45,855 nt of DNA from an uncultured Clostridia bacterium (GTDB lineage: Bacteria; Bacillota; Clostridia; Oscillospirales; Acutalibacteraceae): contig CALWRP010000032.1 in the NCBI GenBank assembly GCA_944383955.1, positions 1 through 45,855 on the forward strand, given 5' to 3'. Positions 1 to 45,855 of this stretch are shown piece after piece (the stretch's first letter is position 1; each line of letters starts with the position of its first letter). The notes under the pieces are model-generated. The model was given only the letters and a program-made list of their open reading frames with translations. It did no database searches and was not told the DNA's origin. A program made the translations under genes and the position numbers.

Positions 1-1006
1 CCAGGGCGTTCTTGGGCTCCTGGAGGATGCGCACCAGGTCCTCCCGCTGGAGGGCGTTCAGCGGCGCGATCACCGGCAGGCGGCCCACCAGCTCGGGAAT
101 GATACCGAACTTCAGGAGGTCATGGGGCTGCACCAGCTGGAACAGCTTGCCCACATCCCGGTCCTTCTTGCTCTCCACGGCGCTGCCGAAGCCGATGGCG
201 CTCTTGTCGGTGCGGGCCTCAATAATCTTATCCAGGCCGTCGAAGGCGCCGCCGCAGATGAAGAGGATGTTCGAGGTGTCGATCTGCAGAAACTCCTGCT
301 GCGGGTGCTTGCGGCCGCCGTGCGGCGGCACGTTGGAGACGGTGCCCTCGAGGATCTTGAGCAGAGCCTGCTGCACGCCCTCGCCGCTGACATCCCTCGT
401 GATGGAGATGTTCTCGGATTTTCGGGCGATCTTGTCGATCTCGTCGATATAGATGATGCCGCGCTGGGCCAGCTCGATATCGTAGTCGGCGGCCTGGATG
501 AGGCGCAGCAGAATATTCTCCACGTCGTCGCCCACATAGCCGGCCTCCGTCAGCGTGGTGGCGTCGGCGATGGCGAACGGCACGTCGAGAATCTTCGCCA
601 GCGTCTGGGCGAGCATCGTCTTGCCCACGCCGGTGGGGCCGAGCAGCAGCACGTTGCTCTTGGCGAGGTCCACATCCTCAGACTTGCCGAAGTAGATGCG
701 CTTATAGTGGTTGTAGACGGCCACGGAGAGGGCGATCTTCGCGCGCTCCTGGCCGATGACATACTCGTCGAGCATCTCCTTGATCTCCTGCGGCTTGAGG
801 AGCGTCTTGGCCTGCCCGTCGCGGTCGTGCTGGCGGTGGGCGGGAGACTCCATGTCGTTCTCCAGAACGGAGACGCACAGATCGACGCACTCGTCGCAGA
901 TATAGACGCCGGGAGGACCGGCGATCAGGCGGCCCACCTCGTTCTGGGGCTTTCTGCAAAAGGAGCAGCGAACGCTGCGATCCCGTGTCTCATCATTGCC
1001 TGGCAT
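1..1006 (-). CDS. clpX: ClpX, ATP-dependent Clp protease ATP-binding subunit (3' end outside window)
   Basis: AAA+ unfoldase that selects substrates and threads them into ClpP in the cytoplasm. About 335 residues are present; family members have about 410-430, so the C-terminal sensor/arginine-finger part lies beyond base 1. Translation from 1006 shows the N-terminal zinc finger (Cys14, Cys17, Cys37, Cys40), Walker A GPTGVGKT at about 123-130, a Walker B IDEIDK, and the GRLPVIA stretch typical of ClpX near the window edge. The ATG at 1006 is chosen because it precedes the zinc finger by a normal distance; ATGs at 996 and 993 also exist and no strong SD separates them. It follows clpP by 45 bp on the same strand, the usual tig-clpP-clpX order. 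Identity is certain, the exact start less so. Confidence 0.95.
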
Positions 1007-1051
1007 TCAAGTATCACCAACCTATTTCGTTCGGGCCGAATCCCGCGGGAC

Positions 1052-1636
1052 TCAGCGTTTGTCAATAATTCTGTCAATCAGGCCGTATTCGAGAGCCTCC
1101 TGCGCGGTCATGAAGTTGTCGCGCTCGGTGTCCTGCATCACGCGCTCGAGGGGCTGGCCCGTCCGCTCGGCCAGAATCTGGTTGAGCAGCTTCTTCTTGT
1201 TCGTGATATAGTTCGCGTGAATCATGATGTCCGTGGCCTGGCCCTTCGCGCCGCCGCTGGGCTGGTGAATCATGATATCGCTGTTCGGCAGGGAGAGGCG
1301 CTTGCCCTTCGCGCCCGCCGCCAGCAGGAAGGCGCCCATGCTGGCCGCCATGCCCATGCAGATCGTCGACACGTCGCACTTGATGTACTGCATCGTGTCG
1401 TAGATCGCCATGCCGGCCGTGACGGAGCCGCCGGGGCTGTTGATGTAGAGATTGATATCCTTGGACGGGTCCTGCCCCTCCAGATACAGAAGCTGCGCGA
1501 CCACCAGGCTGGAGGTGACGTCGTTGACCTCGTCCGTCAGCATGATGATTCTGTCGTTCAGCAGACGGGAGAAAATGTCGTAGGAGCGCTCCCCGCGGTT
1601 TGTCTGTTCAATGACATAAGGGACCAAATTGCTCAT
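1052..1636 (-). CDS. clpP: ClpP, ATP-dependent Clp protease proteolytic subunit
   Basis: Serine peptidase (family S14) that forms the double-heptamer chamber used by ClpX and other Clp ATPases. The product has 194 residues, the normal length. The catalytic triad is visible: Ser99 in GMAASMGA, His124 in MIHQPSGG, Asp173 in ERDNF. I place the start at 1636 because SD AAAGGTGG lies just upstream and the protein then begins MSNLVPYV, as in relatives; the frame remains open upstream but that extension looks non-coding. It lies between tig and clpX. Two GC-rich inverted repeats in the tig-clpP spacer may modulate readthrough. Nothing in the protein is unusual. Confidence 0.97.
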
Positions 1637-1653
1637 CGCAATTCCACCTTTCC

Positions 1654-1671
1654 GCGCTTGCACGCAAGCGC
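1654..1671. repeat. Perfect 8-bp inverted repeat just upstream of the clpP ribosome-binding site
   Basis: gcgcttgc and gcaagcgc are separated by 2 bp, ending 3-4 bases before the clpP SD (1643-1650). It does not match the CtsR heptad operator or the CIRCE element I know for clp genes. It could be an operator or an mRNA hairpin shielding the start region. The repeat is seen in the sequence; its function is unknown. Confidence 0.5.
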
Positions 1672-1701
1672 AATGAGAGTTCTTTAGAAAACCTGCGCGC
1701 G

Positions 1702-1733
1702 GGCCGCCCCTTCCCGAGGGAAGGAACGGCCCG
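1702..1733 (-). terminator. GC-rich hairpin in the tig-clpP spacer, possible attenuator
   Basis: Arms gggccg/cggccc and ccttccc/gggaagg around a 3-nt loop, with a small internal mismatch. Reading towards clpP, the hairpin is followed only by a short TTTTC about 12 bases later, so it is a weak terminator at best. It could attenuate transcription from tig into clpP-clpX or stabilise an mRNA end. Confidence 0.4.
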
Positions 1734-1814
1734 GCGCACTCATGCCTTCCAAGTCAAAAAGCCGCATCTTCATCTTTGGCCGGCAAAATAAAATTTATAC
1801 AGGAAAGCGGAAAC

Positions 1815-3107
1815 TTATTCGGCGGTCTCCGTCACAACGGCGCTGTCGCGCACGATGTTCATGGCCTTCTCGACGGCCACGTCCTTCGCCAGATCCTCCT
1901 TGGCGATGAAGGCCTTCACCTTGTCGGCCTCCATCTCATAGCTCTTGGCGATCTTCTCGTACTCGGCGTCGAGATCCTCGTCGGTGGGCTGGATGTTCTC
2001 GAGCTGGGCAATCTTCTCCAGGGCCAGGCGGACCTTCACCTGGCGCTCGGCCTGCGGACGGAAGGAATCGCGCAGGGCGTTGTTGTCCATGCCGGTATAC
2101 TTCATGTAGGCGTCGATGTTCAGGCCCTGAGACTGCAGGCGGTAGGCGAAGTCGCGCACGTCCTCGCTGATGCGGTTCTCAAACATGGCCTGCGGAATCT
2201 CGGCCTGCACGAGCTCGGTGAGCTTGTCGAGGATGGCGTTCTCCACCTCGTTCTTCGAGCGGCTCTCGGCGGACTCGGTGAGCTTCGCGCGGATATCGGC
2301 CTTGTAGGCGTCGACCGTGTCGAAATCGCTCACGTCCTTGACAAAGTCGTCGTCGACCTCGGGCAGCTCCTTCATCTTAATCTCGTGGAGCTTGATCTTG
2401 AACACGGCGTCCTTGCCGGCCAGCTCGGCGGCATGATACTCCTCCGGGAACTTGACGTTGATGTCGAACTCCTCGCCGGTCTTGTGGCCGACGATCTGAT
2501 CCTCGAAGCCAGGGATGAAGGTGTTCGAGCCAAGGTTCAGCGTGGCGTTCTCGGCCTTGCCGCCCTCGAAGGCGACGTCGTCGACGAAGCCCTCGTAATC
2601 GATGACGGTGATATCGCCGTTCTGAGCCTCGCGGTCCTCAACCGTCACCATTCTGGAGTTGCGGTCCTGCACCTTGCGCACCTCGGCGTCGACGTCCTCG
2701 TCCGTCACCTTGACGGCCTTCTTCTCGATGGCGATGCCCTTGTAGTTCTCGATAGAAACCTCGGGCTTCGTGGTGATGGTCACCTTGAAGCTCAGGCCGT
2801 CCTTGCCGGCGGAGACGAGATCGAAGTCCACCTTGTCCTCCACGAACTCGACGCCGGCCTCCTTGACGGCCTCCTCGAGCGCGGAGGGATACAGGGCGTT
2901 GATGGCGTCCTCATAGAACACCTGGCTGCCGTAGAACTTCTCCACGAAGGCGCGGGGAGCCTTGCCCTTGCGGAAGCCGGGAATGGTGATCTTTTTATTT
3001 TCCTTGCGGTAAACCTGCTCGACAGCCTTCTCGAACACGTCGCCGGGCAGCTCAATCTCTAACTGATAACGGTTGGTATCGACCTTGTTGCTGGATTTCA
3101 GACTCAT
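1815..3107 (-). CDS. tig: Trigger factor, ribosome-associated chaperone and prolyl isomerase
   Basis: Binds nascent chains at the ribosome exit tunnel. The 430-residue length matches the family. The N-terminal domain carries the ribosome-docking loop GFRKGKAPR (residues 44-52). A FKBP-type PPIase domain follows at roughly 155-250 (GDITVIDYEG, IPGFEDQIVG), then a helical C-terminal substrate-binding domain. SD AGGAGG sits 7-8 bases before the ATG at 3107. An extended -10 promoter lies upstream, and clpP-clpX follow 178 bp downstream on the same strand, the common Firmicute arrangement. Confidence 0.97.
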   Translation of the reverse strand: MSLKSSNKVDTNRYQLEIELPGDVFEKAVEQVYRKENKKITIPGFRKGKAPRAFVEKFYGSQVFYEDAINALYPSALEEAVKEAGVEFVEDKVDFDLVSAGKDGLSFKVTITTKPEVSIENYKGIAIEKKAVKVTDEDVDAEVRKVQDRNSRMVTVEDREAQNGDITVIDYEGFVDDVAFEGGKAENATLNLGSNTFIPGFEDQIVGHKTGEEFDINVKFPEEYHAAELAGKDAVFKIKLHEIKMKELPEVDDDFVKDVSDFDTVDAYKADIRAKLTESAESRSKNEVENAILDKLTELVQAEIPQAMFENRISEDVRDFAYRLQSQGLNIDAYMKYTGMDNNALRDSFRPQAERQVKVRLALEKIAQLENIQPTDEDLDAEYEKIAKSYEMEADKVKAFIAKEDLAKDVAVEKAMNIVRDSAVVTETAE

Positions 3108-3145
3108 TTTTGTTTCCTCCTGCGAAATAGCAAATTATCTTGTTA

Positions 3146-3173
3146 ATTATAGCACATGATCCCGGAATATTCC
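3146..3173 (-). promoter_or_regulatory. Candidate extended -10 promoter and palindrome upstream of tig
   Basis: On the minus strand a TATAAT (3146-3151) is preceded by TGC, giving an extended -10. The -35 region is poor, as expected for that class. A perfect 10-bp palindrome ggaatattcc (3164-3173) occupies the spacer/-35 region and could be a regulator site. Only the motifs are seen. Confidence 0.5.
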
Positions 3174-3214
3174 ATAGTGCGATTAAAATAATTTAAAATT
3201 TCTTGCTTTTTGCT

Positions 3215-3904
3215 TCACCGCACCAAAACAGGGGCAAATTTGACGTAATCGCATGAAATGAGGTGCATCTGGATGCCGCGGTACTCCCGGATGGCCGCGC
3301 GCCTGGCCGCCTGCGTGCCGTGGATATGGCCGAAATAGCAGTCGCGGATCCCTCTCTCGAGAAGAACGCCGAGGATCTCGTCGCAGCGCTGGTCATAATA
3401 CAGCGGCGGATAGTGCAGGAAGACGACGGGGCGCAGGCCGAACGACTCCGCCTCGTTGAGCGAGGCCGTCAGGCGGCCCACCTCGCGGCTGACGATCTTC
3501 TGATCCTCCGGCGTCTCGGCGTTATAGACCCACCCGCGCGTGCCGCACACGGCGATCTCCCCCACCGGCACGGCGCTGTTGTGGACGAGGGAGAGCGAAT
3601 CGAAGCCGTGCTCCGCGAAAAAGGTTTCGATCTTCCTTCGGGTGCTCCACCAGTAATCGTGGTTGCCCTTGAGCAGCAGCTTTTTTCCCGGCAGGGCGTG
3701 CAGGAAGGCAAAGTCCCGCTCCGCGTCCTCCAGGCGCATCGCCCAGGAGATATCGCCCGCGATCACCACCGTGTCCTCCGGGGAGACGATGGCCCGCCAG
3801 TTCTTTTCCAGCCGCTCGACATAGCCGCTCCAGCCGGGAAAGACGTCCATCGGCTTCTTTCCGTCCAGGGAGAGGTGCAGATCCGCTATGACAAACAACG
3901 CCAT
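3215..3904 (-). CDS. Calcineurin-like metallophosphoesterase
   Basis: A 229-residue two-metal phosphoesterase of unknown substrate. The full ligand set is visible: Asp8 and His10 (ADLH), Asp51 (AGDISW), Asn81-His82 (GNHDYWW), His164 (LHYPP), and His193/His195 (GHIH). There is no signal peptide, so it is probably cytoplasmic. The start at 3904 places the first metal motif eight residues in, as in relatives; upstream in-frame sequence overlaps thrC and is arginine-rich shadow coding. It begins 4 bp after the thrC stop and is probably co-transcribed. It is not an obvious member of a named family such as YmdB or MrfB, so I give no symbol. Confidence 0.88.
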   Translation of the reverse strand: MALFVIADLHLSLDGKKPMDVFPGWSGYVERLEKNWRAIVSPEDTVVIAGDISWAMRLEDAERDFAFLHALPGKKLLLKGNHDYWWSTRRKIETFFAEHGFDSLSLVHNSAVPVGEIAVCGTRGWVYNAETPEDQKIVSREVGRLTASLNEAESFGLRPVVFLHYPPLYYDQRCDEILGVLLERGIRDCYFGHIHGTQAARRAAIREYRGIQMHLISCDYVKFAPVLVR

Positions 3905-3908
3905 GCGT

Positions 3909-5414
3909 TTACACCAGCAGCGAGAGAACCGTGCCGGCCATCTCCTCCTTCGCACAGCTCTGCGTGAAGCGGACCGGCTTGCCGCGCAGGGCCAAAATCG
4001 GCTGCGGCACGGCGGCGCCCGTCAGGGCGGAGAGCTCCTCGACGCGCGCGAACTCGTCGGACGCGGACGCCTGGCCGGACACGGCCTCGAGGACGCTGGG
4101 GGCGAATTTGTAGGGGCTGGCCGTGGAGACCACGACGGTCGGCGTGGCGCGGTCGCCCGTCTCCGCCGCATACTGGCTGTAGACGTTCACCGCCACGGCG
4201 GTGTGCGGGTCGCACAGATAGTTCTCCGTCTGGAAGAGCTCGCGGATCGAGGCCTTCGTCGCGCCGTCGTCGCAGAAGCCTGCCCAGAACAGCCGCTGCA
4301 CCCGTGCGAGCATCTCCGCGTCCACCTGATAGCGGCCCGTCTCGTTCAGCTCCCGCATCCAGCCGGCCACGCGCGCGCTGTCGCCGTCCGTCAGGTGGAA
4401 CAGCAGGCGCTCGAGGTTGCTGGAGACGAGGATGTCCATCGAGGGGGAAATGGTGGTGTGGAAGGGGCGGCTGCGGTTGTACACGCCGGTGCGCAGGAAC
4501 TCGGTGAGCACGTTGTTCTCGTTCGAGGCGCACACAAGGCGGCGGATCGGCAGGCCCATCTCCCTGGCATAGAAGGCGGCCAGGATGTTGCCGAAGTTGC
4601 CCGTGGGCACCACCACGTTGATTTCCTCGCCGGCATGGTCCATCTCGCCGGTGCGCATCAGGTCGCAGTAGGCGGAGAAGTAGTAGACAATCTGCGGCAG
4701 CAGGCGGCCCCAGTTGATGGAGTTCGCGCTCGAGAACATCATGCCGCGAGCCGCGAGCTGCTCCTTGACGGCCGGATCGGTGAAGATGCGCTTGACGCCC
4801 GTCTGCGCGTCGTCAAAGTTGCCGTGGATGGCGCACACGGCGACATTCCCGCCCTCCTGCACCTGCATCTGGCGCTTCTGCATCTCGCTGACGCCGTTCT
4901 CCGGGTAAAAGACGAGAATCTTCGTCCCCGCCACGTCGCGGAAGCCCTCGAGGGCCGCCTTGCCGGTGTCGCCGGAGGTTGCCACCAGGATGACGGCCGT
5001 CTTGTCGCTGCCCGTCTTCTGCAGCGAGCGGGTGAGCAGGTGCGGCAGCATCTGCAGCGCCATGTCCTTGAAGGCGCACGTCGGCCCGTGCCAGAGCTCG
5101 AGCAGATACATGTTCAGCTCCCCGTTCTGCTGCAGCGTCAGCGGGGCGGGAGAGCCTCCGGAGAACTTCTCCGGCGCATAAGCCGCCTGCGCGCACTGCA
5201 AAAGCTCCTCCTCGGTGAACTCCGGCAGGAAATCGGCCATGATTCTGGCCGCCCGCTCCGTGTAGGAGCACAGAGACAGCTTCACGAGATCCTCGTGCGT
5301 ATATTTCGGAAGAGATTCCGGCACAAACAGTCCGCCGTCCGCGCTGATGCCCTGCGCGATGGCCTGGGCCGCGCTGACGCGCTCGCCGCTGTTCCGGGTG
5401 CAGCAATATTTCAA
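3909..5414 (-). CDS. thrC: Threonine synthase
   Basis: PLP enzyme converting O-phospho-L-homoserine to L-threonine and phosphate, the last step of threonine synthesis. The 501-residue product is the long-type synthase with an N-terminal motif (SADGGLFVPE) and the PLP-binding lysine Lys116 in TCAFKDMAL. The start is a TTG at 5412-5414 with SD AAGGGGG about 9 bases upstream; an ATG further upstream is in another frame. A consensus promoter (5474-5502) and a leader hairpin (5437-5460) lie upstream, so the gene has its own transcription start, and the metallophosphoesterase follows 4 bp later. Confidence 0.95.
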   Translation of the reverse strand: MKYCCTRNSGERVSAAQAIAQGISADGGLFVPESLPKYTHEDLVKLSLCSYTERAARIMADFLPEFTEEELLQCAQAAYAPEKFSGGSPAPLTLQQNGELNMYLLELWHGPTCAFKDMALQMLPHLLTRSLQKTGSDKTAVILVATSGDTGKAALEGFRDVAGTKILVFYPENGVSEMQKRQMQVQEGGNVAVCAIHGNFDDAQTGVKRIFTDPAVKEQLAARGMMFSSANSINWGRLLPQIVYYFSAYCDLMRTGEMDHAGEEINVVVPTGNFGNILAAFYAREMGLPIRRLVCASNENNVLTEFLRTGVYNRSRPFHTTISPSMDILVSSNLERLLFHLTDGDSARVAGWMRELNETGRYQVDAEMLARVQRLFWAGFCDDGATKASIRELFQTENYLCDPHTAVAVNVYSQYAAETGDRATPTVVVSTASPYKFAPSVLEAVSGQASASDEFARVEELSALTGAAVPQPILALRGKPVRFTQSCAKEEMAGTVLSLLV

Positions 5415-5436
5415 AAGGAACGACCCCCTTCATTTT

Positions 5437-5502
5437 GCAGCCGAAAACCAGCCCGGCTGCATTTTCCTTCCCTATTTTATCCGATTCTTTCCCGTCTGTC
5501 AA
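5437..5502 (-). promoter_or_regulatory. thrC promoter and leader hairpin
   Basis: On the minus strand TTGACA (5497-5502), a 17-bp spacer and TAAAAT (5474-5479) form a strong sigma-A promoter. Its -35 overlaps the stop codon of the upstream dipeptidase. The leader contains a 7-bp hairpin gcagccg/cggctgc (5437-5460) just before the SD. No T-box specifier or T-box sequence is apparent. Confidence 0.8.
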
Positions 5503-6413
5503 AGAGAATGAAAGAATTCCTGTGCATTTTCAAAGAAAATCCGGTTCACCAGCGCCTCGGAGCAGCCGCGGCGGAGGAACAGCCCGCGAAGCGCCTCCAT
5601 CGAGCCGAGGCCCGCGATGTCCTCCGGCAGGTCGGTTCCGTCGAAATCGCTGCCGATGGCCAGCGTCCGCTCCCCGCCCAGCGAGAGAAAATGCTCCGCG
5701 TGGCGCCAAACGTCCTCCTGCCCCGCCTTCCCCTGCGAGCGGAGAAAGCCGGGCGCGAAGTTGAGGCCAACCAGGCCGCCCCGGTCGCGGATCAGGCAGA
5801 ACTGCTCGTCGGTGAGATTGCGCGGATGCGGGCAGAGCGAGCGGGCGTTCGAGTGGCTGGCAACCAGCGGGCCGCGGGTGCGTCCGGCCACGTCGTAGAA
5901 GAGGCGCTCGCTGGCATGGGAGAGATCGATCGCCATGCCGAGGCGCTCCATCTCGCGCACGGCCTCCCTGCCGAAGGCCGTGAGAGGCCCCGGCTCCCGC
6001 ACGCCGCCGCCGATCTCGTTGGCCCCGTTCCACGTCAGCGTCATCATGCGCACGCCGCGCCCATACAGCCGCCGCAGCTCGCCGAGGCTGCCGTTCACGG
6101 CCGCCCCGCTCTCCACCGTCAGGATGGCCCCGCACTGCCCCGGCTCCAGGCTGTCGAGCTCCGCCCCGGAGCGAATCAGGCAAAGCTGCGGGCAGCGCGC
6201 CGCCTCGCGCTCGAGCAGATCGGCGGCGTCGTCGAAATAGCGGACGGCCTCCTCCCCGCGCAGCTCGTCGGGGATCCAGACGGCGAAGCACTGCGCCCAG
6301 CGGGAAAAGGAGCGCCCGCGCTCCAGGTCGAGCTGCAGATCGCTGCGCACAAGGCTCTTTCCCGTGCGCAGGCATTCCCCGAGCGTGTCGCAGTGCAGAT
6401 CAAACAGTCTCAA
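5499..6413 (-). CDS. Dipeptidase, peptidase family M19 (membrane/renal dipeptidase-like)
   Basis: Zinc peptidase hydrolysing dipeptides; bacterial M19 enzymes often accept D-residues. The product has 304 residues. The zinc ligands are in place: His7 and Asp9 (DLHCDT), Glu101 (TVESGAA), His166 (DLSHAS) and His187 (ASHSNA). The start is a TTG at 6411-6413 whose bases overlap the yraN stop (TTGA), with SD GGAGGAGGGAGC upstream, so translation is probably coupled to yraN. There is no signal peptide, suggesting a cytoplasmic enzyme. It is the last gene of the rplS-to-yraN run. The physiological substrate cannot be told from sequence. Confidence 0.9.
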   Translation of the reverse strand: MRLFDLHCDTLGECLRTGKSLVRSDLQLDLERGRSFSRWAQCFAVWIPDELRGEEAVRYFDDAADLLEREAARCPQLCLIRSGAELDSLEPGQCGAILTVESGAAVNGSLGELRRLYGRGVRMMTLTWNGANEIGGGVREPGPLTAFGREAVREMERLGMAIDLSHASERLFYDVAGRTRGPLVASHSNARSLCPHPRNLTDEQFCLIRDRGGLVGLNFAPGFLRSQGKAGQEDVWRHAEHFLSLGGERTLAIGSDFDGTDLPEDIAGLGSMEALRGLFLRRGCSEALVNRIFFENAQEFFHSL

Positions 6414-6781
6414 TGCCAGCTCCCTCCTCCGAATGCGTTCTCCACATGGGTGACCTCATACGCGCCGCCGCCGCGCTCCACCAGGCCCACCACGTCAAAG
6501 CGCGGCTGCAGCTGCGAGGGGTGGCGCAGCAGATAGGCGGCGGCCGTGCGCAGGATCCGCGCCCGCTTGGCCGGGGTGATCGATTCCAGCGGCGAGACGA
6601 GGGAGCCCGCCTTCCGCTCCCGCACCTCCACGAAGACAAGGCAGGAGGCGGACTCCGCGATGATGTCGATCTCGCCCTCGCGGACGCGGTAGTTCCGCGT
6701 CACGATGCGGTAGCCCCGCTCCTCGAGGTACGCGGCGGCATACCGCTCCCCCGCCTTGCCCGCCTCACTGCTTCTGCTCAT
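6410..6781 (-). CDS. yraN: YraN family protein (UPF0102), endonuclease-like fold
   Basis: A 123-residue protein of the UPF0102 family, which has a restriction-endonuclease-like fold. The predicted core is visible: Glu in REGEIDII, then VFVEVRERK, corresponding to the E...D...ExK arrangement. Its exact role is unknown; it is commonly next to rnhB, as here. The ATG at 6781 lies inside the last 17 bases of rnhB, and the SD GGAGGAGC is within rnhB coding sequence, so the two are translationally coupled. Confidence 0.9.
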
Positions 6782-7406
6782 AGGCTGCCAGCTCCTCCGG
6801 CGTGAAAATCTTTTTGAGAAAGCTCCTGCGGTGAATGGGACAGGGCCCGTAGCGGCGCAGCAGCTCCACGTGCAGCTTCGTCCCGTAGCCCTTGTGCTTC
6901 GCGAACTGATACTGCGGATAGCGCGCGTCCATCTCCTGCATATAGCGGTCCCGGCTGACCTTCGCCAGAATCGAGGCCGCGGCGATGCTCGCCGAGAGCG
7001 AATCCCCCTTGACGATCGTCTCTCCCGGAATGGACAGCTGCGGCATGCGGTTGCCGTCGATCAGCGCGTAGACGGCCGGGACGGACAGGCCCTCGCAGGC
7101 GCGGCGCATGGCGAGGAAGGTGGCCTGCAGAATGTTGAGCGAATCGATCTCCCGCTCGCTGGCGCTGGCCACGCACCAGGCCACGGCCTGCTCGCAGATG
7201 GCGCCGAAGAGCGCCTCCCGCATCTTCGCGGAGAGCTTTTTCGAATCGTCGAGGCCGGGCAGCGCGAACGTCTCCGGCAAAATCACCGCGGCGGCGTAGA
7301 CCGGGGCGGCCAGCGGGCCGCGGCCCGCCTCGTCGATGCCGCACACGGGGGAAAAGCCCCCTGCCTGCGCCCTGCGCTCAAAGTCGAGCGCTCTGCACTC
7401 CTCCAT
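6765..7406 (-). CDS. rnhB: Ribonuclease HII
   Basis: Cleaves the RNA strand of RNA-DNA hybrids and starts removal of misincorporated ribonucleotides. It has 213 residues. The active-site motif [11 protein letters not shown] (Asp25, Glu26) and a further acidic residue Asp118 (ALIDGN) are present, followed by the conserved KGD...[13 protein letters not shown] block. SD-like GGAGGGATAAGG precedes the ATG. It starts 2 bp after the rbgA stop; rplS-rbgA-rnhB is a well-known Firmicute gene order. Confidence 0.96.
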
Positions 7407-7408
7407 CC

Positions 7409-8305
7409 TTATCCCTCCGCCTTTTCCAGTGTGATGCGCCCCAGCCGGGCGCTGCGGAATTCGTCGAGCACGGCCGCCGCGGCGCGCTCGGTGTTGATGA
7501 CGCCGCCCGCCATCAGCATGCCCCTGTTTTTGCCGATCGCCTCGAGCAGCTCGTCGCCGCGCTTTTCGGCCAGAAACGACGGCTCGAGGCGGTAGCGCTC
7601 GCAGACAGCCTGCGGATAGAGGGGAACCAGCGCCTCGAGCAGGCGGCAGGCCAGACGCTCCGTGTCGACCACCTCGTCCTTCACCGCCCCGGTGAAGGCC
7701 AGATGCTCGCCGACGATCGGATCCTCAAACTTCGGCCACAGCACGCCGGGCGTGTCGAGCAGCTCGAAGCCCTTGCCGATGGTGAACCAGCGGTTCTCGC
7801 GCGTGACGCCGGGCCGGTCGGCGACGTCCGCCTTGCCGCCGCGGCAGAGCTTGTTGATCAGGGAGGATTTTCCCACGTTGGGGATGCCGACCACCATCAC
7901 GCGGATGGTGCGGCCGACCATGCCCTTCTGCTCCCAGGCGGCAATGCGGTCCCGCAGCACCTCCCGCACCAGGGGAATGAAGCCGTTGAGCCCCCTGCCG
8001 GAGCGGCAGTCCACCGCGATGGCGGGCGTTCCCTGGGCGCGGTAGCATTGCAGCCAGCGCTTCGTCTCCTCCGGGTCGGCCATGTCGCTCTTGTTCATCA
8101 GAATCACGCGCGGCTTGCCCTGCGTCAGCTTGTGCAGGACAGGATTGCGGCTCGAGACCGGCACGCGGGCGTCGACAATCTCGGCCACGGCGTCGACGAG
8201 GCGGATGCACTTTTCCATCTGCCGCTTCGTGCGCGTCATGTGGCCGGGAAACCACTGGATGGACACGGCCTCGGACTCGCGCGGCTGTTGTTCTCTCTTC
8301 ATCAT
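7409..8305 (-). CDS. rbgA: Ribosome biogenesis GTPase RbgA (YlqF)
   Basis: Circularly permuted GTPase needed for late 50S assembly. It has 298 residues. The G motifs appear in permuted order: G4 NKSD (71-74) comes before G1 GIPNVGKS (140-147) and G3 DTPG (184-187). The N-terminal IQWFPGHM signature is present and a C-terminal helical RNA-binding domain follows. Two consecutive ATGs (8305, 8302) could start it; both lie after an AAAGGC SD. It is separated from lepB by a 150-bp spacer with a strong RNA-like structure (8333-8450) but otherwise belongs to the rplS-lepB-lepB-rbgA-rnhB run. Confidence 0.96.
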
Positions 8306-8332
8306 ATTCGCTGTTCAGCCTTTCTAAAACAC

Positions 8333-8450
8333 GGGGGCAGGGCCGTTTCCGCCGCGCAGCTCTCCGCCCGGGACCGCAGATGCGCCGGAACAGGCTTCCG
8401 GCCCCCGGGCCCGGCGAGGACGGCGCGGCAAAGCGCGGCCCTGCCTCCCC
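8333..8450 (-). other. Long rod-like inverted-repeat element between lepB and rbgA
   Basis: The spacer folds into one long rod. The closing stem has 10 perfect pairs (ggcagggccg/cggccctgcc) plus 3 more after a bulge. Inside it are gccgcgc/gcgcggc, then gcccggg/cccgggc, and finally gccggaa/ttccggc around a 5-nt loop. I could not match it to SRP RNA (no GGAAGNAGCA loop), 6S RNA or a known riboswitch. On the minus strand the closing stem is followed by GTGTTTTAG, so it may also act as a leaky terminator before rbgA. It could be a structured RNA, an attenuator or a repetitive palindromic element. Confidence 0.5.
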
Positions 8451-8455
8451 TTGAA

Positions 8456-9037
8456 TCATGTGATGCTTCCAAACCTCTGGAAGGGAAAAAGGATCCATTC
8501 CGCCTTCCCCATGATATACCGCTCGTCCACCATGCCCACATCCCTGCTGCGGCTGTCGTTGGAGACGGCCCGGTTGTCGCCGAGGACGAACACGTGGCCC
8601 TCCGGCACGGTGAGCGGGAAGGTATAGTCGCAGGGCTGCGTGGTGATGCCGTTCTCGATGTAGGCGCTCTCGTCGAGCGGCTCCCCGTCCACGAAAACGA
8701 CGCCGTTCTCCGTATCGATATCCACCGTCTGCCCCTCGGTGGCGATGACGCGCTTGATGATCGGCTGATCCAGCCCCTGGGTGCGCGTGATGACGACCAC
8801 GTCTCCCGCCTGGGGCTCGTGCAGCAGCATCGAGATGAGCACGCGGTCGCCGGATTCGAGCGTGGGCAGCATGGACGGCCCGCTCACGTTGACCACGCGG
8901 AAAAAGAAGGTGAAGGCGACGACAAGGATGATGATGGCGGAAATCAGCGCCTCCATCCATTCATAGCAATTCCGGACGACCGGGCCGGCGCCCGGCTCCC
9001 TTTTGCGGTAGTGCCGCCCAACGGTACGTCCCAGCAA
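8456..9037 (-). CDS. lepB: Signal peptidase I (second of a tandem pair)
   Basis: Membrane-bound serine/lysine protease that removes signal peptides on the outer face of the membrane. It has 193 residues with one N-terminal membrane segment (about 29-50). Catalytic Ser55 lies in SGPSMLPTL and general-base Lys95 in IIKRVIATEG; box E GDNRAVSNDSR is present. The start is taken as TTG at 9035-9037, which gives a basic cytoplasmic leader; an internal ATG at residue 28 would remove part of it. The two copies share blocks such as IKRVIATEGQTVD and VDGEPLDESAY, so they are paralogues from a duplication. Confidence 0.92.
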   Translation of the reverse strand: MLGRTVGRHYRKREPGAGPVVRNCYEWMEALISAIIILVVAFTFFFRVVNVSGPSMLPTLESGDRVLISMLLHEPQAGDVVVITRTQGLDQPIIKRVIATEGQTVDIDTENGVVFVDGEPLDESAYIENGITTQPCDYTFPLTVPEGHVFVLGDNRAVSNDSRSRDVGMVDERYIMGKAEWILFPFQRFGSIT

Positions 9038-9064
9038 GCCTTGTCCCCCCTGTTTCTGCCAGTC

Positions 9065-9595
9065 TCAGCCGCCGAAGGCGAGCTGCACCTTTCCCACAAC
9101 ATAGCGCGCGTCCACCATGCCCAGATCGGCGGAGCGGCTGTCCGTGGAGGCTCCGCGGTTATCGCCGAGCACGAAAACGCAGCCCTCGGGCACGGTCTGC
9201 GGGAACTCGAGATCGTAGGCATACGTCTCCACCCCGGCAAGATAGGCGCTCTCGTCGAGCGGCTCCCCGTCCACCAGGACGGTCCCGAAGGCGTCGAAGT
9301 CGACCGTCTGCCCCTCGGTGGCAATCACGCGCTTGATGACGAACTCGTCGAGCGGCGTGTGGGTGGCGTCGATCACCACCACGTCCCCGGCGGCGGGCCG
9401 GTAGCCGAGCGTCTGCACAATCACGCGCGTGCCCTCGGTGTAGTTCGGCAGCATCGAGTCGCCGCGAACCTCGTTGACGCGAATCACAAAGGTGAACAGA
9501 ACCATGGCGATGATGATGGCGGTTCCGAGCGCCTCCAGCCACTCATAGACGGCCTGCACGGCTCCGCCGCGCTCCGCCTGCGTTTGATTTGACAT
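9065..9595 (-). CDS. lepB: Signal peptidase I (first of a tandem pair)
   Basis: A 176-residue type I signal peptidase. It has one membrane helix at about 22-42, catalytic Ser47 (RGDSMLPN) and Lys88 (VIKRVIATEG), and the GDNRGASTDSR box. The start at 9595 is chosen for SD GGGAGG 8-9 bases upstream; longer in-frame sequence runs into the rplS terminator and is unlikely to be coding. It begins 27 bp after that terminator, so its expression probably depends on readthrough from rplS. Its exported substrates may differ from those of the neighbouring copy, which cannot be judged here. Confidence 0.93.
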   Translation of the reverse strand: MSNQTQAERGGAVQAVYEWLEALGTAIIIAMVLFTFVIRVNEVRGDSMLPNYTEGTRVIVQTLGYRPAAGDVVVIDATHTPLDEFVIKRVIATEGQTVDFDAFGTVLVDGEPLDESAYLAGVETYAYDLEFPQTVPEGCVFVLGDNRGASTDSRSADLGMVDARYVVGKVQLAFGG

Positions 9596-9621
9596 GACCG
9601 CAACCTCCCGTTGCACAGGAT

Positions 9622-9652
9622 AAAAGAAAAAAAGGGACATCTCCATGTCCCT
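9622..9652 (-). terminator. Rho-independent terminator after rplS
   Basis: On the minus strand an 8-bp stem agggacat/atgtccct with a 4-nt loop is followed by a T-rich run (TTTTTTTCTTTT). It stands between rplS and the lepB-rbgA-rnhB genes and is likely leaky, giving more rplS than downstream mRNA. Confidence 0.85.
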
Positions 9653-9666
9653 TTCTCCCTGCATTC

Positions 9667-10011
9667 TTATTTGATCTGCTCTTTGACCTTGGCGGCCTTG
9701 CCGACTCTGTCGCGGAGGAAGTACAGCTTCGCTCTGCGCACACGGCCCTTGCGGACGATGGAGACGGCCTTGACGTTGGGGGAATGGATGGGGAAAACCC
9801 TCTCCACACCGACGCCGTAGGACACGCGGCGAACGGTGAAGGTCTCGGAGATGCCGCTGCCCTTGCGGGCGATGACGGTACCCTCAAACACCTGGATTCT
9901 CTCGCGCTCGCCCTCGCGGATGTTCACATCGATGCGAACGGTGTCGCCGATGTCGAACTGCGGAATTTCCTTCTTGGCGGAATCCTGAGCAATCATTTTC
10001 AATGCGTCCAT
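9667..10011 (-). CDS. rplS: 50S ribosomal protein L19
   Basis: A 114-residue large-subunit protein at the 30S-50S interface. The signature is clear: [46 protein letters not shown], and the basic C-terminus [11 protein letters not shown]. The ATG at 10011 has a perfect SD AGGAGG; the open frame extends further but only into the leader. It has its own promoter (10150-10178), a structured 5' leader of about 130 nt and a terminator (9622-9652), so it can be expressed separately from the downstream genes. Confidence 0.98.
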
Positions 10012-10143
10012 TTCTCTATTCCTCCTAAAAAAATCAGGCATTCGTGCGCGTGTCGCTGCACCGCAGAGGAATACCCGCTTTAACACAGCGGTGAAAGTTT
10101 GCCGCCATGTTAACCCCCACCGGAGTGGCGGTGTCTGAAATGC
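10012..10143 (-). ncRNA. Structured rplS leader, candidate L19 autoregulatory leader
   Basis: Between the inferred transcription start (near 10143) and the rplS ATG the RNA can form CACCG/CGGTG, CCGCCA/TGGCGG and CACCGC/GCGGTG pairings. A run of seven T lies directly before the SD (10027-10033). Firmicutes carry a known L19 leader in this position; I infer the same class from position and structure, not from a model match. Confidence 0.45.
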
Positions 10144-10149
10144 TCATAT

Positions 10150-10193
10150 ATTGTACCACACGGAGCCCGTGAATGCAAGTGGCAATTTGCCAC
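10150..10193 (-). promoter_or_regulatory. rplS promoter with adjacent palindrome
   Basis: Minus-strand TTGCAT (10173-10178), 17-bp spacer, TACAAT (10150-10155). Directly behind the -35 is a 7-bp inverted repeat gtggcaa/ttgccac (10179-10193). It has no T tail in either direction, so it could be an operator or a weak end for the upstream gene. Confidence 0.75.
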
Positions 10194-10204
10194 ACGATTG
10201 CAGA

Positions 10205-10864
10205 TCATTCAAAAACATTTCGCTCCAGATCATACAGATTGACGCGGCGCGCGCGGCAGCAGAAGCGGGCGTCCCGCTGGCTCTCGAGCGCCTCCGTGAG
10301 CAGATAGGGAGAGATGTTCTTTTCGCTTCCGGCGGGCAGCATGAGCTCGAGAAGGAGCGCGTCCCCCTCCACCCGGTGCGAAAGCTCGCCGAGGTAGGGC
10401 TTTAAGTCGAAATGGGCCATGCCGCTCTTCGTGTGCTTCTCCACGGGGATCTCCTCCTGCCCCAGCAGGGCCTCGAGCTGCTCTTCGAGCCGGCGCGCGT
10501 CCCCCTCCTCCGGCTCCAGGAGCAGGCGGTAGGAGGCCCAGGCGATTTTGCCCGGCTTCATCTTCGGCTCGGTGACGTCGAAGACGGGCAGCGTGGCGGG
10601 CAGCGCGCGCTGCAGCCGCTCCTTCACCTCCAGGGCGGTGATCCGCTCCTCCTCAATGCGGATGTCGACGCACTCGCGGTCTCCGGCCATGCCCAGCGGC
10701 AGCGGCAGGGCGAAGACCATGTGCGCCCGCGGGTTGAAGCCCTGCGTATACCACAGCGGGATCCTCGAGCGGTGCAGGGCGCGCGCCATGCAGTGCGTCA
10801 GATCGAGGTGGGAGATATAGCGCGCGGCTCCCGTCTTGCGGAACCAGACTCTAACGGTTTTCAT
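10205..10864 (-). CDS. DUF2344 / TIGR03936 family protein
   Basis: A 219-residue protein of the family almost always encoded next to a TIGR03960 radical SAM protein, sometimes fused to it. The N-terminal signature VRVWFRKTGAARYISHLDL and TQGFNPRAHMVFALPLPLG are visible. Function is not established; an RNA- or tRNA-related role is often guessed from its neighbourhood with rng and ribosomal protein genes. The ATG at 10864 has SD GGGAGGG. The first 14 bases overlap the end of the radical SAM gene, so the two are translationally coupled. Confidence 0.88.
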   Translation of the reverse strand: MKTVRVWFRKTGAARYISHLDLTHCMARALHRSRIPLWYTQGFNPRAHMVFALPLPLGMAGDRECVDIRIEEERITALEVKERLQRALPATLPVFDVTEPKMKPGKIAWASYRLLLEPEEGDARRLEEQLEALLGQEEIPVEKHTKSGMAHFDLKPYLGELSHRVEGDALLLELMLPAGSEKNISPYLLTEALESQRDARFCCRARRVNLYDLERNVFE

Positions 10865-12692
10865 GGCAGATCCCTCCCTGGAAGCAGGCCGCGCCGCAGG
10901 CGGAGCACTTTTCGCGGCAATTCGGCGTCGTGGCAGCCGCATAGGCCTTCTCGCATTCGCGGCGGAAGAAGTCCTTCGTCACGCCGTAGTCGATGTGGTC
11001 CCAGGGCAGGATCTCGTCGAAGCTGCGGCGGCGGTTGGCGTAGAACTCCGGCACAACGCCGCATGCGTCGAACGCCTGCCGCCAGCGGGCCAGCGAGAAA
11101 TAGTCGTTCCAGCCGTCGAATTTGCAGCCGAGCTCGTGCGCCTTGAGCAGCACCGGGCCGAGGCGGCGGTCGCCGCGCGCGAACACGGCCTCCATGAAGC
11201 TGGTGTCGGCGTCGTGGTAATTGCAGGTGATCTTCCGCGTCGTCACCGAGCTGACGAGATGGCGCTGCTTCTCGTGCAGCTGCTCGATGGTGTCCTGCGG
11301 CTCCCACTGGAAGGGGGTGAAGGCCTTCGGCACAAAGCCGGACGCGCTCAGCGTCACGGAGACGCCGCGGCCCTTCTTTTTCTCCGGGTTCGCGTAGAAG
11401 GCGTCCACCACCTTCTGCCCCAGGGCCGCAATCCCGGCCACGTCGTCCATCGTCTCCGTGGGCAGGCCGATCATGAAATAGAGCTTGACGGAGCTCCAGC
11501 CGCCGGAGAAGGCCGTGGCGACGGTCTTCATCAGCTCCTCCTCCGTGACGTTCTTGTTGATGACGTCGCGCAGGCGCTGGGTGCCGGCCTCCGGGGCGAA
11601 GGTCAGGCCGCTGCGGCGCACGGAGCTGATCTTGTCCATCACCTCGGTGGAGAAATTGTCGACGCGCAGGGAGGGCAGCGAGATGCCCGTCTTCTCCCCC
11701 GGCGTCCAGGTGAGCAGCTGATCCAGCAGCGGGTTGAGGCGGGAATAGTCGCTCGTGCTCAGCGAGGAGAGCGAAATCTCGTCGTAGCCCGTCGTCTCGC
11801 ACAGCGAGCGGCACTGCCTGTCAATCACGTCCACCGATTTCTCCCGCAGCGGGCGGTAGAGGAAGCCAGCCTGGCAGAAGCGGCAGCCGCGGATGCAGCC
11901 GCGGAAAACCTCCGCCACCGCGCGGTCGTGGACGATCTCGAGGTAGGGCACGACGAAGCTCTCCGGGAAGAAGGAGCGGTCCATGTCGAGCATCAGGCGC
12001 TTCGTCACCTTCTCCGGCGCGCCGTCCCGCGGGCGGATGGAGGCGATGGTGCCGTCCCCGCCGTAGGTCACCTCATAGAGGGAGGGCACATACACGCCGG
12101 GGATGCGCGCGGCCTCCCGCAAAAACGCCTCGCGCGAGGAGCCCTTTTTCTTGTGCGCGCGGTAGAGCTCCACCAGCTCGCAGTCGACCTCCTCGCCCTC
12201 GCCGATGAAGAACAGATCCACAAAGTCGGCCAGCGGCTCGGGGTTGCAGGCGCAGGGCCCGCCCGCCACCACCAGCTGCGAGAGGCCGCGGCGCTCGGAC
12301 TGCAAAAGCGGAATCCCCGCCAGCTCGAGCATGTTGAGCACGTTCGAGTAGCTCAGCTCATACTGGAGCGTGAAGCCGACGATGTCGAACTCCGAGAGCG
12401 GGTCGCCGCTCTCGAGCGCGTAGAGCGGAATCCCGCGCTCGCGCATGAGGGCCTCCATATCCGTCCACGGGGCGAACACGCGCTCGCACCACACGCCCTC
12501 CATCCGGTTGAGCAGGCTGTAGAGAATCTTCATGCCGAGATGGGACATGCCCACCTCGTAGATATCGGGAAAGCAGAAGGCGAAGCGCACGTCGACGCCG
12601 TCCTTGTCCTTGACGACGCTGTTGAGCTCCCCTCCCACATACCGTCCTGGCTTTTGCACCTTCAGCAGGATTTTTTCAAGACCGGGAACCAT
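10851..12692 (-). CDS. TIGR03960 family B12-binding-like radical SAM protein
   Basis: A 613-residue radical SAM enzyme of unknown reaction. The N-terminal 200 residues resemble a B12-binding-like Rossmann domain (FPDIYEVGMSHLGMKIL). The 4Fe-4S cluster cysteines are Cys266, Cys270 and Cys273 in RGCIRGCRFC. The C-terminus holds a further Cys cluster (NCREKCSACGAAC), probably a second metal site. SD AGGAGA precedes the ATG at 12692. It is paired with the DUF2344 gene as usual, and its own promoter sits at 12825-12853 after a GC-rich leader of about 125 nt. Confidence 0.92.
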   Translation of the reverse strand: MVPGLEKILLKVQKPGRYVGGELNSVVKDKDGVDVRFAFCFPDIYEVGMSHLGMKILYSLLNRMEGVWCERVFAPWTDMEALMRERGIPLYALESGDPLSEFDIVGFTLQYELSYSNVLNMLELAGIPLLQSERRGLSQLVVAGGPCACNPEPLADFVDLFFIGEGEEVDCELVELYRAHKKKGSSREAFLREAARIPGVYVPSLYEVTYGGDGTIASIRPRDGAPEKVTKRLMLDMDRSFFPESFVVPYLEIVHDRAVAEVFRGCIRGCRFCQAGFLYRPLREKSVDVIDRQCRSLCETTGYDEISLSSLSTSDYSRLNPLLDQLLTWTPGEKTGISLPSLRVDNFSTEVMDKISSVRRSGLTFAPEAGTQRLRDVINKNVTEEELMKTVATAFSGGWSSVKLYFMIGLPTETMDDVAGIAALGQKVVDAFYANPEKKKGRGVSVTLSASGFVPKAFTPFQWEPQDTIEQLHEKQRHLVSSVTTRKITCNYHDADTSFMEAVFARGDRRLGPVLLKAHELGCKFDGWNDYFSLARWRQAFDACGVVPEFYANRRRSFDEILPWDHIDYGVTKDFFRRECEKAYAAATTPNCREKCSACGAACFQGGICHENR

Positions 12693-12909
12693 GCCATTTC
12701 TCCTATTCTCCCGCAGGCCCTCCCCGCCGCCGGACGGCGCGGCTCGGCCCTGCTTACTGCGCGGCCTGCGCCGCGTTTGCCCCGCCGTCCCCCGGTTCCC
12801 CGGTGCGGCGGCAGAATTCTATTTATTATATCTCATTTTGCGCGTCATTGCAATGGATTTCCGCCTGCGCGGGCGGTTTTCCCGTTCCCGCCCGCCCCTT
12901 TGCCCCTTT
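12693..12909 (-). promoter_or_regulatory. Promoter and GC-rich leader of the radical SAM/DUF2344 operon
   Basis: Minus-strand TTGCAA (12848-12853), 17-bp spacer, TATAAT (12825-12830) form a near-consensus promoter. The leader (about 12693-12818) is very GC-rich and can form several hairpins, including GCAGGGCC/GGCCTGC. A 6-bp hairpin at 12861-12876 behind the promoter may mark the end of the upstream gene but has no T tail in that direction. No gene was found in this spacer. Confidence 0.7.
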
Positions 12910-13248
12910 TCACCGCGGCTGCCCGCGCCCGTTCTCCTCCCCGTCTCCGGGAGCGCCGCGCGCTTCGCCGTCCGCCGGCCGCTCCCCGCACAGGCTCTCT
13001 TCGAGGCGGCGGCACTCCTCCTCAAGGGCGCGGATGCGCGAGAGCTCCCGCGGAAAGAGCGGCTCCGCTTCCCGGCGGAACCGCTCCCAGCAGGCCCTGC
13101 CGATCGCCTCATACTGCGCCCGCAGCTCCCGCCTGGCCTGCAGCAGCCGCGCGCCTGCCCCGGCCTGCCTGCCGAGCCTGCCCAGCTGCCGCGCGGCCTC
13201 CTGTCCGGCCTCGGCCGCGGCCCTCTGCAATTCACTGAAAAGCTCCAT
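12910..13248 (-). CDS. Small coiled-coil protein of unknown function
   Basis: A 112-residue basic, Ala/Arg/Glu-rich protein. It begins MELFSELQRAAAEAG and has heptad-like helices to about residue 85 (ARRELRAQYEAIGRACWE, IRALEEECRRLEESL), then a polar disordered tail. The pattern resembles the N-terminal half of small Clostridial proteins of the form MxLFxKLGxK..., which often end in a zinc ribbon; here there is no CxxC pair. SD GGAGGAAT lies well before the ATG at 13248. It starts 14 bp after the spoIVFB-like stop, so it is probably in that operon. Function unknown; reality of the gene is supported by SD and spacing. Confidence 0.6.
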   Translation of the reverse strand: MELFSELQRAAAEAGQEAARQLGRLGRQAGAGARLLQARRELRAQYEAIGRACWERFRREAEPLFPRELSRIRALEEECRRLEESLCGERPADGEARGAPGDGEENGRGQPR

Positions 13249-13262
13249 CGCGGCATTCCTCC

Positions 13263-13856
13263 TCAGAAAAAGCGCCCGCGCTTGCACAGCAGGCCAATCA
13301 GATACAGCGTGACGAGCAGCAGCGAAACGTTCTGCCGCGAGCGGAAGAGCACGAGGAACGAGAGGGCGGCAAGCGGCAGCAAAACGGCAAAGGAGACGAG
13401 CTGCGCCGCGCGCCCCGCGCGCTCCACCCCCAGAACGGGGCAGAGCAGGGAAAACAAAAGCTGCCCGCCGTCGAGCGACTCCGCGGGCAGCAAATTCATT
13501 CCGGCCAGCAAAAGGTTCCCCTGGGCAAAGGCGGACGCCCCCTGCCCGGCCAGCGCGCACACCAGCCACACAAGGAGGTTCCCCAGCGGCCCGGACAAGG
13601 AGACGAGGGCGTCCGCCAGGTAGCCCGCGCGCCCTCCCTCCCCGCGCGCCAGCTCGACGCCGAAGGCGGTGAAGCGGAAGGCCGTCACCGGCGCGCCGAG
13701 CAGCGCCATCGCCAGCAGGTGGCCAGCCTCGTGGCAGGCGGCGGCAGCCAGCCCCGCCAGCACGGTGCCGCGCGCGTCGCAGAAGAGCGCGAAGGCCACC
13801 AGGGCCGTGAAGGGGAAGGTGATCGTCACGCGGCGGCCGCAGAGCGAAAAGCTCAC
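13263..13856 (-). CDS. spoIVFB: SpoIVFB-like site-2 protease (peptidase family M50)
   Basis: A polytopic zinc metalloprotease of 197 residues. Zinc ligands are His42 and His46 of HEAGH and Asp129 in NLLPAESLDGG. In Bacillus, SpoIVFB cleaves pro-sigma-K in the outer forespore membrane. The assignment rests on the motif layout and on location next to the TIGR03960-DUF2344 genes, where Clostridial spoIVFB is commonly found. The start is GTG at 13854-13856, overlapping the upstream gene's stop as GTGA, implying coupled translation. Longer upstream sequence in the frame is Gly/Arg-rich shadow. Another M50 role cannot be excluded. Confidence 0.8.
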   Translation of the reverse strand: MSFSLCGRRVTITFPFTALVAFALFCDARGTVLAGLAAAACHEAGHLLAMALLGAPVTAFRFTAFGVELARGEGGRAGYLADALVSLSGPLGNLLVWLVCALAGQGASAFAQGNLLLAGMNLLPAESLDGGQLLFSLLCPVLGVERAGRAAQLVSFAVLLPLAALSFLVLFRSRQNVSLLLVTLYLIGLLCKRGRFF

Positions 13857-14209
13857 GGGGCGGCGGAGGCGCTCTCCGCCTGCGGGGCCTCCCCCTCCGG
13901 GACGAGCTCCAGAATCCGCGTCTCCACCTCGTCCCAGTCCTCCTGCGCGACGATGCTGCTGTTCAGGTGCTCCCAATACCAGGCCTGCGCCGCGGAGAAC
14001 CACTCCCCGCCCACGAGGCGCAGCACCAGGGCCGCCAGCAAAACGGCGGAGCAGCCGATCACCTGCACCGCCAGCAGCAGGTGGCCGCCGCGCTGGCGAG
14101 CCCCCTCTCCGCCCGCCGGTCTCGTCCGCCGCCGTCCGGCCGGCCTTCTGCGCATTTCCCTGTACCGTTCATCCCACTCCGTCTCCGGAAGCTCGCTTGG
14201 CTCGTACAC
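13853..14209 (-). CDS. Small single-pass membrane protein, reduced SpoIVFA-like
   Basis: About 118 residues: a polar, Arg-rich N-terminus, one membrane helix (VQVIGCSAVLLAALVLRLV), and a short extracytoplasmic tail of about 50 residues rich in Glu. In Bacillus the gene directly before spoIVFB is spoIVFA, whose product holds SpoIVFB inactive; it has a similar membrane topology but carries a C-terminal M23/LytM-like domain, absent here. I infer an equivalent partner role from position and topology only. I prefer the GTG at 14207-14209 because SD GGAGGGAGGG lies about 8 bases before it; an ATG at 14242 is possible but has no SD. Confidence 0.65.
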   Translation of the reverse strand: MYEPSELPETEWDERYREMRRRPAGRRRTRPAGGEGARQRGGHLLLAVQVIGCSAVLLAALVLRLVGGEWFSAAQAWYWEHLNSSIVAQEDWDEVETRILELVPEGEAPQAESASAAP

Positions 14210-14302
14210 CGTCAAAGCCCTCCCTCCTTCGCTTTCTCCCATCTATATGAGGGCGGCCGGCGGATTAGTCCCCCGCGGCGATGAAAGCGCCCGCGCGGGC
14301 GC

Positions 14303-14339
14303 AAAAAGGCGGCAGCGCCCTCAAACAGACGCTGCCGCC
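14303..14339 (-). terminator. Terminator after nfnL
   Basis: Minus strand: perfect 10-bp stem ggcggcagcg/cgctgccgcc with a 12-nt loop followed by TTTTT. A second palindrome gcgcccgcgcgggcgc follows at about 14287-14302. Confidence 0.88.
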
Positions 14340-14353
14340 GGCGCTCCCTGCAA

Positions 14354-15745
14354 TCAGGATTTCGAGCGGATGTATTCGTCGATGGACTTGGCCGCGCGCT
14401 TGCCGCCGCCCATCGCGAGGATGACGGTGGCCGCGCCGCTCACCGCGTCGCCCGCGGCGTAGACGCCCGGCACGCTGGTGGCCATGGTCTCCTCGTCGGC
14501 CACGATGCAGCCGCGGCGGTTGACCTCCAGGCCGGCGGTGTTGGCCGGAATCAGCGGGTTCGGGCTGTTGCCGATGGCGATGATGGCGCAGTCGATCGGC
14601 AGCTCGAAGTTCGAGCCCTTCTTCTCGATCGGGCGGCGGCGTCCGGAGGCATCCGGCTCGCCGAGCTCCATCTCCACGCACTCCATCGAGCAGACCTTGC
14701 CGTTCTCGTCGCCGTGGATGGCCACCGGGTTCGTCAGCAGGCGGAACTCGATGCCCTCCTCCTTCGCGTGGTGGATCTCCTCCGCACGCGCGGGCATCTC
14801 GGCCTCGCTGCGGCGGTAAACAATATAGACGTTTTCCGCGCCCAGGCGCTTGGCCGTGCGGGCGGCGTCCATCGCCACGTTGCCGCCGCCGACAATCGCG
14901 GCGTTCTTCGGGCGCAGGATCGGCGTGTCGTACTCGGGGCGGTAGGCCTTCATCAGATTCACGCGGGTGAGGAACTCGTTCGCGGAATAGGTGCCCACCA
15001 GGCCCTCGCCGGGGATGTGCATGAAGTTCGGCAGGCCGGCGCCGCTGCCGATGAAGATGGCCTCGAAGCCGTCGGCGAACAGCTCGTCGAGCGTGAGCAC
15101 CTTGCCGATCACCATGTCGGTGAGGATGGTGACGCCCTTCGCGCGCAGGCCGTCGATCTCCTTCTGCACAATCTCCTTGGGCAGGCGGAACTGCGGGATG
15201 CCGTACATCAGCACGCCGCCGGCCGTGTGCAGCGCCTCGTAGACCGTGACCTCGTAGCCCATGTTCGCCAGATCGCCGGCGCACGTCAGGCTGGCCGGGC
15301 CGGCGCCAATCACAGCCACCCTGTGGCCGTTGCTCTCAGGCTTCTTCGGGGCCTCCTTGCTGTTCTGCATGTGCCAGTCGGCCACAAAGCGCTCCAGGCG
15401 GCCGATGCCCACCGGCTCGCCCTTGATGCCGCGCACGCACTTGCTCTCGCACTGCGTCTCCTGCGGGCAGACGCGGCCGCAGACGGCGGGCAGCGAGGTG
15501 GCGCGCGTCAGCACCTGATAGGCCTCCTCAAACTCGCGCTTGGCCACATGGGCGATAAACTCCGGGATCGGCACGAGCACGGGGCAGCCGCTCACGCAGG
15601 GCTTGTTCTTGCAGTTGAGGCAGCGCTGCGCCTCGCCCACCGCCATTTCCTCGGTGTAGCCCAGGGCGACCTCCTCAAAATTATGGTTGCGCACGTCCGG
15701 CTGCTGCTCCGGCATCGGCGTCTTTGTCATCGTCATATTCGGCAT
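14354..15745 (-). CDS. nfnB: NfnL/NfnB: NADPH-binding large subunit of NADH-dependent ferredoxin:NADP+ oxidoreductase (annotated in relatives as GltA small subunit)
   Basis: A 463-residue flavoprotein of the glutamate-synthase beta-subunit family. Eight N-terminal cysteines (42, 45, 50, 54 and 89, 93, 99, 103) bind two 4Fe-4S clusters. A FAD Rossmann motif (VAVIGAGPAS) and an NADP motif (AAIVGGGNVAMDAA) follow. Because the gene directly upstream encodes the cognate flavin/2Fe-2S subunit and no glutamate synthase large subunit is near, an electron-bifurcating Nfn complex (2 NADPH + NAD+ with ferredoxin, reversible) is the better call than glutamate synthase. SD GGAGGG precedes the ATG; 15 bp separate it from nfnA. 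Promoter and terminator bracket the pair. Confidence 0.85.
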   Translation of the reverse strand: MPNMTMTKTPMPEQQPDVRNHNFEEVALGYTEEMAVGEAQRCLNCKNKPCVSGCPVLVPIPEFIAHVAKREFEEAYQVLTRATSLPAVCGRVCPQETQCESKCVRGIKGEPVGIGRLERFVADWHMQNSKEAPKKPESNGHRVAVIGAGPASLTCAGDLANMGYEVTVYEALHTAGGVLMYGIPQFRLPKEIVQKEIDGLRAKGVTILTDMVIGKVLTLDELFADGFEAIFIGSGAGLPNFMHIPGEGLVGTYSANEFLTRVNLMKAYRPEYDTPILRPKNAAIVGGGNVAMDAARTAKRLGAENVYIVYRRSEAEMPARAEEIHHAKEEGIEFRLLTNPVAIHGDENGKVCSMECVEMELGEPDASGRRRPIEKKGSNFELPIDCAIIAIGNSPNPLIPANTAGLEVNRRGCIVADEETMATSVPGVYAAGDAVSGAATVILAMGGGKRAAKSIDEYIRSKS

Positions 15746-15760
15746 GGCTGTTCCCTCCGC

Positions 15761-16606
15761 TTACTGCTCCGCCTGCTTCATCAGGCGGCAGTTGAATTCC
15801 CTTGTGGATTCCTTCTCGAGCTCCGCATACGTTCTCGAGCGCTTCATAACCTCGTCGAAATCGACCAGGTGGCCGTCAAAGTCGGGGCCGTCGACGCAGG
15901 CGAACTTCGTCTCGCCGCCCACCGTCACGCGGCAGCCGCCGCACATGCCGGTGCCGTCGATCATGATGCTGTTCATGCTGATGATCGTCTTGATGCCGTA
16001 CTCCTTCGTCAGGCTGCACACGGCCTTCATCATCGGCAGAGGCCCGATCGCCACCACAAGGTCATACTTCGCGCCCGCCTCGATGTTCTTTTTGAGCGCG
16101 TCCGTGACGAAGCCCTTGTTGCCGTTGGAGCCGTCGTCCGTCATCAGGTAGAGCCCGTCGCTGGCGGCCTTCATCTCATCCTCGAGGATGATGATATCCT
16201 TGCTGCGGAAGCCCGCAATCATGTCCACCTTCGCGCCGAGCGCGTGCAGGGCCTTGGCCTGCGGATACGCAATCGCGCAGCCCGCGCCGCCGCCGACGAC
16301 GGCCGCGTAGCGGTAGCCCTCGAGCTCGGAAGCCTTGCCGAGAGGGCCGATGAAATCGAGAATGGAGTCGCCCTCCTCGAGCGTGTCGAGCAGCAGCGTC
16401 GTCTTGCCCACCTTCTGGAAGATGATATCGACGGTGCCCGCCTCCCTGTCGTAATCGGCGATCGTGAGCGGGATGCGCTCGCCGTACTCGTTGACGCGCA
16501 GAATAATGAACTGACCGGCCTGCGCCTTGCGCGCGACGAAGGGAGCCGCCACCCGCATCTGCGTCATGCTGTCGTTCAAACGCTTTTTCTGTACAATCTG
16601 AAACAT
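15761..16606 (-). CDS. nfnA: NfnS/NfnA: FAD and 2Fe-2S small subunit of NADH-dependent ferredoxin:NADP+ oxidoreductase
   Basis: A 281-residue ferredoxin-NADP reductase-like protein, in databases usually called sulfide/dihydroorotate dehydrogenase-like FAD/NAD-binding protein. The FAD-binding barrel occupies about 1-95, an NAD Rossmann domain (VVGGGAGCAIA) about 100-200, and the C-terminus holds the 2Fe-2S ligands Asp217, Cys222, Cys225 and Cys237 (DGTGMCGGC, FACVDGPDF). The Asp ligand is characteristic of NfnA. SD GGGGGAA precedes the ATG. It is the first gene of the two-gene operon driven from 16660-16688. Confidence 0.86.
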   Translation of the reverse strand: MFQIVQKKRLNDSMTQMRVAAPFVARKAQAGQFIILRVNEYGERIPLTIADYDREAGTVDIIFQKVGKTTLLLDTLEEGDSILDFIGPLGKASELEGYRYAAVVGGGAGCAIAYPQAKALHALGAKVDMIAGFRSKDIIILEDEMKAASDGLYLMTDDGSNGNKGFVTDALKKNIEAGAKYDLVVAIGPLPMMKAVCSLTKEYGIKTIISMNSIMIDGTGMCGGCRVTVGGETKFACVDGPDFDGHLVDFDEVMKRSRTYAELEKESTREFNCRLMKQAEQ

Positions 16607-16659
16607 CTGTCAATTCCCCCGTTATCGCGTTCGTATTCTGACAATATACCAGCCTATTT

Positions 16660-16688
16660 ATTATACGGTGTAGCGCCATTTTTTGCAA
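16660..16688 (-). promoter_or_regulatory. Promoter of the nfnA-nfnB operon
   Basis: Minus-strand TTGCAA (16683-16688), 17-bp spacer, TATAAT (16660-16665), about 50 bp before nfnA. The divergent spore module begins about 240 bp away; the spacer between holds only an imperfect aaggggcgg/ccgcctcccctt repeat and a T-run, and no gene that I can support. Confidence 0.85.
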
Positions 16689-16874
16689 GATCATTCTCCC
16701 AAAATCTTATTTTCCGGATGATACGACGATCTACGACCGCAAAATCGCCGTATTTTCGAGATTTTGCCGAATGATTTGAAGGAAAGATAGCATTTTCCTT
16801 CATTATGAACGCTCCGAAGCAAGAAAGGGGCGGCCCGGTGCGGCTTTTTCCCGCCTCCCCTTCATTTTTCTGTC

Positions 16875-16902
16875 ACCAAATCACGGGCGGGAAGATAGTA
16901 TG
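16875..16902 (+). promoter_or_regulatory. Possible sigma-K-like promoter before the small membrane protein gene
   Basis: AC (16875-16876), 17 bp, then GATAGTATG (16894-16902), compared with the Bacillus sigma-K pattern AC-N17-CATAnnnTA. The first and last -10 bases deviate. No sigma-A promoter is evident in this strand here. Weak evidence. Confidence 0.25.
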
Positions 16903-16930
16903 GAAGCAGAAGGAGAGGCGGTGAGAGGTG

Positions 16931-17077
16931 ATGAGAGGCGGACGGTGCTGCAGGGCGCCCTGCGTTATCGCGTTTGGAATCGGCCTGATGATCTCGTGCT
17001 TCTGCCCGAGCGGCCTGCTGTTCTTTCTGATCTCCGCCATCCTGATTTGGCTGGGCTGCTGCCTCATTCGCCGCTGA
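16931..17077 (+). CDS. 48-residue Cys-rich hydrophobic membrane protein, unrecognised
   Basis: A short basic, Cys-containing N-terminus (MRGGRCCRAPC), then two adjoining hydrophobic stretches (VIAFGIGLMISCF, GLLFFLISAILIWLGCCLI) separated by CPSG, ending IRR. It has seven cysteines in 48 residues and could form a re-entrant hairpin or one long membrane helix. A GGAGAGG SD lies about 12 bases before the ATG. It ends 39 bp before spoVM on the same strand and ahead of the same terminator, so both are probably on one transcript. This suggests, but does not prove, a role at the forespore membrane. It is too short for most gene callers. Confidence 0.6.
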   Translation: MRGGRCCRAPCVIAFGIGLMISCFCPSGLLFFLISAILIWLGCCLIRR

Positions 17078-17116
17078 CCCGCGCCGACATATCTCAGGAA
17101 AGGCTGGTACATCGTG

Positions 17117-17200
17117 ATGAAGGTTGTCGTCGTCAGAAGCTCCCGGTTCCTCGGATTTTTCCTGCGCAGAATGTTCCATATCCGGCGCAATGAGCTTTGA
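17117..17200 (+). CDS. spoVM: SpoVM, tiny amphipathic spore-coat anchoring protein
   Basis: A 27-residue peptide, MKVVVVRSSRFLGFFLRRM followed by HIRRNEL. Bacillus SpoVM (26 residues) begins MKFYTIKLPKFLGGIVRAM; the ungapped alignment keeps Met1, Lys2, Phe11, Leu12, Gly13, Arg17 and Met19 and the basic residues at 7 and 10. In Bacillus this helix lies flat on the convex outer forespore membrane and recruits SpoIVA. spoIVA is the second gene downstream, supporting the call. The Bacillus helix-breaking Pro9, needed for proper localisation there, is Ser here. Start at ATG 17117 (a GTG at 17114 is in frame) after AGGAAAGG. A strong terminator follows directly. Confidence 0.82.
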   Translation: MKVVVVRSSRFLGFFLRRMFHIRRNEL

Positions 17201-17205
17201 GCAGC

Positions 17206-17242
17206 GCCCCGCCGCGCATTTTTTGTGCGCGGCGGGGCTTTT
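17206..17242 (+). terminator. Terminator after spoVM
   Basis: A 13-bp perfect stem gccccgccgcgca/tgcgcggcggggc with a T-rich loop, followed by TTTT. It separates the small-gene transcript (48-residue protein and spoVM) from sipL-spoIVA. Confidence 0.9.
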
Positions 17243-17244
17243 CT

Positions 17245-17273
17245 GCATATCGCCGGGAACGGGCGAATACCAT
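17245..17273 (+). promoter_or_regulatory. Candidate sigma-E promoter for sipL-spoIVA
   Basis: gcATAt (17245-17250), 16 bp after ATA, then aATACCAT (17266-17273), compared with the mother-cell sigma-E pattern ATA-N16-18-CATAcAaT: six of eight -10 bases agree. It lies just after the spoVM terminator and about 35 bp before the sipL start, and no sigma-A promoter is seen here. Confidence 0.42.
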
Positions 17274-17305
17274 TGGGGTAGAAACGAAAAAGGGAGGATG
17301 CCTCT

Positions 17306-18841
17306 ATGGACTACACGGCGCAACGAAATCCGCTCAGCGTCATCGACCTGCTCTATGACGGGTGCCAGGAGCAGTCGGTCGACCTTGATATCTCGCTCCC
17401 CGACTACTGCCCCGACATTCAGAAAATCCTCAAGTGCCAGGTCTATCCGCGGATTCTCGACCGCAATCTCTCCGGCGAGCGGCTGGAGATCGGCGGCACG
17501 TACACGGTGAAGGTGCTCTATCTCGACGCCGAGAGCGGCTGCGTCCGCTGCTGCGAGAGCAGCGCGCCCTTCTCCTGCGTGATGCCGCTCAAGAAGACGA
17601 TCGAGCGCGGCAAGGTCAAGGCCTTTGCGCGGGTGGAGTACATCAACTGCCGCGCGGCAAGCTCGAGGCGGCTCGACGTGCACGGCTCCTTCTCCGTCTG
17701 CGCCCGCGTGTACGGCCGCACAGACTGCGAGGCCGTCTGCTCCATTTTGGGAGACGACATCGAGCAGCGCTCCCGCGAGGTGCCCTACAGCCGCATGTCC
17801 TCCTTCTGCGTGCAGGGCTTCCATGTGGAGGAGGTGCTCGAGCTGCCCGCCAGCAAGCCGGAGGCCGAAACCCTTCTTTACAGCGGGGCCGTCGTCAACC
17901 TGCAGGACTATAAGGTGATCCAGAACAAGCTCATGGTCAAGGGAGACGTCACCCTGCACCTGCTCTATGCCGCCGTGGAGAACGCCTCTCTGGAGACGAT
18001 GGAGTATTCGATTCCCTTCACGCAGATGCTCGACTGTGAGGGCATCTCAGAGGAGGACCGCAGTGACGTGCGCCTCTCTGTGGTTGGGACGGACGTGCAG
18101 ATCAAAAACGACTATTCCGGCGGCAAGGTCTTTTTCGACGCCCAGATCCGCCTGTGCGCCGACGTGACCGCCTACCAGAACAGGCAGACGGTCGTCGTCT
18201 CCGACGCCTACTCGAGAAAATATGAGATGACGCTCGAATACCAGCAGAAGGCCGTGGAGGAGCTGATGGAGATCTTCGGCGACAGCATGGTGGCAAAGGC
18301 CGTCTTCCCGCTGGAGCAGGAGGTCTCCCGCGTCATCGACGTCTGGAGCGAGCTGTGCTCTGTCTCCCCCGCCCGCGAGGAGAGCGGCCTGGCGCTCGAC
18401 GGCAAATTCAGCGTCTGCATGCTGGCGGTGGGCGCGGACGGCAAGCCGTTTTACTGGGAGCGCGTCTCCGATTTTCAGTATAAGCGGCCCTTCGCCGGAG
18501 AGGGCGAGCTGCGCTGCGACCCCGACGCCAGCCTGGCCGCGATGAGCTACCGGCTGACAGGCAGCGAGCTGGAGGTCAAGGCGGAGATCGCCGTGTGCGG
18601 CTCTGTGTTTGCCAAGCGCAGCTGCCGCATGGTGGAGGCGGCCCACGCCGACGAGACAAAGCCCAGGGAGCGCGACAGCTCCGCCGCCCTCATCCTCTAC
18701 TACGCGGAGCCCGGCGAGGCGCTCTGGGATATCGCGCGCTGCTACTGCACCTCCATGGAGGCCATTCAGCGCGAGAACGATCTGGAATGCGAAAAGATGG
18801 AAACCAAGGGAATGCTTCTGATTCCCATGCAGTCCAATTGA
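17306..18841 (+). CDS. sipL: SipL-like SPOCS (DUF3794) and LysM protein, SpoIVA-interacting coat morphogenesis factor
   Basis: A 511-residue soluble protein. The first ~150 residues and the middle form beta-rich DUF3794/SPOCS repeats (VDLDISLPDYCPDIQKIL; VEEVLELPASKPEAETLL; VNLQDYKVIQNKLMVKGDV). The last 50 residues are a LysM domain (YYAEPGEALWDIARCYCTS...NDLE...KGMLLIPM). This architecture matches C. difficile SipL, which binds SpoIVA through its LysM domain and tethers the coat in the mother cell. spoIVA starts 13 bp downstream, supporting the assignment. SD GGGAGGATG precedes the ATG. Other SPOCS/LysM proteins of unknown role exist, so the symbol is by architecture and context. Confidence 0.8.
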   Translation: MDYTAQRNPLSVIDLLYDGCQEQSVDLDISLPDYCPDIQKILKCQVYPRILDRNLSGERLEIGGTYTVKVLYLDAESGCVRCCESSAPFSCVMPLKKTIERGKVKAFARVEYINCRAASSRRLDVHGSFSVCARVYGRTDCEAVCSILGDDIEQRSREVPYSRMSSFCVQGFHVEEVLELPASKPEAETLLYSGAVVNLQDYKVIQNKLMVKGDVTLHLLYAAVENASLETMEYSIPFTQMLDCEGISEEDRSDVRLSVVGTDVQIKNDYSGGKVFFDAQIRLCADVTAYQNRQTVVVSDAYSRKYEMTLEYQQKAVEELMEIFGDSMVAKAVFPLEQEVSRVIDVWSELCSVSPAREESGLALDGKFSVCMLAVGADGKPFYWERVSDFQYKRPFAGEGELRCDPDASLAAMSYRLTGSELEVKAEIAVCGSVFAKRSCRMVEAAHADETKPRERDSSAALILYYAEPGEALWDIARCYCTSMEAIQRENDLECEKMETKGMLLIPMQSN

Positions 18842-18854
18842 GGGGGGAAGAACA

Positions 18855-20333
18855 ATGGAAGATCGCAGCATCTACCGCGACATCGCGGAGCGCACCAACG
18901 GAGACATCTACATCGGCGTGGTCGGCCCCGTGCGCACGGGCAAATCAACCTTCATCAAGAAGTTTATGGACACGATTGTGCTGCCGAACATGGAGGAGGA
19001 GCACAAGCGCGGCCGCGCCGTCGATGAGATGCCCCAGTCCGCGGCGGGGCGCACCATCATGACGACCGAGCCGAAATTCATCCCCGAGCAGGCCGTGAAC
19101 GTGAAAATAGACGACTGCGCGGCCTTCTCCGTGCGGCTGATCGACTGCGTGGGCTATATCGTACCCAGCGCCCTCGGCTACATCGAGAACGATCAGCCCC
19201 GCATGGTCATGACGCCCTGGTATGAGGAGCCGATCCCCTTCAATATGGCGGCGGAGATCGGCACCAAAAAGGTCATCACGGAGCACTCGACGATCGGCCT
19301 CGTCATCACCACGGACGGCTCCATCAGCGATATCCCGCGCGCCGAGTATGAGGAGGCCGAGGAGCGCGTCATCAGCGAGCTCAAGGAGATCAACAAGCCC
19401 TTCATCGTCATCTACAACTGCGTGGAGCCGGATACCGAGGCGGCGCAGACGGCGGCCTCCCAGCTCTCTGCGCGCTACGGCGTGCCCGTCCTCCCCATCA
19501 ACTGCCTCGACGCGCAGGAGAGCCAGATCCGCCAGATCCTGGCCCAGATCCTCTATGAGTTCCCCGTGCGGGAGATCAGCATCGAGATGCCCAAGTGGAT
19601 CGCCGGGCTGGAGGCGGACCACTGGCTGCGCTCCTCCGTCTATACGGCCATCCAGCAGGCGGCGGTGAAGCTGCAGCGCATCCGCGAGCTCAACAGCGCC
19701 ATCGGCCAGATCGAGCGCTGCGACTATGTGACGGGCGCCGCCATCGCCAGCATCGATCTCGGCAGCGGGCGCACGCGCCTGGCCGTCTCCCTGCAGCCGA
19801 ACCTCTTCTACCGCGTGCTCGGCGAGCGCACCGGGCTGAGCATCAACGACGAGGGCGAGCTGCTCAGCTGCATGATGGGCTTTGCCCGCATGAAAAAGCA
19901 GTACGACAAGATCAAGGACGCCTACGACGAGGTGCAGAGCACGGGCTACGGCATCGTGATGCCGGGGCTCGAGGAGCTCAGCCTCGAGGAGCCCGAGATC
20001 ATCCGCCAGGGCGGGAAATACGGCATCCGTCTCAAGGCCTCCGCCCCCTCGGTCCACATGATGAAGACGCAGATCACCACCGAGGTCACCCCCATCGTCG
20101 GCTCCGAGCAGCAATCGCAGGAGCTGGTCGAATACCTGCTGCGCGAGTTCGAGGAAAACCCGGCGAAGATCTGGGAATCGAACATCTTCGGCAAGAGCCT
20201 GCACGAGCTCGTCAACGAGGGCCTGCACAACAAGCTCTACCGCATGCCCTCCGACGCCCGCGACAAGCTGCGCGAGACGATCGAGCGCATCATCAACGAG
20301 GGCTGCAGCGGCCTGATCTGCATCATCCTCTAA
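18855..20333 (+). CDS. spoIVA: SpoIVA, spore coat basement-layer ATPase
   Basis: A 492-residue TRAFAC-related ATPase, the same length as the Bacillus protein. It hydrolyses ATP to polymerise irreversibly on the outer forespore surface, held there by SpoVM, and is the platform for coat assembly. The opening matches the family (SIYRDIAERTNGDIYIGVVG), with Walker A GPVRTGKS at 24-31, the downstream TTEPKFIPEQAV block, and the conserved hydrophobic C-terminus LICIIL. SD GGGGGGAAG precedes the ATG. It is the second gene after sipL and is followed 6 bp later by a terminator. Confidence 0.97.
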   Translation: MEDRSIYRDIAERTNGDIYIGVVGPVRTGKSTFIKKFMDTIVLPNMEEEHKRGRAVDEMPQSAAGRTIMTTEPKFIPEQAVNVKIDDCAAFSVRLIDCVGYIVPSALGYIENDQPRMVMTPWYEEPIPFNMAAEIGTKKVITEHSTIGLVITTDGSISDIPRAEYEEAEERVISELKEINKPFIVIYNCVEPDTEAAQTAASQLSARYGVPVLPINCLDAQESQIRQILAQILYEFPVREISIEMPKWIAGLEADHWLRSSVYTAIQQAAVKLQRIRELNSAIGQIERCDYVTGAAIASIDLGSGRTRLAVSLQPNLFYRVLGERTGLSINDEGELLSCMMGFARMKKQYDKIKDAYDEVQSTGYGIVMPGLEELSLEEPEIIRQGGKYGIRLKASAPSVHMMKTQITTEVTPIVGSEQQSQELVEYLLREFEENPAKIWESNIFGKSLHELVNEGLHNKLYRMPSDARDKLRETIERIINEGCSGLICIIL

Positions 20334-20339
20334 AGACGC

Positions 20340-20372
20340 AAAAAAGACGTCCGGACCGCCGGACGTCTTTTT
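20340..20372. terminator. Bidirectional terminator between spoIVA and thiN
   Basis: Perfect 9-bp stem gacgtccgg/ccggacgtc with a 4-nt loop, flanked by A6 on the left and T5 on the right, so it can stop spoIVA (plus) and thiN (minus) transcripts, which converge here. Confidence 0.92.
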
Positions 20373-20378
20373 GTCGAT

Positions 20379-21050
20379 TCAGTTGTCGCGGGAGACCGCG
20401 TCGGGATCCGGCGTGCAGAGCACGAGGGCGAGGCCGCTGTGCACCGTCACCGAGCAGGGCGTCTCCTCCGCCACGTTGCTCACGCCCATCGGCAGGGAGG
20501 AGAGATCGGAGAAGAGCTCGCCGCCGTCGAGCGGATAGCGCATGCCGGTATAGCTGACGCGGCACACGCTGCAGGCAAACGGGAACACGGAGACGGTCGT
20601 CCCCACCGCGCAGGAAAAGCTGCGCGTCTCCCCCTCTCCCACGAGGCAGGCCTCCTCCCCGTTTCCGAAGAGCACAGCCTCGCAGCCGAGGGCGTGCAGG
20701 CGGTGCAGCACACAGAGGTTGGCATAGGAGTGATCGAGCCGCCCGCCGAGGCCGCAGGCCAGCAGAAAGCGGCGGCAGCCCCGCTCAAGGCCGGCGTTCA
20801 CGGCCGCGAGCATGTCGGTATCGTCCTTTCGCGGGTTCAGCGGCACGACAGGCAGATCCGCCGGCGGCTCGCCCTGGAACGAGTCGAAGTCGCCCACGAC
20901 GAGATCCGGCCTGATGCCGCACTGCTGCGCCCGGCGCAGGCCGCCGTCCGCGCAGACGGTGAAGAGCCCGGGCCGGTACAGCCGCCGCAGCGACTGCGGA
21001 TCCCGCAGGGGGGCGGCCCCGATGACAAGGCACGTTTTCACTTCTTCCAT
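20379..21050 (-). CDS. thiN: Thiamine pyrophosphokinase
   Basis: Transfers pyrophosphate from ATP to thiamine, giving thiamine diphosphate. It has 223 residues. The catalytic-domain motifs are in order: ADGG (34-37), GDFDS (53-57), KDDTD (75-79) and GGRLDH (102-107), followed by the C-terminal thiamine-binding beta-domain ending in a Val/Leu-rich strand. The ATG at 21050 lies in the last 13 bases of rsgA, after AAGGATTGGAAGGA. It is the last gene of the yicC-to-thiN superoperon. Bacillus places rpe between rsgA and thiN; here rpe is absent. Confidence 0.93.
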   Translation of the reverse strand: MEEVKTCLVIGAAPLRDPQSLRRLYRPGLFTVCADGGLRRAQQCGIRPDLVVGDFDSFQGEPPADLPVVPLNPRKDDTDMLAAVNAGLERGCRRFLLACGLGGRLDHSYANLCVLHRLHALGCEAVLFGNGEEACLVGEGETRSFSCAVGTTVSVFPFACSVCRVSYTGMRYPLDGGELFSDLSSLPMGVSNVAEETPCSVTVHSGLALVLCTPDPDAVSRDN

Positions 21051-21925
21051 TCCTTCCAATCCTTGACCTCCTGATACAGCGCCGCATAGCTCTCGTGGCG
21101 GGAGCGGCTGATCTTCCCCTCCCGCACCGCCTCGAGGACGGCGCAGCCCTTCTCGCACGTGTGGGAGCACGACGGGAACCGGCACTGGTCGAGAAAGGGG
21201 ACGAACTCGCGGAAGCAATAGGGCAGCTGCTCCTTGCGCACCACGTCGTAGCGCTCCATCTGGATGGCGGAGAAGCCGGGCGTGTCCGCCACATAGCCGC
21301 CGCCCTCGAGCGGGAACAGCTCCACCTGGCGCGTGGTGTGGCGGCCGCGGCCGAGCTTGCGGCTGATCTCCCCCGTTTCGAGCCCGAGGCGGGGATCGAT
21401 CCGGTTGAGCAGCGTGGACTTGCCCACGCCGGAGTTCCCGGTGAAGGCCGTCACCTTCCCGCGCAGAAGGCTCTTCACCCGCTCCACGCCCTCGCCCGTC
21501 GCAGAGGAGACGAGAATCACCGGAAAGCCGATCGGCTCGTAGATCTCGCGCAGCCACTCGGCCTGCTCGAGGTCGATCTTGGAGATCACCAGCACCGGCT
21601 CGATCCCCTTGTCCTCCGCCGCCGCGATGATCTTGTCGATGACGAGCGTGCTCGGAGCCGGGTCGCACGTGGCCGCCACCAGGACAAGCTGGTCGAGGTT
21701 CGCCATCGGCGGGCGGATGAGGGAGTTTTTCCGCGGCAGAATCTCCGCTATCACGGGAGACTGGTTTTCCTCCAGCTGAAGCCTGACGCGGTCGCCCGCC
21801 AGGGGGGTGATGGCGTTTTTGCGGAAGACGCCCCTGGCCCTGCATTCATAGACGGCGTCGCCCGCCTGCACGTAGTAGAAGCCGCCGATCCCCTTGAGGA
21901 TCAGCCCGATCCGTTCCTGCTCCAT
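21038..21925 (-). CDS. rsgA: Small ribosomal subunit biogenesis GTPase RsgA
   Basis: Circularly permuted GTPase acting in 30S maturation. It has 295 residues: an N-terminal OB-fold (to about 65), G4 as SKID (115-118, often NKxD), G1 GNSGVGKST (163-171), G3 DTPG (214-217) and a C-terminal zinc site (Cys248, Cys253, His255, Cys261). The ATG at 21925 is one base from the prkC stop; only a weak GGACG SD is seen, so translation is probably coupled. Longer in-frame sequence upstream overlaps prkC and is not coding. Confidence 0.95.
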   Translation of the reverse strand: MEQERIGLILKGIGGFYYVQAGDAVYECRARGVFRKNAITPLAGDRVRLQLEENQSPVIAEILPRKNSLIRPPMANLDQLVLVAATCDPAPSTLVIDKIIAAAEDKGIEPVLVISKIDLEQAEWLREIYEPIGFPVILVSSATGEGVERVKSLLRGKVTAFTGNSGVGKSTLLNRIDPRLGLETGEISRKLGRGRHTTRQVELFPLEGGGYVADTPGFSAIQMERYDVVRKEQLPYCFREFVPFLDQCRFPSCSHTCEKGCAVLEAVREGKISRSRHESYAALYQEVKDWKEWKK

Positions 21926-21926
21926 C

Positions 21927-23984
21927 TCAGTCGTCCGAGGGCGTGATGGGCACGAGCGGCTCCGGCTCGCTGACGAACGGATCCTCGGAAACGGGAGGTT
22001 CCGAAGCAGGAGGCTCCGAGGTGACGTCGACAAAGAGGTACGTCTCCTTGAGCAGAACCTCTCCTGTGTCAAAATTGAGCGTGTAGACACGGTACTTCAT
22101 CCCGTTGAGCTCCACCGTCAGCTCCTGCTGCTGCGTGCCGCTGAAGGAGAGCGTGTAGGTGCCGCCGTACATCGGGTTCACGACGGCCTCCTTGACAAGG
22201 GTGCCATCGATATACGCCTTGAGCGAAAGATCGTAGGATACATCGGACGGCAGCTCCACGGCGACGTCGAGCTCCTTCTCGCTCGTCTTGCCGGAGCTGT
22301 ACGTGAGGTCGACCTTGCTGCCCTTCTCCACCTTCATGCCCGGCAGCGGGGAGACGTCGACCACAATGCCCTCGTCCTCGCCCGTATCGTCGCGCGGGGT
22401 GGTGGTGCCCACGGAGAGGCCGGCCTCCACGAGAAGCTGGCGCGCCGTGTCAAGATCCACGCCGATGATGTTCGAGGGCACCGTCACCGTCGTGTCGGCG
22501 GGGCCGCTGCTCAGGTAGACCGTGACGACGGCCCCCTTGGCGATGGAGGAGTGCGCGGCAGGGTCGGTGCGGATGACCTTGCCCTCCTCGACGGTGTCGT
22601 CGGAGATCTCGACAAACTGGGCGTCGAGATTGCTGCTCTTGAGCACGGACTGCGCGTCCGCGCGGGAGTAGGAGGTCACGTCGGGCACCTCCACCATCTC
22701 GCCGCCGGCGTTGACATAGAGCGTCACCGTGGTGCCCACGCGCACGTTGATGTTGCCGGAGGGCTTCTGATCCATAATCTGGCCGATCGCCTCGTCGCCC
22801 GCGCTCTGGATCTCCTCCTTCTCGAAGACGATCTTGCCGGCGTATTTTTCATCGTTGACGACGTCGTTGTACATCTGGCCCACGAGGTCCTCGAGATAGA
22901 ACTCCGTGACCTCCTCCGTCTCGCAGCTGCGCAGCACGGTGGACACGCCGAGCGCGACCGCCACAATGAGGAAGGCGGCGAGGATGCCGGTGATGATCAG
23001 GGGCGCCACGCTCTTCTTCTTGCGCTTTTCCTCAACCTCCTCATACTCGTAGTTGTCGTTGTACACGGGAGGCTCGGAGCTCTTGACGGTGTTGATGGCG
23101 TCGATATACTTGGTCGGCTTCTCGTCGACGAAATACTTGTACTGGAAGCTGATGCTCGGGTTGCGGCGGAATTCCTCGATGTCGCGCAGCATCTCGGAGG
23201 CGGACTGGTAGCGCTGGGCCGGGTCCTTCTGCATGGCCTTCATGGTGATCTCCTCAAGGCCCTCCGGCAGCGAGGGGTTGATCTCGCGCGGCGGCTTCGG
23301 ATCGGCCTGCAGCTGCATAATCGCCACAGAGACGGCGTTGTCGGCCTCGAACGGCAGGCGGCCGGTGATCATCTCGTAGAGCATGACGCCCACGGAATAG
23401 ATGTCGGCCTTCCCGTCCGTCAGATCTCCGCGGGCCTGCTCGGGCGCGATATAGTGCACCGAGCCGATTGTCTTGCCCGTCATGGTGCGCGTCTCGCTGC
23501 GGGAGAAGCGGGCGATGCCGAAATCCGTCACCTTGATGGTGCCGTCCTGCAGAAGCATGATGTTCTGGGGCTTGATATCGCGGTGCACAATCCCCTTCTC
23601 ATGCGCGTGCTGAAGGGCGCGCAGGATCTGAATTGTGAAATGGATGGCCTCCTTCCACTTCACCTCCCGCTGCTGGCTCAGGTAATCCTTGAGCGTGATG
23701 CCGTCGATATACTCCTCCACAATGTACTGGATGCGGTCGCCGAAGCTGACGTCGTACACCTTCACGATATTCGGATGCGACAGCACGGCGATCGCCTTCG
23801 ACTCATTCTTGAAGCGGCGGATGAACTCCTCGTTGCCGAGATACTCGTCCTTGAGGATCTTGATGGCCACCGTGCGGTCGTCAATGAGATCGTGCGCGCG
23901 GTAGACGTTCGCCATGCCGCCGACGCCGATCAGCTCATGAATCTCATAACGGCCGTCAAGCCGCTTTCCGGTATATTTATCCAA
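21927..23984 (-). CDS. prkC: PASTA-domain Ser/Thr protein kinase, PrkC/Stk type
   Basis: A 685-residue membrane kinase sensing cell-wall fragments. The kinase domain (about 13-275) has the glycine loop IGVGGMANV, Lys42, HRDIKPQN with catalytic Asp136, DFG 154-156 and an activation loop rich in Ser/Thr. A juxtamembrane basic stretch and one membrane helix (about 325-350) follow. Outside lie three PASTA repeats (about 360-427, 431-500, 503-572) and a further extracellular domain with a Pro/Glu/Ser-rich tail. The start is TTG at 23982-23984 with SD GGGAG. It is paired with the phosphatase gene 24 bp upstream, the universal Firmicute arrangement. In Bacillus PrkC also triggers spore germination by muropeptides. 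Confidence 0.96.
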   Translation of the reverse strand: MDKYTGKRLDGRYEIHELIGVGGMANVYRAHDLIDDRTVAIKILKDEYLGNEEFIRRFKNESKAIAVLSHPNIVKVYDVSFGDRIQYIVEEYIDGITLKDYLSQQREVKWKEAIHFTIQILRALQHAHEKGIVHRDIKPQNIMLLQDGTIKVTDFGIARFSRSETRTMTGKTIGSVHYIAPEQARGDLTDGKADIYSVGVMLYEMITGRLPFEADNAVSVAIMQLQADPKPPREINPSLPEGLEEITMKAMQKDPAQRYQSASEMLRDIEEFRRNPSISFQYKYFVDEKPTKYIDAINTVKSSEPPVYNDNYEYEEVEEKRKKKSVAPLIITGILAAFLIVAVALGVSTVLRSCETEEVTEFYLEDLVGQMYNDVVNDEKYAGKIVFEKEEIQSAGDEAIGQIMDQKPSGNINVRVGTTVTLYVNAGGEMVEVPDVTSYSRADAQSVLKSSNLDAQFVEISDDTVEEGKVIRTDPAAHSSIAKGAVVTVYLSSGPADTTVTVPSNIIGVDLDTARQLLVEAGLSVGTTTPRDDTGEDEGIVVDVSPLPGMKVEKGSKVDLTYSSGKTSEKELDVAVELPSDVSYDLSLKAYIDGTLVKEAVVNPMYGGTYTLSFSGTQQQELTVELNGMKYRVYTLNFDTGEVLLKETYLFVDVTSEPPASEPPVSEDPFVSEPEPLVPITPSDD

Positions 23985-24008
23985 TACTCAGTCACTCCCA
24001 TCAGAAAG

Positions 24009-24734
24009 TCAGTATTTTGCGGCCGCAATTGTGACATTGTCGCCGCCGCCGCTGTCCTTTGCCATGGAAATCAGCACCTCGCAGCACTCCTGCGGAGGGC
24101 TCGCCATCAGCCTCAGGATGTCGCTCTCCTCCACATAATTGGTCAGGCCGTCGGTGCAGAGGAGCAGGGAATCGCCGGAATGGATTTCGAGCTCCTGGTA
24201 ATCGATTTCAACGGTCGGCTCCACGCCGAGCACGCGGGTGATGATGTTCTTCTGAGGATGCACCCTCGCCTCCTCCTCGGTGATGTCGCCGCGGTTGACG
24301 AGCTCCTGCACGATGGAGTGGTCCGTCGTCGCGCGAATCAGCCTGGAGCCGGACGCGAGGTAGGCCCGGCTGTCTCCCGCGTGCGCGAGATGCACCCGGC
24401 CGTCGCGCACCACCGCCGCGACCACCGTGGTTCCCATGCCGCGCAGAGAGAGCTCCGCCCTGGCCTTCTCGAAAATGGCCCGGTTGGCCTGGTAGATCGC
24501 CGTGATGATGATATTCTTGATCCCGTCGGAGGAAATATTCCTCCAATAGGTAGACTTGAGCTGCCAGGAGATTTTCTCCACGGCAATCTGGCTCGCCACG
24601 TTGCCGCCGTTCGCGCCGCCCATGCCGTCGCACACCACCAGCCAGGCGCCCTCGCCGGGCAGCTCGCCGCAGGCGAAGCGGTCCTGGTTGGAGCTGCGCA
24701 CCAGGCCGATGTCACTCTTCCCGTAAAGCTGCAT
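24009..24734 (-). CDS. stp: PP2C-type Ser/Thr phosphatase, Stp/PrpC
   Basis: A 241-residue manganese-dependent phosphatase that reverses PrkC phosphorylation. PPM motifs are visible: SDIGLVRSSNQDRF, the metal-binding VCDGMGGANGG, HAGDSRAYL, and the C-terminal GGDNVTI. SD GGAGGAAA precedes the ATG at 24734, which lies inside the last 23 bases of rlmN, so it is coupled to rlmN. It has no membrane segment, so it acts in the cytoplasm. Confidence 0.96.
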   Translation of the reverse strand: MQLYGKSDIGLVRSSNQDRFACGELPGEGAWLVVCDGMGGANGGNVASQIAVEKISWQLKSTYWRNISSDGIKNIIITAIYQANRAIFEKARAELSLRGMGTTVVAAVVRDGRVHLAHAGDSRAYLASGSRLIRATTDHSIVQELVNRGDITEEEARVHPQKNIITRVLGVEPTVEIDYQELEIHSGDSLLLCTDGLTNYVEESDILRLMASPPQECCEVLISMAKDSGGGDNVTIAAAKY

Positions 24735-25776
24735 AAGCTGTTTCCTCCTCTTCCACCCGGCGGCGAAGCTGGCCGCAGGATGCGTCGATATCGGAGCCGA
24801 GGGTCCGCCGCACGGTGGCGGTGATACCCTTCTTTTCCAAAATGGATATAAAACGCTTCTGCCGTTCGACAGAGCTTTTCCGGTAATGATTCCCCGTCAC
24901 ATCGTTGACGGGGATGAGGTTGACATGGCAGAGCATGCCCTCCAGGCGGGAGGCCAGCTCCCGCGCGCAGTCGTCGCTGTCGTTGACGCCGCTGATCATC
25001 GCGTACTCGAAGGAGATCCGCCGGCCCGTCGTCTCCGCGTAGGAGCGGCAGGCGTTCAGGAGCGCTTCCACGTTCCATTTGCGGTTGACAGGCATCGTCT
25101 GATTGCGGATTTCGTCGTTCGGCGCGTGGAGCGAGACGGAGAGCGTGAGCTGCAGCTTCTCCTGCGCCAGCCTTTCGATGCGGTCGACCAGGCCGCAGGT
25201 GGAGAGCGAGATGTGGCGCATGCCGATGTTCAGCCCCTCCTCGCAGGAGACGAGCTGCAGAAAGCGGAGCACGCTGTCGTAGTTGTCCAGCGGCTCGCCC
25301 ATACCCATCAGCACGATGTTCGAGATCCGCTCCCCGGCGTCCCTCTGCACCGCCTGCACCTCAGAGAGGATCTCCGACGCCGTGAGATTGCGCGAAAAGC
25401 CGCTCTTCCCCGTCGCGCAGAAGGTGCAGCCCATCCGGCAGCCCACCTGCGTGGAAATACAGATCGACAGCCCGTGATGGTAGCGCATCAGAACGCACTC
25501 CACGTGCTCGCCGTCGCGCAGGCGCAGCAGATATTTGACCGTCCCGTCCAGGCGGGAGACCTGCCGGCGCACGACCGCGGCGTCCGCTATGTAGTAGCGC
25601 TCCGCCAGCCTCGCGCGCAGCTCCCTGGGCAGGTTCGTCATCTCGTCGAAGGAGGAGACGCCCTGCTGCAGCCAGCGGAACACCTGCTTGGCGCGAAAGG
25701 CAGGCAGCCCCCACTCCCGGAACGCGGCCTGCAGCTCCCCGCATGTTTTCGATTTGATATCTTCGAGCAAATTCAT
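24712..25776 (-). CDS. rlmN: Dual-specificity 23S rRNA (A2503-C2)/tRNA (A37-C2) methyltransferase RlmN
   Basis: A 354-residue radical SAM methylase. The cluster cysteines are Cys113, Cys117 and Cys120 (CRMGCTFC); the C-terminal methyl-carrying cysteine is Cys334 (DASCGQL) and GMGEPLDNYD is the SAM-binding motif. No extra Cfr-type features were noticed, so I call RlmN rather than the resistance methylase Cfr. It lies between rsmB and stp, its normal place. Confidence 0.96.
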   Translation of the reverse strand: MNLLEDIKSKTCGELQAAFREWGLPAFRAKQVFRWLQQGVSSFDEMTNLPRELRARLAERYYIADAAVVRRQVSRLDGTVKYLLRLRDGEHVECVLMRYHHGLSICISTQVGCRMGCTFCATGKSGFSRNLTASEILSEVQAVQRDAGERISNIVLMGMGEPLDNYDSVLRFLQLVSCEEGLNIGMRHISLSTCGLVDRIERLAQEKLQLTLSVSLHAPNDEIRNQTMPVNRKWNVEALLNACRSYAETTGRRISFEYAMISGVNDSDDCARELASRLEGMLCHVNLIPVNDVTGNHYRKSSVERQKRFISILEKKGITATVRRTLGSDIDASCGQLRRRVEEEETAYAALREE

Positions 25777-25831
25777 CTTCCTTTATGCGTTTTCGATCCT
25801 CTTCCCGAAAGAGCCCGCAGCCCTGCGGCCT

Positions 25832-27148
25832 TCACGGCGCAGCCTTTTGAAAGCGGGAGAGAAAGAAGCCGTCCGTCCCGTGGACGGGAGGAAACAGCGT
25901 CAGCTGATGCTCCGGCTCCGAAATGGCGCGCTCCAGCCCCTGCGGGAGCCGCAGCGGCGCGGGGAGAAAATCGCGGTGCTCCTGCAGGAAGCGGTCCGCC
26001 ACCTCCCCGTTCTCCGCCGGAGACAGCGTGCACGTCGAATATAGCAGCGTCCCGCCCGGCTTCACAAGCCGGGACGCCTCACAGAGAATACGGTACTGCA
26101 AATCCGGCAGGCTGTCAAGTGTCGATTTCTCCTTATAGCGGATTTCCGGCTTGCGGCGGATGATGCCAAGGCCCGAGCACGGCGCGTCGCAGAGCACGCG
26201 GTCCGCCGGGGCCAGAGCCTCGCCGGGCGCCTCCGCGTCCCGCGCCGCCGCGCGGACGATGGTCAGCCCCAGGCGCTGCGCGCCGGAAGCAATCAGGCGC
26301 ACCTTGCCCTTATATTTGTCGAAGGCCAGAAGCTCGCCCTCGTTTTCCATCTCCTCGGCGATGGTGAACGACTTCCCGCCTGGGGCGGCGCAGACGTCGA
26401 TCACCCGCTCCCCCGGCCGTGCGCCGAGCGCGCAGGCCGCCAGCTGGGAGGAGAGATCCTGCACGTGGAACAGCCCCTCCCCGAACGACGAAAGCGCGGG
26501 GATCGAGCCGGGCTTTTCGAGGATCAGCGCGTGCGGGGATACTTCCGTGCCCCGGGAGGCGACGCCCTCGCCCGCAAGCCGCTCCCGCAGCGCGTCCCGC
26601 GTCGTCCGGCAGGTGTTCACCCGCACAAAGACGGGGGCCGGCTCCGCGAGGCTTTCGAGCAGCGAGGCCGTCAGCGCCTCCCCGTAGGCTGCGCGCCAGA
26701 GGCGGATCAGCCAGGCGGGGCAGGAACAGCGGACGCTGTCGTCCGGCCAGGAGAGGCTTTCCCGCCCGCGCAGCAGGCTGCGCAGCACCCCGTTGACGAA
26801 GCCGGAGGCCTTCCCCTGCCCCTGCGTCTTCGCGAGCTCCACGCTCTCGTTGACCGCGGCGGAATCGGGCACGCGGTCAAGAAAAAGCAGCTGATACGCG
26901 CCCAGCCGCAGAATCTCCAGCACCTTCGGCGAGAGCTGCGAAAGGCGCAGTCTGGAAAAGCGGGAGATCGCGTAGTCGAGCGTCAGCCGCCGCTCCAGCA
27001 CGCCGTAGAACAGCGTGCTGGCAAAGGAGGCGTCGCGGCCCGTGAGGCCGTGCGCGCGCAGGGTCTTGTCGAGGACAAGATTGGAGTAGCCCTCGTTGAC
27101 GTCGACCTGCAGCAGCGCCTCCAAGGCCGCAGTCCGTGCCTGATCCAT
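25832..27148 (-). CDS. rsmB: 16S rRNA (cytosine-967-C5)-methyltransferase RsmB
   Basis: A 438-residue protein: an N-terminal NusB-like helical RNA-binding domain (about 1-140) and a C-terminal Rossmann methylase. Key motifs are VCAAPGGKSF for SAM binding, DAPCSGLG with one active-site cysteine, and YSTCTLSP with the catalytic nucleophile. The start at 27148 has SD GGAGG and follows the yugP stop by 1 bp; an upstream in-frame ATG is inside yugP and is not supported. A 55-bp spacer precedes rlmN. Confidence 0.95.
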   Translation of the reverse strand: MDQARTAALEALLQVDVNEGYSNLVLDKTLRAHGLTGRDASFASTLFYGVLERRLTLDYAISRFSRLRLSQLSPKVLEILRLGAYQLLFLDRVPDSAAVNESVELAKTQGQGKASGFVNGVLRSLLRGRESLSWPDDSVRCSCPAWLIRLWRAAYGEALTASLLESLAEPAPVFVRVNTCRTTRDALRERLAGEGVASRGTEVSPHALILEKPGSIPALSSFGEGLFHVQDLSSQLAACALGARPGERVIDVCAAPGGKSFTIAEEMENEGELLAFDKYKGKVRLIASGAQRLGLTIVRAAARDAEAPGEALAPADRVLCDAPCSGLGIIRRKPEIRYKEKSTLDSLPDLQYRILCEASRLVKPGGTLLYSTCTLSPAENGEVADRFLQEHRDFLPAPLRLPQGLERAISEPEHQLTLFPPVHGTDGFFLSRFQKAAP

Positions 27149-27149
27149 C

Positions 27150-27854
27150 TCAGTCGCGCCTCCTGCGGCTGCCCGCAATCGCCAGCAGGCGCAGCAGCGT
27201 CATCAGCGAGGTGAAGGTCGCGGCCACATACGTCATCGCCGCCGCCCGCAGCACCTTGGCCGCGTCCTGCAGCTCGTTGGGATAGAGGATGCCCGCCTGG
27301 CCGAGGGCCTTGAGCGCCCGCGCGCTGGCGTTGAACTCCACCGGCAGCGTCACCAGCTGGAACAGCACCATCAGGCTGTACAGGCCGATGCCGATGAGCA
27401 CGACGAAGTCGTACTGCACCGGGAGCAGCAGGCCGATGAAGATGAGCGGCATCGAGAGCTGCGACCCGAAGTTGGTGATGGGCACCAGCGCCGAGCGCAG
27501 CTTGTTCGGCCAGTAGCCGACGGCGTGCTGAATCGCGTGCCCGGCCTCGTGCGCCGCCACGCCGACCGCGGCGATGCTCGCCACGCCGTAGACGGGCGAC
27601 GAGAGGCTGATCACCCCGGTGCGCGGGTTGAAATTGTCCGTCAGGCTGCCGGAAACGGCGCGGATGCTCACCTGCGGCACGGAGCCGAAGCGCAGCACGG
27701 CCTCCGCCGCGTCGCGTCCCGTCATGCCGCGGGCCGAGGAGACGCGGGAATACTTCGCGAAGGTCGATTTGACGCGGAACTGCGCGATCATGGAAAGAAT
27801 CAGCGCGGGCAGCATATAGACGAAATACGTGTAATCAAAATAATAGAATCCCAT
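27150..27854 (-). CDS. yugP: YugP-type membrane zinc metallopeptidase
   Basis: A 234-residue integral membrane protein of the Zn_peptidase_2 family. Zinc motif HEAGH (102-106) lies between hydrophobic segments (about 10-25, 85-100, 125-165 and 195-225); the later VEFNAS supplies a conserved acidic residue. Its substrate is unknown. SD AGGAGGAGG precedes the ATG at 27854. It lies between fmt and rsmB, a common place for it in Clostridia. Confidence 0.9.
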   Translation of the reverse strand: MGFYYFDYTYFVYMLPALILSMIAQFRVKSTFAKYSRVSSARGMTGRDAAEAVLRFGSVPQVSIRAVSGSLTDNFNPRTGVISLSSPVYGVASIAAVGVAAHEAGHAIQHAVGYWPNKLRSALVPITNFGSQLSMPLIFIGLLLPVQYDFVVLIGIGLYSLMVLFQLVTLPVEFNASARALKALGQAGILYPNELQDAAKVLRAAAMTYVAATFTSLMTLLRLLAIAGSRRRRD

Positions 27855-27879
27855 AAGCGGCCTCCTCCTGTGCAGCGGT

Positions 27880-28809
27880 TCAGTCTTCTCCCAATCGATC
27901 GCCGGGGCGCAGCGCGTGCCCGCGCAGGAAATCGCTCCCGCGCATGCGCTTGCCGCCCTGATACTGGACCTCGTCCAGACAGACGGCTCCCTCCCCGCAG
28001 GCCACGAGAAAGTCGCCGTTCTCCGTCCAGGCCTCCCCCGGCGCGGCGTCCGCCCTGTCCCGCAGGGAGACGCGGAAAACCTTCATCTGCTTGCCGCGGA
28101 ACACGGTCTGCGCCACCGGCCAGGGGTTGAGGCCGCGCACCAGGTTCTTCACCTCGCGCGCGCTGCGGCTCCAGTCGATCCGCGCCTGCTCCTTCGAGAG
28201 CTGCGAGGCGTACGCCCCGCCGTCCTCCGGCTGCGGCGTGCGCGGCGCGCTGCCGTCGGCGACGGCCTGCACCGTGCGCACCAGAAGCGCGGCGCCCATG
28301 GCGGCCAGCCGGTCAAAGAGCTCGCCCGCCGTCTCGTCGGGGCCGATCGCCGTCTCCTCGCGGAAGATCATGTCGCCGGTGTCCAGGCCCTCGGCCATAT
28401 ACATCGTCGTCACGCCGGAGACCTCGTCCCCGTTGAGGACGGCCCACTGGATGGGGGCCGCGCCGCGGTATTTCGGCAGCAGCGAGCCGTGCACGTTCAC
28501 GCACCCGCAGCGCGGCAGCTCCAGCACGTTCTTCGGCAGCAGCTTGCCGTAGGCCACCACCTCGATGAGCTCCGGCGCATACGCCTGCAGCGATCCGAAG
28601 GACTCCGGAGCGCGCAGCGTCGCGGGCTGCTCGACGGGGATCGCATACCGCAGCGCCAGCTCCTTGACAGGCGGCGGCGTGAGCACGTAGCCGCGGCCCT
28701 TGGGCTTGTCGGGCTGCGTATACACCGCGCAGATCTCGTGGCCCGCGTCGATCAGGGCCTGCAGGCTCGGCACGGCAAAGTCGGGGGTACCCATAAATAC
28801 AATGCGCAT
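27880..28809 (-). CDS. fmt: Methionyl-tRNA formyltransferase
   Basis: Formylates initiator Met-tRNA from 10-formyl-tetrahydrofolate. It has 309 residues. The N-terminal hydrolase domain has the NVHGSLLPKYRGAAPIQ signature with Asn105 and His107, and Asp143 completes the catalytic set; a C-terminal OB-fold binds tRNA. The ATG shares one base with the def stop codon (TAATG), so translation is coupled. Confidence 0.97.
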   Translation of the reverse strand: MRIVFMGTPDFAVPSLQALIDAGHEICAVYTQPDKPKGRGYVLTPPPVKELALRYAIPVEQPATLRAPESFGSLQAYAPELIEVVAYGKLLPKNVLELPRCGCVNVHGSLLPKYRGAAPIQWAVLNGDEVSGVTTMYMAEGLDTGDMIFREETAIGPDETAGELFDRLAAMGAALLVRTVQAVADGSAPRTPQPEDGGAYASQLSKEQARIDWSRSAREVKNLVRGLNPWPVAQTVFRGKQMKVFRVSLRDRADAAPGEAWTENGDFLVACGEGAVCLDEVQYQGGKRMRGSDFLRGHALRPGDRLGED

Positions 28810-29282
28810 TATTTCATGTTCTCCAATTCTTCCTGGCTCAGCATCCGGATGGTGTGGGCCTTGAAATTGATGCCGTCGAGGTGATCGATCTCGTGGCAGC
28901 AGGCGTCGGCGCGGAAGCCCTCGCTGGCGAGCTCGAAAAACTTGCCGCTGCGGTCCTGGGCGCGCACCAGCACGCGGTACGGCCGCTTGGTGATGCCATA
29001 CTCGCCCGGGAAGGAGAGGCAGCCCTCAACGCACTCCTGCTCCCCGCTCTGCTCGACGATGACGGGGTTCACGAACTCAATCACGCCCTCGCCGATGTCG
29101 ACCACCGCCACGCGGCGCAGAATGCCCACCTGCGGGGCCGCCAGACCGACGCCGTCGGCGGCGTGCATCGTCTCCGCCATGTCCTCGAGCAGGACGGCCA
29201 GCTTTTTGTCGAACTTCTCCACCGGGCGGCAGACCTTCGTCAGGACCTCGTCGCCGTTCTTTACAATGTTGCGAATCGCCAT
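28809..29282 (-). CDS. def: Peptide deformylase
   Basis: Removes the N-formyl group from new proteins. It has 157 residues, with the three motifs GVGLAAPQVG, EGCLSFPG and HEIDHLDG; metal ligands are Cys88, His130 and His134, and Glu131 is catalytic. The EGCLSFPG loop (rather than the longer type 2 insertion) points to a type 1 enzyme. It pairs with fmt immediately downstream. Confidence 0.97.
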   Translation of the reverse strand: MAIRNIVKNGDEVLTKVCRPVEKFDKKLAVLLEDMAETMHAADGVGLAAPQVGILRRVAVVDIGEGVIEFVNPVIVEQSGEQECVEGCLSFPGEYGITKRPYRVLVRAQDRSGKFFELASEGFRADACCHEIDHLDGINFKAHTIRMLSQEELENMK

Positions 29283-29308
29283 GATAAAATCCCCACTTTC
29301 TTTTTGAA

Positions 29309-29324
29309 TGCGGGCAAGCCCGCA
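29309..29324. repeat. Short perfect hairpin between priA and def
   Basis: tgcgggc/gcccgca with a 2-nt centre, in the 69-bp priA-def spacer. Without a T tail on the minus strand it is not a standard terminator; it could be an mRNA processing or stability element. Confidence 0.4.
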
Positions 29325-29351
29325 AGGCGCGGACAGTGCGGGCCTGCCTTA

Positions 29352-31790
29352 TTATAGGACGGAATCCGGGTTCATATCCGCGAAAACGGAAACGCCGGCA
29401 AAATGGTGCTCCTGCGGGAACGCGGTCAGCAGGCGCGAGAGCAGCTCCCGCAGTTCCCGGCTGTTGCGGCATTTGATTAAAATTTTATAGCGGTATTTTC
29501 CGCTCACCTTCACCACCGCCGCGGGCGTCGGCTGCAGCACCCGCATCGGAAGGGAGGGGTACTCGCGCCCCGCGAGCTCCTGCAGCCGGGCGAGGAAGGC
29601 GGCGCTCGCCTCCCTCACCTTTCCCTCCTGCTGGCCCACAAAGCCGATCATGCAGATGTCGACGAACGGCGGATAGAGCATCGCCCGGCGCAGGCTGATC
29701 TCCTCCCGGTAGAAGGAGAGATAGTCCTGGTCGGCCGCGAGGCGGAAGATGCCGTTTTCCGGCGTGTACGTCTGGATCATCGCCCGGCCCTTGTAGCGCC
29801 CGCGGCCCGAGCGGCCCACCACCTGCGTGAGCAGGCTGAAGGCGCGTTCGTAGCTGCGGAAATCGTCGCTGTAGAGCGTCTGATCGGCGGAGAGCACCGC
29901 CGCCAGCGTCACGTTCTCGAAGTCGAGGCCCTTGGCCACCATCTGCGTGCCGACGATGAGATCGTACTCCCCGGCGGCAAAGCGCGAGAGCTTCTCCTCA
30001 TACGCCCCGCGCGACATGGCGGCGTCGGCGTCGAGCCGGAGCACCCTGGCCTGCGGAAAGAGCTCTGCGAGCTGCTCCTCGGCGCGCTGCGTGCCGGAGC
30101 CGGCGCTGTACAGCCGATCCTCATGGCAGTGCGGGCACTGCTGCGGCATCGGCTGGGAATAGCCGCAGTAGTGGCAGACAAGCCTGCCGTTGTCTGCGTG
30201 GTAGGTGAGCGAGATGCTGCAGTTCGGGCAGGAGACCGGCTCGCCGCAGGAGCGGCAGCTGACGAAGGTGTGATAGCCGCGCCGGTTCAAGAGCAGAATC
30301 GCCTGCTGCTTTTTTTCCAGGTTCTCCTCCAGCGCCTCGCACAGCCGGCGGCTGAGAACGGAGGTGTTTCCCTCCTCGAGCTCGCGGTTCATATCGAGGA
30401 TCTCCACCTCCGGCAGGGCGGCAGGCCCATACCGCGAGGGGAGCGTGGCGAGCAGATAGCGTCCCTTCTCCGCCGCGTAATAGCTCTCCACGGACGGGGT
30501 GGCGGAGGACAGGAGCAGCAGGGCGTTGTGCTCCGCGCAGCGGAACTTCGCGACCTCCCTGGCGTGGTAGCGCGGCGAGGACTCCGATTTGTACGTGTAC
30601 TCCTGCTCTTCGTCCATGATGACAAGGCCGATGCGCGACAGGGGCGCGAACACGGCAGACCGCGTGCCCACCGCGATGTGGGCCTCCCCGCTGCGCACGC
30701 GCTTCCACTCGTCGAGCCGCTCGGCGAGCGTCAGGCCGCTGTGGAAGACGGCCACGTCGCTGCCGTAGCGGCGGTGAAAATGGGCCACCGTCTGCGGCGT
30801 GAGAGAGATCTCCGGCACCATGACGATGACGTCGCGCCCGTCGCGCCGCACCTCCTCGGCCAGGCGCATGAAGACGGAGGTCTTGCCGCTGCCTGTCACG
30901 CCGAAAAGCAGCGCCGCGGCGGGCTTTCCCGCGCGGTAGCGGGCCAGCAGCTCCCCGAAGGCGCGCTCCTGCTCCGCGGAGAGGGAGACCGCCCCGAAAT
31001 CGGACGTCTCACAGGCGTCCGCATAGGGGTTGCGGTAGATCTCGCGGTCGTAGAGCTCGACGAGGCCCTTCTTCTCCAGCGCCTGCACCACGGCGGAGGT
31101 GACGCCGGTGTAGTAGCACAGCTCCTTGAGGGAGACCTGCCTGCCCTCCTCGAGGAGGGAGAGGGCGGCCCTCTGCTTCGGCGTGAGCTTCTGCGGCGGC
31201 TCGAGGCCCGTCAGGCGGACCATGCGCTGCGTCGCGTCGCCGATCTGGCGCAGCGGGATCTCCGTGCGGCGAATCAGGCCCTTCTCCTCCATCCCCTCCA
31301 GGAAATGGGGAGCGCCTGAGAGCCAGGGGAGCTTTTTTTCCAGCTGCTCGCTCAGCACCGGCTCGCCGGCGCCGCGCAGCAGGCGAAGCACCTGCTCCTC
31401 CTGCTCCACCGGGGACGTCTCCCGCCCCGGCTCGCAGCAATAGCCCGTGCGCAGCCGGAACTGGATGCCGGCCGGGAGCAGCAGCTTTGCGGCCTCGAAG
31501 AGCGTGCAGAAGCAGCGCCCCTTGAGCCAGTAGAGCAGGCGAATCCCCTCATCTGAAAGCAGCGGTGCCTGATCAAGCACCGCTGCAAGGGGTTTGAGCT
31601 CTTTGGTTTCCTCTTCGTCCACCAGCGCGAGGATCATGCCCAGCCGCTTCGCGTTCGACGCCCCGAAGGGCACAAGCACGCGGCAGCCCGGCAGGGCGCG
31701 CCCGGCCAGGGAATCCGGAATGCGATAATCGAATTCCCGGTCAAAATGATACGCCGTCTTCTCGACGGCAATTCTGGCGGCCTTTCTCAT
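29352..31790 (-). CDS. priA: Primosomal protein N', replication-restart helicase PriA
   Basis: An 812-residue 3'-5' DNA helicase that reloads the replisome at stalled forks. The N-terminal DNA-binding and winged-helix regions occupy about 1-265; Walker A is GVTGSGKT (297-304), motif II DEEQ (393-396; in E. coli PriA it is DEEH). The helicase core is interrupted by the zinc-binding insert with four CxxC pairs (CRSCG, CPNCS, CHYCG, CPHCH). SD AAGGGGC precedes the ATG at 31790. coaBC, which separates rpoZ and priA in Bacillus, is absent; only 9 bp lie between them here. Confidence 0.97.
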   Translation of the reverse strand: MRKAARIAVEKTAYHFDREFDYRIPDSLAGRALPGCRVLVPFGASNAKRLGMILALVDEEETKELKPLAAVLDQAPLLSDEGIRLLYWLKGRCFCTLFEAAKLLLPAGIQFRLRTGYCCEPGRETSPVEQEEQVLRLLRGAGEPVLSEQLEKKLPWLSGAPHFLEGMEEKGLIRRTEIPLRQIGDATQRMVRLTGLEPPQKLTPKQRAALSLLEEGRQVSLKELCYYTGVTSAVVQALEKKGLVELYDREIYRNPYADACETSDFGAVSLSAEQERAFGELLARYRAGKPAAALLFGVTGSGKTSVFMRLAEEVRRDGRDVIVMVPEISLTPQTVAHFHRRYGSDVAVFHSGLTLAERLDEWKRVRSGEAHIAVGTRSAVFAPLSRIGLVIMDEEQEYTYKSESSPRYHAREVAKFRCAEHNALLLLSSATPSVESYYAAEKGRYLLATLPSRYGPAALPEVEILDMNRELEEGNTSVLSRRLCEALEENLEKKQQAILLLNRRGYHTFVSCRSCGEPVSCPNCSISLTYHADNGRLVCHYCGYSQPMPQQCPHCHEDRLYSAGSGTQRAEEQLAELFPQARVLRLDADAAMSRGAYEEKLSRFAAGEYDLIVGTQMVAKGLDFENVTLAAVLSADQTLYSDDFRSYERAFSLLTQVVGRSGRGRYKGRAMIQTYTPENGIFRLAADQDYLSFYREEISLRRAMLYPPFVDICMIGFVGQQEGKVREASAAFLARLQELAGREYPSLPMRVLQPTPAAVVKVSGKYRYKILIKCRNSRELRELLSRLLTAFPQEHHFAGVSVFADMNPDSVL

Positions 31791-31799
31791 GGGCGCCCC

Positions 31800-32081
31800 T
31801 TATTCCTGGGGCTCCTCCCCGGCCTGAGGCGTCTCCTCCCCGCTGTCCTGCAGCGGGGGCTCCTCGTCGGTCACGTCGTCGTTCTCGATGGGGTGCTCCA
31901 CCAGGCGGTATTTCTCATCCATGAAGTCGTGCACGGCGAGATCCACCGGCTTTTCAATCAGGATCTGGCCGTCCTTCTCGGCCTCCTCCACAATCTGGCG
32001 GGCGCGCTTGGCGACGCCGACAACCAGAGAATATCTGCTCTGCTTCGGATCGATAATCAAATCGGCAGAAGGCTTCAGCAT
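31800..32081 (-). CDS. rpoZ: RNA polymerase omega subunit
   Basis: A 93-residue subunit aiding assembly of RNA polymerase. The omega fold is recognisable by MLKPSADLIIDPKQSRYSL followed by VVGVAKRARQI; the C-terminal 30 residues are an acidic tail. The ATG at 32081 lies 4 bp after the gmk stop. The longer open frame upstream is inside gmk and not coding. Confidence 0.9.
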   Translation of the reverse strand: MLKPSADLIIDPKQSRYSLVVGVAKRARQIVEEAEKDGQILIEKPVDLAVHDFMDEKYRLVEHPIENDDVTDEEPPLQDSGEETPQAGEEPQE

Positions 32082-32085
32082 AGTC

Positions 32086-32688
32086 TCACAGCATCCTCTC
32101 AATAAAATCTTTATTTCTCGCAGATTTCTGCTTTTCAGCGCGCAGGATTCCCGCCATCTGATCCACGGCGGGCTCCAGATCGTCGTTGACAATGATGTAA
32201 TCATAGCGCAGGGCCTGGGCGATCTCGGCCTTCGCGGCGGCCAGCCGCTTGCCGATGGCCTCCTCGCTCTCTGTGCCGCGGCGGCGCAGGCGCTGCTCGA
32301 GCACCTCCAGAGAGGGCGGCAGCACAAAGATGCTCACGCAGTCGGGGCGCTTTTTCTTGATCTGAGAGCCGCCCTGCACCTCGATCTCGAGGATGACGTC
32401 GCAGCCCTCGGCCTGCCACCTCTCGATCGGCTCGCTCGGCGTGCCGTAGCAGTTGCCGCAGTATTCGGCGTGCTCGAGCATTTTATCGTTCGCCACCAGC
32501 TCGTCGAAGCGCTCGCGGGTGAGGAAGTGATAGTCCTTCCCGTCCACCTCGCCCTCGCGCGGGCCGCGCGTCGTCGCGGAAACCGAGAGGCGGATCCCCG
32601 GCTCCTTTTCCATCAGCCGCTTTAACACCGTATCCTTGCCGGCGCCCGAAGGCCCGGAGAACACGACCAGAAGTCCCTCAGCGCTCAT
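32086..32688 (-). CDS. gmk: Guanylate kinase
   Basis: Phosphorylates GMP to GDP. It has 200 residues. The P-loop is GPSGAGKDT (12-20) with Asp in place of the more usual Ser of GKS/T; the GMP-binding [18 protein letters not shown] block is intact. The ATG overlaps the last 11 bases of remA. The gmk-rpoZ pair is a standard Firmicute arrangement. Confidence 0.97.
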
Positions 32689-32956
32689 CTTCTTCCAATT
32701 CCTCCTCCGTCAGATCGTCGTCGCGGTCGTTGAGACGGTTGGCCACCGTCTCCGGCTGCACGGCGGATAAAATCACATGATCGCTGTCCGTCACAATCAC
32801 GGCGCGCGTTCTGCGGCCGTAGGTCGCGTCGATCAGCGTGCCGCGCTCCTTGGCGTCCTGGATGATTCGCTTGATCGGCGCCGATTCCGGGCTGACTATC
32901 GCCACCAGCCGGTTCGCCGAAACCATATTGCCGAACCCGATGTTGATCAGCTTCAT
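32678..32956 (-). CDS. remA: RemA/DUF370 family DNA-binding regulator
   Basis: A 92-residue protein that opens [21 protein letters not shown], the family signature, with [13 protein letters not shown] and an acidic C-terminal tail. In Bacillus subtilis RemA is a ring-forming DNA-binding activator of biofilm matrix genes. Whether it has that regulon here is unknown. It lies between yicC and gmk, the conserved position. Confidence 0.9.
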
Positions 32957-33054
32957 TTCATCTCAACCCTTTCCTTTCCCGAAGGCTCCCCGCGGCGGGA
33001 GAGCTCCGGGCCGTCATGGCCGCTTTGTCCTGCCCTCGGGCGGGACGCGCCGTG

Positions 33055-33933
33055 TCACTCAATGTTCTGAATCTGCTCGCGGATCTTTTCAATCTCCGCC
33101 TTGATGTCCACCACCATATAGGCGATCGCCGAATCGCTCGCCTTCGAGCCGATGGTGTTGGCCTCGCGGTTCATCTCCTGCACGATGAAATCGAGCTTCC
33201 TGCCCACGGCCTCGCCGCTCTCGAGCATCCTCGAAAACTGCTCGAAATGGCTGCGCAGGCGCACCGTCTCCTCGGCCACGGCCACCTTGTCGGCGAAAAT
33301 CGCGGCCTCGGTCAGGATGCGCTGCTCGTCGAGCTTGACGTCGGCCAGCATCTCGTTGAGCCTGGCCTGCAGCTTCGCGCGGTATTCCTCCACCGTCTGC
33401 GGGGAGCGCTCCTCGATGCGCGAGACGATCGAGAGAATCGTCTCCGCGCGGCGCAGAACGTCCTCGCGCAGACGCAGGCCCTCGGCCTCCCGCATCGAGA
33501 GGAAGGAGGCGAGCGCCTCGTCGAGCACGCCGCGCACGATCTCCCAGACCTTGTCCTCATCCTCCGGCGAGCGGCGCACGGTGAGCACGTCGGGATAGCG
33601 GGAGAGGGCCGTGGCGGAGAGATCCTCCTTCACGCCGTAGCGGCGGGCCAGCTCGTGCAGGGCGGCCACATAGCCGGAGGCCAGGTCGTGGTTGACCTGC
33701 ACCTGCACCTCCCCGTCCTCAAGCGTTTCGTAGGAGACGTAGACGTCCACCTTGCCGCGCGAGATCCGGGCCTGCAGGTGCGATTTGAGCTTCTCCTCCA
33801 AAAACCCGTAGCCGCGCGGCACGCGGGAGGAGAGCTCGAAATAGCGGTGATTGACGGATTTTAGCTCCACGATAACGGCGTGGGAGGAGGTGACCTTCTC
33901 GCATCTCCCGAAGCCGGTCATGCTGCGTATCAT
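33055..33933 (-). CDS. yicC: YicC/YloC family endoribonuclease
   Basis: A 292-residue protein. The start MIRSMTGFGRCE and the N-terminal ELKSVNHRYFELSSRVP are family signatures; the C-terminal half holds KLDFIVQEMNREANTIGSKA. E. coli YicC and relatives are reported endoribonucleases. It is the first gene of the superoperon, with a strong promoter about 90 bp upstream. The 98-bp yicC-remA spacer is GC-rich with hairpins and no gene. Confidence 0.92.
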   Translation of the reverse strand: MIRSMTGFGRCEKVTSSHAVIVELKSVNHRYFELSSRVPRGYGFLEEKLKSHLQARISRGKVDVYVSYETLEDGEVQVQVNHDLASGYVAALHELARRYGVKEDLSATALSRYPDVLTVRRSPEDEDKVWEIVRGVLDEALASFLSMREAEGLRLREDVLRRAETILSIVSRIEERSPQTVEEYRAKLQARLNEMLADVKLDEQRILTEAAIFADKVAVAEETVRLRSHFEQFSRMLESGEAVGRKLDFIVQEMNREANTIGSKASDSAIAYMVVDIKAEIEKIREQIQNIE

Positions 33934-33976
33934 GGCTGGATCCTCACAATTCTGTCTTAGATTTGAAGAGAGAAAC

Positions 33977-34051
33977 GCTCCCGGAGCCGCCAGGGCGGCC
34001 CGCGCCGGAGCATTATTACTTATAATACCAGCTTTTTGCGGGCCTTGTCAA
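33977..34051 (-). promoter_or_regulatory. Superoperon promoter and leader hairpin before yicC
   Basis: Minus-strand TTGACA (34046-34051), 18-bp spacer, TATTAT (34022-34027). The transcript begins almost directly in a long hairpin (33977-34011: gctcccgg...ccggagc with inner gccgcc/ggcggc), followed by GTTTCTCTCTTC, which could act as an attenuator. Confidence 0.8.
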
Positions 34052-34091
34052 CCTTCAAAGGCCGATTTGACGCCGTGCGGCACGGATCGCC

Positions 34092-34123
34092 AAAAACGGC
34101 GCGGCAGATTTGCCGCGCCGTTT
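34092..34123 (-). terminator. Terminator of the carboxyltransferase operon
   Basis: Minus strand: 13-bp perfect stem aaacggcgcggca/tgccgcgccgttt with a 4-nt loop and a T5 tail, starting 17 bp after the last gene. Confidence 0.93.
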
Positions 34124-34139
34124 GCATACAGCTCTATCG

Positions 34140-35540
34140 TCAGACGGGATGAATCTCCTTCTCGGCGTCCGCGTGCTTTCCGTCGATGCCATACTTGGCG
34201 TCGCGGCGCTTCTTGAAGAAGTCGAGGGCCACCTTCGGGAACTGGGCGTAGGAGAGGACGTCCTCCTCCTGCTCAATCCACTCGGCGCACTCCTTGCGCA
34301 GAGACTCGAGCTCGGGCTCGAGCAGGTCCGCGGGACGGCAGGTGATGATCTCCTTGCCGCCGTTGACCTTCTTCGCGAACTCCGGATCCACCGGCACCGG
34401 GGTGGTGCCGTACTTGCCGGAGACGAGGTCCTTGAACTCGTTGGTGCACATCTTGTAGCGCTCGCCGTTGATCACGTTGAACACGGCCTGGGTGCCGACG
34501 ATCTGGGACGTCGGGGTGACGAGCGGCGGATAGCCGGAATCCTTGCGGACACGCGGCACCTCCTGCAGCACGTCCTCGAGCTGGTCGGCCTTGCCGGCCT
34601 GCTTGAGCTGGGAGAGCAGGTTGCTCAGCATGCCGCCGGGCACCTGATAGATGAGCGCCTTGGTGTTGGTGGCCAGCATGCTCTGGTCGAGCAGGCCGCT
34701 CTCGATATACTTCTTGCGCAGGCCCATGAAATACTCGCGGATCTCGTTGAGGAGAACCAGGTCGAGGCCCGTGTCGTACTCCGTGCCCTTGAGGGCGGCG
34801 ACGATGGACTCCGTCGGCGCGTGGGAGGTGCCCAGCGCGAGCGGGGACATCGCGGTGTCGACGATGTCGACGCCGGCCTCGACGCCCTTCATGATGCACA
34901 TGGAGGCCAGGCCGGAGGTGTAGTGCGTGTGCAGCTGGATCGGAATCTTGACGGCCTTCTTCAGCTCGCGCACGAGGCCCTCGGTCTCATAGGGCGTGAG
35001 CAGGGCGGCCATATCCTTGATGCAGATGGAGTCGGCGCCGGCGGACTCGATGCGCTTGGCGTAGTCGACATAGTACTCGTGCGTGAAGACGGGGCCCGTC
35101 GTGTAGGAGATCGCCACCTGCGCGTGGGCGCCCTCCTTCTTGGCGGCCTTGATGGCCGTCTGCAGGTTCTTGATATCGTTGAGCGCGTCGAAGATGCGGA
35201 TGATGTCGATGCCGTTGGCGACGGAGCGCTGCACGAAATACTCGAGCACGTCGTCGGCATAGTGGCGGTAGCCCAGCATGTTCTGGCCGCGGAACAGCAT
35301 CTGCAGCTTCGTGTTGGGGCACATCTTGCGGATGGTGCGCAGGCGATCCCACGGATCCTCGTTGAGGAAGCGCAGGCAGGAGTCGAACGTCGCGCCGCCC
35401 CAGCACTCCAGGGAATAGAAGCCGACCTTGTCGAGCTTCTCGAGGATGGGCAGCATATCGCCGATCGGCATTCTGGTAGCAATCAGAGACTGGTGCGCGT
35501 CGCGCAGCACGGTCTCGGTAATCCCGATTTTCTTAGCCAT
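34140..35540 (-). CDS. Oxaloacetate decarboxylase alpha / transcarboxylase 5S-type carboxyltransferase subunit
   Basis: A 466-residue TIM-barrel enzyme of the pyruvate carboxylase/oxaloacetate decarboxylase family. Conserved metal and substrate residues appear in TVLRDAHQSL (14-18), LFRGQNMLGYRHYADD, CIKDMAALLTPYE (catalytic Lys) and LHTHYTSG. It lacks a C-terminal biotin domain; a separate carrier gene lies 42 bp upstream. It would move CO2 between oxaloacetate/pyruvate and biotin. With the other two genes it resembles the 5S subunit of methylmalonyl-CoA carboxyltransferase; alternatively it may serve a Na+-pumping decarboxylase whose membrane subunit is elsewhere. SD AAAGGAGAG precedes the ATG. 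Confidence 0.88.
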   Translation of the reverse strand: MAKKIGITETVLRDAHQSLIATRMPIGDMLPILEKLDKVGFYSLECWGGATFDSCLRFLNEDPWDRLRTIRKMCPNTKLQMLFRGQNMLGYRHYADDVLEYFVQRSVANGIDIIRIFDALNDIKNLQTAIKAAKKEGAHAQVAISYTTGPVFTHEYYVDYAKRIESAGADSICIKDMAALLTPYETEGLVRELKKAVKIPIQLHTHYTSGLASMCIMKGVEAGVDIVDTAMSPLALGTSHAPTESIVAALKGTEYDTGLDLVLLNEIREYFMGLRKKYIESGLLDQSMLATNTKALIYQVPGGMLSNLLSQLKQAGKADQLEDVLQEVPRVRKDSGYPPLVTPTSQIVGTQAVFNVINGERYKMCTNEFKDLVSGKYGTTPVPVDPEFAKKVNGGKEIITCRPADLLEPELESLRKECAEWIEQEEDVLSYAQFPKVALDFFKKRRDAKYGIDGKHADAEKEIHPV

Positions 35541-35582
35541 AAATCTCTCTCCTTTTCAAAAATGTGGGTGCGAAGACGGCTC

Positions 35583-35969
35583 TTACTGGAGAGAGACGAG
35601 AGCCGTGCCGGACTCGACGCTGTCGCCCTTGTTGACATGGACGGCGGCCACGGTCGCGTCGTGCGGAGCCATGATCTCGTTTTCCATCTTCATGGCCTCG
35701 AGAACCACGAGAACCTCGCCCTTCTTCACGGCCTTGCCGGGAGCCACGGCCACGCTGACGATGGTGCCGGGCATCGGGCTGGAGACCACCTCGGCGCCCG
35801 CGGCGGGAGCGGCCGGCTTCGGGGCCGGAGCGGCGGCGGGAGCGGCCTTCGGGGCGGGAGCGGGAGCGGCGGCCGGAGCCGGGGCAGCGGCGGCGGGAGC
35901 GGCAGCGCCGGTCTCCTCGACCTGAACATCATAAGCAACGCCGTTGACGGTAATCTTCAGATTTTTCAT
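35583..35969 (-). CDS. Biotin carboxyl carrier protein (transcarboxylase 1.3S-type)
   Basis: A 128-residue carrier: a short N-terminal region, an Ala/Pro linker of nearly 40 residues (21-58), and the biotinyl domain with modified Lys94 in VLEAMKMENEI. The linker gives the swinging range needed to shuttle carboxyl-biotin between two active sites. SD GGAGG lies before the ATG at 35969. It sits between the genes for the two carboxyltransferases. Confidence 0.92.
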   Translation of the reverse strand: MKNLKITVNGVAYDVQVEETGAAAPAAAAPAPAAAPAPAPKAAPAAAPAPKPAAPAAGAEVVSSPMPGTIVSVAVAPGKAVKKGEVLVVLEAMKMENEIMAPHDATVAAVHVNKGDSVESGTALVSLQ

Positions 35970-35999
35970 ATTGATACGTCCTCCTAACAATATTCACTC

Positions 36000-37355
36000 T
36001 TACAGCTGAATGTTGCTGTGCTTCTTCGGCAGGGTGGAAACGCGCTTGCTCGAGAGCATGGCCAGGTTGGCGATCACGCGGTCTCTGGTCTCCTCGGGCA
36101 GAATCACGTCCTCAATGTAGCCCTGAGCGGCAGCGGCAAGAGGAGTCGCTTCCGTGGCCTTGTATTCCTCGATGAGAGCCTTGCGGGCCTCGACGGGCTT
36201 GTCCGCGCCCTTGAGCTCGCCGTTGTGCAGGAACAGCGCGGCGGCGGCGGGAGCGATGGGCGAAACGACGGCGTCGGCCCAGGCCATCGTGTAGTCGGCG
36301 TTCGCGCCGCGGCCGGCCACCGCGATGTAGACGGGGCCGTAGGCCTGGCCGGTGATGACGGTGATCTTTGCGGCGGTCGTCTCCGCATAGGCGTTGGAGA
36401 GCTTGACCGCCTCGCGAAGGGAGGAGAACTCCGTGGCGTTGACGAAGGTGACAACCGGGAGGGAGAACGCATCGCAGAAGCGGACGAAGCGGGCGGCCTT
36501 CGCGCAGGCGTCGGCGTCAATCTCGTCCGTGTAAGCCACCAGACCGACGGAGGCGCCGGAGATCTGGGCAAGACCTGTCACGGCAGCCTGACCGAAGGCG
36601 GCGGACAGCTCGATGAAGGTATCGGGATCGGCGACGGAGGCAATCACGGCCTTCGCGTCATTGGAAGCCACGGCGCTCGGCGCGCCGACGGCGGCAACCT
36701 CTGCGGCAGGAGCGCCGCTGAGATTGTTGGACGGCAGGGTGACGAGAAGATCCTTCACCTTCTCGATGGCCTCGGCCTCGGTCTTTGCGACGATGCTGCA
36801 CACGCCCGTCTTTGCGGCCTCCTCGGCGGAGGCGTTGGCGCCGCTCGTCGCGATCGTCAGCTCGGCCTTCTCGGACATGACGACCACATCCGCGTTGGCG
36901 GCGATCATCGCAGAGGTGCCGATGCAGGGACCAAGCACGAGGGAAATCTGGGGAACCACGCCGGAGAGAGCGGCGCTGCTCTTGAGGATCTCGCCGTAAG
37001 CTGCCAGCATGTCGGCGCCTTCGGAGAGGCGGCCGCCGATGGAATCATAGATACCGACAACGGGAGCGCCGGTCTTGACGGCAAGCTCAAACACCTTCTT
37101 CAGCTTCGCTGCCTGGGCCTTGCTCATCGCGCCGCCGGCAATGTCGCTGTTCTGCGCGAAAGCGTACACGGGGCAATCGGCCACAAGACCATAGCCTGCG
37201 ACCACCTCGGCCAGCCCGTCGCCGGACTTCGCGAGACCATCCACCTCGTTGAACGTGCCTTCGTCGAATAATGCAGTAATGCGCTGATATCCCTTGGAAG
37301 CCTTCGCGTCTTCACGGGCCTTCCGCAGGAGCTCCGCATTGCTTACGTTACTCAT
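36000..37355 (-). CDS. Acyl-CoA carboxyltransferase-type subunit (12S-like), short and divergent
   Basis: A 451-residue two-domain crotonase-fold carboxyltransferase; related 12S/PccB proteins have about 510-520. The N-terminal domain keeps GGRLSEGADMLAAYGEI and GPCIGTSA. The C-terminal half keeps AAKITVITGQAYGPVYIAV, but the usual PGFLPG loop that follows the second CoA/biotin site is missing, replaced by VNATEFSSLREAV. It probably carboxylates or decarboxylates an acyl-CoA via biotin. The start at 37355 has a perfect SD (GGAGGAAT); longer in-frame sequence reads through the promoter. First gene of the operon. Confidence 0.85.
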   Translation of the reverse strand: MSNVSNAELLRKAREDAKASKGYQRITALFDEGTFNEVDGLAKSGDGLAEVVAGYGLVADCPVYAFAQNSDIAGGAMSKAQAAKLKKVFELAVKTGAPVVGIYDSIGGRLSEGADMLAAYGEILKSSAALSGVVPQISLVLGPCIGTSAMIAANADVVVMSEKAELTIATSGANASAEEAAKTGVCSIVAKTEAEAIEKVKDLLVTLPSNNLSGAPAAEVAAVGAPSAVASNDAKAVIASVADPDTFIELSAAFGQAAVTGLAQISGASVGLVAYTDEIDADACAKAARFVRFCDAFSLPVVTFVNATEFSSLREAVKLSNAYAETTAAKITVITGQAYGPVYIAVAGRGANADYTMAWADAVVSPIAPAAAALFLHNGELKGADKPVEARKALIEEYKATEATPLAAAAQGYIEDVILPEETRDRVIANLAMLSSKRVSTLPKKHSNIQL

Positions 37356-37415
37356 TTTTATTCCTCCTTCTATTGAATGAATCCATCGTTTCGATCCATA
37401 ACAGCAATTGAAATT

Positions 37416-37444
37416 ATTATAAACTATTCTCAGATTCTTGACAA
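37416..37444 (-). promoter_or_regulatory. Promoter of the carboxyltransferase operon
   Basis: Minus-strand TTGTCA (37439-37444), 17-bp spacer, TATAAT (37416-37421). A ttgaca...tgtcaa inverted pair (about 37438-37469) spans the -35 and could bind a regulator. Confidence 0.82.
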
Positions 37445-37465
37445 GCATTATTTGTAGAAAAAGTG

Positions 37466-37831
37466 TCAATCTTTGCAAATTTTTACGATGCTTTCGGTCG
37501 GGAGCACGAATTTCTCCCCCTCCTGCCGAAATCCCTCGGCAAAAAGAAAGGGCTCCCAGCCGGAAAGCGCGCAGGAAAGACGGTATGCGCCGCGGTTCGC
37601 CGCCAGGGAGGCCGCCGCCCGCAGCAGGCTGTCCGCGGCAAAACGGCGCTCGCCGTCCTCTGAAGACGCGGCCTCTAGGGCGACAATCTCCAGCACGGAA
37701 TGCGAAAGGCGCACGCCCACGCAGCCGAGCTCTCCGTCCGGCCCGCGCATCACAAGGAGCTCCGCCTCCTCCCCATACTGCCCGCGGAAACGGGACAGGC
37801 GCTCTCCCTGCCCGGGAAGAATGGTGATCAT
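37466..37831 (-). CDS. Small GNAT-like protein
   Basis: A 121-residue protein with a pattern like an abbreviated N-acetyltransferase: LLVMRGPDGELGCVGVRLSHSV, then IVALEA, a helix RRFAADSLLRAAASLAANRGA, and FLFAEGFRQEGEKF. The acetyl-CoA P-loop motif (R/QxxGxG/A) is not evident, so activity is doubtful. Its ATG overlaps the rluB stop (ATGA), and SD GGGGGAGGAAG lies inside rluB. Last gene of the run before the next promoter. I do not recognise a named family. Confidence 0.65.
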   Translation of the reverse strand: MITILPGQGERLSRFRGQYGEEAELLVMRGPDGELGCVGVRLSHSVLEIVALEAASSEDGERRFAADSLLRAAASLAANRGAYRLSCALSGWEPFLFAEGFRQEGEKFVLPTESIVKICKD

Positions 37832-38601
37832 CGCTTCCTCCCCCACTTTCTTCTGCCGCCGGCGGGCTCGTCCTTCGGTCTGGCCTCGTCACGCAGGCGG
37901 CGCACCTCCTCGGCGGTGAGCTCGCGCCACTTGCCCGGCGGCAGCATGCCCAGGCGCACCGAGCCCATGGCGATGCGGCGCAGGCGGGCCACCTCGAGGC
38001 CGAGCTGCTCGCACATGTTGCGGATCTGGCGGTTGCGGCCCTCGTAGAGGATGATCTCGAGCACCACCCGCCCCTTCTCCTCGGTGAGGACGCGCACGCG
38101 GGCCGGGGCCGTCTTTCTCCCGTCGATCACCATGCCGGCCTCCATCTGCGCGAGCTGGTCCTCCGTCACCCCCGGGTGCACGGTGACGCGGTACGTCTTC
38201 GGCACGTGGCGGGCCGGGTGCGTCATCGCGTTGGCGAAGGCCCCGTCGTTCGTCATCAGCAGAAGGCCCTCCGAGTCCTTGTCCAGGCGGCCCACCGGGT
38301 AGACGCGCTGCTCCACGTCCCCGATGAGCTCGGCCACGCACTTGCGGTCCCGCTCGTCGCTCATGGTGGTGATGTAGCCGCGCGGCTTATGCAGCATGAG
38401 ATAGACGTACTCCTGCGCCCCGCCGAGCGGGCGGCCGCGCACGGTGATGCGGTCGTGGTCCGGGTCGGCCCTGTCGCCGAGGCCGGCGGTCCGGCCGTTG
38501 ACGGTCACCTCCCCGGCCGCAATCCACTCCTCCGCCTTCCGGCGCGAGGCGAGCCCGCGGTCCGCGATGATCTTTTGAAGCCTGATTTTTTCCTGTGGCA
38601 T
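37828..38601 (-). CDS. rluB: Ribosomal large-subunit pseudouridine synthase RluB family
   Basis: A 257-residue protein with an N-terminal S4 RNA-binding domain (IRLQKIIADRGLASRRKAEEWI) and a RsuA/RluB catalytic domain with Asp107 in GRLDKDSEGLL. Its position after the scpAB-DUF2953-ytfJ-dacF genes favours RluB (23S U2605) over RsuA. The start at 38601 follows an AAAGGA SD; two TTG codons just upstream are too close to it. The last 25 residues are Arg/Lys-rich. A 105-bp GC-rich spacer with hairpins precedes it. Confidence 0.93.
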   Translation of the reverse strand: MPQEKIRLQKIIADRGLASRRKAEEWIAAGEVTVNGRTAGLGDRADPDHDRITVRGRPLGGAQEYVYLMLHKPRGYITTMSDERDRKCVAELIGDVEQRVYPVGRLDKDSEGLLLMTNDGAFANAMTHPARHVPKTYRVTVHPGVTEDQLAQMEAGMVIDGRKTAPARVRVLTEEKGRVVLEIILYEGRNRQIRNMCEQLGLEVARLRRIAMGSVRLGMLPPGKWRELTAEEVRRLRDEARPKDEPAGGRRKWGRKR

Positions 38602-38718
38602 ACTGCGCAACAATCCTTTATGTTATGGTATGGTTTTCCTTCGGGAAACGGAAACACGCGCGGAAAGACAGCGTCCCTCCGCGCGCCCGGCAGCGTCCGG
38701 CGGAGGTTCCGCGGGCGC

Positions 38719-39846
38719 TCAGCTCCATCCGAAGAATTTCGCTATTTTGTCCCAGAGAGACGGCTCCTCCTGCTCCCGCAGCGGCACGTCCTCCCCGGCG
38801 TAGAGGCGAAAGACGGCGATCCGCTCCCCGTCGAGCCAATAGGTGACGGCGCCCACGGGCGTTCCCTCGCGCACCGGCGCGTAGAGGAAGCGGGGCAGCT
38901 CCACGCGGCGCTCCACCCGCGCCGCCTCCTCCTTCAGAAGCGGCGAGCCCGTCTCCTCCTCGCCGTAGACGAGCGTGTCAAAGGAGGCGCCGCCCGTCAC
39001 CGGCAGAAGGCCGCGGAAGGGCTCCTGAGGCGTGGCGAACCGCTCCACCAGGGAAAAGCCGTACTCCGTGAGCGCGGCGTGGTCGTTCCAGTCGTCCGGG
39101 GCCTGCAGCGTCACCGTCACCAGGCGCACGCCGCCGCGCTCCGCGGCGGAGACCAGGCAGCGGCCCGCCTTCTTCGTGTAGCCCGTCTTGACGCCGATGC
39201 AGCCTTCGAGCTGCGTGAGCAGCTTGTTGTGGTTCTCGTAATACCGCGTCTCAGCCGGCTCCAGGAACTCCACGGCCGTCTGCGGGCTCGAGCAGAGCGC
39301 CAGAAAGGCCTCGTTTTCGAGGGCCGCGCAGGTGAGCCGCGCCAGATCGAGAGCCGTCGTCTCGTGCCCCTCGGCGTCGAGGCCGGAGGGCGTGACGAAG
39401 TGGGTGTCCGAAAGGCCGAGCTCCGCAGCCCGCGCGTTCATCCGCTCTGCGAAGGCCTCCTGCGAGCCGTCAATCAGGATGGCGGCGGCGTTGGCCGCGT
39501 CGTTCCCGGAAACGGAGAGCATCCCGGCCGCGATGCCGTGCAGCGTCAACCGGTCTCCGGCCCGCAGTCCCATGGAGGAGCCCTCCACGCGGACCATCTC
39601 CTCGCTGATGCACACCTCGCGGTCCTCCTGCTCGAGCGTGAGCAGGGCCGTCATGATTTTGGTGGTGCTCGCCATCGCGCGTTTCTCCTCCGCGTTTTTC
39701 GCATAAAGGACGCGGCCCGTCTCCGCCTCCATCACAATCGCGGAGGCGGCGGAGACCTCGGGAGCCTCCTCCTGCGCGGCGGCCGGGAAGGCGCACCACA
39801 GCAGCAGAAAGGCCATCGCACACGAACAGACTGCCTGTTTTACCAT
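38719..39846 (-). CDS. dacF: D-alanyl-D-alanine carboxypeptidase, DacF type
   Basis: A 375-residue low-molecular-weight penicillin-binding protein that trims pentapeptide stems of peptidoglycan. It has an N-terminal signal peptide (about 1-24), the active-site SxxK (Ser60-Thr-Thr-Lys63), SGN (113-115) and KTG (220-222). A C-terminal PBP5_C-like beta domain and an amphipathic end (SLWDKIAKFFGWS) probably anchor it on the membrane outer face. In Bacillus, DacF acts on spore cortex; here the ytfJ neighbour supports but does not prove a sporulation role. Confidence 0.93.
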   Translation of the reverse strand: MVKQAVCSCAMAFLLLWCAFPAAAQEEAPEVSAASAIVMEAETGRVLYAKNAEEKRAMASTTKIMTALLTLEQEDREVCISEEMVRVEGSSMGLRAGDRLTLHGIAAGMLSVSGNDAANAAAILIDGSQEAFAERMNARAAELGLSDTHFVTPSGLDAEGHETTALDLARLTCAALENEAFLALCSSPQTAVEFLEPAETRYYENHNKLLTQLEGCIGVKTGYTKKAGRCLVSAAERGGVRLVTVTLQAPDDWNDHAALTEYGFSLVERFATPQEPFRGLLPVTGGASFDTLVYGEEETGSPLLKEEAARVERRVELPRFLYAPVREGTPVGAVTYWLDGERIAVFRLYAGEDVPLREQEEPSLWDKIAKFFGWS

Positions 39847-39902
39847 TTTCCATCACCTGCCGCTACCATGTCTATGCGGCGGGCAGGCCGTTTATCCGTC
39901 CC

Positions 39903-40340
39903 TCAGAGCTGCGGATCCGCCTGCGCGGGAGCGCCCTCCTGCTCAGCCTGCTCCTGCTGCTTCTTCTCCCTGCGGGAGCTGAGGAACTCGTTGATCTTGT
40001 CCGCGACCTCCGGAATCATGCCGATCACGCGGTCTGCGGAGCTGTTGTAGGGATCGATCTGCAGCAGGCGCACGTTCCCGCCGCTGATGGTCAAAAAGGC
40101 AAGCGGCGTCACCGTGACGCCGGCCCCCGCGCCGCCGCCGAAGTAGTTCTTCTCCGCGTTCGCCTTGGAGGGCAGGTCGGAGCCGCCGGACGCAAAGCCG
40201 TAGCTGATCTTCGAGATCGGGATGATCACGGTGCCGTCCGGCGTGGTGACGGGATCCCCCATCACCGTGTTGACGTCCACCATCTGGCGGATCTTGTCGA
40301 GTGTGGTTCCCATCATGCCTTCAATCGGATGCTCGCTCAT
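39903..40340 (-). CDS. ytfJ: Sporulation protein YtfJ (GerW family)
   Basis: A 145-residue protein. The family signature is visible: GTTLDKIRQMVDVNTVMGDPV, then VIIPISKISYGFASGG and the glycine-rich FGGGAGAGVTVTPLAFL. The C-terminus is a polar Gln/Glu-rich tail. GerW/YtfJ is a spore protein needed for full germination in Bacillus. It lies between DUF2953 and dacF, a conserved Clostridial arrangement. Confidence 0.95.
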   Translation of the reverse strand: MSEHPIEGMMGTTLDKIRQMVDVNTVMGDPVTTPDGTVIIPISKISYGFASGGSDLPSKANAEKNYFGGGAGAGVTVTPLAFLTISGGNVRLLQIDPYNSSADRVIGMIPEVADKINEFLSSRREKKQQEQAEQEGAPAQADPQL

Positions 40341-40358
40341 ATTCTGTCCAGCCTTTCT

Positions 40359-41015
40359 TCAAGTTGATTTCGCCCCGGGAGGCTGCTCAGCCTGCCGCGC
40401 TCCGCCCGGCCCGCTCTGGAATTTCTGCCACAGCTTCGCCGCGCGCAGGAGCGCGCTGAGCCCCTCTCTGAGAATATAGAACAGGGAAATCCGGGCCCGC
40501 ATGCGGAACCGAACCTCCGACTTGGATCGCTGAAAATCGGGCACGACGCTCACGCCGAAGCGGCGGCAGCCGCACGCCTGCATCAGCGCGCCGACCGCCG
40601 GATAGGCCGCCGCGCACGCCCTGCCGTAGAGAAGCGCCGTCTCCGCCGCGTCCTCTGTGGCAACGGCAAGGAAGAGATCGAACTGCGAGACGCGCACATG
40701 GGAGAAAAAGCGCCGCAGAACGGAGCCGGCCAGCGAGGCCGCCTCGGAGAGCAGCTCGAGCAGCCCGCTCACGCCTCTTTTTTTCAGGATATCCCGAAAG
40801 CTTTTCTTTGATGCGGGCTCCTGAGGCTTTTCCGCTTCCGGCTTTTCCTCCTTCTTTTTTCGGGCGGGCTTCTTCTCCTTCTGCGGCAGAAGCCGAAAGC
40901 GAAGGAACAGATAGCGCGCCGTCACGGTGAGCTCCTGCTCGAACGAGGCGCTCACCGACACAGGGGAGGCCAGCAGCAGGGCCAGAATCAGCACTATCAC
41001 AGCCACAGCCAGCAA
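40359..41015 (-). CDS. DUF2953 family membrane protein
   Basis: A 218-residue protein with one N-terminal membrane helix (about 3-20), then a beta-rich region containing a Lys/Glu-rich insertion (KKPARKKKEEKPEAEK) and a C-terminal domain with FDLFLAVATEDAAETALLYG, the family's typical motif. The start is a TTG at 41013-41015, with SD GGGGAGGAGGGG about 6 bases before it; no ATG with an SD exists in this frame. Function unknown; it is usually found next to ytfJ, as here, which suggests a sporulation or envelope role. Confidence 0.85.
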   Translation of the reverse strand: MLAVAVIVLILALLLASPVSVSASFEQELTVTARYLFLRFRLLPQKEKKPARKKKEEKPEAEKPQEPASKKSFRDILKKRGVSGLLELLSEAASLAGSVLRRFFSHVRVSQFDLFLAVATEDAAETALLYGRACAAAYPAVGALMQACGCRRFGVSVVPDFQRSKSEVRFRMRARISLFYILREGLSALLRAAKLWQKFQSGPGGARQAEQPPGAKST

Positions 41016-41034
41016 GCCGTTCCCCTCCTCCCCG

Positions 41035-41580
41035 TCATTCCTTCTCCTGCGCCTGCTCGCCCTTGTCTGCCTCGTTGGGCAGCGGCGGAAGCTCCTCGAG
41101 CGAGGAGATGTGAAGACAGCGCAAAAAATTCTCCGTCGTTCCATAGAGCAGCGGCCTGCCCGGCAGCTCCAGGCGTCCCCGCTCCTCGATCAGCCCCTTG
41201 GCCGAGAGCGTCGCCATCACGCCGCCGCAGTCCACGCCGCGCACCTGGTCGACGAAGGCCTTCGTCACGGGCTGGTTGTAGGCCACCACGGCCAGCACCT
41301 CCATGGCGGCCTGGGAGAGCGGGGTGTTGCGGCGCAGTTCGAGCGCGCTTCTCACCTCGGCGGCATACTGCGCGCTGCTGCACATCTGATAGCTTTCGTC
41401 CACCCTCACGATGGAAATGCCGCTTTTGGGCTTGTTATACCGGTCCATCAGGAACTGCATGAGCTTCCTGACGGTTTCCCTGTCGAGCGCCAGCACCTCC
41501 GCGAGCCGGCTTTCCGGCACCGGCTCGCCGCTGGCGAACAAAATGGCTTCTATTGCTCCCTGGAGCTTTCGGATCTCCAT
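41035..41580 (-). CDS. scpB: Segregation and condensation protein B
   Basis: A 181-residue kleisin-interacting protein of the SMC-ScpAB condensin. Two winged-helix domains are recognisable: LQGAIEAILFASGEPV and NTPLSQAAMEVLAVVAYNQPVTK with VRGVD. The C-terminus has the usual polar tail. The ATG at 41580 has SD GAGGGAAGC and overlaps scpA by 31 bp, as expected for coupled scpAB. Confidence 0.96.
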   Translation of the reverse strand: MEIRKLQGAIEAILFASGEPVPESRLAEVLALDRETVRKLMQFLMDRYNKPKSGISIVRVDESYQMCSSAQYAAEVRSALELRRNTPLSQAAMEVLAVVAYNQPVTKAFVDQVRGVDCGGVMATLSAKGLIEERGRLELPGRPLLYGTTENFLRCLHISSLEELPPLPNEADKGEQAQEKE

Positions 41581-42287
41581 GCTTCCCTCGTTCCTCTCAT
41601 CTGAATCGTCTCCCGGCCAGGCTCTCCCTCCACGAGCACGCGGCGCGCCTTCACCAGCTCCAGCACGGCCAGAAAGGTGGCTACCTGCTCGGAACGCTCC
41701 GTCTTCCCCTCGAAGAGGCTGTAGTACGAGAGCCTGTCGCCCTTCCACAGCTTGCGCAGGACGGAGACAATCTGCGAGGAGACGGAGACGATGCGGTGCG
41801 CCACGATCTCCGCGAACGCGCCGGGCGTGGGGAGCACGCGGCGTCTGCCGCGGCCGGTGGCGTTGAGGTAGGCTGCCAGGAGCTCCCGCGGATCGTGGCT
41901 GCGGCGGTAGGTTCTGTCGGGCTCGAGCTCCTCCGGGGCGCGCACAAAGCTGTCGAACGACAGCTGCTCCGCGAGCAGCCCGGCCATTTTCTTGCACTCC
42001 TGGTATTCCAGCAGCCTGCCAACGAGCTCCTGGCGCTCGTCGGGCTCGTCCTCGTGTCTGGGAAGGAGCGAGGAGGATTTCATCTCAATCAGGCGGGCGG
42101 CCATCTCGAGGAACTCGCTCGCCACGTCCATATCGCTCTCGCGCATGGCGTTGACCTGCTCGACATACTGGTCGACGATGCTCAGAATGGAGATATCGCA
42201 GATGTTGAGCTTGTTCCTCGCCAGAAGCTGCAGCAGCAGGTCGAGGGGCCCGTCAAACGAGCCGGTGTGGTAGGATAACGCTTCCAA
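41550..42287 (-). CDS. scpA: Segregation and condensation protein A (kleisin)
   Basis: A 245-residue kleisin bridging SMC heads. The N-terminal signature FDGPLDLLLQLLARNKLNI and the helical VASEFLEMAARLIEMKSSSLLP match the family; the C-terminal winged helix (FLAVLELVKARRVLV) contacts SMC. The start is TTG at 42285-42287 with SD GGGGGAG. It follows the site-2 protease by 12 bp. Confidence 0.96.
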   Translation of the reverse strand: MEALSYHTGSFDGPLDLLLQLLARNKLNICDISILSIVDQYVEQVNAMRESDMDVASEFLEMAARLIEMKSSSLLPRHEDEPDERQELVGRLLEYQECKKMAGLLAEQLSFDSFVRAPEELEPDRTYRRSHDPRELLAAYLNATGRGRRRVLPTPGAFAEIVAHRIVSVSSQIVSVLRKLWKGDRLSYYSLFEGKTERSEQVATFLAVLELVKARRVLVEGEPGRETIQMRGTREAWRSESSREQ

Positions 42288-42299
42288 GAGGCTCCCCCT

Positions 42300-43001
42300 T
42301 CACAGAAGGCCGAGCGCCTCGAACGGAAGCGAGGCCAGCCACATGACGGCGTTCCAGAAGTGCTCGTGCAGAAACGAGAGCAGCGGATCCAGCGCGCCGA
42401 TGAACAGCAGCACAAACAGAACCGTGACGATATAGCGCTCATAGCGGTAATACTGGTACGCCATCCGGTTGGAGAGGAAGGCCGCGACAATGCGCGAGCC
42501 GTCGAGCGGCGGGGCGGGCAGCAGGTTAAACACCGCGAGCGAGAGATTGATCGAGATATAGTAGTAGAAGAAAACGTTGAGCACCAGCAGCACGCTGACA
42601 GGGATGGCGGCGGCAAAGCAGAACAGGAGGTTGTAGATCAGCGCTCCCACAAAGGCCGCCAGGATGTTGCTCACCGGGCCTGCCAGGGCCGTCAGCGCCA
42701 TGTCGCGCTTGGGGTTGCGGAAGTTCATCGGGTTGACGGGCACGGGCTTGGCCCAGCCGATGCCGAAAAGGACGATGCCGAGCGTGCCCACCGGGTCCAG
42801 GCTCGCGATCGGGTTGAGCGTCAGGCGGCCGTAGCGCTTGGCCGTCTGGTCGCCGAGCTTGTAGGCCACGAGGCCGTGGGCGTATTCGTGCAGGGGGAGA
42901 ATCAGGAAAATCACGGCAGCCGTCGCCAACAGCTGCATGAGGAGACTGGGCAGGTCCACGCCCTGCCCGCGCATGATACTGCGAATCGCGTCAATCAGCA
43001 T
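42300..43001 (-). CDS. Site-2 protease family protein (peptidase M50, YwhC/FtsH-independent type)
   Basis: A 233-residue polytopic membrane metalloprotease. Zinc motif HEYAH (His38, Glu39, His42) lies in the first membrane segment, and Asp of NLLPAPPLDGSRI is the third ligand. This is the compact M50 type found before scpA in many Clostridia; it lacks a PDZ domain. Substrate unknown. SD AAGGAT precedes the ATG at 43001. It is distinct from the SpoIVFB-like M50 gene at 13263. Confidence 0.9.
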   Translation of the reverse strand: MLIDAIRSIMRGQGVDLPSLLMQLLATAAVIFLILPLHEYAHGLVAYKLGDQTAKRYGRLTLNPIASLDPVGTLGIVLFGIGWAKPVPVNPMNFRNPKRDMALTALAGPVSNILAAFVGALIYNLLFCFAAAIPVSVLLVLNVFFYYYISINLSLAVFNLLPAPPLDGSRIVAAFLSNRMAYQYYRYERYIVTVLFVLLFIGALDPLLSFLHEHFWNAVMWLASLPFEALGLL

Positions 43002-43232
43002 ACCAAAAATCCTTCCATCCGGATGGCAAAATTTTTCCCGGCCTTTTCCGAATTATACGCGCCCCTGTCCGCGGAGGACGCCGCTCCTCCCGGCCGGGGG
43101 CCGGAGGCAGGGCGCTCCTGCCCGTTTTCCTCCCGCGGGAGGGCTTCGCCGTGCGGCCGGGACGCTCCTTCCGCGCTCCGCGCCCTGCTTTTGCCGAACG
43201 CTGCGCCTGCGCAACGCTGCGAAAAAAAGGGC
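43002..43232 (-). promoter_or_regulatory. Divergent spacer with promoter candidate and palindromes before the site-2 protease
   Basis: No gene seen in this 231-bp stretch. A minus-strand TATAAT (43052-43057) is the likely -10 of the site-2 protease operon; its -35 is poor. A perfect 12-bp palindrome ccatccggatgg (43015-43026) lies in the leader and a 14-bp palindrome cctcccgcgggagg at 43129-43142. The region is otherwise GC-rich and hairpin-prone. Confidence 0.5.
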
Positions 43233-43261
43233 TTGCAATCGCACAAGGATGACTTTATTAT
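43233..43261 (+). promoter_or_regulatory. Upstream rpmB promoter candidate
   Basis: TTGCAA (43233-43238), 17 bp, TATTAT (43256-43261), about 170 bp before rpmB. The leader would contain a cattc/gaatg hairpin. Confidence 0.6.
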
Positions 43262-43354
43262 AATATAGTCAGGATCCAAAAACAAGAGATTTCCTCGAAT
43301 CCCTGTTTGGGAACGCCCATTCGCAAAAGAATGCGGAAAAAATTGAAAAAAGAC

Positions 43355-43383
43355 TTGCTTTTCTCTCGAAAACCTGATAGAAT
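43355..43383 (+). promoter_or_regulatory. Proximal rpmB promoter
   Basis: TTGCTT (43355-43360), 17 bp, TAGAAT (43378-43383), about 45 bp before the ATG. Confidence 0.72.
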
Positions 43384-43429
43384 ACGAATGTTGTAAACCT
43401 ATGATATCGTCCTCAAAGGAGGTGCAGAC

Positions 43430-43618
43430 ATGGCAAAGTGTGAAATTTGTGGCAAGGATGTTTCTTTTGGCATTCAGGTGTCCCATTCCCATAGACGTAC
43501 GAACAGAACCTGGAAGCCGAACATCAGACGCGTCAAGGCGATCGTGAACGGCACCCCGAAGCGCGTTTACGCCTGCACCCGCTGCTTGCGTTCCGGCAAG
43601 GTTACCCGCGCCGTCTGA
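43430..43618 (+). CDS. rpmB: 50S ribosomal protein L28, zinc-binding type
   Basis: A 62-residue large-subunit protein. It retains both CxxC pairs (CEIC near the N-terminus, CTRC at residues about 50-53), the zinc-bearing form of L28. Family features FGIQVSHSHRRTNRTWKPN and VNGTPKRVYACTRC are present. SD AAAGGAGG is perfect. It stands alone on the plus strand between its promoters and terminator, whereas Bacillus keeps rpmB beside spoVM and thiN. Confidence 0.97.
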   Translation: MAKCEICGKDVSFGIQVSHSHRRTNRTWKPNIRRVKAIVNGTPKRVYACTRCLRSGKVTRAV

Positions 43619-43639
43619 TTGAGACAACCGAAGAAATAC

Positions 43640-43669
43640 AGGATCTTCGCCCGGCGAAGGTCCTTTTTT
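43640..43669 (+). terminator. Terminator after rpmB
   Basis: 11-bp stem aggatcttcgc/gcgaaggtcct (one G-T pair) with a 3-nt loop, followed by TTTTTTC. Confidence 0.9.
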
Positions 43670-43700
43670 CTTTGCCCTCCGGCAGCCTTCACCGCAATTG

Positions 43701-43745
43701 AAAAGGGACGGACGCCTCATGGCCAGAGGCTCCGTCCCTTTTTTT
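43701..43745. terminator. Bidirectional terminator, end of plsY
   Basis: 8-bp stem gggacgga/tccgtccc with an inner gcctc/gaggc pairing, A-run on the left and T7 on the right. It can stop the plsY transcript (minus) and any readthrough from rpmB. Confidence 0.85.
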
Positions 43746-43763
43746 CTTTTTCGGAAACTGCCG

Positions 43764-44486
43764 TCAGCTCTTTTTCTTGACGGTGATTTTCTTCTCCTCC
43801 CCCGCGCGCAGGCGCTGGATGTTGGCCCGGTGCTTGTAGACGAGGATGGAGGCCTGCAGCGCGGCGATCACCACAGTGCTCACAACGTAGAAGAGCGTCG
43901 TGGGGCCGGCCGCGGAGCTCTGGTTGACATAATCGAAGGTGTTGAGGATCAGGGTGAAGATCGGGAACGAGGAGCCGGCGCAGATGGAGGCCAGCGATAC
44001 GATCCTGCTGCAGAGGAACACGATGATGAAGACGACGATCACCAGCACGAAGGCCCGCCAGTCGATGAGAGCGATGATGGCCCAGCTGGTGAGAACGCCC
44101 TTGCCGCCCTTGAAGCCGAAGAAGATGGGGAAAATATGGCCGATGGCGCAGCAGAAGCCGGAAATGTACGCGCCGTACTGAATCAGCTCCCCGGCGCCGA
44201 CGCCCTCGATGACGGTGAAGCCCGTCATCCAGGTGAACAGCAGACGGCCGATGAAGACGGCCAGGATGCCCTTTGCAAAGTCAAAGATGAAGGTGAACAC
44301 GGCGGCCTTCGCGCCGACGGAGCGAAGCACGTTCGTCATGCCAGCGTTGCCGCTGCCCATGGAGCGGATATCCTGCTTGTGAGCGAAAAGCTTTGTGAAG
44401 ATAATGGAGAAGCTGATGCTGCCGAGAAGATACGCGATGACGCCCGCCAGAAGTCCGACCAACAAAACGTTTAACAAAACAAACAC
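43764..44486 (-). CDS. plsY: Acyl-phosphate glycerol-3-phosphate acyltransferase PlsY
   Basis: First membrane-bound step of phosphatidic acid synthesis: transfers acyl from acyl-phosphate to glycerol-3-phosphate. It has 240 residues and five to six membrane helices. Conserved loops are visible: GSGNAGMTNVLR, FKGGKGV, and the C-terminal YKHRANIQRLRAGEE. The start is GTG at 44484-44486 behind AGAAGGG. It follows der by 21 bp; der-plsY is a common Firmicute order. Confidence 0.95.
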   Translation of the reverse strand: MFVLLNVLLVGLLAGVIAYLLGSISFSIIFTKLFAHKQDIRSMGSGNAGMTNVLRSVGAKAAVFTFIFDFAKGILAVFIGRLLFTWMTGFTVIEGVGAGELIQYGAYISGFCCAIGHIFPIFFGFKGGKGVLTSWAIIALIDWRAFVLVIVVFIIVFLCSRIVSLASICAGSSFPIFTLILNTFDYVNQSSAAGPTTLFYVVSTVVIAALQASILVYKHRANIQRLRAGEEKKITVKKKS

Positions 44487-44507
44487 CCAGCCCTTCTTTT
44501 TGAAAAT

Positions 44508-45839
44508 TTACTTTGTTTTCTCCCCGCGTTCGCGAATGATGAAGCGAATCGGGGTGCCTTCCATGCCAAAGGTTTCGCGGATCCTGTTTTCCAGATATCG
44601 CTGATAGGAGAAATGGAACAGCTCCTCGGAGTTGACAAAGAATACAAACGTCGGAGGACGTACCGAAGCCTGCGTCATATAGTAAATTTTCAGCCGTCTC
44701 CCCTTGTCCGTGGGAGGCTGCACGCGCGCCGTCGCCTGCGCGAGGACGTCGTTGAGCATGCCGGTGGAGATGCGCATGGCGTTGGAGTTGGCAACGTGCT
44801 TGATGAGCTCAAACAGCCGGTCGACGCGCTGGCCCGTCTTGACGGAGATGAAGACGATCGGCGCATACGGCATGAAGGAGAAATCGTTCTCGAGCTTTTT
44901 GCGGTATTCCTGCATGGTCCTGTCGTCCTTGGCGACGGCGTCCCATTTGTTGACCGCAATCACGCAGCCCTTGCCGGCCTCGTGGGCCAGCCCGGCCACC
45001 TTGGAGTCCTGATCGGTGAAGCCGACGGAGGCGTCGATCATGATGACGCAGACGTCGGAGCGGTCGATCGCCATCTGGGCCCGCAGCACGCTGTAGTGCT
45101 CGATGGAATCCTCCACCTTGTTCTTCCGCCGCAGGCCGGCCGTGTCGATGAAGGTGAATTTGCCGAAGCGGTTTTCGATCGCCGTGTCGATCGCGTCGCG
45201 CGTGGTGCCCGCGATGTCTGAAACGATGCAGCGCTCCTCGCCGGAGATATAGTTGACGAGCGAGCTCTTGCCCACGTTCGGCTTGCCGATCACCGCCACG
45301 CGGATCTCCTCGCCCTCGGCCTCCTCCCCGTCCTCCTCGGGCGGGAAGTATTCGAAGACGCGGTCGAGCAAATCGCCCGTGCCGTGGCCGTGCACCGAGG
45401 AGACCGCCACCGGATCCCCGAGGCCGAGATTGTAGAATTCGTAAAACTCCGCCGGCGGCTCGCCGATGGTGTCGCACTTGTTGACGCAAAGGACAATCGG
45501 CCTGCCGCTGCGCTGCAGCATGGCGGCGATCTCCCTGTCCGTGGCCACCACGCCGGAGCGCAGATCGGTGACGAGCACGATCACGTCGGCGGCGTCGATC
45601 GCCAGCTGGGCCTGCGTGCGCATCTGCGCGAGAATCACGTCGTTCGTCTTCGGCTCAATGCCGCCCGTATCCACCAGGGAAAATCTGCGATTGCGCCACT
45701 CGCTCTCGCCGTAAATCCTGTCCCGGGTCACGCCCGGAGTGTCGTCGACGATAGAAAGGCGAGAGCCGACCAGCTTGTTGAACAGCGTCGACTTGCCCAC
45801 GTTCGGGCGGCCGACAATCGCGACAATCGGTTTTGCCAT
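44508..45839 (-). CDS. der: GTPase Der (EngA), 50S ribosome biogenesis
   Basis: A 443-residue GTPase with two tandem G domains: first P-loop GRPNVGKST (10-18) with DTPG and NKCD, second GKPNVGKSS (about residue 185) with DTAG and NKWD, then a C-terminal KH-like domain. Essential for late 50S assembly. SD AAGGAAG precedes the ATG at 45839. Confidence 0.97.
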   Translation of the reverse strand: MAKPIVAIVGRPNVGKSTLFNKLVGSRLSIVDDTPGVTRDRIYGESEWRNRRFSLVDTGGIEPKTNDVILAQMRTQAQLAIDAADVIVLVTDLRSGVVATDREIAAMLQRSGRPIVLCVNKCDTIGEPPAEFYEFYNLGLGDPVAVSSVHGHGTGDLLDRVFEYFPPEEDGEEAEGEEIRVAVIGKPNVGKSSLVNYISGEERCIVSDIAGTTRDAIDTAIENRFGKFTFIDTAGLRRKNKVEDSIEHYSVLRAQMAIDRSDVCVIMIDASVGFTDQDSKVAGLAHEAGKGCVIAVNKWDAVAKDDRTMQEYRKKLENDFSFMPYAPIVFISVKTGQRVDRLFELIKHVANSNAMRISTGMLNDVLAQATARVQPPTDKGRRLKIYYMTQASVRPPTFVFFVNSEELFHFSYQRYLENRIRETFGMEGTPIRFIIRERGEKTK

Positions 45840-45855
45840 TTCCGTTCACTTCCTT

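Follow-up and report, generated by a model that had tools for sequence, protein, structure and literature searches.

An uncultured bacterium of the Acutalibacteraceae carries a 27-codon gene that encodes an orthologue of the sporulation peptide SpoVM in which the proline at position 9 is replaced by serine, and in one branch of this family the same position has changed repeatedly between proline and other residues. According to the legend of Fig. 1 in PMC5607322, Pro9 is the only completely conserved residue in an alignment of SpoVM from Bacilli and Clostridia, which bears out the original prediction that its absence is of note. In B. subtilis, as summarised in a review (PMC12004969), the P9A substitution produces a longer helix and loss of localisation, and variants in which proline was restored at positions 7–13 of P9A pointed to a flexible N-terminus. 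The titles and abstract openings searched, among which few subscription papers were covered, contained no account of a natural loss of Pro9, and the search turned up no measurement of helix structure or membrane behaviour for a SpoVM lacking it. We consider it probable, on the pattern of replacements, that the peptide is an ordinary SpoVM in which residues other than Pro9 provide the break between loop and helix.

The window, the whole 45,855-nucleotide stretch of DNA that was analysed, contains the open reading frame MKVVVVRSSRFLGFFLRRMFHIRRNEL, for which an in-frame GTG at 17114, one codon upstream of the ATG, is also a possible start. The peptide has the length of B. subtilis SpoVM and matches it without gaps at Met1, Lys2, Phe11, Leu12, Gly13, Arg17 and Met19, as had been predicted, but it carries Ser9 (codon TCC, in a Ser8-Ser9 pair) in place of Pro9, Phe14-Phe15 in place of Gly-Ile, Val6 in place of Ile6, and a different tail; the Ser9 and Phe-Phe assignments had been read correctly from the start. 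The NCBIfam model SpoVM_broad (NF033436) matched the peptide over profile positions 1–24 of 26 with an E value of 8.9e-7 and a score of 28.8 bits, for a cut-off set at 31, and with an E value of 2.8e-5 when run against the bacterium's own genome alone. A clostridial SpoVM model gave 2.7e-14 in a one-genome search, a value to be read with the window peptide itself included in the model. Among 97 genomes of relatives, own included, only 36 passed the NF033436 cut-off, indicating that it is strict for this family, and the sub-threshold score could account for a lack of annotation, should there be one. PMC3533761 describes SpoVM as a gene that annotation seldom picks up and does not settle whether some clostridia have distant versions.

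That score just below a curated cut-off is what could suggest a chance reading frame or a decayed SpoVM, a reading that is scarcely credible given the following results. Profile searches of the own genome (92.7% complete, 229 contigs) found no second, and hence no better, SpoVM. In the genus, five of six genomes, own included, have a SpoVM match, with none detected in the sixth (85% complete), and both the peptide and its place are conserved in these close relatives. The four congener loci that keep the peptide differ from the window at 6–12 of 54 nucleotides in codon positions 1 and 2 and at 10–12 of 27 in position 3, a third-position excess. The own genome also contains a match to the sporulation regulator Spo0A over its cut-off and a full-length sigma-G-like match of 423.8 bits, below the cut-off of 457. 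Reading frame, a profile match short of the curated cut-off, conservation in the genus and the neighbouring sipL and spoIVA together confirm the window ORF as a SpoVM orthologue, placed two genes before spoIVA as originally described (Table 1).

Table 1. Coordinates of spoVM and the features around it in the window.
Feature	Position	Strand	Basis
Candidate promoter of the small ORF-spoVM unit, TCACCA ... ATAGTATG	16873–16902	+	inference
ORF of 48 codons immediately before spoVM, for a small hydrophobic protein; GTG in frame at 16928	16931–17077	+	profile of relatives' ORFs
Likely ribosome-binding site of spoVM, AGGAAAGG	17096–17103	+	sequence; inference
spoVM, 27 aa, Ser at position 9 (Pro replaced); ATG at 17117, TGA ending at 17200	17117–17200	+	ORF, profile match, conservation in congeners
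Terminator-like inverted repeat between spoVM and sipL	17206–17238	+	14-pair stem and T run
sipL	17306–18841	+	Pfam PF12673 SipL, 9e-31
spoIVA, 492 aa	18855–20333	+	TIGR02836, 726 bits
thiN-like gene, first of the block thiN-rsgA-prkC-prpC-rlmN-rsmB	20379–21050	−	marker search

Signals around the gene are shared with its congeners, which have GAAAGG at the place corresponding to the likely ribosome-binding site and, judged by eye, inverted repeats at the same place after spoVM; in the stretch as a whole two terminator-like sites were found against 0.9 expected in shuffled sequences. The candidate promoter is kept, also by eye, in the four genus loci that reach that far, window included, and a mother-cell-type sigma factor would be a guess at its reader. 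The window shows the gene neighbourhood common to its relatives' spoVM. Loci long enough to carry every marker most often read rsmB-rlmN-prpC-prkC-rsgA-thiN-spoVM-sipL-spoIVA (22 loci), with thiN standing for the gene so labelled in Table 1, and the rsgA-thiN-spoVM arrangement of relatives resembles the Bacillus order. With the window's own proteins as markers, so that both counts are lower bounds, sipL begins no more than 900 nt behind spoVM and in the same orientation in 52 of 128 loci, and thiN or rsgA lies upstream of spoVM in 72 of 123. Positions 20379–27178 of the window hold the thiN-to-rsmB block inverted behind spoVM-sipL-spoIVA, a block that lies before spoVM in many relatives; the inversion was seen in all five genus loci, one of which reaches only to rlmN. 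The closest SpoIVA proteins, at 94% identity, place the window near Anaeromassilibacillus sp. An200 and Candidatus Caccousia avicola. The window SpoIVA has Gly486, a residue that has been tied to SpoVM binding in B. subtilis (PMC5607322).

Position 9 was surveyed across relatives. At E values up to 0.001 the profile found SpoVM in 261 of 298 genomes of the family, and at this threshold only B. subtilis matched among the control genomes; at E values up to 10 some match was obtained in 83 of 97 genomes, a count that includes noise, since six of 14 controls, five of them not Bacillus, matched as well. The family search was read among the matches listed, and the loci compared here are a part of the family's SpoVMs. 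From 280 scored loci we retained 206 distinct ones after removing duplicates sharing about 150 nt around spoVM, eight weak phylum hits (L190–L197), and peptides without an ATG, GTG or TTG start, outside 21–36 residues or below 18 bits. Position 9 is Pro in 166 of these, Ser in 25, Lys in seven, Thr in five, Asn in two and His in one, so that 40 lack Pro9; the 206 loci come mostly from the family and order. Outside the 206 are 15 more family loci, partly repeats, with Pro in L340 and L395–L403 and Ser in L351, L352 and L404–L406. At class level SpoVM was matched in 58 of 291 genomes, four of them in the window's family and a further one already among the loci read. The remaining 53, all SpoVMs of other class families, have Pro in 52 cases, in two of which an additional N-terminal residue displaces it; the last, L381 (MKIVVVKTSKFWGKILKAFFRI), has Ser. 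A phylum-wide sample gave matches, mostly weak, in 15 of 398 genomes at E values up to 0.01.

The rest of the peptide holds a conserved core. Lys2, Leu16, Arg17 and Phe20 are all present in the window SpoVM, never vary among the 38 insertion-free non-Pro peptides, and are kept in 150, 163, 148 and 154, respectively, of the 166 Pro9 peptides. Column counts leave out L305 and L308, which carry one inserted residue near position 9 and lack proline.

How often Pro9 changed was assessed on a 148-row tree of neighbouring genes, from which five of the 40 non-Pro loci (L062, L300, L072, L310 and L307) are absent for want of marker sequence. A single clade of 40 rows holds 34 of the 35 placed non-Pro rows together with six Pro9 rows; the non-Pro row outside it is the Asn9 row L301. 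Parsimony requires at least eight changes between Pro and non-Pro on this tree and at least seven on a 52-row tree, in which the Pro9 row L220 is placed differently. A constraint grouping all 34 non-Pro rows of the latter tree was rejected (p-AU 3.5e-7), showing that they do not form one clade, and so was one holding together the five Ser9 rows of the Caproiciproducens group (p-AU 2.6e-6), a group chosen after the tree had been seen. Position 9 has changed repeatedly, in a history that parsimony fits alike with several losses or with one loss followed by regains. Caproiciproducens and its relatives lie on the same tree branch as the window, and in this group Pro9 and Ser9 peptides adjoin: L085 and L079 share Ser9 with the window, whereas L273 and L126 keep Pro9, each of the latter having 23 of 26 residues identical to L085 and three different. 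The idea that Ser9 is the accident of one genome was rejected on these grounds, with 40 of 206 loci lacking Pro9 and the changes recurring on the tree.

The replacements are few in kind. Of the 40 non-Pro peptides, 39 have Ser, Thr or Asn at position 9 or Gly at position 10, a pattern noticed after the fact, and the fortieth, L308, has Gly at 11 following its insertion. Lys or His occupies position 9 in eight peptides, of which seven have Gly10 and the eighth is L308; one of the eight, L306, has proline at position 8. None of the 206 loci read has Ala, Leu, Arg or Gln at position 9, residues that a single base change in a Pro codon would give. Gly10 is present in 18 of 40 non-Pro9 and two of 166 Pro9 loci (Fisher p 5e-13); across seven independent pairs on the tree its association with non-Pro9 was not significant, 1.8 pairs on average pointing the same way and 5.2 showing no difference, and the same kind of test detected no association for Phe14, Gly13 or Gly14. 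The original prediction also took Phe14-Phe15 as the mark of an unusual peptide, a view we rejected, as Phe14 occurs in 49 and Phe14-Phe15 together in 36 of the 166 Pro9 SpoVMs. Ser, Thr and Asn cap the N-terminus of a helix well, and a retained helix break accounts for the replacement pattern (Ser, Thr or Asn at 9 or an adjacent Gly, and no Ala) no less well than the altered curvature recognition first proposed as one possibility.

A conserved gene for a small hydrophobic protein directly precedes spoVM. Among loci with at least 250 nt upstream of spoVM, an iterated profile found a small ORF ending within 200 nt upstream in 187 of 204 family and order loci and in 15 of 25 at class level. Applied to the remaining small ORFs of these loci, 6004 in number, the profile, which was iterated on upstream ORFs and whose matches hydrophobic composition may inflate, matched three, all in loci counted as misses and one on the other strand. 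In 21 aligned relatives Phe-Gly-x-Gly and one Pro are invariant. No Pfam or NCBIfam model matched the window protein or the 21 members over its cut-off; the weak matches include DUF6249 in ten of 21 members (best E 0.013). An AlphaFold model (pLDDT 70, pTM 0.38) predicts helices at residues 9–22 and 28–47 around a CFCPS turn. C. difficile resembles the window in its clostridial background with SipL and in having a small gene upstream, the 50-aa CD25622, co-transcribed with spoVM and described in PMC5607322 as unique to Peptostreptococcaceae; unlike the window, it stands in the alignment with completely conserved Pro9 and has its spoVM near rpmB. The small upstream gene, which adjoins spoVM and is named by no Pfam or NCBIfam model, is a candidate partner of SpoVM, though it is possible that the two are merely co-expressed. 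The two Asn9 loci, L300 and L301, are the only non-Pro9 loci without it.

The suggestion that a partner compensates for the missing proline has a conserved candidate to point to, but the small ORF is as frequent beside Pro9 SpoVMs (150 of 165 loci) as beside those without Pro9 (37 of 39 family and order loci), and so it offers no specific explanation of Pro9 loss. The stronger form of this idea, that a peptide without Pro9 no longer reads curvature and is placed by a partner such as the upstream protein, gains from the prevalence of the ORF in family, order, class and non-Pro9 loci and from its rarity elsewhere. It is very unlikely in view of the equal frequency beside Pro9, of the two loci without the ORF both being Asn9, and of an insertion, probably polar on spoVM, in C. 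difficile CD25622, a possible counterpart of the ORF, whose phenotype is like that of a spoVM insertion alone (PMC5607322). Relaxed constraint, the other explanation weighed, would hold that SpoIVA reaches the forespore of SipL-dependent species with little help from SpoVM, so that curvature sensing by SpoVM, and Pro9 with it, is no longer needed in this branch. It draws on C. difficile, which can mostly do without SpoVM, its SpoIVA still encasing the forespore in most cells when the peptide is missing (PMC5607322), and on the several changes at position 9 within one branch. We regard it as unlikely, since Pro9 is kept in nearly all SpoVMs of other class families and in most of the loci read, and the replacements are restricted in kind. 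At several key positions the non-Pro peptides vary no more than the Pro9 peptides do, a comparison that is weak because the non-Pro group is phylogenetically narrower.

The reading we prefer, that of an ordinary SpoVM with its break made by other residues, has the window peptide as the orthologue of SpoVM, the amphipathic mother-cell peptide by which SpoIVA is anchored to the forespore membrane. In one branch of the family position 9 would have become free to change; Pro was exchanged several times there, and Ser9 is one outcome. The loop-to-helix break would be made by an N-capping Ser, Thr or Asn at position 9 (Ser8-Ser9 in the window) or by Gly at 10. Presumably expressed in the mother cell and still sensing curvature, the Ser9 peptide would enter the membrane to a shallow depth, locate the forespore and bind SpoIVA.

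A broader reading, which we think unlikely, is that clostridial SpoVM may be half of a two-gene module with the small two-helix membrane protein, the module letting this branch dispense with Pro9 by moving the hinge to Ser, Thr or Asn caps, to Gly10 or to the partner; if true, the branch would hold naturally occurring variant forms of a curvature sensor. SpoVM is among the smallest curvature sensors to have been studied well; Pro9 serves as its hinge and has been described as its only invariant residue. The branch where that proline has changed recurrently, to N-cap residues or beside a glycine, offers ready variants with which to ask whether SpoVM needs the break itself or the proline.
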